DNA of 64,000 nt, taken from contig NZ_PGFI01000014.1 in assembly GCF_002797755.1 (NCBI RefSeq), positions 62,001-126,000 on the forward strand. Direction: 5' to 3'. The notes beneath the pieces are model-generated. The model saw nothing but the letters and a program-made list of their open reading frames with translations. It did no database searches and was not told where the DNA came from. This document shows, one piece after another, positions 1 to 64,000 of the stretch (its first letter is position 1; each line of letters begins with the position of its first letter). This stretch comes from Brevirhabdus pacifica (GTDB taxonomy: Bacteria > Pseudomonadota > Alphaproteobacteria > Rhodobacterales > Rhodobacteraceae). Made by a program: the position numbers and the translations under genes.

Positions 1-226
1 CCGGCAGCAGGCCGCGCCACTGCAGCTCATGCAGCACCGCCAGCAGGGTATAGCTGTCCTTGCCGCCCGACAGGCACACCAGCCAGCGGGCGCCGCGCTC
101 GATCATGCCGTATTGCTCGATCGCCTCGCGGGTCTGGCGGACCACGCGCTTGCGCAGCTTGCGGAACTCGGTGCTCGAGGGGGCGCCGTCGAACAGCGGG
201 TGAATATTCTCGGCATCATCCAGCAT
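1..226 (-). CDS. ttcA: tRNA 2-thiocytidine(32) synthetase TtcA, N-terminal part
   Basis: The gene is cut by the left edge of the window; about 75 N-terminal residues are visible. The PP-loop motif SGGKDS lies near residue 55, preceded by a helix-rich segment ([18 protein letters not shown]) typical of TtcA. TtcA activates C32 of certain tRNAs with ATP and inserts sulfur using an iron-sulfur cluster; the CxxC cluster motifs would lie outside the window. It is the last visible gene of a minus-strand run rpmH-rnpA-yidD-ttcA, about 85 bases after yidD. TilS, another PP-loop enzyme, is the alternative, but the SGGKDS form and N-terminus fit TtcA better. Confidence 0.85.
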
Positions 227-311
227 GAACCATCTCCTTGGGCGCAGGGCGCTTATGCCATCGGCGGGCGGGTTGGAAAAGGGGCAGGGGCCGGGACGCC
301 CGGGCCCGGGA

Positions 312-533
312 TCAGTCGGGGACGTTGTCTATGCCCGAGCCGCCCAGCGGGTGGCAACGCCCGATCCGGCGCAAGGTAAGCCAGCCGCCGCGCAGGGCGC
401 CGTGACGCTCCAGCGCCTCCAGCGCATAGGCCGAGCAGGTTGGCTGGTAGCGGCAGTTGAAGCCGACCCAAGGGGAGAAGACGGCGCGATACCCGCGCAC
501 CGGCAGCGCCAGGATCCGGGCCAGGGGTGTCAT
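312..533 (-). CDS. yidD: membrane protein insertion efficiency factor YidD
   Basis: This 73-residue protein has the YidD family signature: the YRAVFSPW segment, then the cysteine motif [14 protein letters not shown] near residues 27-40, and [10 protein letters not shown] near the C-terminus. YidD is a small membrane-associated protein thought to help YidC-dependent insertion of inner-membrane proteins. The start is set by an ATGA overlap with the rnpA stop codon, which implies translational coupling. The order rpmH-rnpA-yidD is the usual bacterial one. A longer reading in the same frame starts inside rnpA and is not needed. Confidence 0.95.
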
Positions 534-1192
534 TTGCGACCCCCTGCGCCGCGACGGGGGCCACGCGCACCGGGGGCGGGCGGGCCGGCGCGATGGGCGC
601 GGTGCAGCGCGCGCTCCAGCTCTTCGACCAGTCGCTCGAAGGGCAGGGCGGCGGTCTCGTCGCGTCGGCCGATCAGCACATAGTCCCATCCAGGGCGTCC
701 CAGAACGGGCAGCACCTTGCGGGCGGCTTCGCGCAGGCGGCGTTTGGCGCGGTTGCGGGCCACGGCGTTGCCGACCTTCTTGGAACAGGTATAGCCGACG
801 CGGATCAATCCGCCCGGCGCTTCCTCGGCGGCTTGTTCAGCGGGGGCCGATTTCGACAGTTCCTCAGGGTCGCGGCGACGGGCCTGAAGGGTGAAGGCAT
901 CGACGCGGGCGCGACCCGCACGCGCGGCGCGCAGGAAATCGGCCCGCTTGCGCAGGGTCTCCAGTCGCGGTCGTTCGGGAGGGGGGGCGTCGGGCCCATC
1001 GCCAGATACCGGATCCGGAGAATCGCCGCCAGGGCCTGCGGCGGGCGTGGTTGCGTCCGACCCGCCCGCGGAAGGCGCGGTCGCGCAGACCGCGTCACCA
1101 GTCGAGGTGACATCCGCCCACGCAAAAACCGCCGGCGCGACCCGATCGGCATCCGGCCAACGGCCTGCCTCTGGTGTCACCGGCGGTGTCAT
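530..1192 (-). CDS. rnpA: ribonuclease P protein component, with N-terminal extension
   Basis: RnpA is the protein subunit of RNase P, which trims 5' leaders from pre-tRNAs. The catalytic-core signature KKVGNAVARNRAKRRLRE is near residues 139-156, preceded by LRKRADFLRAARAG near residue 80. The core accounts for about 145 residues. The first 75 or so residues are an Ala/Pro/Asp-rich, probably disordered extension with no family counterpart known to me. The ATG at 1192 is the first in frame after rpmH, but an internal GTG or other start would give a conventional length. The gene overlaps yidD by four bases and follows rpmH by 46 bases. Confidence 0.93.
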   Translation of the reverse strand: MTPPVTPEAGRWPDADRVAPAVFAWADVTSTGDAVCATAPSAGGSDATTPAAGPGGDSPDPVSGDGPDAPPPERPRLETLRKRADFLRAARAGRARVDAFTLQARRRDPEELSKSAPAEQAAEEAPGGLIRVGYTCSKKVGNAVARNRAKRRLREAARKVLPVLGRPGWDYVLIGRRDETAALPFERLVEELERALHRAHRAGPPAPGARGPRRGAGGRK

Positions 1193-1238
1193 ACGCGTCT
1201 GCCTGCGGCAAACAGCCCTCGGGTCGCCCCGTTGGCTA

Positions 1239-1373
1239 TCAGGCGCTCAGCGACTTCCGGCCGCGGGCGCGGCGTGCGTTGAGGATCTTGCGGCCGGCCT
1301 TGGTGGCCATGCGTGCGCGAAAACCGTGGCGGCGCTTGCGAACCAGGTTGCTCGGTTGAAAGGTGCGTTTCAT
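1239..1373 (-). CDS. rpmH: 50S ribosomal protein L34
   Basis: The 44-residue product begins [20 protein letters not shown] and ends in an RGRKSLSA tail, a full-length match to bacterial L34. L34 is a very basic protein of the large ribosomal subunit. It is the first gene of the rpmH-rnpA-yidD run. The 170 bases upstream, before the terminator of the next gene, should hold the promoter. Confidence 0.98.
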
Positions 1374-1542
1374 CGCTCCGGCTCCGTATCAGTTGCCCGG
1401 CAGGACCGTCGGTCCGGGCGGGTCGGGAATCTTGAAGCCCGGTCTTTAGGGGGTCGATCCGGGTAAGTCAACGCGGGATGCGGCCCGGGGCGAACTTCGT
1501 CCCCGCCGGTCCCGATAATGGCGATAGCATTTGGAATACTAC

Positions 1543-1582
1543 AGGAAAACGAGAAAGGCGACCGGGGACCCGATCGCCTTTC
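1543..1582 (-). terminator. probable terminator of the SH3/DUF1236 gene
   Basis: A perfect 9-bp inverted repeat (GAAAGGCGA at 1553-1561 and TCGCCTTTC at 1574-1582) with a 12-base loop is followed on the minus strand by a short T-rich run (TCGTTTTCC). It lies about 54 bases after the stop of the upstream minus-strand gene and separates it from rpmH. Confidence 0.75.
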
Positions 1583-1635
1583 CTTGTCCGATGGGACCTG
1601 CCCCGAGGGGCAGGCACCACCGAATTGAGGGCCGA

Positions 1636-2292
1636 TTAGCGCACGATGTAGACGATGCGACGCTCTTCGGGGTCGATCAGCACCGGCACGCCGTTCACGT
1701 AGGCATACTGAAGCTCGGCGTCGGGGATGTCGTAGAACGCCACGTCGATGTCCTCGGGGAACTGGGCGCCGACCACGACTTCGCCGTCGAGGTAGATCGG
1801 ATCGACGGGGTTCTCGGTCACGTAGGTGATGGTCTGGGGACCGGGGTCCGCAGCAACACCAAGGCCTGCACCGATGGCGGCACCGGCAACGGCGCCGGCG
1901 GGACCGGCAATCAGGCCGCCGATGACGGCAGCAGCGGTGCCCGAAGCGGCAGCGGTGGCACCGGTGGTGTCGTAGGTCATCGTCTGGACCTTAACGCGGT
2001 CGCGGTTCTCGACCACGATGACCGGCTCGGATTCGACCATGGCGGTCAGATACTGACCGTAGGACCAGCCGTCGGTGCCTTCGTAGCTCACCTTGCACCA
2101 GTTGGCGGTTTCCAGGCAGCCTTCGACCGTCACGTCGGCATTGCCGTCGATCACGCCGACAATCTCGAACTGGGGGCCGGGGCCGCTGCGCACGTTGAGA
2201 TCCGTGGTGGCCATCGCGGTGGTTGCTGCATGTGCCGAAGTTGCGGCCAGCAGGGCAGCAACCGAAGCGCCGAATACGGATTTCTTGAACAT
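1636..2292 (-). CDS. secreted SH3-domain protein with DUF1236 tail
   Basis: The 218-residue product starts with a clear signal peptide ending in SAHA (about residue 22). A bacterial SH3 (SH3b) domain covers about residues 27-85, with the hallmark LNVRSGPGPQFEIVG and a WCKV/GWSYGQYL end. A Gly/Ala-rich hydrophobic stretch of glycine-zipper type (about residues 115-150) follows. The last 70 residues resemble DUF1236, ending RRIVYIVR. Proteins of this kind are periplasmic or envelope proteins of unknown role, often stress-linked. The start was chosen because MFKKS opens the signal peptide and an AAGGAGAG ribosome site sits just upstream. An EcfG-type promoter precedes it, which supports a general stress role. 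Confidence 0.88.
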   Translation of the reverse strand: MFKKSVFGASVAALLAATSAHAATTAMATTDLNVRSGPGPQFEIVGVIDGNADVTVEGCLETANWCKVSYEGTDGWSYGQYLTAMVESEPVIVVENRDRVKVQTMTYDTTGATAAASGTAAAVIGGLIAGPAGAVAGAAIGAGLGVAADPGPQTITYVTENPVDPIYLDGEVVVGAQFPEDIDVAFYDIPDAELQYAYVNGVPVLIDPEERRIVYIVR

Positions 2293-2357
2293 TGTGCTCT
2301 CCTTCGTCTTCCATTTTTTCGCCGGGCGGGCAGACCGCACCGGCTTGATGGGGTGAC

Positions 2358-2382
2358 AACCGCAGCCAGGTCGGATTGTTCC
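2358..2382 (-). promoter_or_regulatory. EcfG-type (general stress sigma factor) promoter
   Basis: Read on the minus strand the sequence is GGAAC-N16-GGTT. The alphaproteobacterial EcfG consensus is GGAAC-N16/17-CGTT, so only the first base of the -10 differs. The predicted start of transcription gives a leader of about 60 bases before the SH3/DUF1236 gene. Confidence 0.65.
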
Positions 2383-2811
2383 GTCCCGAAACCCGCAATC
2401 GAGGCGCCGGGCCGGGTTCTGGGCGGAATTCCGCGCGGCGGGAAAACGATTGTTCGCCAAATAGTTGCGCAACTCTCCCTTGGGTTGCGTCCGGGTCGCG
2501 TCTTGGGCCTGTGAGTGATTGCGCCGCGTGATGCCGCACCCGCACAAAGGACGCCCAAACCAGGCACCCAAGCCGTCTTCAGAGAGCTGTTAAAGAGCGG
2601 TAGGGCCAGTGGCGGCCGCGCGGGGACCTGGCCGCGCCCTGAACAATTTTCGCGAAACGGGAAACCGAACGGGAACCCTCGCGTTGCGCCTCTAAGAACA
2701 ATGTGTGGCCGCCCGGGGCCGCGCGGCCGCGAATACGCGGCGCGCGGCGATTTTAACCGGGCAGCGCCAGCGAAAAGATCCGCCCCAAACGGGCGGCGTT
2801 GCGGGGGACTG
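2383..2811. other. intergenic region between divergent genes
   Basis: About 430 bases without a convincing gene separate the divergent SH3/DUF1236 and ctaC genes. The stretch contains a TTTCGCGAAA palindrome at 2648-2657 and a weak plus-strand match to an EcfG promoter (GGAAA-N17-CGTT, 2660-2685). The ctaC promoter should lie here. An open frame upstream of ctaC is only in-frame GC-rich sequence without coding features. Confidence 0.6.
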
Positions 2812-3819
2812 ATGGGGAAATCACGAGGGCTGCGCACCTTTGCCATGATCCTGGGACCGGGCGTGTTGCTCTCGGCCTGCGACGGGCCCCAGTCCGCCCT
2901 GTCAGCCACCGGGGCCGACGCCATCGCGATGGAGGGGCTTTTCTGGGTGATGCTGATCGGCGCCACCCTGATCTGGATCCTCATCAACGGCCTCATCTAC
3001 TATGTCACCCGTGTCTACACCGGCAGCCTTTCGCCCCGGCTGGCCCACGGGCTGATCGTGGGTGGCGGCATCATCTTTCCCCTCGTGGTGGTGACGTCGC
3101 TGCTGGTCTACGGCCTGTCGGCGATGCCGGAGCAGCGGGCGATGGGCGACGGCGTCAAGCTTCGCATCACCGGCGAGCAATGGTGGTGGCGGGTGGAATA
3201 CTGGCCCGAAGGGGCCGACCCGGCCAACCCGCCGGTGGCTGTTTCGGCCAACGAGATCCGCCTTCCCGCCGGCAGCCGTGCCGAGATCGAGCTGACGGCC
3301 GCCAAGGTCATCCATTCCTTCTGGATCCCCGCGCTGGGCGGCAAGCTGGACATGTTCCCCGGCCGCGTCACGCGGATGTCCCTCAAGCCCCTTTCGGTCG
3401 GCGTCTATCGCGGCCAATGCGCCGAGTTCTGCGGCCAGTCCCACGCGCTGATGGCGCTGAACGCCGTGGTGATGGAGCCCGGCGATTTCGACGCGTGGCT
3501 CAAGGCCGAGGCGCAGGATGCGGCGCCCCCCAAGGGGTATGCCGCCACGCGCGGTGCCGAGATCTTCGCGCAGCAGGGGTGCGGCGCCTGCCACGCGGTA
3601 CGCGGCACCCCGGCACGCGGCGGCGTCGGGCCGGACCTGACCCATCTGGGCGGGCGCACCTCGCTGGCGGCGGGGATCCTGCCCATGGACCGCGAGGCAC
3701 TGATGAAATGGATCCTGTCGCCCGCATCGCTGAAACCCGGGGCGCGTATGCCCGGCTATGACCACCTGGAGCGCGAGGACCTGAGCGCCCTGGCCACCTA
3801 TCTGGAGGGATTGAAATGA
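2812..3819 (+). CDS. ctaC: cytochrome c oxidase subunit II fused to cytochrome c (caa3 type)
   Basis: The 335-residue product begins with a lipoprotein signal (LLSAC, Cys23). Two transmembrane helices (about 38-66 and 78-102) are followed by the cupredoxin domain with EQWWWRVEYW and the CuA ligands His168, Cys203, Cys207, His211 and Met214 in CAEFCGQSHALM. A cytochrome c domain follows, with heme motif CGACH (257-261) and a likely Met ligand at 313 (RMPGY). This domain order defines caa3 oxidases, which take electrons through their own cytochrome domain. ATG 2812 follows a GCGGGGGA ribosome site and opens the lipoprotein signal. The stop overlaps the next start as ATGA. Confidence 0.93.
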   Translation: MGKSRGLRTFAMILGPGVLLSACDGPQSALSATGADAIAMEGLFWVMLIGATLIWILINGLIYYVTRVYTGSLSPRLAHGLIVGGGIIFPLVVVTSLLVYGLSAMPEQRAMGDGVKLRITGEQWWWRVEYWPEGADPANPPVAVSANEIRLPAGSRAEIELTAAKVIHSFWIPALGGKLDMFPGRVTRMSLKPLSVGVYRGQCAEFCGQSHALMALNAVVMEPGDFDAWLKAEAQDAAPPKGYAATRGAEIFAQQGCGACHAVRGTPARGGVGPDLTHLGGRTSLAAGILPMDREALMKWILSPASLKPGARMPGYDHLEREDLSALATYLEGLK

Positions 3820-6398
3820 CGTCCGACGCCACCCATCCCTCCCGCGCGGGCCGGGGCAATCCCGAGCCCATCGGCACCTTCCCCCCGACCGAGGAGATGC
3901 TGTCCGAACCCGTCCCCGAGGAACTGGCCCGCGCCCAGGAAGAGCGTCTGCGCAAGACCTGGGAGACACCGAAGGGCTGGCGTTACTGGACGGCCGTCAA
4001 CAACTCGGAAGTGGGGGTCTGGTATTCGCTGACCGCGTTCGGCTTCATGCTGCTGGCCGGGGTTCTGGCGCTGCTGATGCGGGTGCAACTGGCCGTGCCG
4101 GACAATGATTTCCTGTCGGCCGAGACCTTCAACCAGTTCTTCACGATGCACGGCTCGGCGATGATGTTCCTTTTCGCCGTGCCGATGTTCGAGGCGGTGG
4201 CGATCCTGATCCTGCCGGCCTTCCTGGCGGCGCGGGACATGCCTTTCCCCCGGCTCTCGGCCTTCGGGTTCTGGTGCTTCGTGATCGGCGGCGTCTTCGT
4301 CATGGGCTCGGTCCTGTTCGGGGTCGCCCCCAACTCGGGCTGGTTCATGTATCCGCCCTTGGCGACCAAGGCCGAGGGGCTGGGATCGGACATCTGGCTG
4401 CTGGGTCTGTCGTTCATCGAGGTGGCCTCGATCGCCGCCGCGGTCGAGCTGATCGTCGGCGTCCTGAAATGCCGCCCCCCCGGCATGCGCATCAACGTGA
4501 TGCCGCTTTACGCGTGGTATGTGCTTGTGGTCGGCGGAATGATCCTGTTCGCCTTCCCGCCCCTGATCGCGGGCGATTTCCTGTTCGAGATGGAGCGGTC
4601 GTTCGACTGGCCCTTCTTCGACCCGGAACGCGGCGGCGACCCGATGCTGTGGCAGCACCTCTTCTGGATCTTCGGGCACCCGGAGGTCTACATCATCTTC
4701 CTGCCCTCGATCGCCATTGCCGCCATGATCGTGCCCACGGCTGCGCGCCGACCGATGGTGGGCTATTCGTGGATCGTGTTGTCGGCGGTGGGGACCGGGT
4801 TCCTGAGCTTCGGGCTGTGGGTGCACCACATGTTCACCACCGGCTTGCCCAACATCAGTCTTGGCTTCTTCTCGGCGGCGTCCGAGGCCGTGGTGATCCC
4901 CACCGGCATCCAGATCTTCGCCTTCGTGGCCACGCTGATGGTGGGCCGGGTGCGGATGTCGCTGCCGATGCTGTGGATCGCGGGCGCGCTTGCCATCTTC
5001 ACGGCGGGCGGTCTGACCGGCATCATGGTCGCCATCGCGCCCTTCGACTGGCAGGTGCACGACACCTATTTCATCGTGGCGCATCTGCACTACACGCTGT
5101 TCGGCGGCATGGTCTTTCCGGTGATGGCGGGGGTCTATTATTTCTACCCGTTCATCCGCAAGCAGACCATGTCCGAGCGTCTGGGCCGCTGGTCGTTCTG
5201 GCTGACCTTCGTCGGCTTCAACGTGACCTTCCTGCCGATGCATCTGACCGGCCTGAAGGGGATGCCGCGCCGGGTCTTCACCTATCCCGGCGACATCGGC
5301 TGGGACTGGCTGAACATGATCTCGACCATCGGCTCGTTCATCGTGGCCGCCGGTATCCTGGTCTTTGCCTGGGATCTGATCCGGCCCAAGGGGCACCAGC
5401 CGACGCCGCCGCGCAACCCTTGGGATGCCGGCACACTGGAATGGACCCATGACGTTCCCGCCGAGAACTGGGGGACGCGTTCGATCCCCTATGTCACTTC
5501 CCGATATCCGCTGTGGGATCAGCCGAAGCTTCAGGAACGGCTGGACGCCGGGCGCTATTACCTGCCCGACGCCGCCGAGGGCCTGCGCGAGACGATGATC
5601 ACCTCCGTCATCGACGCCCGCCCCTTGCAGGTGCTGCGGGTGACGGGGCCAAGCTGGATCACGCTCTGGGCCGCCGCCTTCACCGGCGGGGCCTTCATCG
5701 TGCCGACCTTCCACATCTACTGGCCCGCCATCCTGTCGGCGATCCTGGCGGTGGCCTGCATCATCTGGTGGCTCTGGACTTCGACCGCACAGATACCCGA
5801 GGCCGAGCACAAGGATGTGGGCCTGGGCCTGAAGCTGCCGATCTATGTCTCGGGGCCCGAGGCGCCGGGCTGGTGGGGTGTCTGGATCACCATGCTGGGC
5901 GATTCCACGGCCTTCGCCAGTCTGGTCTTCGGCGTGTTCTTCTACTGGACCGCCGACCGCAGCTTCCCGCCCGAGGGCTATCCCTTCGTCGACATGGGGC
6001 TGGCGCTGGGCGGGGCGGTCCTGCTGTCGGCCTCCTGGGCGGTGAACCTTTGGGTGCGCGGCACCGCCAGGCGCCAAAGCGCGATGCAGGCGCTGGCGCT
6101 TGCCATGCTGCTGGCCATCGGCGGGGCCGCGGCGCTGATCGCCTCGGCGGCGCTGCCGGGGCTGGACCCGACGGCCCATGTCTACCCCGCGATCATGTGG
6201 GCCCTGATCGTCTGGATCGTGGCGCATGTCAGCCTGGGCGTCATCATGCAGGGATACTGCCTGGCGGGGTTCGCCTTCGGTCGGATCACGGCCCGCTATG
6301 ACGCGCCGCTGTGGAACACCTGCCTCTATTGGCATTTCCTGGCGTTGCAGGTGCTGGTCGCGGTGGCGATGACCGCTCTGCTTCCGAGGGTGCTGTGA
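3816..6398 (+). CDS. ctaD: cytochrome c oxidase, fused subunits I and III
   Basis: The 860-residue protein joins subunit I (about residues 55-560) to subunit III (about 640-860). Heme and copper ligands are present: His112 and His425 (heme a), His423 (heme a3), and His288, His337, His338 (CuB). Tyr292 in GHPEVY is the usual His-Tyr crosslink partner, and Glu290 is the usual gating Glu. Two proton-channel positions look unusual: the K-channel lysine position (normally PTGIK) reads PTGIQ with Gln366, and the D-channel asparagines are replaced although Asp141 (RDMPFPR) is kept. Together with CtaC it forms the membrane-bound proton-pumping terminal oxidase that reduces oxygen to water. The start overlaps ctaC (ATGA). 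Confidence 0.93.
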   Translation: MTSDATHPSRAGRGNPEPIGTFPPTEEMLSEPVPEELARAQEERLRKTWETPKGWRYWTAVNNSEVGVWYSLTAFGFMLLAGVLALLMRVQLAVPDNDFLSAETFNQFFTMHGSAMMFLFAVPMFEAVAILILPAFLAARDMPFPRLSAFGFWCFVIGGVFVMGSVLFGVAPNSGWFMYPPLATKAEGLGSDIWLLGLSFIEVASIAAAVELIVGVLKCRPPGMRINVMPLYAWYVLVVGGMILFAFPPLIAGDFLFEMERSFDWPFFDPERGGDPMLWQHLFWIFGHPEVYIIFLPSIAIAAMIVPTAARRPMVGYSWIVLSAVGTGFLSFGLWVHHMFTTGLPNISLGFFSAASEAVVIPTGIQIFAFVATLMVGRVRMSLPMLWIAGALAIFTAGGLTGIMVAIAPFDWQVHDTYFIVAHLHYTLFGGMVFPVMAGVYYFYPFIRKQTMSERLGRWSFWLTFVGFNVTFLPMHLTGLKGMPRRVFTYPGDIGWDWLNMISTIGSFIVAAGILVFAWDLIRPKGHQPTPPRNPWDAGTLEWTHDVPAENWGTRSIPYVTSRYPLWDQPKLQERLDAGRYYLPDAAEGLRETMITSVIDARPLQVLRVTGPSWITLWAAAFTGGAFIVPTFHIYWPAILSAILAVACIIWWLWTSTAQIPEAEHKDVGLGLKLPIYVSGPEAPGWWGVWITMLGDSTAFASLVFGVFFYWTADRSFPPEGYPFVDMGLALGGAVLLSASWAVNLWVRGTARRQSAMQALALAMLLAIGGAAALIASAALPGLDPTAHVYPAIMWALIVWIVAHVSLGVIMQGYCLAGFAFGRITARYDAPLWNTCLYWHFLALQVLVAVAMTALLPRVL

Positions 6399-6814
6399 TG
6401 GCCCGGCGGCAATGGACATCCGGCGAAGCCGACCGCGCCGAGTTCCGCGAAGAGCGCCGCTCGCTCTTTCGGATCACGGTAGCGCCGACGATCTGGGCGC
6501 TGCATTTCGCGGCCAGCTACGCGGTGGCGGGCCTGACCTGTGCCCGGCTTGCCGACGACGGGCCCGACGTGGTCCTGATGCGCCTGGTGATCGGCGCGGG
6601 TACCCTGGTGGCGTTGGGCCTGATCGTCTGGCTGGGCTGGCGATCCTGGCAGCAATGGGACGCCTCTGACGAGGGGCGGCGGCTGGATGACCAGCCCACC
6701 AGCCGCGACCGGCACCGGTTCCTGGGCCACGCCGCCTTCCTGTTGTCCATCGTCTCATTCATCGGCGTGATCTACACGGTCCTTCCGGTGCTGTTGATCG
6801 GGAGCTGCCTGTGA
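6398..6814 (+). CDS. small membrane protein of the caa3 oxidase cluster
   Basis: The 138-residue product has a charged N-terminus, then about three hydrophobic helices (near residues 26-45, 55-75 and 105-135). I recognise no named domain. Its start overlaps the oxidase stop by one base (TGATG) and its stop overlaps the next gene (GTGA), so it is made together with the oxidase. It may be an assembly factor or a small accessory subunit in the position of subunit IV; that is inference from position only. Confidence 0.8.
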   Translation: MARRQWTSGEADRAEFREERRSLFRITVAPTIWALHFAASYAVAGLTCARLADDGPDVVLMRLVIGAGTLVALGLIVWLGWRSWQQWDASDEGRRLDDQPTSRDRHRFLGHAAFLLSIVSFIGVIYTVLPVLLIGSCL

Positions 6815-7470
6815 CCGCCCCCTTGAACATGGCAGCGGGCGTCGCGGCGGCACTGCTGCTGGCGGCCGTCTGGGCGGGGCCGGTGGACCGGTTGGTCGCC
6901 GAACCCTTCGCGGCCCACATGCTGCGGCACATGACGCTGGTGGCGCTGGCAGCACCCCTGCTGGTGCTGGCGATGCCCAGGGCGCTGGCGCACCATGCGC
7001 CGCCGGTCCTGGCCGGGGCAGTGATCGAGTTCGTGGTCGTCTGGGGCTGGCACCTGCCGGGGCTGCACGCGCTGGCGCGGGACTCCCACGGCTGGATGCT
7101 GCTGGAACAGGCAATGTTCCTCGGGGCCGGGGTGCTGGTCTGGGCTGGCGCCCTGGCCGGGCTTGAGGACAAGGCGCCCACGGGCCGGGGCGGTGCCGCG
7201 CTGGCGGGGGCGGGGGGGCTGTTGCTGACCTCGATGCACATGACCCTGCTGGGCGCGCTTTTCATCCTGGCCCGCGCGCCCCTCTACGGCAGCAGCCTCG
7301 AGGGGCTGCAACTGGGAGGCATGCTGATGCTGGGGATAGGCACGCCGGTCTACCTGGTGGGCGGGTTGATCCTGTCGGCGCGCGCGCTGGGCCATGGCGC
7401 GGCCGGTAGCGAACTGGCGAGTGGCGAACTGGCAAGTGGCGATCTGGCCGGCACCGATGGCAGGCAATGA
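6811..7470 (+). CDS. caa3-type CtaG-like cytochrome oxidase assembly protein
   Basis: The 219-residue multi-helix membrane protein matches the caa3_CtaG family by its His-rich helix ends: FAAHMLRHMTLVALAAPLLV (residues 32-51), WGWHLPGLHALA and SMHMTLLGALFI. This is the family found with caa3 oxidases and differs from Cox11-type CtaG; it is thought to aid copper-site assembly. A GTG start overlaps the preceding stop (GTGA). The C-terminus carries a three-unit 15-bp repeat encoding SELAS-GELAS-GDLAG, outside the conserved domain. Confidence 0.85.
   Translation: MTAPLNMAAGVAAALLLAAVWAGPVDRLVAEPFAAHMLRHMTLVALAAPLLVLAMPRALAHHAPPVLAGAVIEFVVVWGWHLPGLHALARDSHGWMLLEQAMFLGAGVLVWAGALAGLEDKAPTGRGGAALAGAGGLLLTSMHMTLLGALFILARAPLYGSSLEGLQLGGMLMLGIGTPVYLVGGLILSARALGHGAAGSELASGELASGDLAGTDGRQ
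7408..7452 (+). repeat. three 15-bp tandem repeats in the ctaG-like 3' end
   Basis: Units at 7408-7422, 7423-7437 and 7438-7452 encode SELAS, GELAS and GDLAG. The units are in frame, so copy-number change would lengthen or shorten only the C-terminal tail. Confidence 0.85.
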
Positions 7471-7480
7471 AAGGTTAAGG

Positions 7481-8821
7481 ATGCGACAGGTAATTCTGAC
7501 ACTCGTCACCCTTGCCCTGCTGGGGGCATCGGCCGCCGCGCTGGTGGTCTTTCTGGGGCTTTACAACGTCTCGGCCAAGGCCGGGCATTGGCCCGGGGTC
7601 AGCTGGGTCCTGCACACCACCTTCCGCAACTCGGTCGAGCTGCGTTCGGGCCCGCCCGCCTGGGTGCCGGCCGACCTCGGCCCCGAGCGGGTGGCCCTGG
7701 GCGCGCGCCATTTCGACACCGCCTGCCGCATCTGCCACGCCCGACCCGATGAAAAGCGCAGCGCCACGATCCGCAGCATGGTGCCGCGCCCGCCGCATAT
7801 CTCGACCGTTGCCAAAAAATGGTCGCCCGAAGAGTTGCACTGGATCGTGCGCGAGGGCGCCAAGATGACGGGCATGCCCGCCTGGCCCGCCGCCCGCGAT
7901 GACGAGGTCTGGGCGCTGGTGGCCTTCCTTGAAGCTTTGCCGGAGATGAGCGGCGAGGAATACGAGGCCCTGCTGGGCCGCGATGCGCCGGAGGCGGATG
8001 AAGCGCCGGGGCAGGAGGCGCAGGTTGCAGAAAAGGCACCGGAGGCCGCAGCCCGCCCGTCCGAGGCCGCGGCGTTGCAGGCGGCGGCACCCGGGGCGCC
8101 CCCCGCCCAGGCGCTGCCCGTGGCCGCCGGCGGGCCCGAGGGGCTGGCATATTGCGCAACCTGCCACGGGCGCGATGGGCGGTCTGACAATCCTTTCATC
8201 CCGCGCCTCGACATCCAGACGCCGGAATACCTGCTGCACGCTCTGGAAACCTACGCCGATGAGAGCCGGGGCAGCGGCTTCATGCTCCAGGCCGTCTCGA
8301 TGGTTTCTCCCGCTGCGCTGGCCGAATTGGCCGCCCATTACGGTGCCGTCGCCCCCGAGGGCGGCCATGGCGATGGAAAGGGCGGGGAGCCCGAGCGTCG
8401 CGATCCGGGCTTTGCCAAGAAGGATGTCGAACCCTCGCTCATGGCCGGGCCCGAGCCGAAGGAAAAGCGGAAGGGCGAGGAGCTGATCGCGCGCGGTCGC
8501 GCCCTGGCCGAGGGCCGTGCGGGGGATACGCGGGTGCCGGCATGTACCGCCTGTCATGGCCCCGTGGAAACGGGCCAGGAACCGCCCGCCGAGCTTGAGG
8601 CAGACTTTCCCGCGCTGGCCGGTCAGCACCGGACATTCCTGGAAAGCCAGCTGATCCTCTGGCGCAAGTCGCTGCGCGGTGGCGGCAAGGCGGCCGAGCT
8701 GATGTGGCAGGCCGCGCGCGATCTGACCGATGCCGACATCTCGGCGCTGTCGGCCTATTTCGCCTCGCTTCCGCCGCAGAAGCTGCCGGTCGCGCGCGGG
8801 CCGGGGGTGGTGCCCCGCTGA
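7481..8821 (+). CDS. triheme membrane-anchored cytochrome c
   Basis: The 446-residue protein has one N-terminal transmembrane anchor (about residues 3-28) and three class I cytochrome c heme motifs: CRICH (82-86), CATCH (225-229) and CTACH (355-359). An Ala/Glu/Pro-rich linker (about 165-215) and a charged linker (about 290-335) separate the domains. The first domain has a likely Met ligand in MTGMPAWP. The gene is 10 bases after ctaG with an AAGG ribosome site before ATG 7481, so it closes the oxidase operon. It probably carries electrons to the caa3 oxidase from the bc1 complex or another periplasmic donor. An upstream in-frame start inside ctaG would lack the signal-anchor form. Confidence 0.9.
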   Translation: MRQVILTLVTLALLGASAAALVVFLGLYNVSAKAGHWPGVSWVLHTTFRNSVELRSGPPAWVPADLGPERVALGARHFDTACRICHARPDEKRSATIRSMVPRPPHISTVAKKWSPEELHWIVREGAKMTGMPAWPAARDDEVWALVAFLEALPEMSGEEYEALLGRDAPEADEAPGQEAQVAEKAPEAAARPSEAAALQAAAPGAPPAQALPVAAGGPEGLAYCATCHGRDGRSDNPFIPRLDIQTPEYLLHALETYADESRGSGFMLQAVSMVSPAALAELAAHYGAVAPEGGHGDGKGGEPERRDPGFAKKDVEPSLMAGPEPKEKRKGEELIARGRALAEGRAGDTRVPACTACHGPVETGQEPPAELEADFPALAGQHRTFLESQLILWRKSLRGGGKAAELMWQAARDLTDADISALSAYFASLPPQKLPVARGPGVVPR

Positions 8822-8837
8822 GGGGCGAGGGCAGGGA

Positions 8838-10478
8838 TCACCGGCTGCCGGCCACGACCTTGTAAAGGGCGGCGCCACCGCTTCGGGCGACGAGGCGCAG
8901 GCGCGGATCCTCGGACAGGTCGGGACCCGCGTCCAGCATCAGCAGATGGGTGAACTTGCGCTCCCAGCCCAGCCAGAAAGGTCCTTCGCCGCGCGCGGCG
9001 GCGGCCTGCTGGGTGCGGGCATAGCGCTCGGCCTCGAACAGGCGCTGGCTGCTGATGGCATGGGCGGCGGGATGGGCACGGTCACGCCATTCCGGGCGCA
9101 GGCGCAGGGCGTGGACCCCCTGGAACAGGGTCGGCACGAAAGCATGCGACAGCGGCACCGCGTAGGCCTGGACATGCCAGAACACGGGCTCGCCTTCCTG
9201 TCCCGGGGCGCGCAGGGGCAGCACGCGCGCGCCCGGCGGCACGTGCCCCAGCATCTGGAAAACGGGGATCAGGCGCTGGTTGTACTCGGCCGTAAACCCG
9301 TCCATCAGCGCCACGCGCAGCCCCAGGATAAGGGCCGCGACCGTGCCGATGGCGACCCCGGCAAGTAGCCTCACGTCCTGCCAGCGAGTGGCCGCGACGA
9401 ACATCAGGCAAAACACCACCGGAAAGCGCATGTCCACCGCCGCGACCCCGTTCACCCAGCTGGGCGCCAGCAGCGACAAGGCCGCCATCGCCAGCAGCGG
9501 CCCCCGCATCGGCTCGGCGACGGTCAGCCTTGCGCCCGACTTGCGCAGGGCGAAGGGAACGATTGTGACGAAGAAGGCCAGCACCAGAAGCCCCGCCTGG
9601 TTCAGGTCGGGGGCCGAACGGGCAAGCCCCGCGTCCCAGAAGGGTGTCAGAAGCGCGCGGAACCGGTCCGCCAGGCTGCCGAAGGTGGTCAGGCTGCCGG
9701 CGGGGTTGGGCCCGGCGCGCGTCATCTCGGCCACCAGCGCCGCCAGCGGCAGCATGAAGGGAAGCACCAGCCACAGATGGGATGTCAGATGCCGGGCTTT
9801 CGGGCCCGCCGGTGCCTCGGCCAGGCGCTGGATCTCGCGCCCCGCTGCGCCCACCGCCAGCACCGCGAAGGCAAAGAGGTGCAGATAGAGAAGCGCGAAG
9901 GCCAGCGGCGTGAAGATCAACGCCCGCGCCCAGGGGCGCCGCCCCTCCGTCACCAGCCAAAGCGAAAAGGCATGAAGCGCGAAGGGAAAACCGATCAGGT
10001 AGTTCTGGAACCCCCAGAAGAACGGGGCCGAGTAGACCAGCAGCCCGGAAGCCGCGGACCAGTAGCTCCAGCGTCCCCAGATCACCCGCGACAGCACCGC
10101 CGTCGCCGCCACGGCGTTCAGCGCGTAAAGCACCATCGTCATGCGGGAGAAGAAGATCGCGCTGGCCGGGTGCCCAAGGGCGGCCCACAGGATGTCGGCC
10201 GCCGCGTTCGGCACGGCGCGGAAGACGTAGTCGTAATAGCGCGCAAGTTCGGTCCCCGGGTTGGCTGCCACGTAAAGCCGGGCGATGTGATTGGGCAGGT
10301 CGACCAGCGGCAGGTAGGGATGGGCCAGGATCGGCCAGGCCGCGGCAAGGGCCGCGAGGGCGATCACCAGGATCCGCAGGGCGGCGCCAAGGCGCGATTG
10401 GGCGCCCGCATCGCGCAGGCGCGTGTCAGCCGGCACCTCGGCGCGGGCCGCCGTCGGGACCTGGGCCGAGGCGGTCAC
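8838..10478 (-). CDS. polytopic membrane protein, possible GT-C type glycosyltransferase
   Basis: The 546-residue protein has roughly ten or more transmembrane helices and a soluble C-terminal portion of about 120 residues. After the first helix it has PYLPLVDLPNHIARLY, in the place where GT-C sugar transferases carry acidic catalytic residues in the first periplasmic loop. No named family was certain. A GTG start overlaps the stop of the adjacent GT2 gene (GTGA), so the two are coupled. With the GT2/GtrA pair upstream, a role in transferring a lipid-linked sugar to an envelope glycan is the best inference. Confidence 0.75.
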   Translation of the reverse strand: MTASAQVPTAARAEVPADTRLRDAGAQSRLGAALRILVIALAALAAAWPILAHPYLPLVDLPNHIARLYVAANPGTELARYYDYVFRAVPNAAADILWAALGHPASAIFFSRMTMVLYALNAVAATAVLSRVIWGRWSYWSAASGLLVYSAPFFWGFQNYLIGFPFALHAFSLWLVTEGRRPWARALIFTPLAFALLYLHLFAFAVLAVGAAGREIQRLAEAPAGPKARHLTSHLWLVLPFMLPLAALVAEMTRAGPNPAGSLTTFGSLADRFRALLTPFWDAGLARSAPDLNQAGLLVLAFFVTIVPFALRKSGARLTVAEPMRGPLLAMAALSLLAPSWVNGVAAVDMRFPVVFCLMFVAATRWQDVRLLAGVAIGTVAALILGLRVALMDGFTAEYNQRLIPVFQMLGHVPPGARVLPLRAPGQEGEPVFWHVQAYAVPLSHAFVPTLFQGVHALRLRPEWRDRAHPAAHAISSQRLFEAERYARTQQAAAARGEGPFWLGWERKFTHLLMLDAGPDLSEDPRLRLVARSGGAALYKVVAGSR

Positions 10479-11485
10479 GGCCCGTCCTCCGGATCCGGGC
10501 CTACGATTTCGTCGACGATGAAACGCGGGCGGCGCTTGGTCTCCATGTAGATCTTGCCGACGTATTCGCCGATGATCCCCAGCGCGATCAGCTGGAAGCC
10601 CCCCAGCATGAAGACCGCCACCACGATCGAGGCCCAGCCTTCCACAGTGCGTCCCATGGCCCATCCCACGACCGAGTAGAGCACCATCAAGAAGGACATG
10701 CCCGCCGCCGCGAGGCCGATCCAGGTGGCGTATCGCAGCGGCCGGATCGAGAAGGAGGTCACCCCGTCGAGCGCCAGCGCCAGCATCTTGCCCAGGGGAT
10801 ACTTGCTTTCGCCCGCGAAACGCTCAGGGCGCTCGTATTCGACAATCTCGGTGTCAAAGCCGATCTGGCGCACGATGCCGCGCAGGAACAGGTTCACCTC
10901 GTCATAGCGGCGCAGCGTCTCGATCGCCCGGCGGCTCATCAGCCGGTAGTCGGCGTGATCGGCCACGATATCGACGCCCATGGAGCGCAGGGTCTCGTAA
11001 TACATCCGGGCCGAGCGGCGCTTGAACGCCGTATCCGCCTGCCGGGAGGAGCGCACGCCGAAGACGATCTCGGCGCCACGTCCATGGGCCTCGATCATGC
11101 GGGGGATGGCGGCCGGATCGTCCTGCAGGTCGGCATCCATGCTGATCAGCACGTCCCCCGGGGCCGAGAGGAGGCCGGCCAGAAGTGCCGCCTGGTGCCC
11201 GTGGTTGCGCGACAGGCGCACGCCGCGCACCCTCGGGGTCCCGGCCCCCGCCTCGGATGCCGGGGCTTGGGCGGCCTTCTCGATGATCTCCCATGTCGCG
11301 TCGGTCGAGCCGTCGTCGACCAGCACCAGCAGCGGCGGGGCGGCGATCAGGCCCTTGGACAGAAGCTCGTCCGATAGATCCCCCAGGCGGCGCAACAGCT
11401 CGGGCAGGCCCTCGGCCTCGTTGTAGCAGGGGATGACGAAACTCAACCTGCCGAGGGGCAGGCGGGGGGTGTCAGGGTCGCTCAT
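10475..11485 (-). CDS. family 2 glycosyltransferase, DPM1/GtrB-like
   Basis: The 336-residue protein has a GT-A fold domain (about residues 12-240): FVIPCYNEAEGL, VDDGSTDATW, and the DAD motif in ISMDADLQDDP. Two C-terminal transmembrane helices (about 255-310) include IALGIIGEYVGKIYMETKRRP, the standard ending of polyprenyl-phosphate sugar transferases. It should transfer a sugar from a nucleotide sugar to undecaprenyl phosphate on the cytoplasmic face. ATG 11485 (MSDPD) was chosen over an upstream in-frame start because it begins close to the domain. It overlaps the GtrA-like gene by 14 bases. Confidence 0.92.
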   Translation of the reverse strand: MSDPDTPRLPLGRLSFVIPCYNEAEGLPELLRRLGDLSDELLSKGLIAAPPLLVLVDDGSTDATWEIIEKAAQAPASEAGAGTPRVRGVRLSRNHGHQAALLAGLLSAPGDVLISMDADLQDDPAAIPRMIEAHGRGAEIVFGVRSSRQADTAFKRRSARMYYETLRSMGVDIVADHADYRLMSRRAIETLRRYDEVNLFLRGIVRQIGFDTEIVEYERPERFAGESKYPLGKMLALALDGVTSFSIRPLRYATWIGLAAAGMSFLMVLYSVVGWAMGRTVEGWASIVVAVFMLGGFQLIALGIIGEYVGKIYMETKRRPRFIVDEIVGPDPEDGP

Positions 11486-11894
11486 CGCTTGGTCCTTCCC
11501 GCAGGGGACGCGCAAAGACCAGCAGCCTGCCCCCTGCGAACATGGTCACGCTGTAGATCGCCATGCCCGCAAGCTGTGCCGGCACATAGGCCAGGCCCGT
11601 CTGCAACAGGCCGGCGGTCACCGCCAGGTTGCTGGCGAAGGCCGCTGCAAAAAGTGCTGCGAACCCCACCGCCGAACCGGCCCAGGGGGCGGGTTCGGCC
11701 CCCGGTTCGCGAAAGACCCAAAGGCGGCTGCCCAGGAACGTCAGGACCAATCCGGCGCCGTAGCCCAGGACATTCGCTGCCAGCAGGCCGGCCCCCATCC
11801 CAAGCCGCGCCCAGAAGATGACGGCGCCGCCCAGCAGGGTGGCCAATACGCCAACCGTGGCGAAACGCAGGGCCTGTCGCGCGATCTGTCTCAT
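11472..11894 (-). CDS. GtrA-like small membrane protein
   Basis: The 140-residue, four-helix protein opens with RQALRFATVGVLATLLGGAV, the usual GtrA family opening, and ends with a VFARPLREG tail. GtrA-like proteins are thought to flip undecaprenyl-phosphate sugars across the membrane. It sits between a methyltransferase (ATGA overlap) and the GT2 gene (14-base overlap), the normal partner. ATG 11894 is favoured by the overlap and the conserved opening. Confidence 0.88.
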   Translation of the reverse strand: MRQIARQALRFATVGVLATLLGGAVIFWARLGMGAGLLAANVLGYGAGLVLTFLGSRLWVFREPGAEPAPWAGSAVGFAALFAAAFASNLAVTAGLLQTGLAYVPAQLAGMAIYSVTMFAGGRLLVFARPLREGPSDERP

Positions 11895-12601
11895 GGTGCC
11901 CCCTCGCCCGGGGCGGTGGCGACGCACATGTGCTGTGCCCCCAGCGGGCAGCGGCGCAGCGCCGGGTCCAGCCGCCGCAGTGTGGCCAGGGCGGCCGGGA
12001 AGAAGACGTGATACTCGGTGCCCACCGCGACCCAGCCCGCCGCGGCCACGTGGCGGCGCAGGCGCCGGCCCGACAGGAGCCGCGCGTTGGCATCGAAGGG
12101 GCAGGTGCGCACGGCACGCACGGTCAGCGGGTTAAGGGGGTTATGCTCGAATATGGCCAGCCGGCCGCCGGGGCGCGTGACGCGGCGCAACTCGTGCAGC
12201 CAATGGTCATGCTCTTCCCAGGGGATGTGGTGGAAGACGCAGGCACTGAAAACCAGATCGAAGCTGCCGTCCTCGAAGGGCAGGCGGTTTTCGGTGATCG
12301 CCACATGGCGCTCAGGGCCCGGAGACCGCTCCTGCGCCAGCGCGAGGCTGGCGGGGGAGACATCGGCGCAGACCGGGGCATTGTCTGGGAAGTGGCGGCG
12401 GAAGCCGGGCAGGGAATTTCCGATGCCGCTGCCGAAATCCAGCATCGCAGGGCAGTCGAGCCCGGCCCCGTCCGCCAAGCGGCGAAGCTGCGCGATCTTG
12501 TAGTCGGCGAAATAGGCGGGGTCCTCGCCAGTCAGGCGAATATTGTCCAGGTGCTGCCGATGGTAATCGGCCGCGTAGCTGTCGAATTCAGGATCCTGCA
12601 T
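11891..12601 (-). CDS. SAM-dependent methyltransferase, class I
   Basis: The 236-residue protein has the Rossmann SAM-binding motif LDFGSGIGNSLP (near residues 54-65), a second motif ADVSPASLALA, and the post-II segment GSFDLVFSACVFHHIPWEE typical of the Methyltransf_11 group. The substrate is unknown. As first gene of the methyltransferase-GtrA-GT2-membrane protein operon it may modify a glycan or its lipid carrier. The stop overlaps the next start (ATGA). Confidence 0.88.
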   Translation of the reverse strand: MQDPEFDSYAADYHRQHLDNIRLTGEDPAYFADYKIAQLRRLADGAGLDCPAMLDFGSGIGNSLPGFRRHFPDNAPVCADVSPASLALAQERSPGPERHVAITENRLPFEDGSFDLVFSACVFHHIPWEEHDHWLHELRRVTRPGGRLAIFEHNPLNPLTVRAVRTCPFDANARLLSGRRLRRHVAAAGWVAVGTEYHVFFPAALATLRRLDPALRRCPLGAQHMCVATAPGEGAP

Positions 12602-12987
12602 GCCTTTGACGCCCGTGTCGCGCCGGTCTGTGCCGGCTTGTCGCCCCTCGCGGGCAGTGGTCGGACTCTAGGCCTCGCGGGGCGGCTTGCCCAGAATGGG
12701 GCAGCCGGCGAAATTTTTTTCACTTCTCGTGACGTAAAACCGCGACAGCGCAGGCTGGCGCCCTATCTCGCCGAAGAACGGGTGAGAGATACATCGGATG
12801 ACATGCCCGAGGAAAAGCGGCGAGGCAGAAATTCATGGGGTCGATCGAGTTTTACCAGTGTGACTGGGCGATTTTCCGCTGTAAATTTGAGGTGCGGCAG
12901 TGGTGTTCCGACGGTTTGAATGTATGAAGACAAAAAAAAAGACACTCCGCACACCCACCCTTGTCACGGAAAGGCGCTAGCTCTGAA
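12602..12987. other. intergenic region between the glycan and stressosome operons
   Basis: These 386 bases separate divergent operons and should hold both promoters. The right half is less GC-rich than the surroundings. It includes a perfect CCAGT-GTG-ACTGG dyad (12855-12867) and a run of nine A residues (12931-12939). No convincing gene or EcfG-type promoter was seen in it. Confidence 0.6.
12855..12867. promoter_or_regulatory. small dyad upstream of the rsbR-like gene
   Basis: CCAGT-GTG-ACTGG is a perfect 5-bp inverted repeat about 120 bases before rsbR. It could be an operator for either divergent operon. The arms are short, so chance cannot be excluded. Confidence 0.35.
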
Positions 12988-13872
12988 ATGTCTATCACAA
13001 GCTTGGAAGAGGTTTTGAAGATCCTCCGCGAGGACTTTGACGACATCCTGCAACAGTGGCTGGAAACCCAGCGCGAAGAAGGAATTCGTCGACCCGATCT
13101 TTTCTCGGACAGCGAAAGCTACCGGCAGGCCAAGAACCTCCTGACCGCCTTCGCCTCTGGCATGACCTCAGCTTCCCAGGAAGGGCGTCCCAATCTGGAC
13201 GATCCCAGCTGGGCGGACCTGCGCGCCGTGCTGGAAGAGATCACCCATGAGCGTGTCGAGCGCGGCGTTTCCGCCGGCGAGATGGCGACCTTCGTGCTGG
13301 CGCTCAAGACGCCGCTTTTCATGCGCCTGCGCAACAATCTCAAGGACAGCCCCGATGCGCTGGTCAGCGAGATCAGCCGTCTGTCGCGCATGATCGACGC
13401 CTTTGCCATGCGCACCAACGAGGTGTTCATCGAGGAGCGCGAGCAGATCATCCAGCGCCAGCGCGACGAGATGATGGAGCTTTCGACCCCCGTCGTGCAG
13501 CTGTGGGAGCGTATCCTGACGATCCCGCTGATCGGCACGCTGGATTCGGTCCGCGCCCAGGAGGTGATGGAAAACCTGCTGAACTCGATCGTCGAGCACC
13601 GCGCCGAGGTCGTGATCGTGGACATCACCGGCGTTCGCGTGGTCGACACGCAGGTCGCGCAACACCTGCTGCGCACTGCCGCCGCCGTCCGCCTGATGGG
13701 CGCCGAGTCGATCATCAGCGGCATCAGCCCCAAGATCGCCCAGACCATGGTCGAGCTGGGCGTCGACGTGGGCGAGATCACCACCCGTCCCACCATCCGC
13801 GCCGCCCTGGCGCTGGCGATGAACCGCGTTGGCTTCGAGATCCGGGCCAACAAGGAAAGCGCCCGTGACTGA
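12988..13872 (+). CDS. rsbR: RsbR-like stressosome protein (RsbRD_N + STAS)
   Basis: The 294-residue protein has an N-terminal helical sensor domain (about 1-155) of RsbRD_N type (VLKILREDFDDILQQWLE, then a helical segment with EREQIIQRQRDEMMELSTPV). A C-terminal STAS domain follows (about 165-290). Thr167 in ELSTPV and Thr221 in VRVVDTQV match the positions phosphorylated by RsbT in Bacillus RsbR proteins. In the known system RsbR and RsbS form a large particle that holds RsbT until stress. ATG 12988 was chosen; a TTG nine codons upstream has no ribosome site. It overlaps rsbS by eight bases. Confidence 0.9.
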   Translation: MSITSLEEVLKILREDFDDILQQWLETQREEGIRRPDLFSDSESYRQAKNLLTAFASGMTSASQEGRPNLDDPSWADLRAVLEEITHERVERGVSAGEMATFVLALKTPLFMRLRNNLKDSPDALVSEISRLSRMIDAFAMRTNEVFIEEREQIIQRQRDEMMELSTPVVQLWERILTIPLIGTLDSVRAQEVMENLLNSIVEHRAEVVIVDITGVRVVDTQVAQHLLRTAAAVRLMGAESIISGISPKIAQTMVELGVDVGEITTRPTIRAALALAMNRVGFEIRANKESARD

Positions 13873-14227
13873 CGCCGCCTCCATCTATCACGTCGAGAAC
13901 GTGTTGTTGGTGGCGATCCGCGATAACATCACGGATACCGACATCATCACCCTGCAGGAAGAGCTGTCCCACAGGATCGTCTCGGACGGCGCGCGCGGGG
14001 TGGTGATCGACATCTCGGCTCTCGAGATCGTCGACACTTTCGTCGGTCGCATCCTTGCCCAGCTGTCGTCGATCGCGCGGCTGCTGGCGGCCGAGACCTA
14101 CATCGTCGGCATGCGCCCGGCCGTGGCAATGACCCTGGTCGAGCTTGGCATGGACCTGTCGGGCAGCCGCACGGCGCTCAGCCTGTCCCACGCCCTGCGC
14201 AGCTTGAGGGCCAGCAGGCTGGCATGA
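13865..14227 (+). CDS. rsbS: RsbS-like STAS protein
   Basis: The 120-residue product is a single STAS domain with VVIDISALEIVDTFVGR (residues 46-62) and VGMRPAVAMTLVELGMDL, a close family match to RsbS. In Bacillus RsbS the phosphorylated residue is Ser59 in VVDS; here the equivalent position is Thr58. The gene starts with GTG, overlaps rsbR by eight bases and ends in an ATGA overlap with rsbT, so the three are co-translated. Confidence 0.92.
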   Translation: MTDAASIYHVENVLLVAIRDNITDTDIITLQEELSHRIVSDGARGVVIDISALEIVDTFVGRILAQLSSIARLLAAETYIVGMRPAVAMTLVELGMDLSGSRTALSLSHALRSLRASRLA

Positions 14228-14631
14228 TCGGGGCGGATGCGTGTCCTGTCCTGACCGTTCCCCTGAGGGACGAGCGTGACATCGCGGCCGCCCGGTCGGC
14301 CGTGTCACGCGAACTGGACAAGCGGGGCGCCCGCGCCCTGCGCAAGGTGCGTTTCGTCACCGCCGTCAGCGAGATCGTCCGCAATGCGGTCGATCACGGC
14401 GGCGGTGGCGAGATGTCCGTCTTCGTCAAGGAGCGCCCGCTCGAGATCTGGGTCCGCTGCACCGATACCGGGCCGGGGATCGCGGATATCGACGAGGCAT
14501 TGCAGGACGGGTTCTCGACCGCCCGGAGTATGGGCAAGGGGCTGGGCGGCGCGAAGCGGCTGGTGGACTCGTTCGAAATCACAAGCCGCGTCGGCGGCGG
14601 AACCACCGTGGAGATATCAGCCGCCCTATGA
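14224..14631 (+). CDS. rsbT: RsbT-like serine/threonine kinase
   Basis: The 135-residue protein is a GHKL/HATPase of the RsbT/RsbW group. The N box is SEIVRNAVDHGG (Asn54), the G1 box is DTGPGI (81-86), and the G2 region is GKGLGGAKRLVD (104-115). RsbT phosphorylates the STAS proteins RsbR and RsbS and then leaves the stressosome to activate a downstream partner. Both ends show ATGA overlaps with neighbours. Confidence 0.93.
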   Translation: MIGADACPVLTVPLRDERDIAAARSAVSRELDKRGARALRKVRFVTAVSEIVRNAVDHGGGGEMSVFVKERPLEIWVRCTDTGPGIADIDEALQDGFSTARSMGKGLGGAKRLVDSFEITSRVGGGTTVEISAAL

Positions 14632-15665
14632 AGCAGTCCGTAGAGATCTCAGAAAGAAGCGGCGTCGCGGAAGCACGCCGCATGGCACAGAGATATGCCT
14701 CGGACCTTTCCCTCGGCGCCGAGCGCGAGGATCGTCTGGCCATCGTCGTGACCGAAATGGCGACCAACCTGCTGCGCCATGCCGCCGGCGGCCGGATCCT
14801 GCTTCAGGAAATCCCCGTTCAGCGCGCGGGCGCCGCGGCTGAGGGCGCGCGCCGGTTGATGGTTGCGGCGGTCGACACGGGCCCCGGCATTCCCGACATC
14901 GGCCGCGCGCTTCAGGACGGCTATTCCACCCTTGCACCCGGCATCGGCGGGTCGGGCGGCGTCGGTCTTGGGGCCATGCAGCGGCTGGCCGACACGTTCG
15001 ACATTCATTCCGAACCGGGCGGGGGCACGGTCGTCTGCTGTTCCTTCGGGGCCGCCAACCCACAGCTTGCGGGCGTGGACCTTGCGGGGTTCCGCATGAA
15101 CTACCCCGGCGAGATCGAGTGTGGCGACAACTGGACGGCGCGGGTCCGCGACGGGGTGGTCGAGATCCTGGTCATCGACGGGCTGGGCCACGGCCCCCGC
15201 GCGGCCGCCGCCGCCGAGGAGACGCTGAAGGCGTTTGCCCTGCGTCGCGACAAGGACCTTGTCACACTGATGGAGAACCTGTCGGAAGACGTGCGCGCCA
15301 CCCGCGGCAGCGTGGCCGGGCTGCTGCAGATCGAGGCCGCGAACAACCGGGCCTATTACGGCGGGATCGGCAACATCACCGCGATGGTGGCGGCGCCGGG
15401 CAGCGCGACACGACGGCTTATCTCGCGCGACGGGCGGCTGGGCGGTCCGGCCCGAAGTCTTCAGACCGAGGAACTGGACCTGCGCCCGGGCGATACGCTG
15501 ATCCTGCACTCCGATGGTATAGCGACCCTGCGCGGGATTGACCGGATGACCGGGTTGCTGCGACATTCGCCGGGGTTGATCGCGGCGTCCCTCATGCGCG
15601 ACCATAACCGGGGCCGCGACGACGCCTGTGTCGTTGTCGCCCGGATCGCGCGGCCGGAGGTGTAA
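14628..15665 (+). CDS. fused RsbT-like ATPase and PP2C-type (SpoIIE/RsbX-like) phosphatase
   Basis: The 345-residue product joins two modules. Residues 1-140 form a GHKL ATPase domain (TEMATNLLRHAAGG, VDTGPGIPDI, GVGLGAMQRLADTFD). Residues 155-345 form a PP2C domain with metal-binding aspartates in ECGDNW, VIDGLGHG, LHSDGI and GRDDACVVV. In known stressosomes RsbX resets RsbR and RsbS by dephosphorylation and RsbT phosphorylates them; this protein has both folds in one chain. It overlaps rsbT by ATGA and ends two bases before the kinase gene. Whether the ATPase half acts as a kinase or only binds a partner is unknown. Confidence 0.92.
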   Translation: MKQSVEISERSGVAEARRMAQRYASDLSLGAEREDRLAIVVTEMATNLLRHAAGGRILLQEIPVQRAGAAAEGARRLMVAAVDTGPGIPDIGRALQDGYSTLAPGIGGSGGVGLGAMQRLADTFDIHSEPGGGTVVCCSFGAANPQLAGVDLAGFRMNYPGEIECGDNWTARVRDGVVEILVIDGLGHGPRAAAAAEETLKAFALRRDKDLVTLMENLSEDVRATRGSVAGLLQIEAANNRAYYGGIGNITAMVAAPGSATRRLISRDGRLGGPARSLQTEELDLRPGDTLILHSDGIATLRGIDRMTGLLRHSPGLIAASLMRDHNRGRDDACVVVARIARPEV

Positions 15666-15667
15666 CC

Positions 15668-16891
15668 ATGCGGATCGCGACGCTTCGGATAACCGACGAC
15701 AAGGACATCGTCCGCCTGCGGCAGGTGGGACAGTCCGTTGCCAAGGCCCTGGGCTTCGAGACATTCGCACAAACCCGGATCGTCACCGCGCTGATGGAAC
15801 TTGCGCGCAACACGTTGCAGCACGGGGGCGGGGGTCAGATGATCCTGTCTCTCGCAGGGCGCAACGGCCTCGTCACGCTGATGGTGCAGGCCGTGGACCA
15901 GGGCCCGGGGATCAAGGACCTCAAGACCTTGCTGCACGGAGAAGGGGCGATTGCCAGCGCCGGGCCCGGCCTGGGGCTTGGCCTGCGCGGCGTGCACCGC
16001 ATCGCCGATGTCTTCGACGCCGAGACCGGCCCCGCCGGCACCCGGATCGAGGTCGGCTTCCTGACCGCGCTCGCCGCCGCCAAGCTGAGCGAGGCCGCCC
16101 GCCGGGTTACCGACGACGTCGTCAGCCTGGAACGCGCGGATCCGGCCGCCATGCTGGCCCAGCAGAACCGCGAGCTGATGCAGGCCCTGGCCGAGCGGGA
16201 CCTGATGATGGCCGAGATCCATCACCGCACCCGCAACAACCTGGCGCTGGTCAACGGGCTGATCCGCCTCAGCCGCGCCTCGGCCCAGTCCTCGGAAACG
16301 CGCGAGGCGCTGGCCGACCTGGAGAACCGCATCCACGCGATCATGAAGGTTCACGAACAGCTGCAACGGCGCGACGCCGGCGACACGCTGGAGGTGCTGC
16401 CGCTTCTGCGCGACGTGTCGGACCACGCGACGGCGGCCTTCAGCATGCCCGGCCGCACGGTGCGGGTCAGCGTGGACGGCGACGCCGCCGTGCTCAGCAG
16501 CTCGGCCGCGATCGACGTGGCGCTGGTGGTGGGCGAACTGATCACCAACGCCCTGAAACATGCCTTCAGCGGCCGCGAGTCCGGGCGCATCACCATCGAG
16601 GTTTCAGCCCGCGACACGGGCCTCAAGCTGATCGTGGCCGACGATGGCCACGGCCTGCCCGACGGCATGGAAAAGCCCGAACGCTCGGCCTCGCTGGGCT
16701 GGCGGATGATCCGCTCCACCACCCAGAAATACGGCGGCACCATCGACGTCCGCTCGGAAAGCGGGCTGGTGGTCGAGCTGGTTCTGAACTCGATCAATCC
16801 GGTCGAGGAAGGCGCCTCGGACGGGTCCGAGGGCGGGGTGGGCGCCGGTTCCGGAGCAGGTGCCGGGGCAGGGGCCGGGGCTGGCCGCTGA
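15668..16891 (+). CDS. RsbT-like ATPase fused to HisKA_2-type histidine kinase
   Basis: The 407-residue soluble protein has two GHKL domains. Residues 1-135 resemble RsbT (MELARNTLQHGGGG, DQGPGI, GLGLGLRGVHRIADVFD). Residues 175-380 form a histidine kinase of the HisKA_2/HWE type, with phosphoacceptor motif EIHHRTRNN (His186), N box GELITNALKHAF and DDGHGLP. The tail (391-407) is a Gly-Ala repeat. HisKA_2 kinases commonly phosphorylate PhyR-type regulators of the alphaproteobacterial general stress response. There is no transmembrane or PAS sensor, so the N-terminal ATPase half is probably the input from the stressosome. No response regulator gene is adjacent. Confidence 0.9.
   Translation: MRIATLRITDDKDIVRLRQVGQSVAKALGFETFAQTRIVTALMELARNTLQHGGGGQMILSLAGRNGLVTLMVQAVDQGPGIKDLKTLLHGEGAIASAGPGLGLGLRGVHRIADVFDAETGPAGTRIEVGFLTALAAAKLSEAARRVTDDVVSLERADPAAMLAQQNRELMQALAERDLMMAEIHHRTRNNLALVNGLIRLSRASAQSSETREALADLENRIHAIMKVHEQLQRRDAGDTLEVLPLLRDVSDHATAAFSMPGRTVRVSVDGDAAVLSSSAAIDVALVVGELITNALKHAFSGRESGRITIEVSARDTGLKLIVADDGHGLPDGMEKPERSASLGWRMIRSTTQKYGGTIDVRSESGLVVELVLNSINPVEEGASDGSEGGVGAGSGAGAGAGAGAGR
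16838..16888 (+). repeat. Gly-Ala codon repeat at the kinase 3' end
   Basis: A degenerate 6-bp repeat (GCN-GGN) encodes the low-complexity tail VGAGSGAGAGAGAGAGR. It is in frame, and slippage there would change tail length or frame only after the kinase domain. Confidence 0.8.
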
Positions 16892-17003
16892 GCCGCGCCG
16901 GCCTTGCGGGATTTCCGCCTGCGGCGCGAGTTGCGCTGCGTTTGTCCGACTCATCGCGCCGGGCGCCCTTGTTCCGGGCCGGGCGGCGCTTTACATGGGC
17001 AAT

Positions 17004-17810
17004 ATGAAACGTTTCGTGCCCTTTTTGAAGGCGGACCCCGTGGTCGCCGTCGTGCGCTTGTCGGGGGTCATCTCTACCGGGCGCGCGGGGCTGAACGACG
17101 CGGTCATCGCGCCGGTCCTGGAAAAGGCGTTCCGGCGCGGCAAGCCCGCGGCGGTGGCGCTGGTCATCAATTCGCCCGGCGGCTCGCCGGCGCAATCCTC
17201 CCTCATTGCCGCCCGCATCCGGCGCCTGTCGGAAGAGCATGACGTGCCCGTCCACGCCTTTGTCGAGGATGTCGCCGCATCGGGCGGCTACTGGCTGGCG
17301 TGCTCGGCGGGCAACATCGTCGTCGATCCCAACTCGATCACCGGCTCCATCGGCGTGATCTCGGCCTCATTCGGCTTTGACAAGCTGCTGGACCGTTTCG
17401 GGGTGGAGCGGCGGGTCCACACGGTGGGCGGCGCCAAGAGCTTCATGGACCCCTTCCAGCCCGAGAAGACCGAGGATGTGGAGCGCCTCAAGCAGCTCCA
17501 GGAAGCCATCCACGAGAATTTCGTGGCACAGGTCCGCGCCCGCCGCGGCGACCGGCTGAACCCCGAGGTCAAGATGTTCGGCGGCGAGATCTTCGTCGGC
17601 CGCAACGCGGTCGAGGCCGGGCTTGCCGACGAGGTGGGCCACCTGGTCCCGACCATGCGCAAGCTGTTCGGCGACAAGGTCCGGTTCCGCCGCTATGGCA
17701 TCCGCCGCAACCCGTTGGCTTTCCTTGGGGCCTCGCTGGCCCGGGGCGCTGTCGGCAGCGCGCTGGAAAGCGCCGAGGCGCGGGACCTGTGGTCCCGCTA
17801 CGGGCTCTGA
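17004..17810 (+). CDS. SppA-like S49 family serine protease
   Basis: The 268-residue protein has the S49 signature INSPGGSPAQSS, the nucleophile region EDVAASGGYWLACSA (Ser in SGGY) and the likely base Lys in GGAKSFMDPF; NSITGSIGVI lies between. It is a single-domain, short-form signal peptide peptidase. No signal peptide or obvious anchor is present, so it may be cytoplasmic or peripheral. ATG 17004 (MKRFVPFLK) was preferred; ATG 16995 is three codons upstream and equally weak in ribosome site. It starts a plus-strand run with the small CxxC protein and the exchanger. Confidence 0.88.
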   Translation: MKRFVPFLKADPVVAVVRLSGVISTGRAGLNDAVIAPVLEKAFRRGKPAAVALVINSPGGSPAQSSLIAARIRRLSEEHDVPVHAFVEDVAASGGYWLACSAGNIVVDPNSITGSIGVISASFGFDKLLDRFGVERRVHTVGGAKSFMDPFQPEKTEDVERLKQLQEAIHENFVAQVRARRGDRLNPEVKMFGGEIFVGRNAVEAGLADEVGHLVPTMRKLFGDKVRFRRYGIRRNPLAFLGASLARGAVGSALESAEARDLWSRYGL

Positions 17811-17811
17811 C

Positions 17812-18024
17812 ATGATTTTCAAGATCGTATCGCTTTTCCTGATCTTCATGGCTGTGCTGGCAATGTTCGGCAAATGGCGGGTGCCGGGCGCCGACACGCT
17901 GCGCCGGATCGGCGGCGGGCTGGGCAACCGGCTGGGCGGCAAGACCCCCAAGGCCTGCGACCACTGCGGGCGCTACCAGATCGGCAAGGGTCCCTGTGAC
18001 TGCCGCAAGACAAAGGACGTCTGA
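17812..18024 (+). CDS. small membrane protein with CxxC/CxC zinc-ribbon-like tail
   Basis: The 70-residue product has one N-terminal transmembrane helix (about 2-21). A basic linker and a C-terminal CDHCGRYQIGKGPCDC cluster (two cysteine pairs) follow and could bind zinc. It starts one base after the sppA stop and its stop overlaps the exchanger start by one base (TGATG). I know no function; its genomic position suggests co-expression with the neighbours. Confidence 0.8.
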   Translation: MIFKIVSLFLIFMAVLAMFGKWRVPGADTLRRIGGGLGNRLGGKTPKACDHCGRYQIGKGPCDCRKTKDV

Positions 18025-18980
18025 TGGATTTCCTGTTGGCCCTGCTGGGGCTTGCCATTCTTCTTCTGGCCGGCGACGCGCTGGTGCGCGGGGCGGTCAA
18101 CCTGTCGCTGCGCATTGGTGTGCCGGCGCTGGTCGTCTCTTTGACCATCGTGGCCTTCGGCACCTCGGCGCCCGAGCTTCTGATCTCGATTCAGGCGGTG
18201 CTGGACCATGCGCCCGGCATTGCGCTGGGCAATGTCGTCGGCTCCAATATCGCCAACGTGCTGCTTGTCCTGGGCATCCCTGCGATACTGTCGCGGCTGC
18301 ACACCAGCGGCTGCGAGACGAAGAAGGACTTCGTCTTCATGCTGGCCGCCACCGCGCTTTTCATGGTGCTGGCCTACTTCGCGCCGCTGGCCTGGCCGCA
18401 CGGGTTGATCCTGCTGGCGATGCTGGGCGTCTTCCTCTACCGGGCTTTCGCCAAGGCGCGGGCGCACCGGGCCGAGGGGGATTGCGCCGGCGCCGACGAC
18501 GAGGAGCTGGACCTCGACGGGCTGGACCCCGAGATGCCCGGCTGGCGCATCGGAATGTTCCTTGTCGCGGGCCTGATCGGTCTGCCGCTGGGCGCCGATA
18601 TCCTGATCGACGCGGCCAGCAACATCGCCCGCAGCTTCGGCATGTCCGAGTCGGTGATCGGCCTGACACTGGTGGCCTTCGGCACCTCGATGCCCGAACT
18701 GGCGACAACGGTGATGGCGGCCCTGCGCCGGCAGGCGGACGTGGCCCTGGGCAACGTGATCGGATCGAACATCTTCAACCTGCTGGCCATCCTGGGTATC
18801 GCCACGCTGGTGGGGCCGATCCCCGTCGACGATGAGATCCTGAATTTCGACATCTGGGTGATGCTGGCCTCGTCGCTGGTGCTGATCCCCTTCGTCTTCT
18901 GGGGACGCGACATCGGGCGCAGCTGGGGCATTGGCTTGACGGGCCTTTATATTGCCTATGTTCTCGTGCTGCTGAACTGA
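18024..18980 (+). CDS. K-independent Na+/Ca2+ exchanger family protein (CaCA, YrbG-like)
   Basis: The 318-residue protein has about ten transmembrane helices in two homologous halves. Each half carries the alpha-repeat motif: VAFGTSAPELLIS plus GNVVGSNIANVLLVLG in the first, and VAFGTSMPELATTV plus GNVIGSNIFNLLAILG in the second. These Glu-containing repeats bind the transported cations. An acidic loop (about 152-174) separates the halves. The likely role is cation/proton or Na+/Ca2+ antiport at the inner membrane. Confidence 0.92.
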   Translation: MDFLLALLGLAILLLAGDALVRGAVNLSLRIGVPALVVSLTIVAFGTSAPELLISIQAVLDHAPGIALGNVVGSNIANVLLVLGIPAILSRLHTSGCETKKDFVFMLAATALFMVLAYFAPLAWPHGLILLAMLGVFLYRAFAKARAHRAEGDCAGADDEELDLDGLDPEMPGWRIGMFLVAGLIGLPLGADILIDAASNIARSFGMSESVIGLTLVAFGTSMPELATTVMAALRRQADVALGNVIGSNIFNLLAILGIATLVGPIPVDDEILNFDIWVMLASSLVLIPFVFWGRDIGRSWGIGLTGLYIAYVLVLLN

Positions 18981-19017
18981 CCGGGGCGCGCGCCCCGGCG
19001 AACATCCGGGAGCCTAC

Positions 19018-19815
19018 ATGAAAAACGCACTTGTCACCGGGGCGGGGAAGCGGCTGGGCCGCGCCATGGCGCTGAGCCTGGCCGAACAGGGCCTCAACGT
19101 CGCGGTGCATTACGCGGGCTCGAAGGACGGGGCCGAGGAGACGGTCGCCGCCATCCGCGCCATGGGACGCCGCGCGGTGACGCTTCAGGCCGACCTGTTG
19201 GAGGAGGAAGCCGCGCAGGCCCTGGTCGGGCGGGCGGCCGAGGCGCTGGACGCGCCCCTCGACGTGCTGGTCAACAACGCCTCGATCTTTGAATACGACA
19301 CGCTGGCCAGCGCCACGCGCGAAAGCTGGGACCGGCACCTCGGCTCGAACCTGCGGGCGCCCTTCGTGCTGATGCAGCGCTTCGCGGAACAGGCGCCTCA
19401 GGCCGCCACCGACGAGAATGGCGAGGCGCGCGCGCAGGCCTGCGTCATCAACATGCTGGACCAGCGGGTGCGCAACCTCGGCCCCGAGTTCATGACCTAC
19501 ACCCTGGCCAAATCCGCCCTCTGGACCCTGACGCGGACGGCGGCGCAGGCACTCGCCCCCCACATCCGTGTCAACGCGATCGGCCCCGGACCCACCCTGC
19601 GCGGGGAGCGCCAATCGCAGGACCATTTCGACCGCCAGCGGGCGGCGACCATCCTGCGGCGGGGCTCCAACCCGCAGGACGTGACCGCCGCCATGACCTA
19701 CCTGCTGCATGCGCCCGGGGTAACCGGGCAGCTTCTGTGCACCGACGGTGGTCAACACCTGGGCTGGGAAACACCGGACGTGCTGGGTGTGGAAATCCCG
19801 CTCTGGGAAGGCTGA
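19018..19815 (+). CDS. SDR oxidoreductase, FolM/pteridine reductase-like
   Basis: The 265-residue short-chain dehydrogenase has the NADP-binding TGAGKRLGRA (residues 7-16), a VNNAS motif, and the catalytic YTLAK. Instead of the usual catalytic Ser it has INMLDQRVRNLGPEF before the Tyr, as in pteridine reductases and FolM where Asp replaces Ser. The arginine-containing KRLGR fits NADPH preference. It probably reduces dihydromonapterin or dihydrofolate. It stands alone, 37 bases after the exchanger, with a GGGAG ribosome site. Confidence 0.82.
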   Translation: MKNALVTGAGKRLGRAMALSLAEQGLNVAVHYAGSKDGAEETVAAIRAMGRRAVTLQADLLEEEAAQALVGRAAEALDAPLDVLVNNASIFEYDTLASATRESWDRHLGSNLRAPFVLMQRFAEQAPQAATDENGEARAQACVINMLDQRVRNLGPEFMTYTLAKSALWTLTRTAAQALAPHIRVNAIGPGPTLRGERQSQDHFDRQRAATILRRGSNPQDVTAAMTYLLHAPGVTGQLLCTDGGQHLGWETPDVLGVEIPLWEG

Positions 19816-19947
19816 ATTCTCCTTTGCGACCTTGACTTGTCCACTCGTCACGCCGGGCTGAAGGGTCTGTAACGATTCTGTTAGGGTTTACAGGTGGTTG
19901 ATGCTAGGCAAAAGAAAATATCAATAATAACAACACCTTATTTCGAT

Positions 19948-19962
19948 GCCTAAAAAATAGGC
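19948..19962. promoter_or_regulatory. GCCTA-AAAAA-TAGGC dyad
   Basis: This is a perfect 5-bp inverted repeat around an A5 spacer. The right arm continues as TAGGCAAA, a word also present at 19905-19912. It could be an operator or a small hairpin in the uvrC leader. Confidence 0.45.
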
Positions 19963-20026
19963 AAATCAGGGAAGCGCCCAGTAATTAATAGAAATTTATC
20001 TCTCACCCAAAGTTATCTCCAAGGTT

Positions 20027-20045
20027 GTCCACAAATTCCGTGGAC
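20027..20045. promoter_or_regulatory. GTCCAC-N7-GTGGAC dyad before uvrC
   Basis: This perfect 6-bp inverted repeat with a 7-base spacer is centred about 73 bases upstream of the uvrC start, a good place for a regulator or a leader hairpin. The left arm overlaps a DnaA-box-like TTGTCCACA (20025-20033). Confidence 0.5.
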
Positions 20046-20108
20046 TAGTTTGTCATTGCTCCGGCCGTCATTAGATTGCAGCCGGACGGGGAATCAGGAG
20101 GGCCGAGG

Positions 20109-21986
20109 ATGATCGACGACGACGGACAGGAACGGGAGCAGCGGCCGCGCGGTCATCGCTGCGTCCAGTCCTATCTGCGGTCGCTGGACTCCTCCCCGGG
20201 CGTCTACCGGATGCTCGATTCCGAAAGCCGGGTCCTCTACGTCGGCAAGGCGCGAAACCTCAAGGCGCGTGTCTCGAACTATGCCCGGCCCAGCGGCCAC
20301 AGCGCCCGCATCTCGCGGATGATCCGCGAAACCGCCAGCATGATGTTCCTGACCACCCGGACCGAGACCGAGGCCCTGCTGCTGGAGCAGAACCTCATCA
20401 AGCAGCTCAAGCCGCGCTACAACGTCCTGCTGCGCGACGACAAGTCCTTCCCGAATATCCTCGTCGCCAAGGATCACCCCTATCCGCAGATCCGCAAGCA
20501 TCGGGGTGCGCGCAAGGACAAGGGCGCCTATTACGGCCCCTTCGCCAGCGCCGGCGCGGTCAACCGCACGCTGAACCAGCTTCAGCGGGTCTTCCTGCTG
20601 CGCAACTGCACCGACAGCGTCTTCAACAGCCGCACGCGGCCCTGCCTGCTTTACCAGATCAAGCGGTGCTGCGCGCCCTGCGTCGACTACGTGACCGAGG
20701 ACGAATATTCCGCTCTGGTCCAGGACGCGGAGAATTTCCTTTCGGGTCGCTCGACCACGATCCAGACGACCCTGGCGCGCGAGATGGAAGAGGCTTCGGC
20801 CGCCATGGAGTTCGAGCGCGCGGCCGCCCTGCGCGACCGTATCCGGGCCCTGACCCAGGTGCAGCAGGCCCAAGGGATCAACCCCCGTGGCGTGGCCGAG
20901 GCCGATGTCATCGCCCTGCACATGGAAGGGGGGCAGGCCTGTGTGCAGGTCTTCTTCATCCGGGCCAACCAGAACTGGGGCAACCACGACTATTTCCCCA
21001 AGGTGGGTGCCGACATGGACAGCGCCGAGGTGCTCCAGGCCTTCGTCGGTCAGTTCTACGACACCAAGACACCGCCCCGGCTGATCCTACTGAGCCACCC
21101 GATCGAGGATGGCGACCTGATGGCCGATGCCCTCTCGCAGAAGGCCGAGCGCAAGGTCGAGCTGGCGGTGCCGCAGCGGGGCGAGAAGGCCGAGCTGATC
21201 GAGAACGCCGCCCGCAACGCCCGCGAAAGCCTGGCCCGCCGCATGGCCGAGACCGCGACCCAGGGCCGCCTTCTGACCGGCCTGTCCGAGGCGCTGGGCA
21301 TCGAGGGCAAGCTGGAGCGGATCGAGGTCTACGACAACTCGCACATCCAGGGAACGGATGCGGTCGGTGCCATGATCGTGGCGGGGCCCGAGGGCTTCAT
21401 GAAAAACCAGTACCGCAAGTTCAACATCCGCGACGAGAGCCTGACCCCGGGCGACGATTTCGGGATGATGAAAGAGGTGCTGACCCGCCGCTTCAAGCGC
21501 CTGCTGAAAGAGGATCCGGACCGCCGGGGCGGCAACTGGCCCGACCTTCTGATCATCGACGGCGGCGCGGGGCAGGTCAGCGCCGTGGCGGGCATCATGG
21601 CGGATCTTGGGGTGTCTGACATCCCGATGGTGGGGGTCGCCAAGGGCGTCGATCGCGACGCCGGCAAGGAAGAGTTCCACCGCCTCGGCCAGCGGCCCTT
21701 CGCGCTGCGCCACAACGATCCCGTGCTCTATTTCGTGCAGCGTATGCGCGACGAGGCGCACCGCTTTGCCATTGGCACGCATCGCGCCAAGCGGGCCAAG
21801 TCCAGCATGAAGAACCCGCTGGACGAGATCCCCGGCGTCGGCGCCACGCGCAAACGCGCCCTGCTGGCCCATTTCGGCAGCGCCAAGGCGGTCAGCCGTG
21901 CCGGGCTTGCCGACCTCAAGGCGGTCGACGGCATCTCTGGTGCGCTGGCCGAAACCGTTTATGACTTCTTCCATGAGCGCGGCTAA
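20109..21986 (+). CDS. uvrC: excinuclease ABC subunit C
   Basis: The 625-residue UvrC makes both incisions in nucleotide excision repair. The GIY-YIG domain is at about 25-110 ([22 protein letters not shown]). A UVR motif follows (about 218-252, [20 protein letters not shown]), then the C-terminal RNase H-like endonuclease ([36 protein letters not shown]) and a helix-hairpin-helix end ([20 protein letters not shown]). ATG 20109 was chosen because a strong AGGAGGGCCGAGG site precedes it; an upstream in-frame start lacks one. No LexA-type site was noticed upstream. Confidence 0.97.
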
Positions 21987-22003
21987 GGCGATAGGAAGAC
22001 CGA

Positions 22004-22669
22004 ATGAACTGGAACCTGCCCAACATCCTGACCGTGCTTCGGCTGCTTGCGGCCCCCGGCGTCGCGCTGATGTTCCTGTATTTCGACCGGCCGCTTGCCG
22101 ACTGGTTCGCGCTGGCGCTTTTTCTGGGGGCGGCTGTCACCGACTGGTTCGACGGCTACCTTGCCCGCGCCTGGAAACAGGAATCGCGGTTCGGTGCCAT
22201 GCTGGACCCGATCGCCGACAAGGTGATGGTGGTGACGGCGCTGGTGGTGATCGTGGGCAATTCCGGCATGAACCCCTGGCTGATCCTGCCGGTCACGGTG
22301 ATCCTGTTCCGCGAGGTTTTCGTCAGCGGTCTGCGCGAGTTTCTGGGCGCCCAGGCGGGCCTTCTTAAGGTGACGAACCTGGCCAAGTGGAAGACCACCG
22401 CGCAGATGATCGCCATTGCCGTTCTATTCCTTGGCACCGGGCTGGAGCAGCTGCACCTCGAGGGGTATTATGAGGCCAGCCCCGAGGAGTACCGCACAGC
22501 CATCGAGCAGGGGCCGCGCGACTGGAACCCGCTTTGGCTGACGATGGAGGGGGGATGGTACGCGGGCCTGGCGGGGATCGCCCTGATCTGGCTTGCCGCC
22601 GTGCTGACCGCGCTGACCGGCTGGGATTATTTCCGCAAGGCGCTGCCCTTCCTGCGCGAGGAGAGATGA
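22004..22669 (+). CDS. pgsA: CDP-diacylglycerol-glycerol-3-phosphate 3-phosphatidyltransferase
   Basis: The 221-residue inner-membrane enzyme makes phosphatidylglycerol phosphate, the first step to phosphatidylglycerol. The CDP-alcohol phosphotransferase motif is complete: DWFDGYLAR, then FGAMLDPIADK, with the D-G-A-R-G-D-D residues in order. It opens with NWNLPNILTVLRLLAAPGV, the usual PgsA start. An inserted loop (about 147-178) lies before the last helix. It follows uvrC by 17 bases and leads directly to moaD. Confidence 0.96.
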   Translation: MNWNLPNILTVLRLLAAPGVALMFLYFDRPLADWFALALFLGAAVTDWFDGYLARAWKQESRFGAMLDPIADKVMVVTALVVIVGNSGMNPWLILPVTVILFREVFVSGLREFLGAQAGLLKVTNLAKWKTTAQMIAIAVLFLGTGLEQLHLEGYYEASPEEYRTAIEQGPRDWNPLWLTMEGGWYAGLAGIALIWLAAVLTALTGWDYFRKALPFLREER

Positions 22670-22670
22670 G

Positions 22671-22919
22671 ATGATCGATGTGATGTATTTCGCCTGGGTG
22701 CGCGAGCGGATCGGCCTGCCCCGCGAAACGGTCGAGACCACCGCCACCACCGTCGCCGAACTGGTCGAGGAGCTGAAGGCCCGCGAAGAGCGCTACGCAA
22801 TGGCGTTTTCCGACATCTCGGCCCTGCGCGTCGCCGTCGACCAGGAGCTGACCGATTTCGACGCCCCGCTGGCCCGTGCCCGGGAGGTCGCTTTCTTCCC
22901 GCCGATGACAGGGGGCTGA
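22671..22919 (+). CDS. moaD: molybdopterin synthase sulfur carrier subunit MoaD
   Basis: The 82-residue ubiquitin-like protein ends in the required Gly-Gly (FFPPMTGG). The C-terminal glycine is thiocarboxylated and donates sulfur to precursor Z within molybdopterin synthase. The start is one base after the pgsA stop and moaE starts three bases after its stop, so the two subunits are co-translated. Confidence 0.94.
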   Translation: MIDVMYFAWVRERIGLPRETVETTATTVAELVEELKAREERYAMAFSDISALRVAVDQELTDFDAPLARAREVAFFPPMTGG

Positions 22920-22922
22920 GCC

Positions 22923-23378
22923 ATGGACATCCGCGTCCAGGAGGGTCCCTTCGCCCAGGGGGAGGAGCTTGACGCCTTTGCCAAGGGCCGGCCCGACGTG
23001 GGCGCGGTCGTCAGCTTCACGGGCCTCGTGCGCGACCTGGCCCCCGATCCCATGAAGCACATGGAGATCGAGCATTACCCCGGCATGACCGAACGCGCGA
23101 TCACCACCATCGCCGAAGAGGCACAGCAGCGCTGGTCGCTGGCCGACGTACTGGTGATCCACCGCTATGGCCGGCTGCGGCCCGGCGACACGATCATGAT
23201 GGTCGCCACCGCCTCGCGCCACCGGGCCGATGCGTTTGCCGCGGCCGAATTCCTGATGGACTACCTCAAATCTCGCGCCCCCTTCTGGAAGAAGGAAGTG
23301 ACCGGTGACGATGCCGAATGGGTCGCTGCTAAGGACGAGGACGAGGCCGCGCTGGATCGCTGGACCCCTCGCGACTGA
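22923..23378 (+). CDS. moaE: molybdopterin synthase catalytic subunit MoaE
   Basis: The 151-residue protein has the MoaE signature: GAVVSFTGLVRD, IEHYPGMTERAI, VIHRYGRLRPGD and the C-terminal KSRAPFWKKE with the catalytic lysine. It converts precursor Z to molybdopterin with MoaD. It is the last gene of the uvrC-pgsA-moaD-moaE run. Confidence 0.96.
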   Translation: MDIRVQEGPFAQGEELDAFAKGRPDVGAVVSFTGLVRDLAPDPMKHMEIEHYPGMTERAITTIAEEAQQRWSLADVLVIHRYGRLRPGDTIMMVATASRHRADAFAAAEFLMDYLKSRAPFWKKEVTGDDAEWVAAKDEDEAALDRWTPRD

Positions 23379-23429
23379 ACCACGGAGCCTGACGCATCCG
23401 ATGACCGATTTCGTCGCCAGCCTCGGCGC

Positions 23430-23468
23430 GCTCAGCCGGGGGCGGGGCGCTCAGCCGGGGGGCGGGGC
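23430..23468 (+). repeat. tandem 19/20-bp GC-rich duplication
   Basis: Two adjacent copies (23430-23448 and 23449-23468) of GCTCAGCCGGGGGCGGGGC, the second with one extra G. The duplication covers the stop codon and last codons of the GFA gene, so slippage here would alter its C-terminus (YAPPPG). Confidence 0.8.
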
Positions 23469-23876
23469 GTAGGCCGCAAAGACCTCGGCGCCGGTCAGTG
23501 TTCTGGTCTTCTCGGACAGGGCGTAGTGGTCCGGTTTACTGTCGATGAAGAACTGCACGGTCAGAGCAAGATCCGAGGTATCGTCCAGCAGCCCGGCCGC
23601 GATCTTGTATTCGTCGCTGCCAAGGATGTGGTAAAACACGTTCGAGCCGCATGTCCCGCAAAACCCGCGTTCCGCCCAGTCTGAAGATCGGAACCGAACG
23701 ATGCGGTCCTGACCCTCGAACACCGCGTTGTCGAACGGGACGCTGAAAAACGGCCCCGAGGCCCAGCGGCGGCACATCTTGCAATGACAGGCAGAGACCT
23801 CGGGCCGGGTCAGGGTGCCGCGTATCGTGACGGCTCCGCACAGGCATCTTGCGGTTCGCGTTTCCGGCGTGGTCAT
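23451..23876 (-). CDS. GFA/CENP-V domain zinc protein
   Basis: The 141-residue protein has the GFA family zinc ligands: Cys11 and Cys13 (CLCGAV), Cys30, Cys32 and Cys35 (CHCKMC), and Cys73 and Cys76 (CGTCGSN). The family is named after glutathione-dependent formaldehyde-activating enzyme, but most members have no proven activity, so formaldehyde metabolism is only a possibility. It is convergent with moaE and stands alone. Confidence 0.9.
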   Translation of the reverse strand: MTTPETRTARCLCGAVTIRGTLTRPEVSACHCKMCRRWASGPFFSVPFDNAVFEGQDRIVRFRSSDWAERGFCGTCGSNVFYHILGSDEYKIAAGLLDDTSDLALTVQFFIDSKPDHYALSEKTRTLTGAEVFAAYAPPPG

Positions 23877-24021
23877 CGGATGGTCTTTCTTGGGCGGCGC
23901 TGCGTTCGGCCTAGCCTATCACAGTTTACATTACCTCCCCATACACCGACCCCCCGCACACTCCGATCCCCCGAACACCAGACGGCGCACGGGGGGCTTT
24001 GCTTTGACGGAACCGGTCGCG

Positions 24022-25410
24022 TTAAGCGTGGATCGCGCCGTCGCCGCAGGCAAGTGCCGCCTCGCGCACCGCCTCGGAATAGGTGGGGTGGGCATGGCAG
24101 GTCATCGCCAGATCCTGGGCCGAGGCGCCGAATTCCATCGCCACGCAGATCTCGTGGATCAGATCGCCCGCCATGGGGCCGATGATATGGGCGCCCAGGA
24201 TCCGGTCGCTTTCTTTGTCGGCGAGGATCTTGACGAACCCGTCGCCGGCAAAGTTGGCCTTGGCACGACCGTTGCCCATGAAGGAGAACTTGCCGACCTT
24301 GTAGTCACGGCCCGCGGCCTTAAGCTGTTCCTCGGTCTCGCCGACGCTGGACAGCTCGGGGTGGGTGTAGACCACGGCGGGGATGACGCCGTAGTTGACG
24401 TGCCCGTGCTTGCCGGCCAGCACCTCGGCGACGGCCATGCCCTCGTCCTCGGCCTTGTGGGCCAGCATGGGGCCTTCGATCGCGTCGCCGATGGCGTGGA
24501 TGCCCTTGACGTTGGTTTGCCACTCGGCGCCGGTACGGATCTGGCCGCGCTCGGTCATCTCGACGCCCAGGGCCTCAAGCCCCAGCCCGTCGGTGAAGGG
24601 CTTGCGCCCCGTGGCGACCAGCACGACATCGGTCTTCAGCGTTTCGTCCTTGTCGCTGCCCTTGGCGCGCCAGGTGACGGTCGCGTTGGACTTGCCCGGC
24701 GCGACCTTCTGGACGGCGGCGCCCAGCACGAATTTCAGCCCCTGCTTGGTCAGCGTCTTCTGGAAGGCGCGGGCCAGCTCGAGGTCCATGCCGGGGGTGA
24801 TGCCGTCCAGGTATTCCAGGACCGTCACCTCGGCCCCGAGCCGCGCGTAGACCGAACCGAGCTCAAGCCCGATCACGCCCGCACCGATCACGGCCATGGT
24901 CTTCGGCACCTTCGGCAATTCCAGCGCGCCGGTCGAGGTGACGACCGTCTTTTCGTCCACCGTCACGCCGGGGATGGTCGATACCTGCGAACCCGAGGCG
25001 ATGACGATGTGCTTTGCCTCGTGCACCTCGTCGCCCACCTGGACCTTGCCGGCGCCGGGAATGCTTGCCCAGCCCTTGATCCAGTCGACCTTGTTCTTCT
25101 TGAACAGGAACTCGATGCCCTTGGTGTTGGTGTCGATGGTCTCCTGCTTGTAGGCGAGCATCTGCTTCCAATCGACCGAGGGTGTTTTGCCCTTCAGGCC
25201 CATCTTGGCGAAGTTGTGCTCGGCCTCGTGCAGCTGGTGGCTGGCGTGCAGCAGGGCCTTCGAGGGGATGCAGCCCACGTTCAGGCAGGTGCCGCCCAAG
25301 GTCTCGCGCCCCTCGACGCAGGCGGTCTTCAGGCCCAGCTGGGCGCAGCGGATGGCGCAGACATAGCCGCCGGGGCCGCTGCCGATTACGATGACGTCAT
25401 AGCTGGACAT
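24022..25410 (-). CDS. lpdA: dihydrolipoyl dehydrogenase (E3)
   Basis: The 462-residue FAD enzyme reoxidises dihydrolipoamide of the 2-oxoacid dehydrogenase complexes. It shows the FAD motif [18 protein letters not shown], redox disulfide [13 protein letters not shown], the NAD-binding [17 protein letters not shown], and the C-terminal dimer motif with active His-Glu in [14 protein letters not shown]. It lies on the same strand as sucAB but is separated by two MAPEG genes and one opposite-strand gene, so it likely has its own promoter or shares one with the MAPEG pair. Confidence 0.97.
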
Positions 25411-25493
25411 GAATATCCTCCTTCAGAAAGGGTGTTGCCGGGCGGCGACGCGGGGCGTCGGGGCCGGCTGCATGGGATGGGGGGCACGGGCGG

Positions 25494-25904
25494 TCATGGC
25501 ACCAGCGCCCCGAGAAGGGCGGCCAGCAGCATGGCCATGGTGGCCAGGAAACCCGCGAACCAGATCAGGCTGCGCCCCGGGCGCCAACCGAAGGCATAGG
25601 CGGGCACGTAAAGCACCCGCGCCCCGAGGTAGAACCAGGCGCAGAGGGCGGTGAACGCGGTCGACTGATCCGAGAACAGGACAACCACCGTGGCGCCGGT
25701 GTGCAGCACCAGCGCCTCGAAATGGTTGGTCAGGGCCCGGTGGAGCCGCCCGGCCAGCGGCGACATCTCGCGCGAGGGGGGGCGGTCCCGGGCCGACATG
25801 GTGTAGCCGGGGCCAAGGTCGCGATTGGCAAAGACGGCCATCGCGGCGAACTGCGCGACCTGCAACAGCAGCGCCAGCGCCAAGACAAGAAGCTCGGCGC
25901 TCAT
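25494..25904 (-). CDS. MAPEG family membrane protein
   Basis: The 136-residue protein has four transmembrane helices and the MAPEG-type core: RLHRALTNHFEALVLHTGA followed by ARVLYVPAYAFGWRPGRS. MAPEG proteins include glutathione-handling membrane enzymes, but bacterial members are mostly uncharacterised. It sits 28 bases after a second MAPEG gene of similar layout, so the two look like a tandem duplicate pair upstream of lpdA. Confidence 0.87.
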   Translation of the reverse strand: MSAELLVLALALLLQVAQFAAMAVFANRDLGPGYTMSARDRPPSREMSPLAGRLHRALTNHFEALVLHTGATVVVLFSDQSTAFTALCAWFYLGARVLYVPAYAFGWRPGRSLIWFAGFLATMAMLLAALLGALVP

Positions 25905-25932
25905 GCCCGGCCCCCGGCGTGGACAGAGAGGC

Positions 25933-26319
25933 TCAGATCGCCAGCAGATACAGCCAGGCGGTCGCCAGCAGTCCCACCATCCAGACGGCGGTGCGCAACC
26001 ACGGGATCCCGGCCAAGTAGACCGGCAGGTAGATCAGCCGCGCGATCAGGAAGACCTGAGCCGCCAGCAGGCTGGCGGGGCCGGTCGCCCCGTTGATGTG
26101 CAGGACCAGGATGGCCGGCGCGAACAGCGCCATCGCCACGACCGAGTTGCCAAGCGCCCGTTCGGCCCGGCCGGCGGTGCCCGGAAGCTCGCGCTGTTCG
26201 TCGCGCGGAGAGGCAAGATAGGGCAGCCCCACCTGCGGCAGGGCCAGAAGCACCTGTATCAGGATGGTGGCGATCACCAGCAGCCCGTAAAGCATGAGGA
26301 TCGACAGTTCGCTCGTCAT
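25933..26319 (-). CDS. MAPEG family membrane protein, second copy
   Basis: The 128-residue four-helix protein has the MAPEG pattern GRAERALGNSVVAMALFAPA and ARLIYLPVYLAGIPWLRTAV, parallel to its neighbour. Sequence divergence between the pair is large, so an old duplication or two separate family members are both possible. The catalytic substrate is unknown. Confidence 0.87.
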   Translation of the reverse strand: MTSELSILMLYGLLVIATILIQVLLALPQVGLPYLASPRDEQRELPGTAGRAERALGNSVVAMALFAPAILVLHINGATGPASLLAAQVFLIARLIYLPVYLAGIPWLRTAVWMVGLLATAWLYLLAI

Positions 26320-26369
26320 CGGAATATTCCTTGAGAAACCTCACTGATATCCGAACCCTAGCACATTTT

Positions 26370-26380
26370 CGCAAATTGCG
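26370..26380. promoter_or_regulatory. CGCAA-A-TTGCG palindrome
   Basis: A perfect 5+1+5 palindrome in the divergent promoter region between the MAPEG pair and the small secreted protein. A second, nearly identical palindrome lies about 71 bases away (26441-26452), so both could bind one regulator. Confidence 0.45.
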
Positions 26381-26440
26381 CCCCTTGGGCGCCGACGGGG
26401 ACGTGGAACCCGTGTCCGCTGGGTAACGCCCTTGGCAAAG

Positions 26441-26452
26441 GCGCAATTGCGC
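26441..26452. promoter_or_regulatory. GCGCAATTGCGC palindrome
   Basis: A perfect 12-bp palindrome, sharing CGCAA/TTGCG with the site at 26370-26380. It is about 80 bases upstream of the small secreted protein gene. Confidence 0.45.
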
Positions 26453-26495
26453 GCCTGGCGTATCGACAGAAATCCAAAAGAGGCGCTCCATTCCG

Positions 26496-26515
26496 CCATT
26501 AACTTTCATTAATGG
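26496..26515 (+). promoter_or_regulatory. hairpin covering the ribosome binding site
   Basis: CCATTAA (26496-26502) and TTAATGG (26509-26515) form a perfect 7-bp stem with a 6-base loop. Its right arm runs into the GGAG ribosome site (26514-26517) of the following gene, so folding could reduce translation. The arms also contain TTAA spaced by six bases, one short of a CtrA site. Confidence 0.5.
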
Positions 26516-26523
26516 AGATTGAG

Positions 26524-26724
26524 ATGCGTATTCTGATGACGGGTTTGACACTTTTGATCGGTTCCTATGGTGCGCCGGCACTGGCTGCCGTGGCACCGAT
26601 TGGGTCCTTTGTCTCGGCCGGCCCGGTGTATCACGGCGGAGGGCTGAACCGCGAAGGCTGTCACAACGACCGCAAGCGCGGCACCTACCATTGCCATCGC
26701 AAGCCCGGGACGACGCGCCGCTAG
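26524..26724 (+). CDS. small secreted protein with GCHNDRKRGTYHCH motif
   Basis: The 66-residue product has a signal peptide (cleavage likely after PALA or ALAA, about residue 24). A short mature part of about 40 residues carries YHGGGLNREGCHNDRKRG followed by TYHCHR. The Cys-His-Asn...Tyr-His-Cys-His pattern recurs in short secreted bacterial proteins and may bind metal or form a disulfide; no function is known to me. ATG 26524 has GGAG at the right distance; ATG 26512 does not. It lies alone on the plus strand between sucB and the MAPEG genes. Confidence 0.8.
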   Translation: MRILMTGLTLLIGSYGAPALAAVAPIGSFVSAGPVYHGGGLNREGCHNDRKRGTYHCHRKPGTTRR

Positions 26725-26748
26725 GGGCCCCGTCCCGGATCCGCGTTA

Positions 26749-28335
26749 TCAGAGGTCCATCAGCAGGCGGCGCGGATCCTCCAGCGCCTCCTTGACGCGG
26801 ACCAGGAAGGTGACCGCGCCCTTGCCGTCCACGATCCGGTGATCGTAGCTGAGGGCAAGATACATCATCGGCCGGATCACCACCTGGCCGCCCAGGGCAA
26901 CAGGGCGGTCCTGGATCTTGTGCATGCCCAGGATGCCCGATTGCGGCGGGTTCAGGATCGGCGAGGACATGAGCGAGCCGTAGACGCCGCCGTTCGAGAT
27001 GGTGAAGCTGCCGCCCTGCATCTCGGCCATGCTGAGCTTGCCGTCGCGGGCGCGCACGCCCAGCTCGGCGATCTTCTTCTCGATCGCGGCAAAGGACATC
27101 TGGTCGGCATTGCGCACCACCGGCACCACAAGGCCATTGGGCGTGCCCACGGCCACGCCCATGTGGACGTAGTTCTTGTAGATGACCTCGTTGCCGTCGA
27201 TCTCGGCGTTGACGTCGGGCACCTCGGCCAGGGCGTGCACGCAGGCCTTCACGAAGAAGGACATGAAGCCCAGCTTCACGCCGTGCTTTTTCAGGAACAG
27301 GTCCTTGTACTCGTTGCGCAGCTCCATGACCGAGGTCATGTCCACCTCGTTGTAGGTGGTGAGCATGGCGGCGGTGTTCTGGCTGTCCTTGAGGCGCCGG
27401 GCAATGGTCTGGCGCAGGCGGGTCATCTTGACCCGCTCCTCGCGGGCGCTGTCCTCGGCCGCGACGGGGGCACGGGGCGCCTGGGGCGCCGGCGCCGGGG
27501 CAGAGGCGGCGGGCGCGGGCTTCCGCGCCCCTTCCGAGACGGCGCGCTGCACGTCTTCCTTCATGATGCGGCCGTCGCGGCCGCTGCCCTGGACCTGCTC
27601 GGGACTCAGCCCGTGCTCGGCCATCAGCTTGCGGGCGCTGGGCGCATCCTCGACGTCGCCGCGGGCGGTGGCGTCGTTGCTGGCCGTACCCGTGGGCTGG
27701 GCGGCGGGGGCAGGGGCGGTCTGGCCGGCGGTCGATGCCGCCGCGGCCGCGCCATCGGCGCCGGTCAGGATCGCCAGCTTGCCGCCGGCTTCGACGGTGC
27801 TGCCCTCGGCGGCCAGGATCTCGGACAGGATGCCAGCGGCGGGCGCCGGCACCTCGACCGAGACCTTGTCGGTCTCAAGCTCGCACAGCATCTCGTCCTG
27901 GGCGACCTGGTCGCCGGGCTTCTTGAACCAGGACGACACGGTCGCCTCGGTCACGCTTTCCCCCAGGGTGGGCACCATCACGTCGATCGAGCCGCCCGCG
28001 CCGCCCGATGGGGCGGGCGCTGCATCGGCCTTGGCCTTGGGGGCGCTGTCGGCGGGCTTTTCCGCCGCGGCCGGGGCCGGGGACGCACCCTTCTCGCCGC
28101 TCTCGGCGATGGCGGCCAGCAGGGCGTCCACCCCGACGGTGTCGCCTTCGGCGGCGACGATTTCGGTCAGTACGCCGGCTGCGGGCGAGGGAACCTCGAC
28201 CGTCACCTTGTCGGTCTCGAGCTCGCACAGCATCTCGTCGACGGCGACGCTGTCACCCTTCTTCTTGAACCAGGTGGCCACGGTGGCCTCGGTGACGCTT
28301 TCGCCCAGGGTGGGGACGCGGACTTCTGTGGACAT
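26749..28335 (-). CDS. sucB: 2-oxoglutarate dehydrogenase E2, dihydrolipoyl succinyltransferase, with two lipoyl domains
   Basis: The 528-residue protein has two lipoyl domains (about 2-77 and 110-185), each with the lipoylated Lys in ELETDKV. Ala/Pro-rich linkers connect them to a peripheral-subunit binding domain (about 225-260, [20 protein letters not shown]). The catalytic domain (about 300-528) has the [13 protein letters not shown] active-site motif with His and Asp. Enterobacterial SucB has a single lipoyl domain. It transfers succinyl groups to CoA in the TCA cycle. It starts six bases after the sucA stop. Confidence 0.97.
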
Positions 28336-28341
28336 GTGTAC

Positions 28342-31296
28342 TTACCCTTCGATGGTCAGCGCTTCGTCGACGAGCGCTTCCTGTTGTGCCTTGTGCTGAC
28401 TGGCCAGGCCGGTTGCGGGCGAGGCCGAGGCGTTGCGCCCGACATAGACCGGCCGTTGCAGGCGGGCCTTGATGCGGGTCAGCACCCATTCGATGTTCGG
28501 TTCGATGAAGGTCCATGCGCCCTGGTTCTTGGGCTCTTCCTGGCACCAGACCATCTCGGCATCCTTGAACCGCTCCAACTCCTTGACCAGCGACAGGGCC
28601 GGGAAGGGGTAGAACTGTTCGATCCGCAGCAGGTAGACGTCGTCGATACCGCGTGCGTCGCGCTCTTCCAGCAGGTCGTAGTAGACCTTGCCCGAACACA
28701 TCACCACGCGGCGGATCTTGTCGTCGCCGACCAGCTTGGTTTCGGAATTGCCCTGCTGGGCATCGTCCCACAGCACCCGGTGGAAGGAGGAGCCGGTGAC
28801 GAAATCCTCCTTGCGCGACACAGCCAGCTTGTGGCGCAGCAGCGACTTGGGGGTCATCAGCACCAGAGGCTTGCGGAACGACCGGTGCAGCTGACGGCGC
28901 AGGATGTGGAAATAGTTGGCCGGCGTGGTGCAGTTGGCGACGATCCAGTTGTCTTCGGCCGACATCTGCAGGAAACGCTCCAGCCGGGCCGAGCTGTGCT
29001 CGGGGCCCTGACCCTCGAAGCCGTGGGGCAGCAGCATCACCAGGCCCGACATGCGCAGCCACTTGCGCTCGCCCGAACTGATGAACTGGTCGAACATGAT
29101 CTGTGCGCCGTTGGCGAAATCGCCGAACTGGGCTTCCCAACCGACCAGAGCGTTGGGCTCGGCCAGCGAGTAGCCGTATTCGAAGCCCAGCACCGCGTAT
29201 TCCGACAGCATCGAGTCGATGACCTCGAACCGGGCCTGACCCGCACGGATGTTGTCGAGCGGGTAGTAACGCTCCTCGGTCTTCTGATCGACAAGGGCCG
29301 AGTGGCGCTGTGAGAAGGTGCCGCGCGTGCTGTCCTGGCCGGACAGGCGAACCGGGTAGCCTTCCAGCATCAGCGAGCCGAAGGCCATCGCCTCGCCGGT
29401 GGCCCAGTCAAAGCCCTCACCGGTTTCGAACATGCGCGCCTTGGTCTCGAGCAGACGCTCGACCGTGCGGTGCAGTTCGAACCCGTCGGGGGCGGTGGTC
29501 AGGGCCGTGGCCAGAGCATCGTAGACCTCGGGTTTGATGGCGGTCTTGCCGCGCTGATACTTCTTGCCCTTGGGATCGAGATGCGACCAGCGCCCGTCCA
29601 GCCAGTCAGCCTTGTTGGGGCGATAATCCTTGCCGGCCTCGAACTCGGTGTTGAGGGTCGACTGGAAGGCGGCCTTCATGTCCTCGATCTCGCCCTCGGG
29701 GATCAGGCCGTCGCGAACCAGCGTCTCGGTATAAAGCTGCAGCGTCGTCTTGTGTCGCTTGATGCGCTTGTACATGACGGGGTTGGTGAACATCGGTTCA
29801 TCCCCCTCGTTATGTCCGAAGCGGCGGTAGCAGATGATGTCGATCACCACGTCCTTGCAGAACTTCTGCCGGAACTCGGTCGCGACCTTGGCGGCGTGGA
29901 CCACGGCCTCGGGGTCGTCGCCGTTGACGTGGAAAATGGGGGCCTCGACCATCAGCGCGATGTCGGTCGGGTAGGGGGACGAGCGGCTGAAATGCGGCGC
30001 GGTGGTGAAACCGATCTGGTTGTTGACCACGATATGCATGGTGCCGCCCGTGCGGTGGCCCTTCAGGCCCGACAGGCCGAAACATTCGGCAACCACGCCT
30101 TGACCCGCGAAGGCCGCGTCGCCGTGCAGCAGCAGCGGCAGCACCCGGCGGCGGTCGGCGTCGTTGATCTGGTTCTGCTTGGCGCGTGCCTTACCCAGCA
30201 CGACGGGGTTGGCGGCCTCAAGGTGGCTGGGGTTGGCGGTCAGCGACAGGTGCACGGTGTTGCCGTCGAACTCGCGGTCCGAGCTGGCGCCGAGGTGATA
30301 TTTCACGTCGCCCGATCCGTCGACATCGTCGGGCTTGAAGCTGCCGCCCTGAAATTCGTTGAAGATGGCGCGGTAGGGCTTGCCCATCACGTTGGCCAGC
30401 ACCGACAGGCGGCCCCGGTGGGGCATGCCGATGACGATCTCTTCGACGCCCAGGGCACCGCCGCGCTTGATGACCTGTTCCATCGCGGGGATCAGCGCCT
30501 CGCCACCGTCCAGACCGAAACGCTTGGTGCCCATGTATTTGACGTGCAGGAACTTCTCGAAGCCCTCGGCCTCGACCAGCTTGTTGAGGATCGCGCGCCG
30601 TCCCTCGCGGGTGAAGCGGATCTCCTTGTTGAAGCCCTCGATCCGCTCTTTCAGCCACGAGGACTGTTCGGGGTCCGAGATGTGCATGAACTGCAGCGCG
30701 AAGGTGCCGCAGTAGGTGCGCTTCACGATCGCAAGGATCTCGCGCATCGATGCGACTTCCAGCCCCAGCACGTTGTCGATGAAGATCGGCCGGTCCATGT
30801 CGGCCTCGGTGAAGCCGTAGGAGCGGGGATCAAGCTCGGGGTGGGGGGTCTGGTCGCGCATGCCCAGCGGATCAAGATCGGCGACCAGGTGGCCCCGGAT
30901 CCGGTAGGCGCGGATGATCATGATGGCACGGACCGAGTCGAGCACCGCGCGGCGCACGGCCTCGTCGCTGACCGAGACGCCGGCGGCCTGCGCCTTGGCG
31001 CGGATCTTCTCGCCCGCGTGCTTCTGCTCTTCGCCGGCCCATTGGCCGTCGAGGGCGTGCGTCAGCTCGTCATCGGGTTGGGGCGGCCAGTCGCGGCGCG
31101 CCCAGGAGGGGCCGGCGGCCTCACGCTTGGCGTCCACCTCGGTGTCGCCCATCTGGCGGAAGAACTGCTGCCAGGCCTCGTCGACCGCGTTCGGGTCCTC
31201 GGCGTAGCGGGCGTGAAGCTGTTCGATATACTCGGCGTTGTGGCCTTGGAGAAAGCTCGAGGCGTGGAACGCGTCATTGTTGCTCTGATCGGTCAT
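28342..31296 (-). CDS. sucA: 2-oxoglutarate dehydrogenase E1
   Basis: The 984-residue thiamine-diphosphate enzyme decarboxylates 2-oxoglutarate. It opens with the E2-binding helix region (NNDAFHASSFLQGHNAEYIE). It then shows VIGMPHRGRLSVLANVMGKP, the ThDP/Mg motif GDAAFAGQGVVAE, and the later LPHGFEGQGPEHSSARLERFL. Length and order match bacterial OdhA. It is the first gene of sucA-sucB. The promoter region holds a paired 21-bp-phased GTGATCAC operator. In relatives I recall sucC and sucD upstream of it; here they are absent. Confidence 0.98.
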   Translation of the reverse strand: MTDQSNNDAFHASSFLQGHNAEYIEQLHARYAEDPNAVDEAWQQFFRQMGDTEVDAKREAAGPSWARRDWPPQPDDELTHALDGQWAGEEQKHAGEKIRAKAQAAGVSVSDEAVRRAVLDSVRAIMIIRAYRIRGHLVADLDPLGMRDQTPHPELDPRSYGFTEADMDRPIFIDNVLGLEVASMREILAIVKRTYCGTFALQFMHISDPEQSSWLKERIEGFNKEIRFTREGRRAILNKLVEAEGFEKFLHVKYMGTKRFGLDGGEALIPAMEQVIKRGGALGVEEIVIGMPHRGRLSVLANVMGKPYRAIFNEFQGGSFKPDDVDGSGDVKYHLGASSDREFDGNTVHLSLTANPSHLEAANPVVLGKARAKQNQINDADRRRVLPLLLHGDAAFAGQGVVAECFGLSGLKGHRTGGTMHIVVNNQIGFTTAPHFSRSSPYPTDIALMVEAPIFHVNGDDPEAVVHAAKVATEFRQKFCKDVVIDIICYRRFGHNEGDEPMFTNPVMYKRIKRHKTTLQLYTETLVRDGLIPEGEIEDMKAAFQSTLNTEFEAGKDYRPNKADWLDGRWSHLDPKGKKYQRGKTAIKPEVYDALATALTTAPDGFELHRTVERLLETKARMFETGEGFDWATGEAMAFGSLMLEGYPVRLSGQDSTRGTFSQRHSALVDQKTEERYYPLDNIRAGQARFEVIDSMLSEYAVLGFEYGYSLAEPNALVGWEAQFGDFANGAQIMFDQFISSGERKWLRMSGLVMLLPHGFEGQGPEHSSARLERFLQMSAEDNWIVANCTTPANYFHILRRQLHRSFRKPLVLMTPKSLLRHKLAVSRKEDFVTGSSFHRVLWDDAQQGNSETKLVGDDKIRRVVMCSGKVYYDLLEERDARGIDDVYLLRIEQFYPFPALSLVKELERFKDAEMVWCQEEPKNQGAWTFIEPNIEWVLTRIKARLQRPVYVGRNASASPATGLASQHKAQQEALVDEALTIEG

Positions 31297-31427
31297 GCGA
31301 TGCCCCTGTCAGGCGAATTTGGATCCCGGCCCCGCGCGCGGCGGGACCCTCTCGGTGTAAACATGGGTCTGGGAGCGAAATAAACGAATTTTGCGTGGTT
31401 TCCCTCTGTCGGGCGGAAAATAGCGCG

Positions 31428-31464
31428 TTATGTGATCACAGCTTGTGAAAGCGTGATCACATAA
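31428..31464. promoter_or_regulatory. sucA operator: two GTGATCAC sites 21 bp apart
   Basis: TTATGTGATCAC (31428-31439) and GTGATCACATAA (31453-31464) form a perfect 12-bp inverted repeat. Each arm contains the palindrome GTGATCAC, and their centres are exactly 21 bp (two helical turns) apart. The site is about 130-165 bases upstream of sucA. The sdhC promoter carries the same word with the same spacing. The binding protein is unknown; the TGTGATCACA core resembles sites of several GntR and CRP-family regulators. Confidence 0.8.
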
Positions 31465-31610
31465 TTGCCCCGCGCATGGTCATGCCGGGGCGAACAAGGG
31501 AAATCAGGCTGTTGGAATGAGTCTCGGGCCGGGGGCGTAGGCCGCGACAGCGGCAGGGCGCCAGGACGAGACGGGACGTAAGGCCGGAAGACTTGGGCCG
31601 GACCGGCTCC

Positions 31611-31642
31611 GGAAAAGTCCGGGGGCCACGCGGGCCCCCGGA
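31611..31642 (-). terminator. terminator after mdh
   Basis: A 10-bp perfect GC stem (TCCGGGGGCC / GGCCCCCGGA) with a short loop is followed on the minus strand by a TTTT run, 14 bases after the mdh stop. It makes mdh a separate transcription unit from sucA. Confidence 0.85.
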
Positions 31643-31655
31643 GCAATGTCATGGA

Positions 31656-32717
<1,062 letters not shown>

Positions 32718-32789
32718 TCATGCGGGCGCAACCCTCTGGAAACGTTCCCGATTCAACCGACCTTCACTTTTGCAGCGCCGCGTCTGCAA

Positions 32790-32822
32790 CAAAAAAGGCC
32801 GGCCCCCTTGCGGGAGCCGGCC
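32790..32822 (-). terminator. terminator of the PRC-barrel gene
   Basis: On the minus strand GGCCGGC-T-CCCGC-AAGG-GGG-CCGGCC folds into a strong GC hairpin (32797-32822) followed by TTTTTTG. It lies 23 bases after the PRC-barrel stop. Confidence 0.9.
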
Positions 32823-32844
32823 GATCCGTGTCGCGGGAAAGCTA

Positions 32845-33861
32845 TCAGTTTTCGTACTTCGGCTGTGCTTCCAGCGATTCCTTGGTGGCGTCGATGTAGA
32901 TGCGAACGTCGTCGCCGCCTTCGTTGCGCAGGATGGTCAGCTCGTCAAAGGTGACGGCAACCGGCTTTTCGCCAATGCCCAGGAAACCACCGACGTTGAT
33001 GACAACGCGCTCGATCTTGCCGTCGTCGGTCAGGATCAGCTCGTCGATCTCGCCAACCGATTTGTCGTCGGCGCCGTAGACGTTCTCGCCTTCGAGGTCG
33101 TCAGCGGTCAGATCATCGGGAGTTGCTGCACTGTAGCCTTCACGCTCCACATCGGGGGCGGTCAGCATCGGGCGCTCGTCCTTCATTTCGGCTTCTGCCT
33201 TGTTCATCTCGGCGGATGCTTCGGCAGTTGCCTCCTTGGTTTCGGCTTCGGCTTCGGCTGCGATGTTCTTCGCATCCTTCTCGACCTCGGCGGCGGCCGC
33301 CTCGGCGTCCTTCTCCATCTCGGTCTCGGTTTCCATGTCGGGGTCAGCGTCCGACTTGGGCTCGGTCACGACCGGAGCAGCGGCGTTGTTGGCGGGCATC
33401 TTTGCTTCGCCTTCGGCCTTCTCTTCGGTCATCTTGTCGGAGCGGACATACTCGGGGGCTTCCTCGACCATGGCGCGGTTGGCGTTGACGACCAGGAACC
33501 AGTCATCGCTGTCGCCTTCTTCCTTGACGATCTTGATCTGGTCCATGGAAACGGCGACGTCACGCTCACCAATGCCCAGGAAACCGCCGACGCCCAGGAT
33601 CACGGCCTGAACCTGACCATCACGGCTGAGGATCACGTCGTTGACCTCGCCCAGGTCTTCCCACTCTTTCTCGGCACCGTCGGCGACTTCGCCCTCGACC
33701 TCTGCTTCGGTGGCATAGATCCGTGCACCGATCAGCTCGGATGCGTAAATGTCGCTGGTTGCTTCGAAATTGTAATCCGTGAAAGCAACGGAATGCTGTG
33801 CGGCATAGGCCGAGGTCGACAGGACCAGGGCGGTCGCAGCAGATGCCATAAAGCGTTTCAT
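32845..33861 (-). CDS. secreted protein with two PRC-barrel domains and charged linker
   Basis: The 338-residue product has a signal peptide ending in SAYA (about residue 20). Two PRC-barrel domains (about 38-115 and 248-330) share LGVGGFLGIGE and NVGGFLGIGE. The linker between them (about 140-235) is very rich in Glu, Ala and Lys and is predicted to form a coiled coil or an extended helix. PRC-barrel proteins of the periplasm are frequent members of the alphaproteobacterial general stress regulon. An EcfG promoter lies upstream, in agreement. The molecular function is unknown; the low pI suggests a soluble periplasmic or surface protein. Confidence 0.88.
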   Translation of the reverse strand: MKRFMASAATALVLSTSAYAAQHSVAFTDYNFEATSDIYASELIGARIYATEAEVEGEVADGAEKEWEDLGEVNDVILSRDGQVQAVILGVGGFLGIGERDVAVSMDQIKIVKEEGDSDDWFLVVNANRAMVEEAPEYVRSDKMTEEKAEGEAKMPANNAAAPVVTEPKSDADPDMETETEMEKDAEAAAAEVEKDAKNIAAEAEAETKEATAEASAEMNKAEAEMKDERPMLTAPDVEREGYSAATPDDLTADDLEGENVYGADDKSVGEIDELILTDDGKIERVVINVGGFLGIGEKPVAVTFDELTILRNEGGDDVRIYIDATKESLEAQPKYEN

Positions 33862-33920
33862 TGGTAGTCTCCTTCGCTCTTCCTTCAGGCAGGCCCCTAC
33901 AGCCCGCAGTATGATGGAGT

Positions 33921-33946
33921 AACGTCGGATGTGACGGCCATGTTCC
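33921..33946 (-). promoter_or_regulatory. EcfG-type promoter of the PRC-barrel gene
   Basis: Read on the minus strand: GGAAC-N17-CGTT, an exact match to the EcfG (general stress sigma) consensus. The predicted leader before the PRC-barrel gene is about 50 bases. Confidence 0.78.
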
Positions 33947-34145
33947 TGAAATTGTATAATAATTTAATGGAACCAAAGCGGGTCGCGAGGCGTTCAACAC
34001 GAATCCCCCGGCGCACGGGCGACCATTGTCGCAGGCCCGGGGATGCCCCCGACAAACCACGTCTGTCAGCGCCCCAAGCCGCCGGAATCAGGGGTCTTTC
34101 CTTGACGATTGCGACGCCGCTCGCGCGTCTGGGCGGCCCTGATCG

Positions 34146-34475
34146 TCAGGCGGGCACCCCGGACGGCGCAGGCTTTTCCTTGGGCATTTCGAAATAGCGC
34201 CCCGACGTCACGATGCAGGTCGTGCCGCTGACGAAGGTCGCGGTGATGGTCCAGGTGCCCGTGGCGGGAGAGGCAAAGACCTCGACGATGGTGCCGTCGC
34301 GGCTCAGGCCGATGCTTTGTCGCCGCTCTCCAAAGCTTGTCCTCAGTTTCTTCAGGACGACCTCGCGCGGGGCGCAGACCTTGCGCGCGCCGGTCTGGCC
34401 CCAACTTGTCGAGGCAAGGGTCAGGTAAAGAAGTGCGGCAAAGCCGAAGGACATGGTGAAAAGACTGCGTTGCAT
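34146..34475 (-). CDS. small secreted protein of unknown function
   Basis: The 109-residue product has a signal peptide (MQRSLFTMSFGFAALLYLTL..., cleavage near residue 26). The mature part is short and has two cysteines that could pair (CAPREVV and TTCIVTSG). The stretch ATGTWTITATFVSGTTC looks like a beta-rich fold. No family was recognised. It is divergent from mcl2. Confidence 0.75.
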   Translation of the reverse strand: MQRSLFTMSFGFAALLYLTLASTSWGQTGARKVCAPREVVLKKLRTSFGERRQSIGLSRDGTIVEVFASPATGTWTITATFVSGTTCIVTSGRYFEMPKEKPAPSGVPA

Positions 34476-34602
34476 GGGGGACTCCTGCTGTGACTTGGCG
34501 CAGGGTGGGGTCCGGAGGCCCTAGATCGCGTGTCGCGTGCGGGCCCTTGGTAAACGATGCCTTAGGAGAAGCCGCGAATTCGCGGAAAAACACCCGAGGG
34601 TC

Positions 34603-34620
34603 TTGCAACTTCTTGCGCAA
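34603..34620. promoter_or_regulatory. TTGCAA / TTGCGCAA repeats upstream of mcl2
   Basis: TTGCAA (34603-34608) and the palindrome TTGCGCAA (34613-34620), both preceded by TC, are spaced 10 bp apart about 45 bases before the mcl2 start. TTGC/GCAA words are typical of regulators of short-chain acyl-CoA metabolism such as the PccR/RamB group; the assignment is tentative. Confidence 0.4.
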
Positions 34621-34662
34621 ACGTGGTCCCTCCCATTCCATAAGTTGCGAAGAGGAAGAATC

Positions 34663-35541
34663 ATGTCCCACCGGTCCCACCCCCACCGCTCGGTCCTCTA
34701 CATCCCCGGTTCGAAGCCGCGCGCGCTGGAAAAGGCCCGTGGCCTGCCGGTGGACGCGATCATCTTCGACCTGGAGGACGCAGTCGCCCCCGATGAAAAG
34801 GCACAGGCACGGGAGACTTTGGCCGAGGCGCTTGTCGCGGGTGGGTACGGCTCGCGGGTTCGTCTGGTGCGGATAAACGGCTTCGACACCGAGTGGGGTG
34901 AGGCCGACCTGGCGCGTATGGCCGACGTGGGCGCCGACGGGATCCTGTTGCCCAAGGTGGGCCGGCCCGAGCATGTCGCCGACCTGCGCCAGCGGATGGC
35001 GGCGGCGGGCTATCCCGACACCCCGGTCTGGGCCATGATCGAAACCTGCGAAGGCGTGCTGAACGCCGCCGCCATCGCCGGGGCCGAGGGGATCGCGGGT
35101 TTTGTTCTGGGCACCAACGATCTGGCCAAGGAACTGGGCTGCCGCAACCGGGCCGACCGCTTGCCCCTGATGACCGCGTTGCAGCACAGCCTGCTGGCCG
35201 CGCGCTGTCACGGGCTGGTCGCCCTCGACGGGGTCTACAACGCCTTCCGGGATGAGGAGGGCCTGCGCGCCGAATGCGAACAGGGGCGCGACCTGGGCTT
35301 TGACGGCAAGACGCTGATTCATCCCGGCCAGGTTGCCATCACCAATCAGGTCTTCGCCCCCTCGGAGGCAGAGGTTGACCTGGCCCGCCGCCAGATCGCG
35401 GCGTTCGAGGCCGCTTGTGCCGAAGGGCAGGGGGTGGCCGTGGTCGACGGCTCGATCGTCGAGAACCTGCACGTGGAAACCGCGCGCAAGACCCTGGCCG
35501 CGGCCGACGCGATTGCCGCAATGGAAGGACAAGACCAATGA
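34663..35541 (+). CDS. mcl2: (3S)-malyl-CoA thioesterase (HpcH/HpaI aldolase family)
   Basis: The 292-residue protein is of the CitE/HpcH family, with SVLYIPGSKPRALEKA, IFDLEDAVAPDEKAQAR, ILLPKVGRPEH, VWAMIETCEGVLNA, and GKTLIHPGQVAI. In Rhodobacter sphaeroides the Mcl2 member beside mch and sdh hydrolyses (3S)-malyl-CoA, the last step of the ethylmalonyl-CoA pathway; length and opening fit Mcl2 better than the lyase Mcl1. ATG 34663 follows AGAGGAAGA. The stop overlaps the next start (ATGA). Confidence 0.85.
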   Translation: MSHRSHPHRSVLYIPGSKPRALEKARGLPVDAIIFDLEDAVAPDEKAQARETLAEALVAGGYGSRVRLVRINGFDTEWGEADLARMADVGADGILLPKVGRPEHVADLRQRMAAAGYPDTPVWAMIETCEGVLNAAAIAGAEGIAGFVLGTNDLAKELGCRNRADRLPLMTALQHSLLAARCHGLVALDGVYNAFRDEEGLRAECEQGRDLGFDGKTLIHPGQVAITNQVFAPSEAEVDLARRQIAAFEAACAEGQGVAVVDGSIVENLHVETARKTLAAADAIAAMEGQDQ

Positions 35542-36083
35542 CATGGCTGATCCTCGGACTGGTGCTATGGAGTGCCGGGCACTTCCTGAAACCCGCGCTG
35601 CCCGACCTGCGCGCCCGGATGGGCGGGGCCGGCAAGGGTGTTGCGGCGCTTCTGATCGTTGGGGGCCTGGTTCTGATGGTGCTGGGCTATCGCGCGGCGC
35701 CGGTCGATCAGGTCTATGACACCCCCGGCTGGGCGCGCCATCTCAACAATCTGCTGATGCTGGTGGCCGTCTATCTTTTCGCGGTCAGCGGGGCCAAGTC
35801 GCGGCTGCACCGCCATTTGCGCCACCCGATGCTGACGGGGGCGCTGGTCTGGTCGGTCGCGCATCTGATCGTGAACGGTGACGCGGCCTCGATCGTGCTT
35901 TTCGGGGGCATCGGGTTGTGGGCGCTGGCCGAGATGGTGGTCATCAACCGCCGCGCGCCGGACTGGACCCCGCCGCCGCCGCGCCCCGTCGCCGTCGAGA
36001 TCCGCGCCTTGGTCATCACCCTGGTGGTTTACGGCGTCATCGCGGCGCTGCATGTGTGGATCGGGCCCAGCCCGTTCTCCTGA
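35538..36083 (+). CDS. NnrU-like membrane protein
   Basis: The 181-residue protein has five or six transmembrane helices and the NnrU-type features LWSAGHFLKPALP, HPMLTGALVWSVAHLIVNGD and FGGIGLWALAEMV. NnrU was named for denitrification in Rhodobacter, but family members also occur without it and the role is unknown. It is coupled to mcl2 by ATGA. Its presence inside an ethylmalonyl-CoA/TCA run may be chance linkage. Confidence 0.85.
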   Translation: MTWLILGLVLWSAGHFLKPALPDLRARMGGAGKGVAALLIVGGLVLMVLGYRAAPVDQVYDTPGWARHLNNLLMLVAVYLFAVSGAKSRLHRHLRHPMLTGALVWSVAHLIVNGDAASIVLFGGIGLWALAEMVVINRRAPDWTPPPPRPVAVEIRALVITLVVYGVIAALHVWIGPSPFS

Positions 36084-36117
36084 CCCTTTTCCGACTTTTT
36101 CCGCCTGAGGAACAGCC

Positions 36118-36321
36118 ATGAAGATCTATCGTTTCCTGTCCGAAGAGGACACGTCCGCCTTCTGCCACAAGGTCAGCGAGGCCCTGTCGAAAGGGTGGGA
36201 GCTTTACGGCTCGCCGACCCAGACCTTTGACGCCGCCGCCGGCATCATGCGTTGCGGACAGGCCGTGACCAAGGAGATCGAGGGCAGCTATCATCCCGAC
36301 ATGAAGCTGGGCCAGCAGTGA
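36118..36321 (+). CDS. DUF1737 small protein
   Basis: The 67-residue product has the DUF1737 pattern KIYRFLSEEDTSAFCHKVSE, with GWELYGSPTQTF and MRCGQAVTKEI. No function is established. A TGAGGAA ribosome site precedes it and its stop overlaps the mch start by one base (TGATG), so it is co-translated with mch. Confidence 0.88.
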   Translation: MKIYRFLSEEDTSAFCHKVSEALSKGWELYGSPTQTFDAAAGIMRCGQAVTKEIEGSYHPDMKLGQQ

Positions 36322-37358
36322 TGGCCGCCCAGAAGACCGACGCCGGCCGGTTCTTCGAGGATTACCGCCTGGCCCAGGTGATCGAACACGCGGTGCCGCG
36401 CACCGTCTCGGGCGGGGAGCGGGCGCTTTACCATGCGCTCTACCCGGCGCGGCACGCGCTTTATTCCTCGGACGAGTTTGCCCGGGGATGCGGACTGCCA
36501 GCCTCGCCGTTGGATGACCTGGCGGGGTTTCACCTGGTCTTCGGCAAGTCGGTGCCCGACATCTCGATCAACGCGGTGGCGAACCTGGGCTATGCAGAGG
36601 GGCGGTTCCTGCGCCCGGTGACGCCCGGCGACACATTGCGCGCCACCTCCGAGGTGATCGGGCTGAAGCAGAATTCCAACGGGCGGACCGGCGTGGTCTG
36701 GGTGCGCACGCGGGGGCTGGACCAGAACGGCGACTGCGTGATGGAATTCGTGCGCTGGGTGATGGTGCGCAAGCGCGACGAGGATGCCCCGGCGCCCGAA
36801 ACCGTCGTGCCCGACCTGGCGCACGCGGTGGCCGCCAGCGACCTTCCCCTGCCCGAGGGGCTGGATTTCAGCACCTATGATTTCACTGCCGCCGGCGAGC
36901 CGCACCGCTTTGACGACTACGAGGTCGGTGAAAAGATCGACCACGTGGATGGCGTGACCGTCGAGGAGGCCGAGCACATGCTCGCCACCCGCCTGTGGCA
37001 AAACACGGCGAAGGTGCATTTCGACGCCAGTTCGCGCCCCGACGGGCGGCGCCTGATCTATGGCGGGCACGTCATCTCGATGGCCCGCGCGCTCAGCTTC
37101 AACGGGCTGGCCAACGCCCAGATGATCGTGGCGCTGAACGGGGGCAGCCACGCCAACCCCTGTTTTGCGGGCACCACCATCCGCGCCTGGTCCGAGGTGC
37201 TGGACAAGGCCCCGACAGACCGGCCCGGGGTGGGCGCGCTGCGGCTGCGCCTTGTCGCGACATCCGGGGGGGAGGCGTTCGCCCTGCGCGATGAGGACGG
37301 CAAGTACCTTCCCCACGTTTTGCTGGACCTGGATTACTGGGCGCTGGTGCCTGTCTAG
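36321..37358 (+). CDS. mch: mesaconyl-C1-CoA hydratase
   Basis: The 345-residue protein consists of two hot-dog (MaoC-like) halves, with GKSVPDISINAVANLGYAEG in the first and KVHFDASSRPDGRRLIYGGH in the second. Mch hydrates mesaconyl-C1-CoA to beta-methylmalyl-CoA in the ethylmalonyl-CoA pathway. Its length matches the characterised enzyme of about 343 residues. The pairing with mcl2, and with ccr and ecm in the same window, supports the call over a generic MaoC dehydratase. Confidence 0.9.
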   Translation: MAAQKTDAGRFFEDYRLAQVIEHAVPRTVSGGERALYHALYPARHALYSSDEFARGCGLPASPLDDLAGFHLVFGKSVPDISINAVANLGYAEGRFLRPVTPGDTLRATSEVIGLKQNSNGRTGVVWVRTRGLDQNGDCVMEFVRWVMVRKRDEDAPAPETVVPDLAHAVAASDLPLPEGLDFSTYDFTAAGEPHRFDDYEVGEKIDHVDGVTVEEAEHMLATRLWQNTAKVHFDASSRPDGRRLIYGGHVISMARALSFNGLANAQMIVALNGGSHANPCFAGTTIRAWSEVLDKAPTDRPGVGALRLRLVATSGGEAFALRDEDGKYLPHVLLDLDYWALVPV

Positions 37359-37450
37359 GGCAAGGCTGCCGGCACCCATGGCCCCGCGCCCGCCGCGCAA
37401 CACCCTGCGGCGCGGGGCGTGAGCGGCCACAGTGCGGGGCGGTGGGATTT

Positions 37451-37500
37451 GTTATCACGCGCTCCAAATACGTGATCACACTGCTCAATTTCGTGATCAC
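37451..37500. promoter_or_regulatory. sdhC operator: three GTGATCAC-type sites at 21-bp spacing
   Basis: GTTATCAC (37451-37458, one mismatch), GTGATCAC (37472-37479) and GTGATCAC (37493-37500) repeat at exactly 21-bp intervals, so all three lie on one face of the helix. The array ends about 140 bases before sdhC, within the gap after mch. The same word with the same spacing is found before sucA. Confidence 0.82.
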
Positions 37501-37641
37501 TAATGGATTTTTTTGATGCCCAAGCGGCAGATTCGGGCCGATTTCGCGCTTGCGGCACGTGACTTCGCCGCAGAACACTATATGGAATACGGGCCATATC
37601 GGACGGGCTCCGGGACGGACAGCAACGAAAGGGCCAAGACC

Positions 37642-38025
37642 ATGCCAGACGTGAACCGGGGCAACCGGCCCCTTTCTCCGCACCTGACGATCTACCGGCC
37701 ACAGCTTACCTCGATGACGTCGATTCTCACACGTCTGACCGGCAACGCGCTGCTGTTGGTCGCGCTCATGATCGTGTGGTGGTTCCTGGCCGCGTCCATC
37801 GGGCCCGAGTATTTCGCCTTTGCCGACTGGCTCATCACAAGCTGGTTCGGCGACCTGGTGATGACGCTGTCGCTCTGGGCGCTGTGGTATCACAGCCTCG
37901 CGGGTCTGCGGCACCTCTACTGGGACACGGGCCGCGGGCTGGAGCTCGAGACCGCCGAGACCCTGGGCTGGGCGGTGATCGCCGGCAGCTTCGTTCTGAC
38001 CCTCGTCACCCTGTTCTTCGTCTGA
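37642..38025 (+). CDS. sdhC: succinate dehydrogenase cytochrome b556 subunit
   Basis: The 127-residue membrane subunit opens with NRPLSPHLTIYRPQLTSMTS, the SdhC quinone-site signature, and has three transmembrane helices. The heme b ligand is probably His in LWYHSLAGLRHLYWD. It anchors SdhAB and passes electrons to ubiquinone. ATG 37642 was chosen at the family start; an in-frame extension upstream to 37513 lacks family sequence. Confidence 0.95.
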   Translation: MPDVNRGNRPLSPHLTIYRPQLTSMTSILTRLTGNALLLVALMIVWWFLAASIGPEYFAFADWLITSWFGDLVMTLSLWALWYHSLAGLRHLYWDTGRGLELETAETLGWAVIAGSFVLTLVTLFFV

Positions 38026-38035
38026 GGAGGCCTGC

Positions 38036-38407
38036 ATGCGCTATCTGACCGATCATAAACGCGCCCTGGGCCAGGGGTCGGCCCGCGACGGCACCCATCA
38101 TTTCTGGTCCATGACCAAAAGCTCGGCCGCGCTGCTGGTGCTGGTGCCGCTGTTCGTCTTCACCTTCGGCCCCATGCTGGGGCGCGAACATGCCGAGGTG
38201 GTCGCCTATTTCTCGCGTCCGTTCCCGGCCATCGTCGCCGCGCTGACGATCGTCGTCGGCTTCATGCACTTTCTCGGTGGGGTCCAGGTCCTGCTGGAGG
38301 ATTACACCCACGGGCTGACCCGCACGGTCCTGCTGATCGCGATGACGCTGCTGAGCTATGGCGCCGCCGCCACCGGCGTCTTCGCCATCGCCCGCCTGGC
38401 GCTATAA
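38036..38407 (+). CDS. sdhD: succinate dehydrogenase membrane anchor subunit
   Basis: The 123-residue protein has three transmembrane helices and the SdhD opening LGQGSARDGTHHFWSM; GFMHFLGGVQVLLEDYTHG holds likely heme and quinone-site residues. It follows sdhC by 10 bases with a GAGGAGG ribosome site. Confidence 0.95.
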   Translation: MRYLTDHKRALGQGSARDGTHHFWSMTKSSAALLVLVPLFVFTFGPMLGREHAEVVAYFSRPFPAIVAALTIVVGFMHFLGGVQVLLEDYTHGLTRTVLLIAMTLLSYGAAATGVFAIARLAL

Positions 38408-38419
38408 GGAGCCTGTTCA

Positions 38420-40225
38420 ATGGCCGCATATGAATATGAGACCCATGTCTACGACGTGGTGGTGATCGGCGCCGGCGGTGCCGGCCTGCGCGCGACCCTC
38501 GGCATGGCCGAGCGCGGTCTGCGCACCGCCTGCGTGACCAAGGTCTTCCCCACCCGCTCGCACACCGTGGCGGCCCAGGGTGGCATCGCCGCAAGCCTTG
38601 GCAACATGGGCCCCGACAGCTGGCAGTGGCATATGTACGACACGGTCAAAGGCTCGGACTGGCTGGGCGACACCGACGCGATGGAATACCTGGCGCGCGA
38701 GGCGCCCAAGGCGGTCTACGAGCTTGAGCATTACGGCGTGCCCTTCTCGCGCACCGAGGAAGGCAAAATCTACCAGCGACCCTTCGGCGGTCACACCACC
38801 GAATTCGGCGAAGGCCCCCCGGTGCAGCGTACCTGCGCCGCCGCCGACCGCACCGGCCACGCCATCCTGCACACGCTGTACGGTCAGAGCCTGAAGCAGA
38901 AGGCCGAGTTCTTCGTCGAGTATTTCGCCATCGACCTGCTGATGTCCGACGACGGCAAATGCGAAGGGGTCGTCTGCTGGAAGCTGGATGACGGCACGAT
39001 CCACGTCTTCGCCGCCAAGATGGTCGTGCTGGCCACCGGCGGCTATGGCCGCGCCTATTTCAGCGCCACCTCGGCCCATACTGTCACCGGCGACGGCGGC
39101 GGCATGGTCGCCCGCGCCGGCCTGCCGCTTCAGGACATGGAATTCGTGCAGTTCCACCCCACCGGCATCTTCGGTGCCGGCTGTCTGATCACCGAGGGCG
39201 CCCGCGGCGAAGGCGGCTACTTGACCAATTCCGAGGGCGAGCGGTTCATGGAACGCTATGCCCCCACCTACAAGGATCTGGCCAGCCGCGACGTGGTTTC
39301 GCGCTGCATGACGATCGAGATCCGCGAGGGGCGGGGCGTCGGCGCCGATGGCGACCACATCCACCTGCACCTCAACCACTTGCCGCCCGAGACACTGGCC
39401 GAGCGTCTGCCCGGCATCTCGGAATCGGCGCGTATCTTCGCGGGCGTCGATCTGACCAAGGAACCGATCCCGGTGATCCCCACCGTCCATTACAACATGG
39501 GCGGCATTCCCACGAACTACTGGGGCGAGGTGCTGAACCCCACGCCCGAGGCCCCCGATGCCGTCACCCCCGGCCTGATGGCCGTGGGCGAGGCCGGCTG
39601 CGCCTCGGTCCACGGCGCCAATCGCCTGGGCTCGAACAGTCTGATCGACCTGGTGGTCTTCGGTCGGGCCGCCGCCATCCGCGCGGCCGAGGTGGTTGAC
39701 CCCGCCAGCCCCACGCCGGTCCCGTCCCCCCGCGCGATCGAGGGGGCGCTGTCGCGCTTCGACGGGCTCCGCCACGCCAGCGGCGCCACCCCCACCGCCG
39801 CCCTGCGCCTCGAGATGCAGCGCGCGATGCAGGCGGACGCCGCCGTCTTCCGCACCGACAAGACCCTGGCCGAAGGCGTCGATAAGATGACCGACATCGC
39901 CGGCAAGATGAATGACCTTCAGGTCACCGACCGCTCGCTGATCTGGAACACCGACCTGATGGAGACGCTGGAACTGGCCAACCTGATGCCCAACGCCCTG
40001 GCTACCATCGTCAGCGCCGAGGCCCGCAAGGAAAGCCGCGGCGCCCACGCCCATGAGGATTATCCAGACCGCGACGACGTCAACTGGCGCAAGCACACGC
40101 TGGCGACCGTCGACGGCTCAAAAGTCACGCTGGATTATCGTCCCGTCCACCTCGATCCCCTGACGACCGAGGACGAGGGCGGCATCCAGCTCAAGAAGAT
40201 TGCACCGAAGGCGAGGGTTTACTGA
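38420..40225 (+). CDS. sdhA: succinate dehydrogenase flavoprotein subunit
   Basis: The 601-residue protein oxidises succinate to fumarate. It has [20 protein letters not shown], the covalent-FAD region [19 protein letters not shown], the active-site stretch [20 protein letters not shown], and [15 protein letters not shown]. It continues with [20 protein letters not shown]. The C-terminus [18 protein letters not shown] is typical. A TAAGGAG ribosome site lies after sdhD. Confidence 0.98.
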
Positions 40226-40542
40226 TGCGTGGTTACTTCCTGCCGCTCGCGGCCGCACTTGTCCTGTCGGCCTGCGCCACCAACCCGGTCGAGGAGGCCA
40301 CCCGCAACGCCGCCCGCCGCGTGATCAAGCCCATCGTGGAAGAGCGTTTCCCCGGGGCCCCCGCCCAGGCGCTGACCGACTGCATCATCGACAACGCCGC
40401 CACCCACGAGCTGATCGAGATTGCCAAGGCCGCCACCATTGGCCCGGGCACCGACACCTACGCCGTGGTTCTGGGCCTGGCCCGGCGGCCCGAGGTTCTG
40501 CAATGCGCGGCGGTTTCCGTTCTGCCCACGATGATCCGATAG
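40225..40542 (+). CDS. small lipoprotein inside the sdh operon
   Basis: The 105-residue product has a lipoprotein signal with lipobox LSAC (Cys17). The mature domain is helical ([27 protein letters not shown]) and has two further cysteines. Its start overlaps the sdhA stop by one base (TGATG) and it ends 10 bases before sdhB. No function is known to me. Position suggests a role in assembly of the Sdh complex or simple co-expression. Confidence 0.82.
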
Positions 40543-40552
40543 GAGGCGAGAG

Positions 40553-41332
40553 ATGGTTCAGCTGACGCTCCCCAAGAATTCGCGCATCAAGACCGGGCGC
40601 ACCTGGCCCAAGCCCGCCGGCGCCACCAACCTGCGCAAGTTCCGCATCTACCGCTGGAGCCCCGAGGACGGCGAGAACCCTCGTGTCGACACCTATTTCG
40701 TCGACATGGACAGCTGTGGCCCGATGATCCTGGACGCGCTGATCAAGATCAAGAACGAGATCGACCCCACCCTGGCCTTCCGCCGGTCCTGCCGCGAGGG
40801 GATCTGCGGCTCCTGCGCCATGAACATCGACGGGGTGAACACGCTGGCCTGTACCCGGGGCCTCGATGAGGTCGCCTCGGAGGTCCGCGTCTACCCGCTG
40901 CCGCACATGCCGGTGGTGCGCGACCTCATCCCCGATCTGACCCATTTCTACGCCCAGCACGCCAGCATCAAGCCGTGGCTCGAGACCAAGACCAACGAGC
41001 CGCAGAAGGAATGGCGCCAGTCGATCGAGGACCGCAAGAAGCTCGACGGTCTCTACGAGTGCATCATGTGCGCCAGCTGCTCGACGGCCTGCCCCTCCTA
41101 CTGGTGGAACGGCGACCGCTATCTCGGCCCCGCCGCCCTGCTGCACGCCCAGCGGTGGATCGTCGACAGCCGCGACGAGGCGACGGGCGAGCGGCTGGAC
41201 GATCTGGAAGATCCGTTCAAGCTTTACCGCTGCCACACGATCATGAACTGCACCAAGACCTGCCCCAAGGGCCTGAACCCCGCCAAGGCAATCGCCGAGA
41301 TCAAGAAGGCCCTGGTCGAGAGGATCGTCTGA
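40553..41332 (+). CDS. sdhB: succinate dehydrogenase iron-sulfur subunit
   Basis: The 259-residue protein carries the [2Fe-2S] motif [16 protein letters not shown], the [4Fe-4S] motif [17 protein letters not shown] and the [3Fe-4S] motif [17 protein letters not shown]. It conducts electrons from the flavin in SdhA to quinone at SdhCD. An AGGAGG ribosome site precedes it. It ends the sdh operon. Confidence 0.98.
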
Positions 41333-41402
41333 TCCCCGGATCGGCACCCGCCCGTCCCCAGGCCCGCCGGGCCGCGTGGGAAGGGCACACGGGGCCCGGT
41401 GC

Positions 41403-41606
41403 ATGATCATCGTCCTGGGGGTGCTTGTGGCCTTCGTGCTGGTGCTGCTGCTGGCCAACCGCCGGACACGCGCCTGCCGCTGGCGGCGCCGGGCGCTGGT
41501 CAATGGCCGTGCCGAGTGGCGCTGCGTCGCTTGCGGCGCCGAGGCGCAGACCGACAGTCCCGCACCGCCCCGCGACTGCCTGGCCCCCGGGCAGACCCGG
41601 GGCTGA
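41403..41606 (+). CDS. small membrane protein with C-terminal cysteine pair
   Basis: The 67-residue product has one N-terminal helix (about 2-18), a basic Arg-rich stretch, then a CVAC pair (WRCVACGAEA) and a later lone Cys. It could be a minimal zinc-ribbon membrane protein. No homologue is known to me and no strong ribosome site is visible, so it may not be expressed. Confidence 0.5.
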   Translation: MIIVLGVLVAFVLVLLLANRRTRACRWRRRALVNGRAEWRCVACGAEAQTDSPAPPRDCLAPGQTRG

Positions 41607-41620
41607 CCCGCGCCCCGGCG

Positions 41621-42325
41621 TCAGGAAAAGGCCGTCTCCAGCGCGATCTCGACCATGTCTCCGAAGCTGCGCTCGCGCTCCTCGCTGGGCAGGGCTTCGC
41701 CGGTCACCAGGTGATCGCTGATGGTCAGGATCGCCAGGGCCCGCGCCCCGTAACGTGCGGCCACGGTGTAAAGCTCGGCCGCCTCCATCTCCACCGCCAG
41801 GGTGCCGTGGCGGGTCAGGGCGGCGACCAGGTCGTCGCGCTCCTCGTAGAAGATGTCCGAGGAATGGATGCCGCCCACGTGGAAGGGCACGCCCCGGGCT
41901 TCGGCGATGCGCGCGGCTTCACGCAAGAGCGACCAGTCGGCGGCGGGGGCGAAGTTCACCTCGCGGAAGATCCCGCGCGAGGGGTTGGTGATGCTCGAGG
42001 CGGTCATCGCCAGCACCAGGTCGCGGATCGCCACCCCTTCCTGCATCCCCCCGGCCGAACCGATGCGGATCAGCGTGCGCGCGCCGTAGTCGCGGATCAG
42101 CTCGTTGGCGTAGATCGACAGCGACGGCATCCCCATGCCCGAGCCGTGGATCGTGACCCGGTTGCCGCGCCACTGGCCGGTATATCCCAGCATCCCCCGG
42201 ACCTCGTTGACCAGGCGCGGGGCCTCCAGGAAGGTTTCCGCCGCCCAGCGGGCCCGGTAGGGATCGCCCGGCATCAGAACGGTTTCGGCGATGTCGCCCG
42301 GCTGGGCTCCGATATGGACGGTCAT
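41621..42325 (-). CDS. deoD: purine-nucleoside phosphorylase, DeoD type
   Basis: The 234-residue protein is a DeoD-type (hexameric) phosphorylase, with [57 protein letters not shown] and [20 protein letters not shown]. It splits purine nucleosides with phosphate to base and sugar-1-phosphate. It is convergent with the sdh run and stands alone. A BMP-type nucleoside importer is encoded 12 kb further on. Confidence 0.95.
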
Positions 42326-42461
42326 GGGCTGGCCCCTCGTGAAGACTGGATCGAGGTCCGGGCATACAGAATGCCGCCGCCCCTGTCATCCCGGCCGCGG
42401 GGTCAGGGCGCGGATCGCGGCTTCATTGTCGTGAAAATATCCGATCCCGCCGCCAGCCGTC

Positions 42462-44429
42462 CTACTCCGCAGCCACCGCCTCGGGATCGGCCAGGCTCAC
42501 GATGTCGGCCATGATGGTGTTGAGCTGGAAATCCTTGGGCGTGTAGACCCGCGCCACCCCCATGGCCCGCAGCCGATCGGCGTCCTCCTCGGGGATGATG
42601 CCGCCCACGACCACCGGTACGTGGCCCAGGCCCGCCGCGCCCATCCGCTCCATCAGCTCGGCGATCAGCGGCAGGTGCGATCCCGACAGGATCGACAGGC
42701 CGACGACATGGGCCTTGCCCTCGCCCGCAGCGGCGACGATCTCGGCCGGGGTCAGGCGGATGCCGTCATAGCTGATCTCCATCCCGCAGTCGCGGGCGCG
42801 AGCGGCGATCTGTTCGGCGCCGTTGGAATGGCCGTCGAGCCCGGGCTTGCCGACGAGAAAGCTCAGCCGCCGGCCCAACCGGTCCGAGACCTGATCGACG
42901 CGGGCGCGCAGCTCTTCCAGCCCTTCCGTGCGGTTCGACGGGTTGCGCGACACGCCGGTGGGGGCGCGATACTGACCGAAGGCTTGACGCACCATGTCGC
43001 CCCATTCGCCCGTGGTGGCCCCGGCGCGGGCCGCGGCGATCGAGGCGGGCATGATGTTGACCCCGCTGGCCGCATCGCGGCGCAGCTGGTCAAGTGCTGC
43101 GGCAACGGCCGCCTCGTCACGCTCGGCCCGCCATGCGGTCAGCCGGGCGATCTGGTCGGCCTCGGCCTTGGCGTCCGACACCATGATCGCGTCATCGCCT
43201 GCGGTCAGGGGCGAAGGCTCGGCCTCGGACCAGCGGTTGACGCCGACGACGGTTGTCTCTCCGGCCTCAATGCGGCCGATGCGGGCGGCGTTCGATTCGA
43301 CCAGCCGGGATTTCATATGTTCGATTGCCTCGACCACGCCGCCCATCGCGTCCAGTTGGGCCAGTTCGGCACGAGCGCCGTCCTTCAGTGCCGCGACCTT
43401 GCGTTCGACCGCCGGGTTGCCCTCGAAGAGGTCCTCGTATTCCAGAAGGTCGGTCTCATAGGCCAGGATCTGCTGCATCCGCAGGGACCATTGCTGGTCC
43501 CAGGGGCGCGGCAGGCCAAGGGCCTCGTTCCAGGCGGGAAGCTGCACGGCGCGGGCGCGGGCGTTCTTCGACAGGGTGACGGCCAGCATCTCCAGCAGGA
43601 TGCGGTAGACGTTGTTCTCGGGCTGCTGTTCGGTCAGGCCCAGGGAGTTGACCTGCACCCCGTAGCGGAAGCGGCGGAACTTGGGATCCTCGACGCCATA
43701 GCGTTCGCGACAGATCTCGTCCCACAATTCGACGAAGGCGCGCATCTTGCACATCTCGGTGACAAAGCGGATGCCGGCGTTCACGAAGAAGCTGATGCGC
43801 CCGACCATCGCCGGGAAGTCCTGTGGCGCCACCTTGCCTTGCAGATCGTCCAGAACCGCGATGGCCGTGGCCAGCGCGAAGGCCAGCTCTTCCTCGGGCG
43901 TCGCGCCGGCCTCTTGCAGGTGGTACGAACACACGTTCATCGGGTTCCACTTGGGCAGATGCTCGCGGGTGTAGGCGGCCACGTCGGTGATCATCCGCAG
44001 GCTGGGACGGGGCGGGCAGATATAGGTGCCGCGGCTGAGGTATTCCTTGATGATGTCGTTCTGCACCGTGCCCTGAAGGGCCGCGATATCGGCGCCCTGT
44101 TCTTCGGCGGCGGCGATGTAAAGCGCCAGCAGCCACGGTGCCGTCGCGTTGATCGTCATCGAGGTGTTCATCTGGTCTAGCGGGATGTCCCGGAACAGCG
44201 CACGCATGTCCCCCAGATGGTTGATCGGCACGCCGACCTTGCCGACCTCGCCCCGCGCCAACTCGTGGTCGCTGTCGTATCCGGTCTGGGTCGGCAGGTC
44301 GAAGGCCACCGACAGGCCGGTCTGCCCGCGCGACAGGTTCGCCCGGTAAAGGGCGTTCGACGCGGCGGCGGTCGAGTGGCCGGCATAGGTGCGGAACAGC
44401 CAGGGGCGGTCTTTCGTCGGCTGGGTCAT
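42462..44429 (-). CDS. ecm: ethylmalonyl-CoA mutase (B12-dependent)
   Basis: The 655-residue protein has the mutase TIM-barrel domain (LSRGQTGLSVAFDLPTQTGY, TSMTINATAPWLLALY) and a C-terminal cobalamin-binding domain with LDGHSNGAEQI, whose His is the lower cobalt ligand, and GLSILSGSHL. Ecm converts ethylmalonyl-CoA to methylsuccinyl-CoA. It is told from methylmalonyl-CoA mutase mainly by its opening, by its length in a single chain, and by its neighbour ccr. ATG 44429 follows AAGGTGATCCG. The frame stays open upstream but with no family sequence. Confidence 0.92.
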   Translation of the reverse strand: MTQPTKDRPWLFRTYAGHSTAAASNALYRANLSRGQTGLSVAFDLPTQTGYDSDHELARGEVGKVGVPINHLGDMRALFRDIPLDQMNTSMTINATAPWLLALYIAAAEEQGADIAALQGTVQNDIIKEYLSRGTYICPPRPSLRMITDVAAYTREHLPKWNPMNVCSYHLQEAGATPEEELAFALATAIAVLDDLQGKVAPQDFPAMVGRISFFVNAGIRFVTEMCKMRAFVELWDEICRERYGVEDPKFRRFRYGVQVNSLGLTEQQPENNVYRILLEMLAVTLSKNARARAVQLPAWNEALGLPRPWDQQWSLRMQQILAYETDLLEYEDLFEGNPAVERKVAALKDGARAELAQLDAMGGVVEAIEHMKSRLVESNAARIGRIEAGETTVVGVNRWSEAEPSPLTAGDDAIMVSDAKAEADQIARLTAWRAERDEAAVAAALDQLRRDAASGVNIMPASIAAARAGATTGEWGDMVRQAFGQYRAPTGVSRNPSNRTEGLEELRARVDQVSDRLGRRLSFLVGKPGLDGHSNGAEQIAARARDCGMEISYDGIRLTPAEIVAAAGEGKAHVVGLSILSGSHLPLIAELMERMGAAGLGHVPVVVGGIIPEEDADRLRAMGVARVYTPKDFQLNTIMADIVSLADPEAVAAE

Positions 44430-44621
44430 CGGATCACCTTTAACAAAGCTGCGCTTGGTGAGATATACGGGTAACAATGTTGCGTGTCCATATGCTGCAC
44501 TGCAAAAAGACCCGGGCCGGCAAGGGGGCGCCTGCGGTTCCCGGGACACGGGGCGGGGCAAAGGCGGCGGCCCGCGCGCCCCGCGCTTTCCCGCCCTGCC
44601 GATCCCTGCCAATGTCGCCCC

Positions 44622-46010
44622 ATGTTCGAGACGGTGGACGTTCCCATCTGGCTGGTCTGGCTGACCGCGATCTTCGCGGCGGTAGCGGCGTTGGACCGGG
44701 TCCTCGTGCCCTCGGTGCGCTGGTATTTCCGGCGCCGGATGGAGCGGGTGGTGGCGCGCCTGAACCGCCGTCTGAAGGTCCCGATCCAGCCCTTCAAGCT
44801 GGCCCGCCGCCACGACATGATCCAGCGGCTGATGTATGACCCCAAGGTCGCCGAGGCCGTCAGCGCCCGCGCCCACGAGGAGGGGATCCCCGAAAACGTC
44901 GTCTTCGAGGAGGCGCGCAAATACGCCCGCGAGATCGTGCCCTCCTTCAGCGCCAGCGCCTATTTCGGATTTGCCACGAGGGCGGCGCGCTGGCTGTCGA
45001 CGGCGCTTTACCGGGTGCGGCTGGGATACGTCGACGAAGCCGCGCTGGAGGCGGTGCGGTCGGACGCCACGGTGATCTTCGTGATGAACCACCGCTCCAA
45101 CATGGACTACGTGCTGGTGACCTATCTCGCGGCCGAACGCTCGGCCCTCAGCTACGCTGTCGGGGAATGGGCCCGGGTCTGGCCCCTGTCGCGGCTGATC
45201 TCGTCGATGGGGGCGTATTTCATCCGCCGCCGCTCGCGCTCCACCCTCTATCGCAGGGTGCTTGCGCGATACGTGCAACTGGCCACGGAAAACGGGGTGA
45301 CCCAGGCGGTCTTCCCCGAAGGTGGACTCAGCCTTGATGGCCGAGTTGGGCCGCCGAAACTGGGTCTGATCAGCTATATCCTGGCCGATTTTCAGCCGGG
45401 CCTCAGCCGCGAGGTTGTCTTCGTGCCCATCGCCATCAACTACGACCGGGTGCTCGAGGACCGGGTGCTGCTGTCCGCCGCCGAGCGCGGTGAGCGCAAG
45501 TTCCGCTTCCATCCCTTCGCCCTGCTGAAATACCTGGCGCGGCAGTTGCGCCGGCGCCGCCGCGGAGATCTCTATCGCTTTGGCTATGCCTCGGTCAGCT
45601 TCGGCGTGCCGCTGGCGCTGAGCGATTTCATGCAATCCGCCGCCGCGCCCCTGAACGAGGCTCTGGGCCGGACGCTGATGCAGCGGGTGCGCGACGTGGT
45701 GCCGGTGCTGCCGGTGCCGGTGGTGGCCTCGGTCCTGCTGGAGACCGGCGATCTTCCCCGCGAGGAGCTTGACCGCCTGGTCGAGGCGCGCTGCGTCGCG
45801 CTGGCGGCCCGGGGCGTCCATGTCCACGTGCCGCGCGACGATCACGGCTATACCGCCGAGGTGGGCGTGCGTGCCCTGGTCCTGCGGAGGGCGTTGATCG
45901 TGGATGGAAAGATGCTGCGGATCCGGCAGGAAGAAATGGCACTTTTGCGGTTTTACGCGGCCTCCATTGAGCACCACATCGCGCCTGTGGTCGAATTCGG
46001 TGAGACATAA
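44622..46010 (+). CDS. PlsB-like glycerolipid acyltransferase
   Basis: The 462-residue protein has one N-terminal transmembrane helix (about 10-28) and the acyltransferase motifs NHRSNMDYVL (His157, Asp162), a YFIRRRSRSTLYRR block and FPEGGLSLDG (231-240). This fits the PlsB/GPAT family more than short PlsC enzymes. It probably acylates glycerol 3-phosphate or a lysolipid. It lies divergent from ecm and 132 bases before ccr. Confidence 0.88.
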   Translation: MFETVDVPIWLVWLTAIFAAVAALDRVLVPSVRWYFRRRMERVVARLNRRLKVPIQPFKLARRHDMIQRLMYDPKVAEAVSARAHEEGIPENVVFEEARKYAREIVPSFSASAYFGFATRAARWLSTALYRVRLGYVDEAALEAVRSDATVIFVMNHRSNMDYVLVTYLAAERSALSYAVGEWARVWPLSRLISSMGAYFIRRRSRSTLYRRVLARYVQLATENGVTQAVFPEGGLSLDGRVGPPKLGLISYILADFQPGLSREVVFVPIAINYDRVLEDRVLLSAAERGERKFRFHPFALLKYLARQLRRRRRGDLYRFGYASVSFGVPLALSDFMQSAAAPLNEALGRTLMQRVRDVVPVLPVPVVASVLLETGDLPREELDRLVEARCVALAARGVHVHVPRDDHGYTAEVGVRALVLRRALIVDGKMLRIRQEEMALLRFYAASIEHHIAPVVEFGET

Positions 46011-46142
46011 AATTACAAGCTAACGCTATTTTGGGTTGCTATGTTGCGCGTGCCGTCCTATCTCTCAGGCTAGGATGCAGTCGCGGCATTTGCTCTGCGC
46101 TGCGGCATATGCTAGGTTTCTCGCGACGCAAGGAGGCGCTCG

Positions 46143-47438
46143 ATGGCTCTGGACACCAACCCCCCGATCGCGGCGTATGACGCCCCCGAGAAGGATCTCT
46201 ACGGCCTGGGCGAGATGCCGCCCCTGGGCCATGTACCCGCGAAGATGCACGCCTGGGCCATCCGCCGCGAGCGTCACGGCGAGCCCGACGAGTCGTTCCA
46301 GCTGGAAACCGTCGAGACGCCCGCCATCGACAGCAACGAGGTGCTGGTTCTCGTGATGGCCGCCGGCGTCAATTACAACGGCGTCTGGGCCGGGCTGGGC
46401 GTTCCGATCAGCCCCTTCGACGTGCACAAGGCCCCCTATCACATCGCGGGGTCCGACGCCTCGGGCATCGTCTGGGCGGTGGGCGACAAGGTCACCCGCT
46501 GGAAGGTCGGCGACGAGGTGGTGATCCACTGCAATCAGGACAATGGCGACGACGAAGAGTGCAACGGCGGCGATCCGATGTTCTCGGACAGTCAGCGGAT
46601 CTGGGGCTACGAGACGCCGGACGGCAGCTTTGCCCAGTTCACCCGCGTTCAGGCCCAGCAGCTGATGCCGCGCCCCCGCCATCTGACGTGGGAGGAATCG
46701 GCCTGCTACACCCTGACCCTCGCCACCGCCTACCGGATGCTCTTCGGTCATCACCCGCATGAGCTGAAGCCGGGCCAGAACGTCCTGGTCTGGGGTGCCT
46801 CGGGCGGGCTGGGGTCCTTCGCGATCCAGCTGATCAACACTGCCGGGGCCAACGCCATCGGCGTCATCAGCGAAGAGGACAAGCGCGAGTTCGTGATGTC
46901 CCTTGGCGCCAAGGGTGTCATCAACCGCAAGGATTTCGACTGCTGGGGACAGCTGCCCAAGGTCAACACCGACGAGTACAAGGCCTGGTTCGCTGAGGTC
47001 CGCAAGTTCGGCAAGGCGATCTGGGAGATCACCGGCAAGGGCAACAACGTCGACATGGTGTTCGAGCATCCGGGCGAGGCGACGTTCCCCGTATCGACCT
47101 TCGTGTGCAAGAAGGGCGGCATGGTCGTGATCTGCGCTGGGACCACCGGCTATAACCTGACGCTGGACGCACGCTACCTGTGGATGCACCAGAAGCGGGT
47201 TCAGGGCAGCCACTTTGCCCACCTCAAACAGGCCGCGGCCGCCAACAAGCTGATGGTGGAGCGGCGTCTCGATCCCTGCATGTCCGAGGTTTTCCCGTGG
47301 GAGGACATCCCCGCCGCCCACATCAAGATGCTGCGCAACGAGCATAAGCCCGGCAACATGGCGGTGCTGGTCCAGGCCCCGCGCACCGGTCTGCGCACCT
47401 TCGAGGATACGCTGGAGGCCAGCCGCCAGGCGCGGTGA
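46143..47438 (+). CDS. ccr: crotonyl-CoA carboxylase/reductase
   Basis: The 431-residue zinc-free alcohol-dehydrogenase-like enzyme reductively carboxylates crotonyl-CoA to ethylmalonyl-CoA with NADPH and CO2, the key step of the ethylmalonyl-CoA pathway. It shows YNGVWAGLGVPISPFDVHK, VVIHCNQDNGDDEECNGGDP, the NADPH-binding VWGASGGLGSFAIQL and QGSHFAHLKQA, with the CO2-pocket Asn and His in YNGV and GSHFA. An AAGGAGG site precedes the ATG and a strong terminator follows. Confidence 0.97.
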   Translation: MALDTNPPIAAYDAPEKDLYGLGEMPPLGHVPAKMHAWAIRRERHGEPDESFQLETVETPAIDSNEVLVLVMAAGVNYNGVWAGLGVPISPFDVHKAPYHIAGSDASGIVWAVGDKVTRWKVGDEVVIHCNQDNGDDEECNGGDPMFSDSQRIWGYETPDGSFAQFTRVQAQQLMPRPRHLTWEESACYTLTLATAYRMLFGHHPHELKPGQNVLVWGASGGLGSFAIQLINTAGANAIGVISEEDKREFVMSLGAKGVINRKDFDCWGQLPKVNTDEYKAWFAEVRKFGKAIWEITGKGNNVDMVFEHPGEATFPVSTFVCKKGGMVVICAGTTGYNLTLDARYLWMHQKRVQGSHFAHLKQAAAANKLMVERRLDPCMSEVFPWEDIPAAHIKMLRNEHKPGNMAVLVQAPRTGLRTFEDTLEASRQAR

Positions 47439-47485
47439 TCGCCGGCGCGGGCTGCTGTAGCCGCAAGCGCGAACGCCAAGAGATC

Positions 47486-47521
47486 GGAAAAGGGCGGTGC
47501 CGCAGGGCGCCGCCCTTTTCC
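47486..47521 (+). terminator. terminator after ccr
   Basis: GGAAAAGGGCGG (47486-47497) and CCGCCCTTTTCC (47510-47521) form a perfect 12-bp stem with a 12-base loop. The A-rich left arm and T-rich right arm make it a possible two-way terminator. It is 47 bases after the ccr stop. Confidence 0.88.
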
Positions 47522-47700
47522 ATGGGTGCGGTCGTCAACCTTGCGTTGAGTGGGGGGCGAATCGCACGCCAGATGGCGGTTTCCGGGCGAGCACCCGCTG
47601 AGGTCTGTGATTTCAATGGCTTGGCGTATGAGCATCCCCCCGGAAATGAGGGGGCGGATACAGCGGACGTGTCGGGCTGTTACGGGTTTGATAGTCTAGA

Positions 47701-47715
47701 TTAACGGCCCATTAA
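47701..47715. promoter_or_regulatory. full CtrA-type site TTAA-N7-TTAA
   Basis: TTAA (47701-47704), seven bases, TTAA (47712-47715) is an exact match to the alphaproteobacterial CtrA consensus. It ends 22 bases before the start of the small protein-luxR unit. The right half continues TTAACC, a common half-site form. Confidence 0.65.
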
Positions 47716-47737
47716 CCAATTTTCCGGAGTGTGAACC

Positions 47738-47947
47738 ATGCGACAGGACTGGGTATTTGATGTCTTGGCGGATCTGCGCAGTTTTGCGGCTCGGAACGGG
47801 ATGGTCAAATTGGCGGACCAGCTCGAGGACACCATGATCGTGGCCGCCGCCGACATCGCAGCCACCGCCGGACCGGTGGAATGGGCACGCGATGACGCGA
47901 CGAATGGAAACCTTCATCGAGCACGTGCTGGCGGCAACCACGCTTGA
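47738..47947 (+). CDS. small conserved-looking protein upstream of luxR
   Basis: The 69-residue product opens RQDWVFDVLADLRSFAARNG and has a helical, acidic core (LADQLEDTMIVAAADIAA). Short proteins with this opening occur before luxR genes in Rhodobacterales as I recall, which supports a real gene. It has a GGAG ribosome site eight bases before the ATG and overlaps luxR by 56 bases, so translation of the two is probably coupled. Function unknown. Confidence 0.72.
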   Translation: MRQDWVFDVLADLRSFAARNGMVKLADQLEDTMIVAAADIAATAGPVEWARDDATNGNLHRARAGGNHA

Positions 47948-48683
47948 TGATCTGGACGGCCTCATCACCACGCTCAGGGATGTCTACGAGGTCGATCACC
48001 TCGTCTATCACTCGGTCAGTGGCGCCGGCGAGCAATATGCCATCCTGACCTATGAAGACGCCTGGGTGGACCACTACCTCAGCCAGCATTACGAACGGTT
48101 GGATCCGGTGGTGCGGGGGTGCTTTTCGTGCTTCACCGCGTTGAACTGGAAGGACCTCGACTGGAGCGGACGCACCGTGCAGAATTTCCTGCACGAGGCC
48201 CGCGACGCCGGTGTCGGCAACCAGGGTCTTTCGGTGCCCGTTCGCGGCCCCAACGGGCAGTTCGCCCTGTTTTCCGTCAATTGCAGCGCCACTGACGACC
48301 AGTGGGAGAAATTCTCGCGCCGCAGCCAGCAGGACATGCTGCTGATTGCCCACTACATCAACAACCGCGCCCAGCAGATCGCGGTCACCCGGCCCGAGCC
48401 GCGCCGTCCAGGTGCCGGTCCCGCCCCGGGCGAGAGGCCGCAGTCGGGTGCCTGGCTGACCGGGGCGGACGCGGCCCCCGCCGCCGTCACCCTTTCCCCG
48501 CGCGAGGCCGATGTCCTGACCCTGCTGGCCCTTGGCTGGAGCCGCGCCCAGGCGGCCGAGCGGCTGAAGATCTCGGAACACACGCTTCGGGCCTATCTGG
48601 AAAGCGCCCGGATGAAGCTGGGCGGCAGCAACGTGACCCACGCGGTCGCCAACGCCCTGACGCGGGGGCTGATCGTGGTGTGA
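47892..48683 (+). CDS. LuxR family autoinducer-binding regulator
   Basis: The 263-residue protein has an N-terminal autoinducer-binding domain (about 15-165) with WVDHYLSQHYERLDPVVRGC and a conserved W/Y/D set (Tyr, Asp, Pro in the ligand pocket). The C-terminal HTH (about 198-260) has LSPREADVLTLLALGWSRAQ and ERLKISEHTLRAYLESARMK. It should bind an acyl-homoserine lactone made by the LuxI product encoded just downstream. ATG 47904 is an alternative start four codons further on. A CtrA-type site precedes the unit. Confidence 0.92.
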   Translation: MTRRMETFIEHVLAATTLDDLDGLITTLRDVYEVDHLVYHSVSGAGEQYAILTYEDAWVDHYLSQHYERLDPVVRGCFSCFTALNWKDLDWSGRTVQNFLHEARDAGVGNQGLSVPVRGPNGQFALFSVNCSATDDQWEKFSRRSQQDMLLIAHYINNRAQQIAVTRPEPRRPGAGPAPGERPQSGAWLTGADAAPAAVTLSPREADVLTLLALGWSRAQAAERLKISEHTLRAYLESARMKLGGSNVTHAVANALTRGLIVV

Positions 48684-48740
48684 GGCGGCGCCTCCGTGGT
48701 CCCGCCGGCCCCGTTGCCAGAAATTTATCCCGGCGCGCGT

Positions 48741-48748
48741 TAACCACG
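48741..48748. promoter_or_regulatory. possible CtrA half-site before luxI
   Basis: GTTAACCA about 55 bases before luxI matches a CtrA half-site (TTAACC). The gap between luxR and luxI otherwise shows no clear lux-box palindrome. Confidence 0.35.
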
Positions 48749-48802
48749 CCTTCGCCCCGAAAGGTGCAGAGCCCCCGGACATTGATCCGGGGGGAAGTAC
48801 CG

Positions 48803-49495
48803 ATGCTGCGTTTCATAACCGCCGACCGGCTGGTCGATCATCCAAGGCTGGCTGACAGCATGTTCCGCGACCGCGCGGCCCAGTTCCGGGACCGGCTGGG
48901 CTGGGAGGTCACGGTCGACGCCCGGGGGCACGAGCGGGACGCCTATGACGAGTGCGGCCCCATCTATGCCATCTGGCAGCGACCCGACGGGCGTCACGGC
49001 GGCTCGATGCGGTTTCTGCCAACGACGGGACCGGTCATGGTCAACGATCACTTCGGCCATCTGACAGATCAGCCGCTTTCGGCGCCCGACCTGTGGGAAT
49101 GCACCCGGTTCTGCCTGGCGCCGGGGGCGGGACTGGCAATCTCGGCGGCGTTGATGCAGGGGGCGGTCACCACGGGGCTGGGCGTGGGCGCGCGCCGACT
49201 GGTGGGCGTGTTCGACGCGCGGATGGTGCGGATATATCGCCGCCTCGCCTGGCAGCCCCGGGTCTTGGCCAGTTGCGGCAGCGGGCGGCAGGCGATCAGC
49301 CTGGGCCTTTGGCAGGTGATGCCCCACGTGCCCCACGCCTTGGCGCGCCCCTCGGGCGTGGCGCCGGACCTGGCGCGCCACTGGTGGCGACGGGGCGGGT
49401 TGGGCGGGGCTGGCGGCGATGGCCGCGCACGGCCTGCCTTGGCGCCGGGGATTGTGCCCGCGATGGCACCCGACCCAGCCCCGCGCGCGGCCTGA
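48803..49495 (+). CDS. acyl-homoserine lactone synthase, LuxI family
   Basis: The 230-residue protein has the invariant LuxI residues: Arg and Phe in MFRDRAAQF, Trp in RLGWEV, Asp46 and Asp49 in DAYDE, Arg70 in GGSMRFLPTT, and Glu99 and Arg102 in WECTRFCLAP. It makes an acyl-homoserine lactone from acyl-ACP and SAM. The C-terminal 40 residues are low-complexity. ATG 48803 follows GGGGGGAAG. It follows luxR by 119 bases and completes a luxR-luxI quorum-sensing pair. Confidence 0.93.
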   Translation: MLRFITADRLVDHPRLADSMFRDRAAQFRDRLGWEVTVDARGHERDAYDECGPIYAIWQRPDGRHGGSMRFLPTTGPVMVNDHFGHLTDQPLSAPDLWECTRFCLAPGAGLAISAALMQGAVTTGLGVGARRLVGVFDARMVRIYRRLAWQPRVLASCGSGRQAISLGLWQVMPHVPHALARPSGVAPDLARHWWRRGGLGGAGGDGRARPALAPGIVPAMAPDPAPRAA

Positions 49496-49568
49496 ACGGC
49501 CCCGGTTTTTCGCGCGCCGCGGCATTGCCCGTCTGGTGCCCGCCGGGAGGGCGCGATACTGTCGGCGG

Positions 49569-51110
49569 ATGTCCGTTCCCGCCCTCAAATTCTCGGAAGA
49601 CCAGGCCCAGGCCTATGACCGCGTGGCCGACCTGCTGCGCGGCGTCGGCATCGACCTGGACGGCGGGTTGATGCGCCCACCGGGGGGCGGCGGGTCGGGC
49701 GTGGTGGCGGTGATCGGCAAGGCCGGGTCGGGCAAGACCCTGCTGTTGGCCGAGCTGGCCCGCGCCCTGGCTGAGCTGGGCGTCGAGACGGTTTCAGGCG
49801 ATTACGAAAGCCGCCGCCGGGCCGAAAAGCGCAGCCTGGCGATTCTGGCGCCCACCAACAAGGCCGCCAGCGTACTGCGCAACCGCGGCGTGTCGGCGAC
49901 CACCATTCACCGCATCCTCTACACCCCCGTCTATGACCCGGAATACGAGCGGATCGCCGAGTGGCTGGTCAACGACGGTGATCGCCCCGACATCGCGGAC
50001 CTGCCGGAGCAGGCGCTGGACCGGGCGCACGCCTTTTACCAACTGCACCGTTCGATCCCCGGGGCGCTTGCCGCTGCCGGGCTGCGGGGGTCGGATTTCA
50101 TCACCGGCTGGAAGCGCCGCGACGATCCGCTGGATATCGGCTTTGTCGACGAATCCTCGATGCTGGACGAAAAGCAGCTCGACGATCTGCGTGAGATCTT
50201 TCCGACGCTGGTGCTTTTCGGTGACCCGGCGCAGCTTGCCCCGGTGGGCCAGTCGGGAAAGATGGTCTTCGACGAGCTGCCCGAACCCCAGCGCCTTGTC
50301 CTGAGCCGCATCCACCGTCAGGCCGAGGACAACCCGATCCTGGATCTGGCTCATGCGCTGGGCGACCCCGCGCTGGATTTCTACAGTTTCGAGCGCATGA
50401 TCGAGGAGGCCGCCAGCCGCGATGACCGGGTCGTCCTGGGCCAGCGGGTGATCGCGGATCTGATGGCCCGCTCGCCGGTGCTGGTGTGGCGCAACGCGAC
50501 CCGCATCCGCCTGATCCAGGCCTTCCGCGCGGCCTACGGCGCCCCCGCCGACGCGCTGCTGCCCGGCGAGCCGCTGATCTGCGACGGTCTGGAACTGCCG
50601 CTCAAGCACCGCAAGAAGCGCATCGACCTCGAGGCGCGCGGCCTCATCAAGGGGGCGCAGGTGGTCTACCTGGGGCCCGGCCGCAAGCCGGGGTTCAGCA
50701 AGCTGCATGTGATCGGCGCCGAGGATCCCCAGGTCAGCGCCGCCTCGATCGTCAAGATCGAACATCCCGACGAGGAAGAACCGTTCATCCCCTATGCCGC
50801 TCGCATGGGCGCGGCCTTCCTGCACGGGGCCGCCGTCACCATCCACAAGGCTCAGGGCAGCCAGTGGGAGAATGTCCAGGTCTTTGCCCCCGACCTCTAC
50901 GCCGCCTCCCGCGCGGGGCGGATCGAGGCCGGTCAGCCCCTTTGGAAACGCCTAGCCTATGTCGCGATCACCCGCGCCTCGACCCGGCTCTACTGGGTGA
51001 CGCGCAACCGGCTGGCCCGGCCGACCGGGCCGCTTGTCACCGATGATCTGAAAGCCGCACCGCCGCCCCTGGCGCTGGAGGGGCTGGAAGATGCCGGAGA
51101 GGCGGTCTAG
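49569..51110 (+). CDS. RecD/UvrD-like ATP-dependent DNA helicase
   Basis: The 513-residue SF1 helicase has Walker A GKAGSGKT (50-57), motif Ia ILAPTNKAASVLR, the DE box in GFVDESSML, motif III LFGDPAQLAPVG, and C-terminal motifs TIHKAQGSQWENV and YVAITRAS. The small size and domain order fit a RecD2/exodeoxyribonuclease V alpha-like protein that is not part of a RecBCD operon. Role in DNA repair or plasmid maintenance is inferred. ATG 49569 is at the start of the conserved N-terminus. Confidence 0.9.
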   Translation: MSVPALKFSEDQAQAYDRVADLLRGVGIDLDGGLMRPPGGGGSGVVAVIGKAGSGKTLLLAELARALAELGVETVSGDYESRRRAEKRSLAILAPTNKAASVLRNRGVSATTIHRILYTPVYDPEYERIAEWLVNDGDRPDIADLPEQALDRAHAFYQLHRSIPGALAAAGLRGSDFITGWKRRDDPLDIGFVDESSMLDEKQLDDLREIFPTLVLFGDPAQLAPVGQSGKMVFDELPEPQRLVLSRIHRQAEDNPILDLAHALGDPALDFYSFERMIEEAASRDDRVVLGQRVIADLMARSPVLVWRNATRIRLIQAFRAAYGAPADALLPGEPLICDGLELPLKHRKKRIDLEARGLIKGAQVVYLGPGRKPGFSKLHVIGAEDPQVSAASIVKIEHPDEEEPFIPYAARMGAAFLHGAAVTIHKAQGSQWENVQVFAPDLYAASRAGRIEAGQPLWKRLAYVAITRASTRLYWVTRNRLARPTGPLVTDDLKAAPPPLALEGLEDAGEAV

Positions 51111-51291
51111 CCTGCGCCCGACGCCATGAGGCGGTAGGCAAGGGCCTGCGAACGGGGACGCGACCACGCACGCGGACCCGGGCGCGCCGGCCCGGTGACA
51201 GGGGACGATCCGATGCGCTTTTCATTCCTACGAGCGGGGCCCGCGCGGGCCGTGATCCTGGGGCAATTGCAACTGAACGGGGGACGATAGC

Positions 51292-52023
51292 ATGGCGGGA
51301 ACGATCATCGTCACCGGCGCCTCCTCGGGGATCGGGCGCGCCACCGCCGAGGCATTTCTGAACGCAGGCTGGACTGTCGGCCTCGTCGCCCGGCGCGAGT
51401 CGCTTTTGCAGGAGGTGGCCGGGGGCCGCGACGGGGCCGTCGTGCTGGCCGCCGATGTCACCGACCCCGACGCGGTCGATGCCGCCTTCGCCAGTTTCAC
51501 CGACAAGGTCGGTCGGTTGGACGTGCTCTTCAACAACGCCGGTATCTTTACCCCCGCGGCCCCCATCGACGAAGTGCCGGTCGCGGCTTGGCAACAGGCG
51601 CTGGGTGTCAATCTGACGGGCATGTTCCTCTGCGCGCGAAAGGCCTTCGCCCTGATGCGCCGGCAGGACCCCCAGGGCGGGCGGATCATCAACAACGGCT
51701 CGATCTCCGCCCAGTCGCCGCGCGAGGGGGCGGTCTGTTACACGACCACCAAGCACGCGATCACCGGGCTGACCAAGTCGATCAGCCTGGATGGGCGCCC
51801 CTTCGACATCGCCTGCGGACAGATCGACATCGGCAACGCCAGGACCGAGCTTCTGGAAGGGATCGCCGCGCGCGCCGTGGCCGACGGGCACGAGCCGCCC
51901 CCGACCATGGATGTCAGCCACGCGGCGGACGCGGTTCTGCACATGGCGGGGCTGCCGCTGTCGGCCAATGTGCAGTTCATGACCGTGATGGCGACCAAGA
52001 TGCCCTTTATCGGGCGCGGCTAG
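51292..52023 (+). CDS. short-chain dehydrogenase/reductase
   Basis: The 243-residue SDR has [15 protein letters not shown] (cofactor site), [10 protein letters not shown], the catalytic Ser in [10 protein letters not shown] and [10 protein letters not shown]. The substrate is unknown. It stands between the helicase and the convergent TIGR02186 gene; 181 bases upstream show nothing recognisable. Confidence 0.93.
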
Positions 52024-52086
52024 GACCTGTTGAGAAGGCGCTTCCCTGCCCCCGTGGCAGGGGCGTGCCGCCCTTCAGAAGTCGTC

Positions 52087-53013
52087 CTAGAACCGCATGT
52101 AGCGGAACACGGCTGAGGCGCCCCATCCCGCCGCGATGGCGATGAAGAGCGACAGCAGCCCGTAGATCAGCGGCTGTTCATGGGCCAGGTTGAAGATCCA
52201 GCGCTCCACCCCGACCTTGCTGACGAAGATCGTGGTGTCGGATTCTTCGACCACCCGGCCGCCGCGCAGCAGGTAGATGCGGGTCGTGTAATTGCCCTCG
52301 ACCAGGTTGGCCGGAAGGGCGATCTCTGTCCGAAACAGCGCATCGTCCAGCAGCGTGGTGCTGTTCTCGAGCAGGGCGTAGAGGTCCTGTTTCTCGCGAA
52401 TGCGGATCAGCGCCTCGGTGAAGGCGGGGGAGTCGGTGATCGTCGCCGGTGCCCCGACCGACCGGATCGCCCGTTCGATCGAGATGCGGTGGCGCAGGTC
52501 CGACACCTCGGACAGGATCTCTGGCAGGGGCGCGGTGGTCGACACGGCGTAGAAGCTGGGGGCGGCGTCGATCTCGACCGCGTCGGTGTTGACCCAGATG
52601 CCCGCCACCCGCTCCTTGCGGCGGACGGTGGTGGGCATGCTGGGGCCCGAGACGGTGATGATGACGTGAAGCGGCCCGTCGGGGGCGGGCCGTTCACGCT
52701 TGACGGCGCCGAAGATCAGGATCTCGGATCCATCGAAACTGGCGGTGATCGAAACCCGGTTCTGAGAAAGCGATGCCACGATCGTTTCGGGCGCGCTCTC
52801 CTCCTTCTCGGGTTTGCTTTCGGCGGCGGTGGGGGGCGCCTCGGCGCCAGGCGTGTCCGGGGTGTCCGCGGTAGTCGGCGCGGCAGCCTCGGCGGCGGCC
52901 GGCGCGGACTGCGTCGCCTCGGGGGCGTCCCGTGCCTCCTGCGCGGCCAGGGCCACAGGCATCAGCGCGGTGGCCAGGATCACGGCCGCGGAACGGAGGA
53001 GTCGCCGCATCAT
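52087..53013 (-). CDS. TIGR02186 family membrane-anchored periplasmic protein
   Basis: The 308-residue protein has a signal peptide (cleavage after ALAAQ, about 24), a long Ala/Pro/Glu-rich linker (about 25-78), a beta-rich domain (ASFDGSEILIFGAVKRE, IWVNTDAVEIDAAPSFYAV), and a C-terminal transmembrane helix (about 283-302). It matches a family restricted to alphaproteobacteria that sits beside TauE/SafE permeases, as here with an ATGA overlap. Function is unknown; it may be a periplasmic partner of the permease. Confidence 0.85.
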   Translation of the reverse strand: MMRRLLRSAAVILATALMPVALAAQEARDAPEATQSAPAAAEAAAPTTADTPDTPGAEAPPTAAESKPEKEESAPETIVASLSQNRVSITASFDGSEILIFGAVKRERPAPDGPLHVIITVSGPSMPTTVRRKERVAGIWVNTDAVEIDAAPSFYAVSTTAPLPEILSEVSDLRHRISIERAIRSVGAPATITDSPAFTEALIRIREKQDLYALLENSTTLLDDALFRTEIALPANLVEGNYTTRIYLLRGGRVVEESDTTIFVSKVGVERWIFNLAHEQPLIYGLLSLFIAIAAGWGASAVFRYMRF

Positions 53014-53924
53014 TGCCCCACCGGCCCGATCGAGTAGAGCTCGCTCGGCTCAAGCAGCAGCTCGAGAGCCAGCTTGCCACAGACGACCAGCACCAGCAGC
53101 GCCAGAAGAATGCGCAACTGCTCGGCCTTCATCTTGATGCCGATGCGGGTGCCGACCTGGGCGCCGATCACCCCACCCACTAGCAGCAGCGCGGCCAGCG
53201 CCATGTCGACGGTGTAGTTGGTGACCGCGTGCATGAGGGTCGTGAAGGCGGTGACGAAGATGATCTGAAAGAGCGACGTGCCCACGACGACCTTGGTCGG
53301 CATGCCCAGCACGTAGATCATCGCGGGCACCATGATGAAGCCGCCGCCGACGCCCATGACCGCCGCCAGGACCCCCACCATCATGCCCACGATCGCCGGC
53401 GGAATGGCCGAGATGTAGAGGCCCGAGGTTCGGAATTTCATCTTGAGGGGCAGGGCGTGGACCCAGGTCCGCTGCCGCCGGGGTGCGGATCTGCCCGGGG
53501 TTCTGGAGCGGCGCAGCGCGCGCAGGCTTTCTATGAACATCAGCGCGCCGATGATCCCCAGGAAGACGACGTAGCAAAGCTTGACCAGCAGATCGACCTG
53601 GCCCATCTCGCGCAGCATCGCAAAGACCTGGACCCCCAGCGCGGCCCCGACCAGACCCCCGGCCAGCAACACCGTGCCCATCCTCAGATCGACTGTCTTG
53701 CGCTTGAGATGCGCCAGCAGCCCCGAGAAGGAGGAGGCGACGATCTGGTTGGTGCCGGTCGCGACCGCCACCGCCGGCGGAATGCCGATGAAGAAAAGCA
53801 GGGGGGTGATCAGAAATCCGCCGCCGACGCCGAACATGCCAGACAATATGCCCACGATCCCGCCCAGTCCCAGAAGGACGAAAGCGTTTACCGATACTTC
53901 GGCAATCGGAAGGTATATCTGCAT
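53010..53924 (-). CDS. TauE/SafE family anion permease (TSUP)
   Basis: The 304-residue protein has about eight transmembrane helices and two TSUP repeats, GILSGMFGVGGGFLITPLLF and GVLAAVMGVGGGFIMVPAMI. The family exports sulfite, sulfoacetate and other organic anions; the substrate here is unknown. ATG 53924 (MQIYLPIAE) is the likely start; the longer frame upstream lacks family sequence. It is coupled to the TIGR02186 gene. Confidence 0.9.
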   Translation of the reverse strand: MQIYLPIAEVSVNAFVLLGLGGIVGILSGMFGVGGGFLITPLLFFIGIPPAVAVATGTNQIVASSFSGLLAHLKRKTVDLRMGTVLLAGGLVGAALGVQVFAMLREMGQVDLLVKLCYVVFLGIIGALMFIESLRALRRSRTPGRSAPRRQRTWVHALPLKMKFRTSGLYISAIPPAIVGMMVGVLAAVMGVGGGFIMVPAMIYVLGMPTKVVVGTSLFQIIFVTAFTTLMHAVTNYTVDMALAALLLVGGVIGAQVGTRIGIKMKAEQLRILLALLVLVVCGKLALELLLEPSELYSIGPVGQ

Positions 53925-54077
53925 TGAACACGTTTTCAGACAAAGGATGCTTCTGCCATACACCCGGGCCCCGGCAGGAAACAATAGGCAGGGCCGACAA
54001 AAGGGGATCGGACGCCTCGTGGGGCGGCTTTTCACCGATCGCGACGGGGCCAGGTTAAGCCCCGGTTACGCCCGGTG

Positions 54078-55076
54078 TCATCTTTCCTTCACGTAGGGCT
54101 CGCCCCCCGCGCGGGGCGGGATCGCGCGCCCGACGAAGCCGGCAAGGATCACCACCGTCAGGACGTAGGGCAGGGCGTCCATCAGCTGCACCGGGATAAG
54201 GATGCCGACCACGTCGATGTTCTGGTAGCGCAGCGCCGCCGCCTGCAGCAGGCCGAACAGCAGGCAGGCCCACAGCGCGTGCCACGGGCGCCACTTGGCG
54301 AAGATCAGCGCCGCCAGTGCAATGAAGCCGCGCCCGGCGGTCATGTCCTTGACGAACCCGGCCTGGAGCGCGGTGGCCAGATAGGCGCCAGCGATGCCGC
54401 AGAGGACGCCGCAGATCGCCACCGCCGCGTAGCGCAGGCGCACGACCGAGATACCGGCCGTGTCCACCGCCGCCGGGTTCTCGCCCACCGCCCGCAGCCG
54501 CAGGCCGAAGCGGGTGCGGAACAGCACGAACCAGCTTAGCGGCACGGCCAGGAAGGCCAGGTAGACCAGAATCGTGTGGCCCGACAGCAGCTCGGAATAG
54601 AGGGGCCCCAGAAGGGGCACGTCGCGCAGCTCGGTGGCGAAGGGCAGGTCGATCGCCTCGAACCGGCCGCCGGCGATCAGCGAAGGGGTGCGCCCGCCCT
54701 GCTTGAACCAGTCCTGGGCCACAAGCACCGTCATCCCGGCGGCGAGGAAGTTGATCGCCACGCCCGAGATCAGCTGGTTGCCCCGGAAGGTGATCGAGGC
54801 GAGCCCGTGGATGCCCGACAGCACCAGCGATGCCGCGATCCCCGCCAGCAGCCCCAGCCAGACAGAGCCGGTCATCGCCGCGACCGCCGCCGAGAAGAAG
54901 GCCGCGGCCAGCATCTTGCCTTCGAGCCCGATGTCGAAAATGCCCGCCCGCTCGGAAAAAAGACCCGCGAGGCAAGCCAGCAGCAGCGGCGTCGCCAGCC
55001 GGATGGTCGAGGCCAGAAGCTCCACCAGCGGCTCGATACCGTTGTCGAGGATGGTCAGGATGTCTGCGGGACCCAT
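54078..55076 (-). CDS. BMP-type ABC transporter permease 2
   Basis: The 332-residue membrane protein belongs to the BPD_transp_2 (branched-chain amino acid/ribose type) family. It has the FSERAGIFDIGLEGKMLAAA motif of guanosine/BMP permeases, FRGNQLISGVAINFLAAGM, and the EAA-like RFGLRLRAVGENPAAVDTAG. It forms the second half of the membrane pore with the 427-residue permease, 12 bases upstream. It is the last gene of the ABC operon. Confidence 0.92.
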   Translation of the reverse strand: MGPADILTILDNGIEPLVELLASTIRLATPLLLACLAGLFSERAGIFDIGLEGKMLAAAFFSAAVAAMTGSVWLGLLAGIAASLVLSGIHGLASITFRGNQLISGVAINFLAAGMTVLVAQDWFKQGGRTPSLIAGGRFEAIDLPFATELRDVPLLGPLYSELLSGHTILVYLAFLAVPLSWFVLFRTRFGLRLRAVGENPAAVDTAGISVVRLRYAAVAICGVLCGIAGAYLATALQAGFVKDMTAGRGFIALAALIFAKWRPWHALWACLLFGLLQAAALRYQNIDVVGILIPVQLMDALPYVLTVVILAGFVGRAIPPRAGGEPYVKER

Positions 55077-55088
55077 GGCAATCTCTCC

Positions 55089-56372
55089 TCAGACCGGCGG
55101 ATGGCGGCGGCCATCGGGGGTGGCGGGGTCGGACGCGGCCGGGCTGTCGGCGGCGGTGGGCCCTGCCGCCGGCTCGTCGGCCGGGGCGCCGGGGATGGGG
55201 GTGGTGCGGGTGTGGGGCTTGGGCGCCGTGCTTTCGGCACCGCCCGAACCCGAGGATCCTGCACCACCGGCACCGCCCCGGGCACCGCCACCGGCACGGC
55301 GGCGGAAAAGACGCTCCAGCGGCATGCGGACCATGTTGTCCAGCGCCCCGGTGAACAGGATCACCAGCGCCTGGATCACCACGATCAGCTCACGCGGGAT
55401 ATTGGTCCAGAGCGCCAGCTCGGCCCCGCCCTGGTAGAGAAAGCCGAACAGGATCGCCGCCAGGAATACCCCGAACGGGTGCGAGCGGCCCATCAGCGCC
55501 ACGGCGATGCCGATGAAGCCCGCCCCCTCGACCGCATTCAGCACCAGCCGCTCGGCCTCGCCCATGACATTGTTGACGGCCATCATCCCCGCCAGCCCGC
55601 CCGAGAGCAGCATCGCCAGCATGGTGATGCGGAAGGGTGAGATCCCGGCGTAAAGCGCGCCCGGCTCGGAATGGCCGTAGGCGCGGATCTCGTAGCCGGC
55701 CCGCGTGCGCCACAGAAGCACCCAGACGAGGATACAGGCCGCCACAGCGATCAGCAGGGTGATATTCACCGGCGCTGCCTTGGAAAACGGGATGCCCAGC
55801 GGCGCCAGCAGATCGTGCAGGGTCGGCAGGTGGGTTGCCTTGGGGAACTTGGCGGTCGCGGGCTCCATCTGGCCGGTGGGGCGCATGATGTTGACCAGGA
55901 TGTAGTTCAGCAGCGAGGCGGCAATGAAGTTGAACATGATCGTGGTGATCACGACATGGCTGCCGCGCCGGGCCTGAAGATAGGCCGGGATCAGTGCCCA
56001 GCCGGCCCCGAACAGCGCCGCCGCGACCAGCGCCGCCGCCAGCGCGAGGCTCCAGTGTGGCCAGGGCACCGACAGGGCCACGATGGCGACGCCAAGCCCG
56101 CCCAGGACCGCCTGCCCCTCGCCGCCGATGTTGAAAAGCCGGGCGTGGAAGGCAACCGCGACCGCCAGGCCGGTGAACATGAAATTCGTGGCGTAGTAGA
56201 GGGTGTAGCCCCAGCCATAGGTCGACCCCAGCGAGCCTTTGACCATCATCGTCACCGCCGCCAGCGGGTCCTCTCCGATGGCCAGGATCACCAGCGCCGA
56301 GAGCAGCGCGGCCAGGGTCAGGCTGATCAGCGGGATCAGCAGCACGTCCGCCCATTTCGGCATCCGATCCAT
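55089..56372 (-). CDS. BMP-type ABC transporter permease 1, with long C-terminal tail
   Basis: The 427-residue protein carries about ten helices of the BPD_transp_2 family, with ATNFMFTGLAVAVAFHARLF, FNIGGEGQAVLGG and WRTRAGYEIRAYGHSEPGAL. The last 75 or so residues form a Gly/Ala/Ser/Pro-rich tail that the family normally lacks, so it is probably disordered and cytoplasmic. Its start overlaps the ATPase stop by one base (TGATG). Confidence 0.9.
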   Translation of the reverse strand: MDRMPKWADVLLIPLISLTLAALLSALVILAIGEDPLAAVTMMVKGSLGSTYGWGYTLYYATNFMFTGLAVAVAFHARLFNIGGEGQAVLGGLGVAIVALSVPWPHWSLALAAALVAAALFGAGWALIPAYLQARRGSHVVITTIMFNFIAASLLNYILVNIMRPTGQMEPATAKFPKATHLPTLHDLLAPLGIPFSKAAPVNITLLIAVAACILVWVLLWRTRAGYEIRAYGHSEPGALYAGISPFRITMLAMLLSGGLAGMMAVNNVMGEAERLVLNAVEGAGFIGIAVALMGRSHPFGVFLAAILFGFLYQGGAELALWTNIPRELIVVIQALVILFTGALDNMVRMPLERLFRRRAGGGARGGAGGAGSSGSGGAESTAPKPHTRTTPIPGAPADEPAAGPTAADSPAASDPATPDGRRHPPV

Positions 56373-58012
56373 CAGCCCTCTCCCCCGGTGGCCGGTGCCG
56401 GATCGGCGATGCCCGCCATCAGCAGGCCCAGCTCTTTCTCGTCGGTGATGCGCGGATCGCGAAAGCCCATGATGCGCCCGTCGAACATCACGGCGATCCG
56501 GTCCGACAGGCCCATGATCTCGTCCAGCTCGACCGAGACCAGCAGGATCGCCTTGCCCGCGTCGCGCAGGCGCACGATCTGCTGATGGATGAACTCGATC
56601 GCGCCGATGTCGACGCCGCGCGTCGGCTGCCCGATCAGCAGCAGGTCGGGATTGCGCTCGATCTCTCGTGCCAGGACGATCTTCTGCTGGTTGCCGCCCG
56701 AGAAGTTGCGCGCCGACAGCATCGGGTCGGCGGGGCGGATGTCGAAGCGTTCGATCTTGGCGCGGGTGTCGTCCTGGATGGCGCGGTTGTCCATCAGTGT
56801 CCCGCTGCCGAAGCGCGGGTCATCATGGTAGCCGAAGGCCGCGTTCTCCCAAGCGGAGAAATCCATGATCAGGCCTTCGTGCTGACGATCCTCGGGGACA
56901 TGGGCGATGCCGGCGGCGCGGCGACTGCGACCGTCGGCGCCCGCGCCCTCCAGCGGCAGCGGCGTGCCGTTCATGGTGACGCGCCCGCGCCCCTTGGCAA
57001 TGCCGCCCAGCACCCTCAACAGTTCGGACTGCCCGTTTCCGGCGACGCCGGCGATGCCCAGGATCTCGCCTGCGCGGATGTCCAGGTCGATGCCGCGCAG
57101 CCGCTCGACCCCCTTGTCGTCGGTCACGCGCAGCCCCTCGACCGACAGCACGACGGGTCCGGGGCGAGCGGGGTGCTTGTCGACCCGCAGCAGCACCTTG
57201 CGGCCGACCATCAGCTCGGCCAGTTCTTCGGGCGAGGTGTCGGCGGTGGGCAGGGTGGCGGTCATCTCGCCACGGCGCATGACGCTGACCGTGTCGGTGA
57301 TTTCCATGATCTCGCGCAGCTTGTGGGTGATCAGGATGATGGTCTTGCCCTCGCGGCGCAGGCCTTCGAGGATGCGGAACAGGTGGTCGGCCTCGGGCGG
57401 GGTCAGCACGCCGGTGGGCTCGTCCAGGATCAGGATGTCGGCCTCGCGATAGAGGGCCTTGAGGATCTCGACCCGCTGCTGGTGACCGACGTTCAGCTCC
57501 TCGATCAGCGTGTCGGGATCGACGTGAAGCTCGTATTCCTCGGCCAGCTGTTTCAGCAGCCCCCGCGCCTTGGCCTTCGAGGGTTTCAGCAGGCGGCCGC
57601 TCTCGACCCCCAGGATCACGTTTTCCAGCACGGTGAAATTCTGCACCAGCTTGAAATGCTGGAAGACCATACCGATGCCGGCGGCGATCGCGGCCTGGCT
57701 GTCTGGGATCTCGACGCGCTTGCCGCGGATCAGGATCTCGCCGGCGTCGGCCTTGTAGAAGCCGTAGAGGATCGACATCAGGGTCGACTTGCCTGCGCCG
57801 TTCTCGCCGATGATGCCGTGGATCGTGCCCGGCATGACCTTCAGCGAGATGTCGCGGTTGGCCTGCACCGGGCCGAAGGCCTTCGAGATGCCGCGCAGCT
57901 CGATCGCGGGCACCGAATCGTGCCCGACCCCGCCACCCGCACCTGCATGGGCCGGCCCGGACGTGTCAGGGGCGGCCGTCACCGGCCGCCCCGTAGGATC
58001 GTTCCGCGTCAC
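56372..58012 (-). CDS. BMP-type ABC transporter ATP-binding protein (two ATPase domains)
   Basis: The 546-residue protein has two ABC cassettes. The first (about 36-270) has Walker [11 protein letters not shown], signature [17 protein letters not shown] and DEPTGVLTP. The second (about 290-535) has a degenerate Walker [11 protein letters not shown], signature [16 protein letters not shown] and [11 protein letters not shown]. One active and one degenerate cassette is usual for sugar/nucleoside importers of this class. The GTG start at 58012 is only 10 bases after the BMP gene and has no clear ribosome site; a GTG at 57981 is possible. Confidence 0.92.
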
Positions 58013-58022
58013 GCCCCGCGCC

Positions 58023-59012
58023 TTACGAGCTGGGGCAGCTGCTGTCGGACATGTAGTCGTGCACCTTGATCTCGCCGGCGATGATCTTGGCCTTGGCCTC
58101 TTCGACGGCGGCCTTCATCTCGTCGGTGATGAGATCCTTGTTGTGCTCGTCCACGGCGTAGCCAACGCCGTCATTGGCCAGGCCCATCACGTTGAAGCCG
58201 GTCTCAAGCTCGGTGCCCTGGGCCATCGCCTCCTCGACCGCGTTGTCGACGCGCTTGACCATCGAGGTCAGGACCTTGCCGGGGTGCATGTAGTTCTGGT
58301 TGCTGTCGACGCCGATGGACAGGATGCCCTCGTCGGCGGCGGTCTGCAGCACGCCCACGCCGGTGCCGCCGGCGGCGGCATAGATCACGTCGGCGCCCTG
58401 GCTGATCTGGGCCTTGGTCAGCTCGGAGCCCTTGACCGGGTCGTTCCATGCGGCGGGGGTGGTGCCGGTCATGTTCTCGATCACCGTGACATCGGCATTG
58501 GCGGCCTTGGCGCCCTGGCTGTAGCCGCAGGCGAATTTGCGGATGAGCGGGATGTCCATGCCACCGATGAAGCCGACGGTGCCGGTCTTGGAGGCCATCG
58601 CCGCCAGCATGCCGACCAGGTACGACCCCTCGTGCTCGTTGAACACGACCGAGCGCACGTTGGGCTGATCGACGACCATGTCGATCAGGGCGAACTTGGT
58701 GTCGGGATAATCGGGGGCCACCTCTTCGAGGACACTGGCAAAGCTGAAGCCGGTCATCACGATCGGGTTGGCGCCGGCCTCGGCAAAGCGGCGCAGGGCC
58801 TGCTCGCGCTGGGCTTCGGACTGCATCTCGATCTCGCGGTAGGTGGCGCCGTTTTCCTTGGCCCAACGCTCGGCGCCGGTATAGGCGGCCTCGTTGAAGG
58901 ATTTGTCGAACTTGCCGCCCAGGTCATAGATCAGCGCAGGTTCGGCCAGCAGCGTGCCCGTGGTCATGGCAAGGACGGCGGCGGCGCCGAGAAGGGGTTT
59001 CATGAAGGTCAT
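58023..59012 (-). CDS. BMP family substrate-binding protein
   Basis: The 329-residue periplasmic protein has a signal peptide (cleavage near LLA-EPA, about residue 24). The BMP fold shows LIYDLGGKFDKSFNEAAYTG near the start, MTGFSFASVLEEVAPDYPD, VGFIGGMDIPLIRKFACGYS and IGVDSNQNYMHPGKVLTSMV. BMP proteins bind purine nucleosides (for example PnrA) and deliver them to the ABC importer. It has no lipobox, unlike PnrA. ATG 59012 follows GGGAGAG. It is the first gene of the four-gene transporter operon. Confidence 0.93.
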   Translation of the reverse strand: MTFMKPLLGAAAVLAMTTGTLLAEPALIYDLGGKFDKSFNEAAYTGAERWAKENGATYREIEMQSEAQREQALRRFAEAGANPIVMTGFSFASVLEEVAPDYPDTKFALIDMVVDQPNVRSVVFNEHEGSYLVGMLAAMASKTGTVGFIGGMDIPLIRKFACGYSQGAKAANADVTVIENMTGTTPAAWNDPVKGSELTKAQISQGADVIYAAAGGTGVGVLQTAADEGILSIGVDSNQNYMHPGKVLTSMVKRVDNAVEEAMAQGTELETGFNVMGLANDGVGYAVDEHNKDLITDEMKAAVEEAKAKIIAGEIKVHDYMSDSSCPSS

Positions 59013-59185
59013 CGCACTCTCCCGAGTTGTCTTAGTGGGGCGGATCACACCGCACGGGCATCGCCCTGATCCCAGGCGAACACGCCCGATTAAGGCCGCA
59101 GGGCGGCAAGGGGGTCAACAGTAAAGTGGGGGATCGCGGCGTCAGGCGGGCCCTTGCGTGCGACCCGGTGGACCAAATGGTCCAG

Positions 59186-59689
59186 TCAGAGGGCGCGGGC
59201 CATGACCACGGCGTCGATCGGCGCGCCCCTTGCCGCTGTTCCCGGGGCGCCGGGCGGGGGCGTTCCGGTCGCATGGGGCCGGTAGTAGCCTCGGCGCAGG
59301 CCGGTCCGCTGCCAGCCATCGCCCTCGTAAAGGGACAAGGCCACGATATTGTCGGCGGCCACCTCGAGAAAGGCGCGGGTGGCGCCACGGGCAGAAGAGG
59401 CTTCGACGAATCCCCGCAGCAGGGCGCGGCCACGCCCTTGGCCGCGCAGGTCCGGATCGACGGCGAGGGTCAGAAGTTCGGATTCGTCCAGGATCACCCG
59501 GCCCATGACAAAGCCCGTGGCGTCGCCCTTGAGGAAGACCCCGGGCGTGCCCAGCAATCCGGCGATCTCCTCCGCGCTCCAGGGGCGGGGGGTAGTGAAA
59601 CAGCGGGCGTGCAGGTCGGCCAGCAGGGCGGGGTCCGGGGCCGCTTTGGCGCCTGCCGTCGGGGTCGGCGCGCCGCCGGCCCCGCTCAT
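59186..59689 (-). CDS. rimI: ribosomal protein S18-alanine N-acetyltransferase RimI
   Basis: The 167-residue GNAT protein has the acetyl-CoA binding motif AVDPDLRGQGRGRALLRGF and LEVAADNIVALSLYEGDGWQ, the latter typical of RimI. Its start overlaps tsaB by ATGA; tsaB-rimI pairing is common. It acetylates the N-terminus of S18 in other bacteria; the N-terminal 15 residues and the C-terminal tail are extra low-complexity sequence. Confidence 0.9.
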   Translation of the reverse strand: MSGAGGAPTPTAGAKAAPDPALLADLHARCFTTPRPWSAEEIAGLLGTPGVFLKGDATGFVMGRVILDESELLTLAVDPDLRGQGRGRALLRGFVEASSARGATRAFLEVAADNIVALSLYEGDGWQRTGLRRGYYRPHATGTPPPGAPGTAARGAPIDAVVMARAL

Positions 59690-60345
59690 GGCAGGATCAC
59701 CGGCGCCGTGTCGCGGGAGGGGGCGGCATCCGCCGGCCGGACGTAAAGCGGCGCGGGCCGCTCCGGGGCGTCGTCGGCACGGCGCTGGGCAAGCCGCGCG
59801 ATGGCGGGGGCCAGCGGGCCGGACGGCAGAAGGTGCAGGCCGGGGGCGGTCGTGACCCCCTCGACCAGCGGGGGGGCGGCACAGACAGGCAGGTCCTGCG
59901 CCTTGGCCAGCTCAAGCGCCTCTTCCGGCGCCATCAGGGCGGGCGTGGCCATCGCGTTGCGATCGACGCGGGCGGCGTAGACCTGGCCCGCATGGGCCGC
60001 GCCAAGCGAGAGAAGCGGGTGCGCGTGCCCCTCGGCCTGGGCCTCCAGCGGTGAGATCCCTACCGCCTTGATCCCCAGCGACAGCGCCAGTCCCCGCGCC
60101 GCCGAGACCGAGATGCGGATGCCGGTGAAGTTCCCCGGCCCGATCCCCACGCCGAGCAGGTCCAAGTCGGCCCAGTTGGCGCCACCGCGCTCAAGCATCT
60201 CTTCGAGCAGTGGGAACAGCCGCTCGGTCTGGCCCTTGCGCATCTCCTCGTGGGCGGAGGCCAATTCCCGGTCGCCGCAAAGCAAAGCGGCCGCGCAATG
60301 CGCGGCCGATGTGTCGAATGCCAGTGTCAGAAGGTCAGGCGGCAA
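59686..60345 (-). CDS. tsaB: tRNA threonylcarbamoyladenosine biosynthesis protein TsaB
   Basis: The 219-residue protein opens with LLTLAFDTSAAHCAAALL, the ASKHA ATPase beginning of TsaB, and has VGIGPGNFTGIRISVSAARG and AVGISPLEAQAEG. TsaB is the non-catalytic partner of TsaD and TsaE in making t6A on tRNAs. It overlaps nfuA by 11 bases and rimI by ATGA. Confidence 0.95.
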   Translation of the reverse strand: MPPDLLTLAFDTSAAHCAAALLCGDRELASAHEEMRKGQTERLFPLLEEMLERGGANWADLDLLGVGIGPGNFTGIRISVSAARGLALSLGIKAVGISPLEAQAEGHAHPLLSLGAAHAGQVYAARVDRNAMATPALMAPEEALELAKAQDLPVCAAPPLVEGVTTAPGLHLLPSGPLAPAIARLAQRRADDAPERPAPLYVRPADAAPSRDTAPVILP

Positions 60346-60898
60346 CTGGGCGCACCTCGACCACCTCGGGGATATAGTGGCGCAGCAGGTTCTCGATCCC
60401 CATCTTCAGCGTCAGCGTCGACGAGGGGCAGCCGGCGCAGGCGCCCTGCATGTGCAGGTAGACGACGCCACGCTCGAAGCCGTGGAAGGTGATGTCGCCG
60501 CCGTCCTGGGCCACGGCGGGGCGCACGCGGGTATCCAGCAGCTCCTTGATCTGGCCGACGATCTCGGCGTCGGGACCGTCATGGGCGGCGTGGCCGTCGC
60601 CGGTGTCGGAGCCTTCGTCGATGATGGGCTGACCCGACTGGAAATGCTCCATGATGGCGCCCAGGATCGCGGGTTTCACGTGATCCCATTCCACATCCGC
60701 CTGCTTGGTGACGGTGACGAAATCATTGCCGAGAAAGACGCCGGTGACGCCGCTGACGGCAAAGAGCCGTGTGGCGAGGGGCGATTTGGCCGCCGTGTCC
60801 GCCGCGGGGAAATCAGCCGTGCCGGCGGTCATCACCGTCTGGCCGGGCAGGAATTTCAGGGTGGCGGGGTTCGGGGTGGATTCGGTCTGGATGAACAT
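60335..60898 (-). CDS. NfuA-like iron-sulfur cluster carrier (Nfu_N + NifU C-terminal domain)
   Basis: The 187-residue protein has an N-terminal Nfu_N domain (FIQTESTPNPATLKFLPGQT...) and a C-terminal NifU domain with the cluster-binding CAGCPSS motif (CxxC). Such proteins deliver [4Fe-4S] clusters to targets. ATG 60898 (MFIQTE) starts the conserved domain; the in-frame extension upstream is not family sequence. A perfect Irr-box palindrome lies about 60 bases upstream, so it is probably iron-regulated. It overlaps tsaB by 11 bases. Confidence 0.93.
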   Translation of the reverse strand: MFIQTESTPNPATLKFLPGQTVMTAGTADFPAADTAAKSPLATRLFAVSGVTGVFLGNDFVTVTKQADVEWDHVKPAILGAIMEHFQSGQPIIDEGSDTGDGHAAHDGPDAEIVGQIKELLDTRVRPAVAQDGGDITFHGFERGVVYLHMQGACAGCPSSTLTLKMGIENLLRHYIPEVVEVRPVAA

Positions 60899-60957
60899 GG
60901 GATGACGCCTCCGATCTGGGTTACAGATATGCGTCCCGGCGGGGCGCGTGTCAAGAT

Positions 60958-60972
60958 TTAGAATGATTCTAA
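60958..60972. promoter_or_regulatory. Irr box (iron control element) before nfuA
   Basis: TTAGAAT-G-ATTCTAA is a perfect 7+1+7 palindrome that matches the alphaproteobacterial Irr consensus TTTAGAA-N3-TTCTAAA. It is centred about 67 bases upstream of the nfuA start. Irr accumulates under iron limitation and either activates or represses its targets. Confidence 0.8.
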
Positions 60973-61035
60973 GATGGGTGGAAAACGAGGGTCGCGGGCC
61001 TTTCAACGCAGGCCGATGCCGCCCCTCGGGCCAGT

Positions 61036-61491
61036 TCAGGTAATGGCATCAAGCCGTTCCTTGGACAGCTCCCCCGGAACGATGGTCAGCGGCACCAGCA
61101 AATCGCCCGAGGCGCGCGACAGCGCATTCACCAGCGGCCCGGGCCCGGCCTTGTCGGTTCCCGCGCCCAGCACGACGACGCCGATCTCGGAATCCTCGCG
61201 GATCTGGGCCAGGATCTCGGGCACGGCCTCGCCCTCGCGGATGACCAGCTCGGGGTCGATGCCCTGTTTGTCGCGCATCCACTTGGCGAAGACCTCGAAA
61301 TGGGCCTCGATCCGGTCGCGGGCCTCTTCGCGCATCAGGTCGCCGACGCCCAGCCAGTGGTTGAATTCCTCGGGCGGGATGATGGCCAGGATCTCGACCT
61401 GGCCGCCGGTCTTCTTGGCGCGCATGGCGGCAAAACGCATCGCGTTCAGGCATTCGCGGCTGTTGTCGAGGATGACGAGGAACTTGCGCAT
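61036..61491 (-). CDS. universal stress protein (UspA family)
   Basis: The 151-residue protein has the Usp fold: KFLVILDNSRECLNAMRFAA at the start, VEILAIIPPEEFNHWLG, and GVVVLGAGTDKAGPGPLVNA. The C-terminal ATP-loop G-x2-G-x9-G motif is only partly recognisable. A role in stress survival is inferred from the family. It lies alone between pabC and nfuA, with 137 bases to nfuA that hold the Irr box. Confidence 0.88.
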   Translation of the reverse strand: MRKFLVILDNSRECLNAMRFAAMRAKKTGGQVEILAIIPPEEFNHWLGVGDLMREEARDRIEAHFEVFAKWMRDKQGIDPELVIREGEAVPEILAQIREDSEIGVVVLGAGTDKAGPGPLVNALSRASGDLLVPLTIVPGELSKERLDAIT

Positions 61492-61556
61492 TGGTGTCTC
61501 CCGGGTTGCGGCGCATCATGGCCAACCCGTCCGCCGGGCGCAATACGTCGCGTTCC

Positions 61557-62216
61557 TCAGTGTGTTGGGGCCGGTCCCGAGGTCAGCGTGGCCGGGATCA
61601 GCCCGCGCAGGGAATTGCCGCAGAACAGGGGGACGCTCCCCAGGTCGGACAGCGGCAGGGATCGTTCCGTGCAATCGCCCCGCGCCAGAAGCTCGGCGCG
61701 CAGGCAGCCGGGCAGGCAGCCGTCGGCAAGCGGCGGGGTGAAAAGATCCCCTGCGCCCGGCAGGCGGTAGAAGAGGTTGGTGATCGTCCCCTCCGCCATC
61801 CGCCCGGCCCGGTTGACGAAGATCACCTCGTCCACCCCCTGGGGCAGGTCGGCGCGGTGGCGGTCGTAGAGGGCGCGGTTGCCGGTCTTGTGGCGCAGCC
61901 AGGGATCGTCTTCGTCAAGCCGGGTGTCGGCCAGCATGACACGCCAGCTGGCCGGTGTCGGGGGCAGGGCGGCCGAGGTCAGTTCCACCCTTCCCGTCGC
62001 ATCCAGCGTCAGGCGTACGCGGAGGGGGGCGGGGCCTGCGATCCGGTCCAGCGCTTCAGCAACGTGGGCCGGATCGTGGGGATAACCCAAGGCCGCCGCG
62101 CTGCGTGCCAGCCGCGCCTGGTGCAGGTCGCGACGGTTCAGGCACTGCCCGTCCCAGCCCAGGGTCTCGATCAACAGGGGGTGCGGGTCGACAGATATGG
62201 CGTCGGGGCCAGTCAT
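61557..62216 (-). CDS. pabC: class IV aminotransferase, probable aminodeoxychorismate lyase
   Basis: The 219-residue PLP protein has LIETLGWDGQCLNRRDLHQA near the start, KTGNRALYDRHR with the likely PLP Lys, DEVIFVNRAGRMAEGTITNL and LPGCLRAELLARGD. PabC releases p-aminobenzoate from aminodeoxychorismate for folate. The start overlaps the pabB stop (ATGA), which favours this role over branched-chain aminotransferase. Confidence 0.88.
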   Translation of the reverse strand: MTGPDAISVDPHPLLIETLGWDGQCLNRRDLHQARLARSAAALGYPHDPAHVAEALDRIAGPAPLRVRLTLDATGRVELTSAALPPTPASWRVMLADTRLDEDDPWLRHKTGNRALYDRHRADLPQGVDEVIFVNRAGRMAEGTITNLFYRLPGAGDLFTPPLADGCLPGCLRAELLARGDCTERSLPLSDLGSVPLFCGNSLRGLIPATLTSGPAPTH

Positions 62217-63331
62217 GGCACCAGCCGCGCGAAACGCGCCTTCCACAACGCCTCCTGATATTCGTCCTCGGGGGTCGAATCGGCGACGATGCCGCCGCCG
62301 GCGTTCAGCCGCGCGCGCCCGTCGTCGAACAGGGTCAGCGTGCGGATCGCCACGTTGAAGGACGAGGCGCCGTCGGGCGCGGCCCAGCCGATGCTGCCGC
62401 AATAGACGTCGCGCGCCGCGTGCTCCAGCTCGACGATGATTTCCATGGCGCGGATCTTCGGCGCGCCGGTGATCGATCCGCAGGGAAAGAGCGCCCGCAT
62501 GATGTCCGCCAGACCCGTGCCCGCGCGCAGCTCTCCGGTCACGCGGGAGACCATCTGATGCACGGTGGCATAGGTCTCGACCTCGAAAAGGCCGGGGACC
62601 CGGACGCTGCCAACTTTGGAAAAGCGCGACAGGTCGTTGCGCATCAGGTCGACGATCATCAGGTTCTCGGCCCGGTCCTTGATGCTGTCGCGCAGCTCCT
62701 GGCGCAGGCGCGCGTCCCGGGCAGGATCGTCGTGACGCGGGCGGGTGCCCTTCATCGGGTGGGTGGCGATGCGGCCCTGGGGGTCCGTGCGAAAGAAAAG
62801 CTCGGGCGAGAGCGAGGCGATGCACGGCGCATCCGGCAGATCGACCAGTGCGCCGTGGCCCACCGGCTGCACCCGCGCCAGCGCCGCCTGAAGGGCGCGC
62901 GGATCGCCCTCGTACTCGGCATCGAGGGGGAAGGTCAGGTTGACCTGGTAGCAATCGCCCGCACGGATGTATTCCAGCGCCCGTTCAACCGCAGCGCCAT
63001 GGGTCGCGGCATCCAGCAGCGGGCGCGGCGGGCTGAGGGCGACGGGCCCTTCGCCCGCATCCTCGGGGCGCGGGGGGCGGGGCGCGTCGCAGACCGCGAA
63101 AAGCACCAGCGGCATCCGCCGGTCGGCGGGCATCAGGGGGGCAAGACGCTCTTCCAGTGCATAACCCGCCTCGTAGCTCATGAACCCCGCGACCCAGTCG
63201 CCGGCGCGCAACGCCTCGTCGAGCTTGTCCAGCGCGGGCGCCACCTCGGCCACGCTGTCGGCGCGGATCAGGCGCTTGGGCCGGTCAAAGACCGCCGGCC
63301 GCCCGCCGGGCCCGTCGTCGAGGCGAATCAT
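62213..63331 (-). CDS. pabB: aminodeoxychorismate synthase component I
   Basis: The 372-residue chorismate-binding enzyme has IRAGDCYQVNLTFP, SLSPELFFRTDPQGRIATHP, the DRAENLMIVDLMRNDLSRFS block and FPCGSITGAPKIRAMEII with catalytic residues. It makes 4-amino-4-deoxychorismate using ammonia from the PabA amidotransferase encoded elsewhere. ATG 63331 (MIRLDDG) follows a GGGGCG site; ATG 63367 is possible but lacks a ribosome site. It is coupled to pabC. Confidence 0.92.
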   Translation of the reverse strand: MIRLDDGPGGRPAVFDRPKRLIRADSVAEVAPALDKLDEALRAGDWVAGFMSYEAGYALEERLAPLMPADRRMPLVLFAVCDAPRPPRPEDAGEGPVALSPPRPLLDAATHGAAVERALEYIRAGDCYQVNLTFPLDAEYEGDPRALQAALARVQPVGHGALVDLPDAPCIASLSPELFFRTDPQGRIATHPMKGTRPRHDDPARDARLRQELRDSIKDRAENLMIVDLMRNDLSRFSKVGSVRVPGLFEVETYATVHQMVSRVTGELRAGTGLADIMRALFPCGSITGAPKIRAMEIIVELEHAARDVYCGSIGWAAPDGASSFNVAIRTLTLFDDGRARLNAGGGIVADSTPEDEYQEALWKARFARLVP

Positions 63332-63664
63332 CGGCACGCCCCTGGCGCCGCCGCGGGGGCGGGGCATCTGAGGAAGGGGTGGCGCGGGGAGTGGAGCACC
63401 GGGGGCCTCCGGATGGCGGCGCGGCAGGCGGCGGCCTTGGGCCTGCGGCGCGGTTTCGACTTACCGCGCCGTTCCTAGAGAGGTGACAGGCAAACGCAAG
63501 GGGCGGGCACGCGGCAAGGGCCGTGATCCGACCTTTCGGCCACGGTGGGCACCATGCGGCCCTCACCGCCTGCATCGCCACAAAGCCCGGCTGACAAGAA
63601 AAAAGCCCCCGGCACGAATGCGCCGGGGGCCGGGGGTCGTTCGCCCAAGACAGGAGCTTGGCCC
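63332..63664. other. intergenic region before pabB
   Basis: The 333 bases hold the terminator of the right-edge gene (63596-63630) and presumably the pabB promoter. The rest is GC-rich; no gene was convincing. Confidence 0.6.
63596..63630 (-). terminator. terminator of the PhoX-like gene
   Basis: GCCCCCGGC (63605-63613) and GCCGGGGGC (63622-63630) form a perfect 9-bp GC stem with an 8-base loop, followed on the minus strand by TTTTTTC. It lies 34 bases after the stop of the right-edge gene. Confidence 0.92.
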
Positions 63665-64000
63665 TCAGGCGATCTGGGCCCCATCCGTGCGGCGGACGGC
63701 GACGATGCCCGAGCGCGGAACGCCTTGGGTTCCGGGGAAGGCGCTGTTGCCGTCCTCGCCCGGATGCTGGATGCCGACAAAGACGGTCTTGCCGTCGGGC
63801 GCCCACATCATGCCCGTGACCTCGCATTCGCGGGGGCCGACCAGAAAGCGGCGGATCTCGCCGGTGGTGGTGTCGCCGACCAGCATCTGGTTGTTGCCCA
63901 TGCCGGCGAAATCGCCCTCGTTCGAGTATTTGCCGTCGGTCTGGATCCACAGCATGCCGCGACGGTCGAAGCTCATCCCGTCGGGCGAGTTGAACATGTT
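63665..64000 (-). CDS. PhoX-like (DUF839) phosphatase, C-terminal part
   Basis: The gene is cut by the right edge; only the last 111 residues are visible. The stretch NMFNSPDGMSFDRRGMLWIQ, GNNQMLVGDTTTGEIRRFLV and MMWAPDGKTVFVGIQHPGED is characteristic of the PhoX/DUF839 beta-propeller phosphatases. PhoX enzymes are calcium-dependent secreted alkaline phosphatases, induced by phosphate starvation; the catalytic residues lie upstream of what is visible. Confidence 0.85.
   Translation of the reverse strand, partial: NMFNSPDGMSFDRRGMLWIQTDGKYSNEGDFAGMGNNQMLVGDTTTGEIRRFLVGPRECEVTGMMWAPDGKTVFVGIQHPGEDGNSAFPGTQGVPRSGIVAVRRTDGAQIA

Follow-up and report, generated by a model that had tools for sequence, protein, structure and literature searches.

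A conserved five-gene stressosome module ending in a histidine kinase with an RsbT-like half, its probable output

Introduction

In the SigB stressosome of Bacillus and Listeria (RsbRST-UVW-SigB-X), RsbR, RsbS, RsbT, their phospho-sites and an RsbX-type phosphatase come together with RsbU, RsbV, RsbW and SigB. Stressosome modules with two-component outputs are already known as well, and Ruegeria is named among their carriers in PMC9237108 (after Pane-Farre 2005). The modules of Vibrio vulnificus (rsbRSTX-D1-D2), Ruegeria and others have in common the R-S-T-X order, the lack of a SigB cascade and a signalling kinase encoded next, and a phosphorelay was proposed as their output (PMC9237108). That survey found no connector to the stressosome for most of the downstream kinases; it describes no RsbT-like domain on them, and transient phosphorylation by RsbT was proposed instead. 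In V. vulnificus, whose system has no RsbT-like fusion as described, no binding of RsbT to the downstream two-component protein was found (PMC9237108). A histidine kinase is also tied to a partner-switch stress pathway in the RsbK-RsbY branch of B. cereus, where a hybrid kinase signals to SigB; but this branch has no stressosome, and the target of its kinase is a PP2C phosphatase with a receiver (PMC3999984). Finally, HWE/HisKA_2 kinases serve the PhyR-NepR-EcfG pathway. In Sphingomonas melonis most of them converge on PhyR and SdrG (PMC5964349), and in R. sphaeroides the role of PhyR is narrow and specialised (PMC5830050).

The operon analysed here lies in a window of 64 kb (the whole stretch of DNA under study), which belongs to a 3.4-Mb alphaproteobacterial genome whose close matches are Rhodobacterales, e.g. 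Limimaricola and Pseudoroseicyclus. With the Bacillus and Listeria systems it shares RsbR, RsbS, RsbT, an RsbX-type phosphatase and the phospho-sites, but it contains no gene for RsbU, RsbV, RsbW or SigB, has a kinase instead, and thus does not constitute a SigB partner-switch cascade. In the RSTX modules just named RsbR is of the globin type and RsbX has a single domain, and the outputs in Vibrio are classical kinase or c-di-GMP ones, whereas here RsbR carries an RsbRD_N sensor, the phosphatase (X) is an ATPase-PP2C fusion and the kinase (K) joins an RsbT-like ATPase to a HisKA_2 core. That core, with its predicted EL346-like fold, is what K has in common with the kinases of the PhyR-NepR-EcfG pathway; unlike them, K has neither a PAS/LOV nor a membrane sensor and is not linked to phyR. 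In the open-access literature we found no paper that links a stressosome to PhyR, nor one that describes an RsbT-like fusion as connector (RsbU_N or nothing is described), although the fusion may have been noticed before in subscription papers, e.g. Pane-Farre 2005 and 2017.

Results

Five packed genes, each present as an open reading frame, occupy positions 12988-16891 of the window on the + strand. Read from their ORFs and Pfam domains, they are as follows:

12988-13872, + strand: rsbR, ATG start, 294 aa; RsbRD_N sensor (PF14361, E 1.2e-19) and STAS domain (PF01740, E 1.3e-15)
13865-14227, + strand: rsbS, GTG start, 120 aa; single STAS domain (PF01740)
14224-14631, + strand: rsbT, 135 aa; GHKL serine/threonine kinase, HATPase_c_2 (PF13581/PF02518)
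14628-15665, + strand: X, 345 aa; RsbT-like ATPase (PF13581, E 8.2e-15) fused to a SpoIIE/PP2C phosphatase (PF07228, E 1.7e-13)
15668-16891, + strand: K, 407 aa; HATPase_c_2, HisKA_2 and HATPase_c domains
16822-16888, + strand: Gly/Ala-rich C-terminal tail of K, predicted to be disordered (from residue 381 on, pLDDT is roughly 50 or lower)

An overlap of 8 bases joins rsbR to rsbS, an ATGA joins both rsbS to rsbT and rsbT to X, and a gap of 2 bases separates X from K, so that the five-gene operon and the junctions given in the preliminary description are confirmed. Its remark that there is no sigma factor also holds: no sigma factor gene was found within or adjoining the operon, and a profile search that was positive with the B. 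subtilis control detected no RsbU_N in the genome. The neighbours are unrelated by their Pfam domains (an opposite-strand methyltransferase, an S49 peptidase and a Na/Ca exchanger) and, save for the exchanger in one locus, are not common to the other loci.

The first three genes provide the RsbRST set of a stressosome, that is a sensor-STAS RsbR, a separate STAS protein RsbS and a GHKL kinase RsbT in one operon. Residues 12-281 of RsbR align to solved RsbR chains, and this alignment makes S187 and T221 the equivalents of T171 and T205 of B. subtilis; the former position is Ser or Thr and the latter Thr in 94 of 94 loci. RsbS, whose best solved match is the Moorella RsbS 2vy9 (E 4.4e-25), has T58 at the place of the known phospho-site S58/S59, a position held by Ser or Thr in all 95 loci. 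Every phospho-acceptor position known from Bacillus, Listeria and Moorella is therefore occupied here by a phosphorylatable residue. In RsbT, the motif residues E50, N54 and D81xG83xG85 are conserved wherever aligned (96 loci).

The PP2C half of X is nearer to RsbX than to RsbU. Its best solved match is the Moorella RsbX-type PP2C 3zt9, followed by B. subtilis RsbX 3w40, and there is no RsbU among its solved-chain matches, which are RsbX-type chains only. The metal-site residues D167, D184, D331 and D332 are invariant in our alignment of X (A1), as are the GHKL residues of the N-terminal RsbT-like ATPase, the domain by which X departs from a single-domain RsbX.

K consists of an RsbT-like ATPase (residues 1-136), a coiled linker with the motif QNREL (166-170), a HisKA_2 DHp domain with H186 and a HATPase_c domain. 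The ATP site of the N-terminal half is complete (E44, R47, N48, D77xG79xG81, G103/G105 and GT124-125), and the same residues are kept even where the kinase core of K is of the HisKA type. The assignment to HisKA_2 comes from a DHp with His-Arg-x-x-Asn-Asn followed by HATPase_c, at 58.1 bits for PF07568 (cut-off 22.3), whereas by profile it bears only a weak resemblance to PhyK (88.5 bits, with the cut-off at 750). H186 is invariant among 25 HisKA_2-type K proteins, which agrees with its earlier designation as the phosphoacceptor position.

An AlphaFold model of K, built with a 25-sequence alignment, has a mean pLDDT of 84.9 and a pTM of only 0.49, so that the relative placement of its domains is unreliable. 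The model predicts an ATPase lobe (1-136), a helix (137-156), a continuous helix (159-205) that spans both the QNREL linker and H186, a second DHp helix and the catalytic domain. Compared with VIA-align 2, the predicted lobe matches SpoIIAB 1l0o (Z 16.0, rmsd 2.5, 131 residues aligned) as well as 1til and 1th8, which are complexes of SpoIIAB with the STAS protein SpoIIAA; since GHKL ATPases have a common fold, Z alone is no demonstration of STAS binding by K. Residues 174-378 of the model match the LOV histidine kinase EL346, 4r3a (Z 19.5, rmsd 4.9, 194 aligned). Others have docked RsbT onto RsbR and RsbS with the SpoIIAB-SpoIIAA complex as template, obtaining contacts with both STAS proteins, and named Glu45 as potential catalytic base (PMC9237128). 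By motif, this residue corresponds to E50 of our RsbT and E44 of K.

How far the module extends was examined at two scales. Among 395 genomes of the family, RsbS was matched in 12, nine of which have the complete five-gene order; in the remaining three the R-S-T module lacks this X and K. The module is found on Phaeobacter plasmids, including those of P. inhibens DSM 17395, and in Salipiger, and it recurs with a related K in Sphingomonas, Deinococcus (D. radiodurans MP1 among them) and Paraburkholderia. At the larger scale, 84,980 species genomes were scanned with the X alignment and the best 80 loci were examined, a set ranked by X and not a random sample. These come from Pseudomonadota, Planctomycetota, Acidobacteriota, Myxococcota, Rokuibacteriota, Armatimonadota and others. 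In 70 of the 80, a K with an RsbT-like N-half starts right at the end of X; of the other ten, several are truncated where a contig stops, and in others the kinase lacks the N-half. The same order across phyla, with the catalytic and phospho-sites kept while the neighbours change, is not due to chance: the module is widespread and conserved, not a one-off.

Within the best 80 loci the kinase core of K varies. It is HisKA_2 in 23, all of them alphaproteobacteria, and HisKA in 46, with several H-box types, and the RsbT-like N-half and a QNxELL-type linker persist across these differing cores. In 41 of the 46 HisKA-type cases a receiver lies within K and/or the next gene encodes a receiver-kinase hybrid. 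No receiver in cis accompanies any of the 23 HisKA_2-type K proteins, and theirs must therefore be encoded elsewhere.

In a careful tree, the ATPase domains of RsbT, X and K separate as distinct paralogues, with X as one clade (100/100) and the RsbT proteins of the operons as another (97/92). A branch whose support is modest (74/92) has all K N-halves to one side of it, for which a single ancient RsbT-like fusion, with the core exchanged later, is the simplest reading of the sequences, though an unproven one. An exchange of roles between RsbT and K in Rhodobacterales, which a FastTree of the ATPase domains had suggested, is absent from the careful tree and was dropped; a tree that forces rhodobacteral K together with RsbT is neither favoured nor firmly rejected (p-AU 0.06).

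The genome of the window has a canonical phyR locus, with divergent nepR, a sigma factor gene and a HisKA_2 kinase, unlinked to the operon. A direct linkage exists elsewhere: five genomes of Skermanella, among them S. stibiiresistens and S. aerolata, show the order phyR-rsbR-rsbS-rsbT-X-K with a HisKA_2 core, phyR being 15-16 bp from rsbR, and the encoded protein passes the NCBI model for PhyR (310 bits against 240). It is not the only one of its kind, as we had supposed, since S. stibiiresistens has two further PhyR-like proteins. PhyR is present in all tested genomes with a HisKA_2-type K, including that of Parvularcula oceani, which had seemed to have neither PhyR nor NepR until a divergent PhyR was found there. 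As most alphaproteobacteria have PhyR, this co-occurrence alone is weak evidence.

In a quick tree of kinase cores, the K of the window falls in one clade with every rhodobacteral, Oricola and Parvularcula K protein (support 100), and 15 phyR-adjacent kinases form a separate clade (100) that does not include it. The clade with the window's K is weakly nearer to other HisKA_2 kinases, among them the genome's own short PAS/LOV-like kinase. The Skermanella core lies elsewhere, weakly with a larger clade that contains the phyR-adjacent kinases (90), and looks like a separate acquisition. A place in the phyR-adjacent clade is not required of every PhyR kinase. Upstream of the operon, no EcfG box was found in 29 loci, while the phyR/nepR intergenic region used as control has one per strand; control of the operon by EcfG was accordingly set aside. 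Just upstream of rsbR, two Salipiger genomes encode a single-domain receiver, with 69% identity between the two copies, but it has no close orthologue in the window's genome and is unlinked to the operon in relatives, so that an adjoining receiver was not retained as a general partner.

Discussion

We consider it probable that the operon encodes a complete stressosome module with K as its dedicated output kinase, that K is docked through its RsbT-like half, and that it acts on a receiver encoded elsewhere, for which the most plausible candidates are PhyR and a single-domain regulator that feeds into PhyR. The starting points are the gene order, the domains, the conserved sites, the predicted fold, the recurrence of the module, the exchange of cores and the phyR linkage in Skermanella; from these we infer docking, release, direction of effect and receiver. 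In such a scheme, RsbR and RsbS would build the STAS particle, and under stress RsbT, perhaps aided by the ATPase half of K, would phosphorylate T58 of RsbS and S187 and T221 of RsbR. K would be a second client beside RsbT, held on the same STAS proteins by its own RsbT-like ATPase, and phosphorylation of RsbS and RsbR would change, turn or free the docked domain. The change could then travel along the continuous helix, from the QNREL linker to the DHp helix with H186, and alter the kinase, so that the phosphoryl flow from K to the unlinked receiver would change, by activation or by inhibition. X would be the phosphatase that resets the system. Most likely, then, K converts the phosphorylation switch of RsbT and X into a phosphorelay. 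That the kinase is the output through its RsbT-like half, as the preliminary description proposed, is well supported by anatomy and synteny: the position of K after X, the GHKL motifs, the distinct paralogues and the match of the N-half to SpoIIAB, a kinase for which a complex with a STAS protein is known. The single origin of all K N-halves is not firm, which counts against the model, as does the negative RsbT binding result in V. vulnificus (PMC9237108).

Other readings of the same data differ in where the signal leaves the particle. The freed RsbT might bind the ATPase half of K as a heterodimer, like RsbT with RsbU in Bacillus, without K ever being held on the particle. SpoIIAB-type ATPases form dimers, and the fold match of the K N-half would suit such a pairing, as would the role of RsbT as released messenger in Bacillus and Listeria (PMC9237108). 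However, the N-half of K is homologous to RsbT and not to RsbU_N, and a complete ATP site with a catalytic Glu (E44) would be needless for a mere receptor of RsbT; we regard this possibility as unlikely. A good deal less probable still is an output through X, acting like RsbU on an unlinked RsbV-type protein and leaving K as a second input kinase of the particle. X does have an RsbT-like ATPase of its own, and RbaVWY-type partner switches exist in Rhodobacterales (PMC3999984), but its matches to RsbX structures, which led us to set aside X as output, the separate clade of its ATPase half and the lack of RsbU_N in the genome all speak against this, and what stands next to X in most of the best loci is K and not an rsbV/rsbW pair. 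As to chance clustering or a cassette decayed beyond function, decayed copies do exist (L061), and the spread within the family is patchy, with all five genes in nine of 395 genomes; yet the conservation of all catalytic and phospho-sites, and of the order across phyla amid changing neighbours, already refutes this explanation, to which we give next to no credence.

The identity of the receiver is a separate matter. K may well be the output and still signal to another single-domain or DNA-binding response regulator, a reading to which we would give somewhat less than an even chance. The core of K outside the phyR-adjacent kinases and the missing EcfG box, both of which weigh against PhyR in our main model, would be in line with it, as would the Salipiger receivers and the specialised role of PhyR in R. 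sphaeroides (PMC5830050). On the other side, the Salipiger receiver has no close orthologue here, and the regulator linked in Skermanella is PhyR. The connection to PhyR drawn in the preliminary description thus stands in part: it gains from the phyR-first row of Skermanella, the confinement of HisKA_2 cores to alphaproteobacteria, the presence of PhyR in all tested genomes and the lack of a receiver in cis, and loses from the phyR of this genome, which is unlinked and lies beside its own kinase, and from the two points just named. The same description suggested looking for the five-gene order in other genomes and asking whether it tracks with PhyR. The order does recur, in the family and in many phyla, but it does not track with PhyR in general, since most family genomes sampled are without the operon and it is present in beta- and planctomycete genomes that have no clear PhyR. 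HisKA_2 cores captured twice independently, and only in the presence of PhyR, would fit a PhyR/SdrG network as target; in the lineage of the window, another regulator could just as well be the receiver. Judged from the sequences, PhyR is a plausible receiver of the window's K.

For stressosomes that have neither RsbU nor SigB, the RsbT-like domain of the kinase, kept across phyla amid changing cores, is a concrete candidate for the connector that passes the signal on. The phyR-first row of Skermanella makes a link between stressosome and PhyR directly testable, and since plasmids of P. inhibens, those of strain DSM 17395 included, carry the operon, a cultured host is available. Our boldest proposal, which we put forward tentatively, is that the stressosome and PhyR-NepR-EcfG, two general-stress architectures regarded as separate, may be linked through a kinase one half of which is RsbT-like: K would be held directly by the particle, and its release or modification would drive phosphorylation of PhyR. 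The RsbT-like half would then be a plug for exchangeable engines, of which HisKA_2 cores would have been captured at least twice in alphaproteobacteria.

Conserved residues, receivers and EcfG-box-like sites

At the RsbR position matching Thr171 of B. subtilis (13546-13548 in the window), 93 of the 94 modules carry a serine, and in these same modules the position equivalent to Thr205 is always a threonine. For the kinase core of K, the kinase whose N-terminal half is an RsbT-like ATPase, the closest paralogue in the window's own genome is a short PAS/LOV-like HisKA_2 kinase. Two Salipiger species have, upstream of rsbR, a single-domain response regulator, 69% identical between the two, which is possibly a local partner of K. 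Skermanella stibiiresistens has two PhyR-like sigma-receiver proteins beyond the one in its stressosome row.

Kinase paralogue and receiver proteins (coordinates within each locus)
L163:1733-2752, PAS/LOV-like HisKA_2 kinase, 339 aa, window's own genome
L056:3454-3822 and L088:4532-4909, single-domain response regulators, Salipiger
L219:718-1551 and L220:835-1641, additional PhyR-like proteins, Skermanella stibiiresistens

Three EcfG-box-like sites (GGAAC-N16/18-CGTT) are found in the window, at 33921-33994 and 36109-36133, two of them near each other on opposite strands; since 1.18 such sites are expected, the three observed constitute a weak signal only.

Variant, decayed and archaeal modules

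Stressosome modules are also present in archaea, on a Halanaeroarchaeum plasmid and in a metagenome-assembled genome (MAG) of the methanogen Methanoregula.

Archaeal modules
L158:2839-8336, Halanaeroarchaeum plasmid: PAS protein, RsbS, RsbT, PP2C, then a PAS-domain protein
L116, Methanoregula MAG: rsbR-rsbS-rsbT-X, X being bimodular

On plasmid pBN1 of Paraburkholderia aromaticivorans (L061, 5236-8651) the module copy is decayed, its kinase frame being split into two ORFs and its upstream part being incomplete. A variant in genome G517 (L194, 4491-7152), which has receivers upstream of it, comprises rsbR, rsbS, two genes for RsbT-like ATPases and one for a single-domain PP2C. Finally, in a Schlesneria MAG (L100:6861-8816) a single ORF joins X to a HisKA kinase without the RsbT-like domain of K, and this fusion is an alternative route by which the module is linked to a kinase.

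Follow-up and report, generated by a model that had tools for sequence, protein, structure and literature searches.

Gene content of the operon

The window, by which we mean the whole 64,000-nucleotide stretch of Brevirhabdus pacifica DNA analysed here, contains on its forward strand a stress-sensing operon with the gene order RsbR-RsbS-RsbT-X-kinase, and an S49 peptidase is the next gene downstream. The first gene (12988..13872, + strand) encodes an RsbR-type sensor/co-antagonist composed of RsbRD_N (PF14361, E = 1.2e-19) and STAS (E = 1.3e-15), and its alignment to Listeria RsbR shows that the LIGT and DITGVxVVDT phosphosite regions are preserved. It is followed by an RsbS-type single STAS protein (13865..14227, +; Pfam STAS, E = 2.7e-11; aligned to Listeria RsbS) whose start is uncertain, either TTG 13829 or GTG 13865, and by the RsbT switch kinase with a single GHKL domain (14224..14631, +; Pfam HATPase_c, E = 7.1e-13), which is placed with other RsbT in the trees. 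The fourth gene, X (14628..15665, +), combines an RsbT-like GHKL domain (about residues 8-139; HATPase_c_2, E = 8.2e-15) with a SpoIIE/RsbX-type PP2C phosphatase (residues 175-340; SpoIIE, E = 1.7e-13). Overlaps of 4 bases join the rsbS stop to the rsbT start and the rsbT stop to the X start, and the kinase starts 2 bases past the X stop. As known from the genes alone, the stressosome set (RsbR with STAS, RsbS, RsbT and the phosphosite regions) is complete in this operon. A promoter scan of positions 12600-17100 found nothing.

The phosphosite of RsbS in the window is Thr (VDTF) in place of Ser. Thr occupies this site in all five Rhodobacteraceae entries counted (L017, L018 and L023 included), and Ser is found in the other phyla surveyed.

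Domain architecture and fold of the kinase

The kinase closes the operon and is encoded by an open reading frame of 407 amino acids (15668-16891, +). The initial annotation had given its span as 15668-16538, of which the start is correct, whereas the end lies within the reading frame and cuts off part of the second ATPase domain. The N-terminal domain, hereafter HK_N (residues 1-135; 15668..16072, +), is an RsbT-like GHKL domain according to Pfam, its motifs, its conservation and its fold match. When residues 1-137 were searched alone against Pfam, they matched HATPase_c_2 (33.3 bits, cut-off 27.4, E = 5.5e-8) and, just above the threshold, HATPase_c (26.5 bits, cut-off 26.4). The complete GHKL signature previously described for the first 135 residues is present, with the quoted motifs and Asn48 at their places: E44 and N48 in the N-box, D77-G79-G81 in G1, G101-G103-G105 in G2, and R18 as the putative STAS-contact residue. 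A helical linker (residues 136-182; 16073..16213, +), defined by helices 137-156 and 159-205 in the secondary structure of the model, leads into the HisKA_2 dimerisation/phosphoacceptor (DHp) domain (residues 183-253; 16214..16426, +; Pfam HisKA_2, E = 9.6e-16). With the full-length protein the scores were 58.1 bits for HisKA_2 (cut-off 22.3) and 34.7 for HWE_HK (cut-off 22.8), and the HRxxN motif of this domain is H186-R187-T188-R189-N190, with HRTxN in 12/12 aligned relatives. The C-terminal HATPase (residues 283-373; 16514..16786, +; Pfam HATPase_c/HATPase_c_2 and fold match) is the second GHKL domain, so that a double-GHKL kinase, for which a domain search had been proposed, is indeed what Pfam recovers. 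At the very end lies a low-complexity Gly/Ala tail, GAGSGAGAGAGAGAGR (residues 383-407; 16814..16891, +), predicted to be disordered (pLDDT about 33); this tail is missing from the aligned relatives.

Pfam matched no sensor family, PAS and GAF included, in the full-length kinase, and no transmembrane segment was evident by eye, in agreement with the earlier description of a kinase lacking such sensors. RsbU_N was likewise absent among the matches of this general Pfam scan, and the RsbT-like GHKL domain stands in that place. The best NCBIfam match of the kinase is PhyK, at a score far under the PhyK cut-off.

An AlphaFold2 single-chain model of the kinase, built with an alignment of nine relatives, has a mean pLDDT of 75, and its N-terminal domain is mostly at 81-91 except for the lid at residues 92-104; a model of this domain alone and without alignment reached a pLDDT of 60 and was left out. 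Residues 1-134 of the model superpose on SpoIIAB (1th8_A; Z = 16.0, rmsd 2.3, 123 amino acids) and RsbW (6m36_G; Z = 15.7, rmsd 1.5, 103 amino acids), whereas residues 172-380 superpose on the HWE kinase EL346 (4r3a_A; Z = 18.2). A Foldseek search with the full model returned mainly kinase cores. Together with the Pfam matches, these superpositions indicate that the kinase contains two GHKL domains of different families.

Distribution of the architecture

We scanned 84,980 species genomes with the alignment of the N-terminal domain and kept the best 80 loci, which belong to Pseudomonadota, Nitrospirota, Acidobacteriota, Rokuibacteriota, Methylomirabilota, Cyanobacteriota, Planctomycetota, Myxococcota and Chloroflexota (about ten phyla overall). 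In 80/80 of these loci the matched domain forms the N-terminus of the gene that follows X, and in 77 it is continued in frame by kinase sequence; the other three (L035, L075 and L096) run off the contig. In 76/80, the 4 kb upstream of the matched domain contain R, S, T and X, all on its strand; three of the four loci without the full set are at contig edges and the fourth is from an Oscillatoria MAG. The last of these (L093, Oscillatoria princeps) combines an RsbT-like-fused kinase with an X that is truncated at its N-terminus. Neither RsbT nor RsbR was matched elsewhere in the assembly, the RsbR search having had no positive control, and the locus may have decayed or been misassembled. The same architecture in genomes without RsbR/S, which the initial annotation had named as counter-evidence, is therefore limited to this one weak case among the best 80 loci.

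Since a similarity scan favours close relatives, two evenly drawn samples (398 Pseudomonadota and 385 Alphaproteobacteria genomes) were added. They hold 17 fused kinases in 16 genomes, and 16 of the 17 adjoin T and X. The 17th (L141, G697:C1:497000-507000) is an RsbT-like-fused HisKA kinase divergent to RsbR; S, T and X are missing at this locus, but the genome has a full module elsewhere. Among 394 Rhodobacteraceae genomes, one per genus, nine encode a full-length relative, each preceded by T and X. The same five-gene operon is also carried on plasmids of Phaeobacter inhibens (pPGA1_262) and Alloyangia, and plasmids of Sphingomonas aliaeris and Deinococcus have the five-gene operon but with a HisKA kinase. 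The recurrence over about ten phyla indicates that the architecture is no local oddity, and the double-GHKL kinase, first thought to be unusual, is in fact a recurrent part of RSTX modules. Two parts of the first reading have held: the RsbT-type input half of the HisKA_2 kinase is an intact domain, and the RsbR/S/T linkage and invariant putative STAS-contact residues tie it strongly to the stressosome.

Several variants of the module were also observed. Nearly all modules surveyed have an RsbT-like domain on the phosphatase X. In L132-L135 an RsbT-type domain is fused directly to PP2C and no separate RsbT was seen. L125 and L129 have a short PP2C gene that is preceded by a second RsbT-like gene standing on its own. 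In L137-L139, RSTX modules are followed by a 290-amino-acid HisKA kinase without HK_N and then by a REC-HisKA-REC hybrid kinase. This is another mode of coupling, and HK_N is hence not essential for every kinase-linked stressosome.

Conservation and phylogeny of the N-terminal domain

In 100 HK_N domains, from loci chosen by similarity to HK_N itself and counted without weighting for relatedness, E44, N48, D77, G79, G81 and G105 are conserved at 100% and G103 at 99%, and both R18 and R37 are invariant. A degenerate, non-ATPase N-terminal half, the finding that would have spoken against the first reading, was looked for and is answered by the complete conservation of the N-box E/N and the G1 D/G; we thus rule out a degenerate domain. 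The chance that the N-terminal half is a functionless remnant of a fusion is practically nil, given ATP-site residues that are complete in 100 sequences from about ten phyla and a domain that is kept in every relative fetched.

HK_N R18 and E44 align with Arg23 and Glu49 of RsbW (model residues 1-134 on RsbW 6-144). The placement of R18, R37 and E44 follows from these ranges and from a spacing between the Arg and the N-box Glu that we take to be the same in RsbW. In the crystal structure of RsbW with RsbV, Arg23 and Glu49 of RsbW touch Asp23 and Ser56 of RsbV, and Asp42 touches Arg84/Arg87 (PMC7340262). Position 37 is Lys in 80% and Arg in 16% of RsbT and Arg in 100% of HK_N, as against Asp42 in RsbW, and a basic rather than acidic residue here places HK_N with the RsbT type. 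An identity as RsbW or another anti-sigma factor was ruled out on the same ground. From its sequence, HK_N should bind STAS proteins.

The tree of RsbT, X_N (the RsbT-like domain of X) and HK_N resolves three groups with three label changes, the minimum being two, and recovers HK_N (SH-aLRT = 97) and X_N (93) each as one group; a smaller tree separates HK_N from RsbT at 98/93. Because it is fused to a kinase and forms a clade apart from RsbT, HK_N is best called RsbT-like and not RsbT. Most lineages have a HisKA core beneath it and Rhodobacteraceae an HWE/HisKA_2 core, and three other Alphaproteobacteria with HWE cores branch apart from Rhodobacteraceae. With two changes on the tree and an AU p = 0.066 for one clade, two origins of the HWE core under HK_N are likely but not proven. 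The kinase core is swapped (HisKA or HWE) and the RsbT-like domain stays constant, as one would expect of an adaptor.

A histidine kinase as probable client of the stressosome

The histidine kinase, with its intact RsbT-type domain, shares an operon with RsbR, RsbS, RsbT and a phosphatase fused to an RsbT-like domain. Its domain content and fold, its gene linkage, the conservation of HK_N, the putative STAS-contact residues and the separate clade all point to a stressosome-client histidine kinase whose HK_N would dock on RsbS/RsbR, a reading to which we give a probability of roughly 0.6; most likely HK_N docks the kinase there in place of RsbT. In published accounts, RsbT docks on RsbR/RsbS, phosphorylates both upon stress, departs and acts on RsbU_N effectors, and RsbX resets the system (PMC9237108, PMC12143880). 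HK_N may dock on the STAS faces of RsbS/RsbR in the fashion of RsbT, and the RsbR-RsbS scaffold would then fix the signalling state of the kinase dimer. Under stress RsbT, and perhaps also HK_N, would phosphorylate RsbS and RsbR, and the phosphorylated scaffold would release or reposition the docked domains together. This change would travel via the helical linker to the DHp and switch autophosphorylation at His186, until X, carried to the same STAS sites by its own RsbT-like domain, strips the phosphates and resets the system. With both HK_N and X_N on the STAS sites of RsbT, the scaffold would hold an output kinase and a reset phosphatase as clients.

The long linker helix that enters the DHp in the model would also suit a kinase that never docks on the scaffold itself, and RsbT is described as activating RsbU-type effectors via an ordered helical linker, with RsbU_N kinases in some RSTX operons (PMC12143880; PMC9237108). 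We nevertheless regard such a passive receiver as unlikely, as HK_N is RsbT-like and not RsbU_N-like, and as an ATP pocket and STAS-contact residues kept at 100% would be superfluous in it. The same conservation of the catalytic Glu44, Asn48 and the G1/G2 boxes, as in RsbT, could instead mean that HK_N acts chiefly as a further Ser/Thr kinase, directed at RsbS/RsbR or another STAS protein, and that the histidine kinase half is under separate control. This appears improbable as well, for an RsbT of its own is present in every module, and the fusion, which is kept across phyla with differing kinase cores, would be left unexplained if the two halves were regulated separately; a Ser/Thr kinase activity of HK_N is in any case compatible with docking and could belong to the same mechanism. 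GHKL domains of the SpoIIAB/RsbW type are able to dimerise, which, with the intact nucleotide site, would fit an ATP/ADP-responsive dimerisation domain that reports the energy state of the cell and is unrelated to STAS proteins. That interpretation is very unlikely in our view, because it does not explain the near-perfect linkage to RsbR/S/T/X or the invariant STAS-contact arginine. Docking of HK_N on the STAS proteins remains the preferred reading, and the presence of the same five-gene arrangement in many phyla suggests how stress sensors could signal straight to a kinase.

Possible output in Rhodobacteraceae

No response regulator gene lies beside the operon in the window. A small home-made REC profile likewise detected none next to ten other Rhodobacteraceae operons, where about 3.5-6.5 kb were covered on each side, and we therefore regard the kinase as an orphan. 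In Rhodobacteraceae the phosphate would probably pass to a regulator encoded elsewhere in the genome, for which PhyR or an SdrG-like single-domain regulator acting in the EcfG general stress response is the most plausible candidate. HRxxN is the motif of the HWE/HisKA_2 kinases that activate PhyR (PMC5898713). PhyR, NepR and an EcfG-type sigma factor occur together at one locus (G000:C1) of the genome that encodes the kinase, and NepR is found in 9/9 kinase-host genomes compared with 187/394 overall (P = 0.0011, kinship and genome size being ignored). No NepR match was obtained in G854, an HWE-type host outside Rhodobacteraceae. The motif, the lack of a linked regulator, the PhyR-NepR-EcfG locus and the NepR distribution are thus suggestive, and only suggestive, of a kinase tied to PhyR-EcfG in Rhodobacteraceae.

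The stressosome is known from the control of SigB in Gram-positives and PhyR-NepR-EcfG is the partner switch of Alphaproteobacteria, and the two systems are thought to be separate. We propose tentatively, and hold it to be rather doubtful, that the kinase joins them in Rhodobacteraceae and that the stressosomes of many phyla carry three competing RsbT-type domains on one STAS scaffold; if true, these three would be the free switch kinase, the reset phosphatase and the output histidine kinase.

Comparison with known systems and implications

HK_N resembles RsbT of Bacillus and Listeria in its GHKL fold, the N-box ELARN, the G1/G2 boxes, the basic position 37, the putative STAS-contact Arg and the adjacent RsbR and RsbS, but differs in being fused to a histidine kinase, in forming its own clade and in the separate RsbT that is also encoded. 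The order R-S-T-X followed by a kinase is that of the Gram-negative RSTX modules, and a class with downstream HisKA/REC modules is listed, with Ruegeria among the examples, in Heinz et al. 2022 (PMC9237108). There RsbU_N is the only recognised coupling domain, X is a single-domain PP2C and coupling without RsbU_N is left open in the text, unlike the operons described here, where X and the kinase both bear RsbT-like domains. As in the RsbU_N effectors (RsbU, Moorella MtG and NreB-type kinases), a stressosome-responsive N-terminal domain would sit on exchangeable effectors; however, those receive free RsbT, whereas this kinase carries an RsbT-like domain of its own. The HisKA_2 DHp with HRxxN and the matching core are shared with the PhyR-activating HWE/HisKA_2 kinases (PhyK, Paks and LOV-HK), but the input is an RsbT-like ATPase and not a PAS/LOV/GAF or periplasmic domain.

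The coupling of an RsbT-like domain to a kinase is undescribed in the papers accessible to us, and our claim to novelty is limited by an older RsbRST survey (Pane-Farre et al. 2005) that may show the double-ATPase kinase. In the 2022 Vibrio study (PMC9237108), most downstream signalling proteins were without RsbU_N, and a transient RsbT contact was only suggested for them. Sequenced type strains and published genetics are available for carriers of the operon such as Phaeobacter inhibens DSM 17395 (on pPGA1_262) and Deinococcus radiodurans (on plasmid MP1). For the question of how the stressosome signals to its output outside the SigB bacteria, RsbT-like domains in both the kinase and the reset phosphatase would provide a concrete and testable answer in many phyla.
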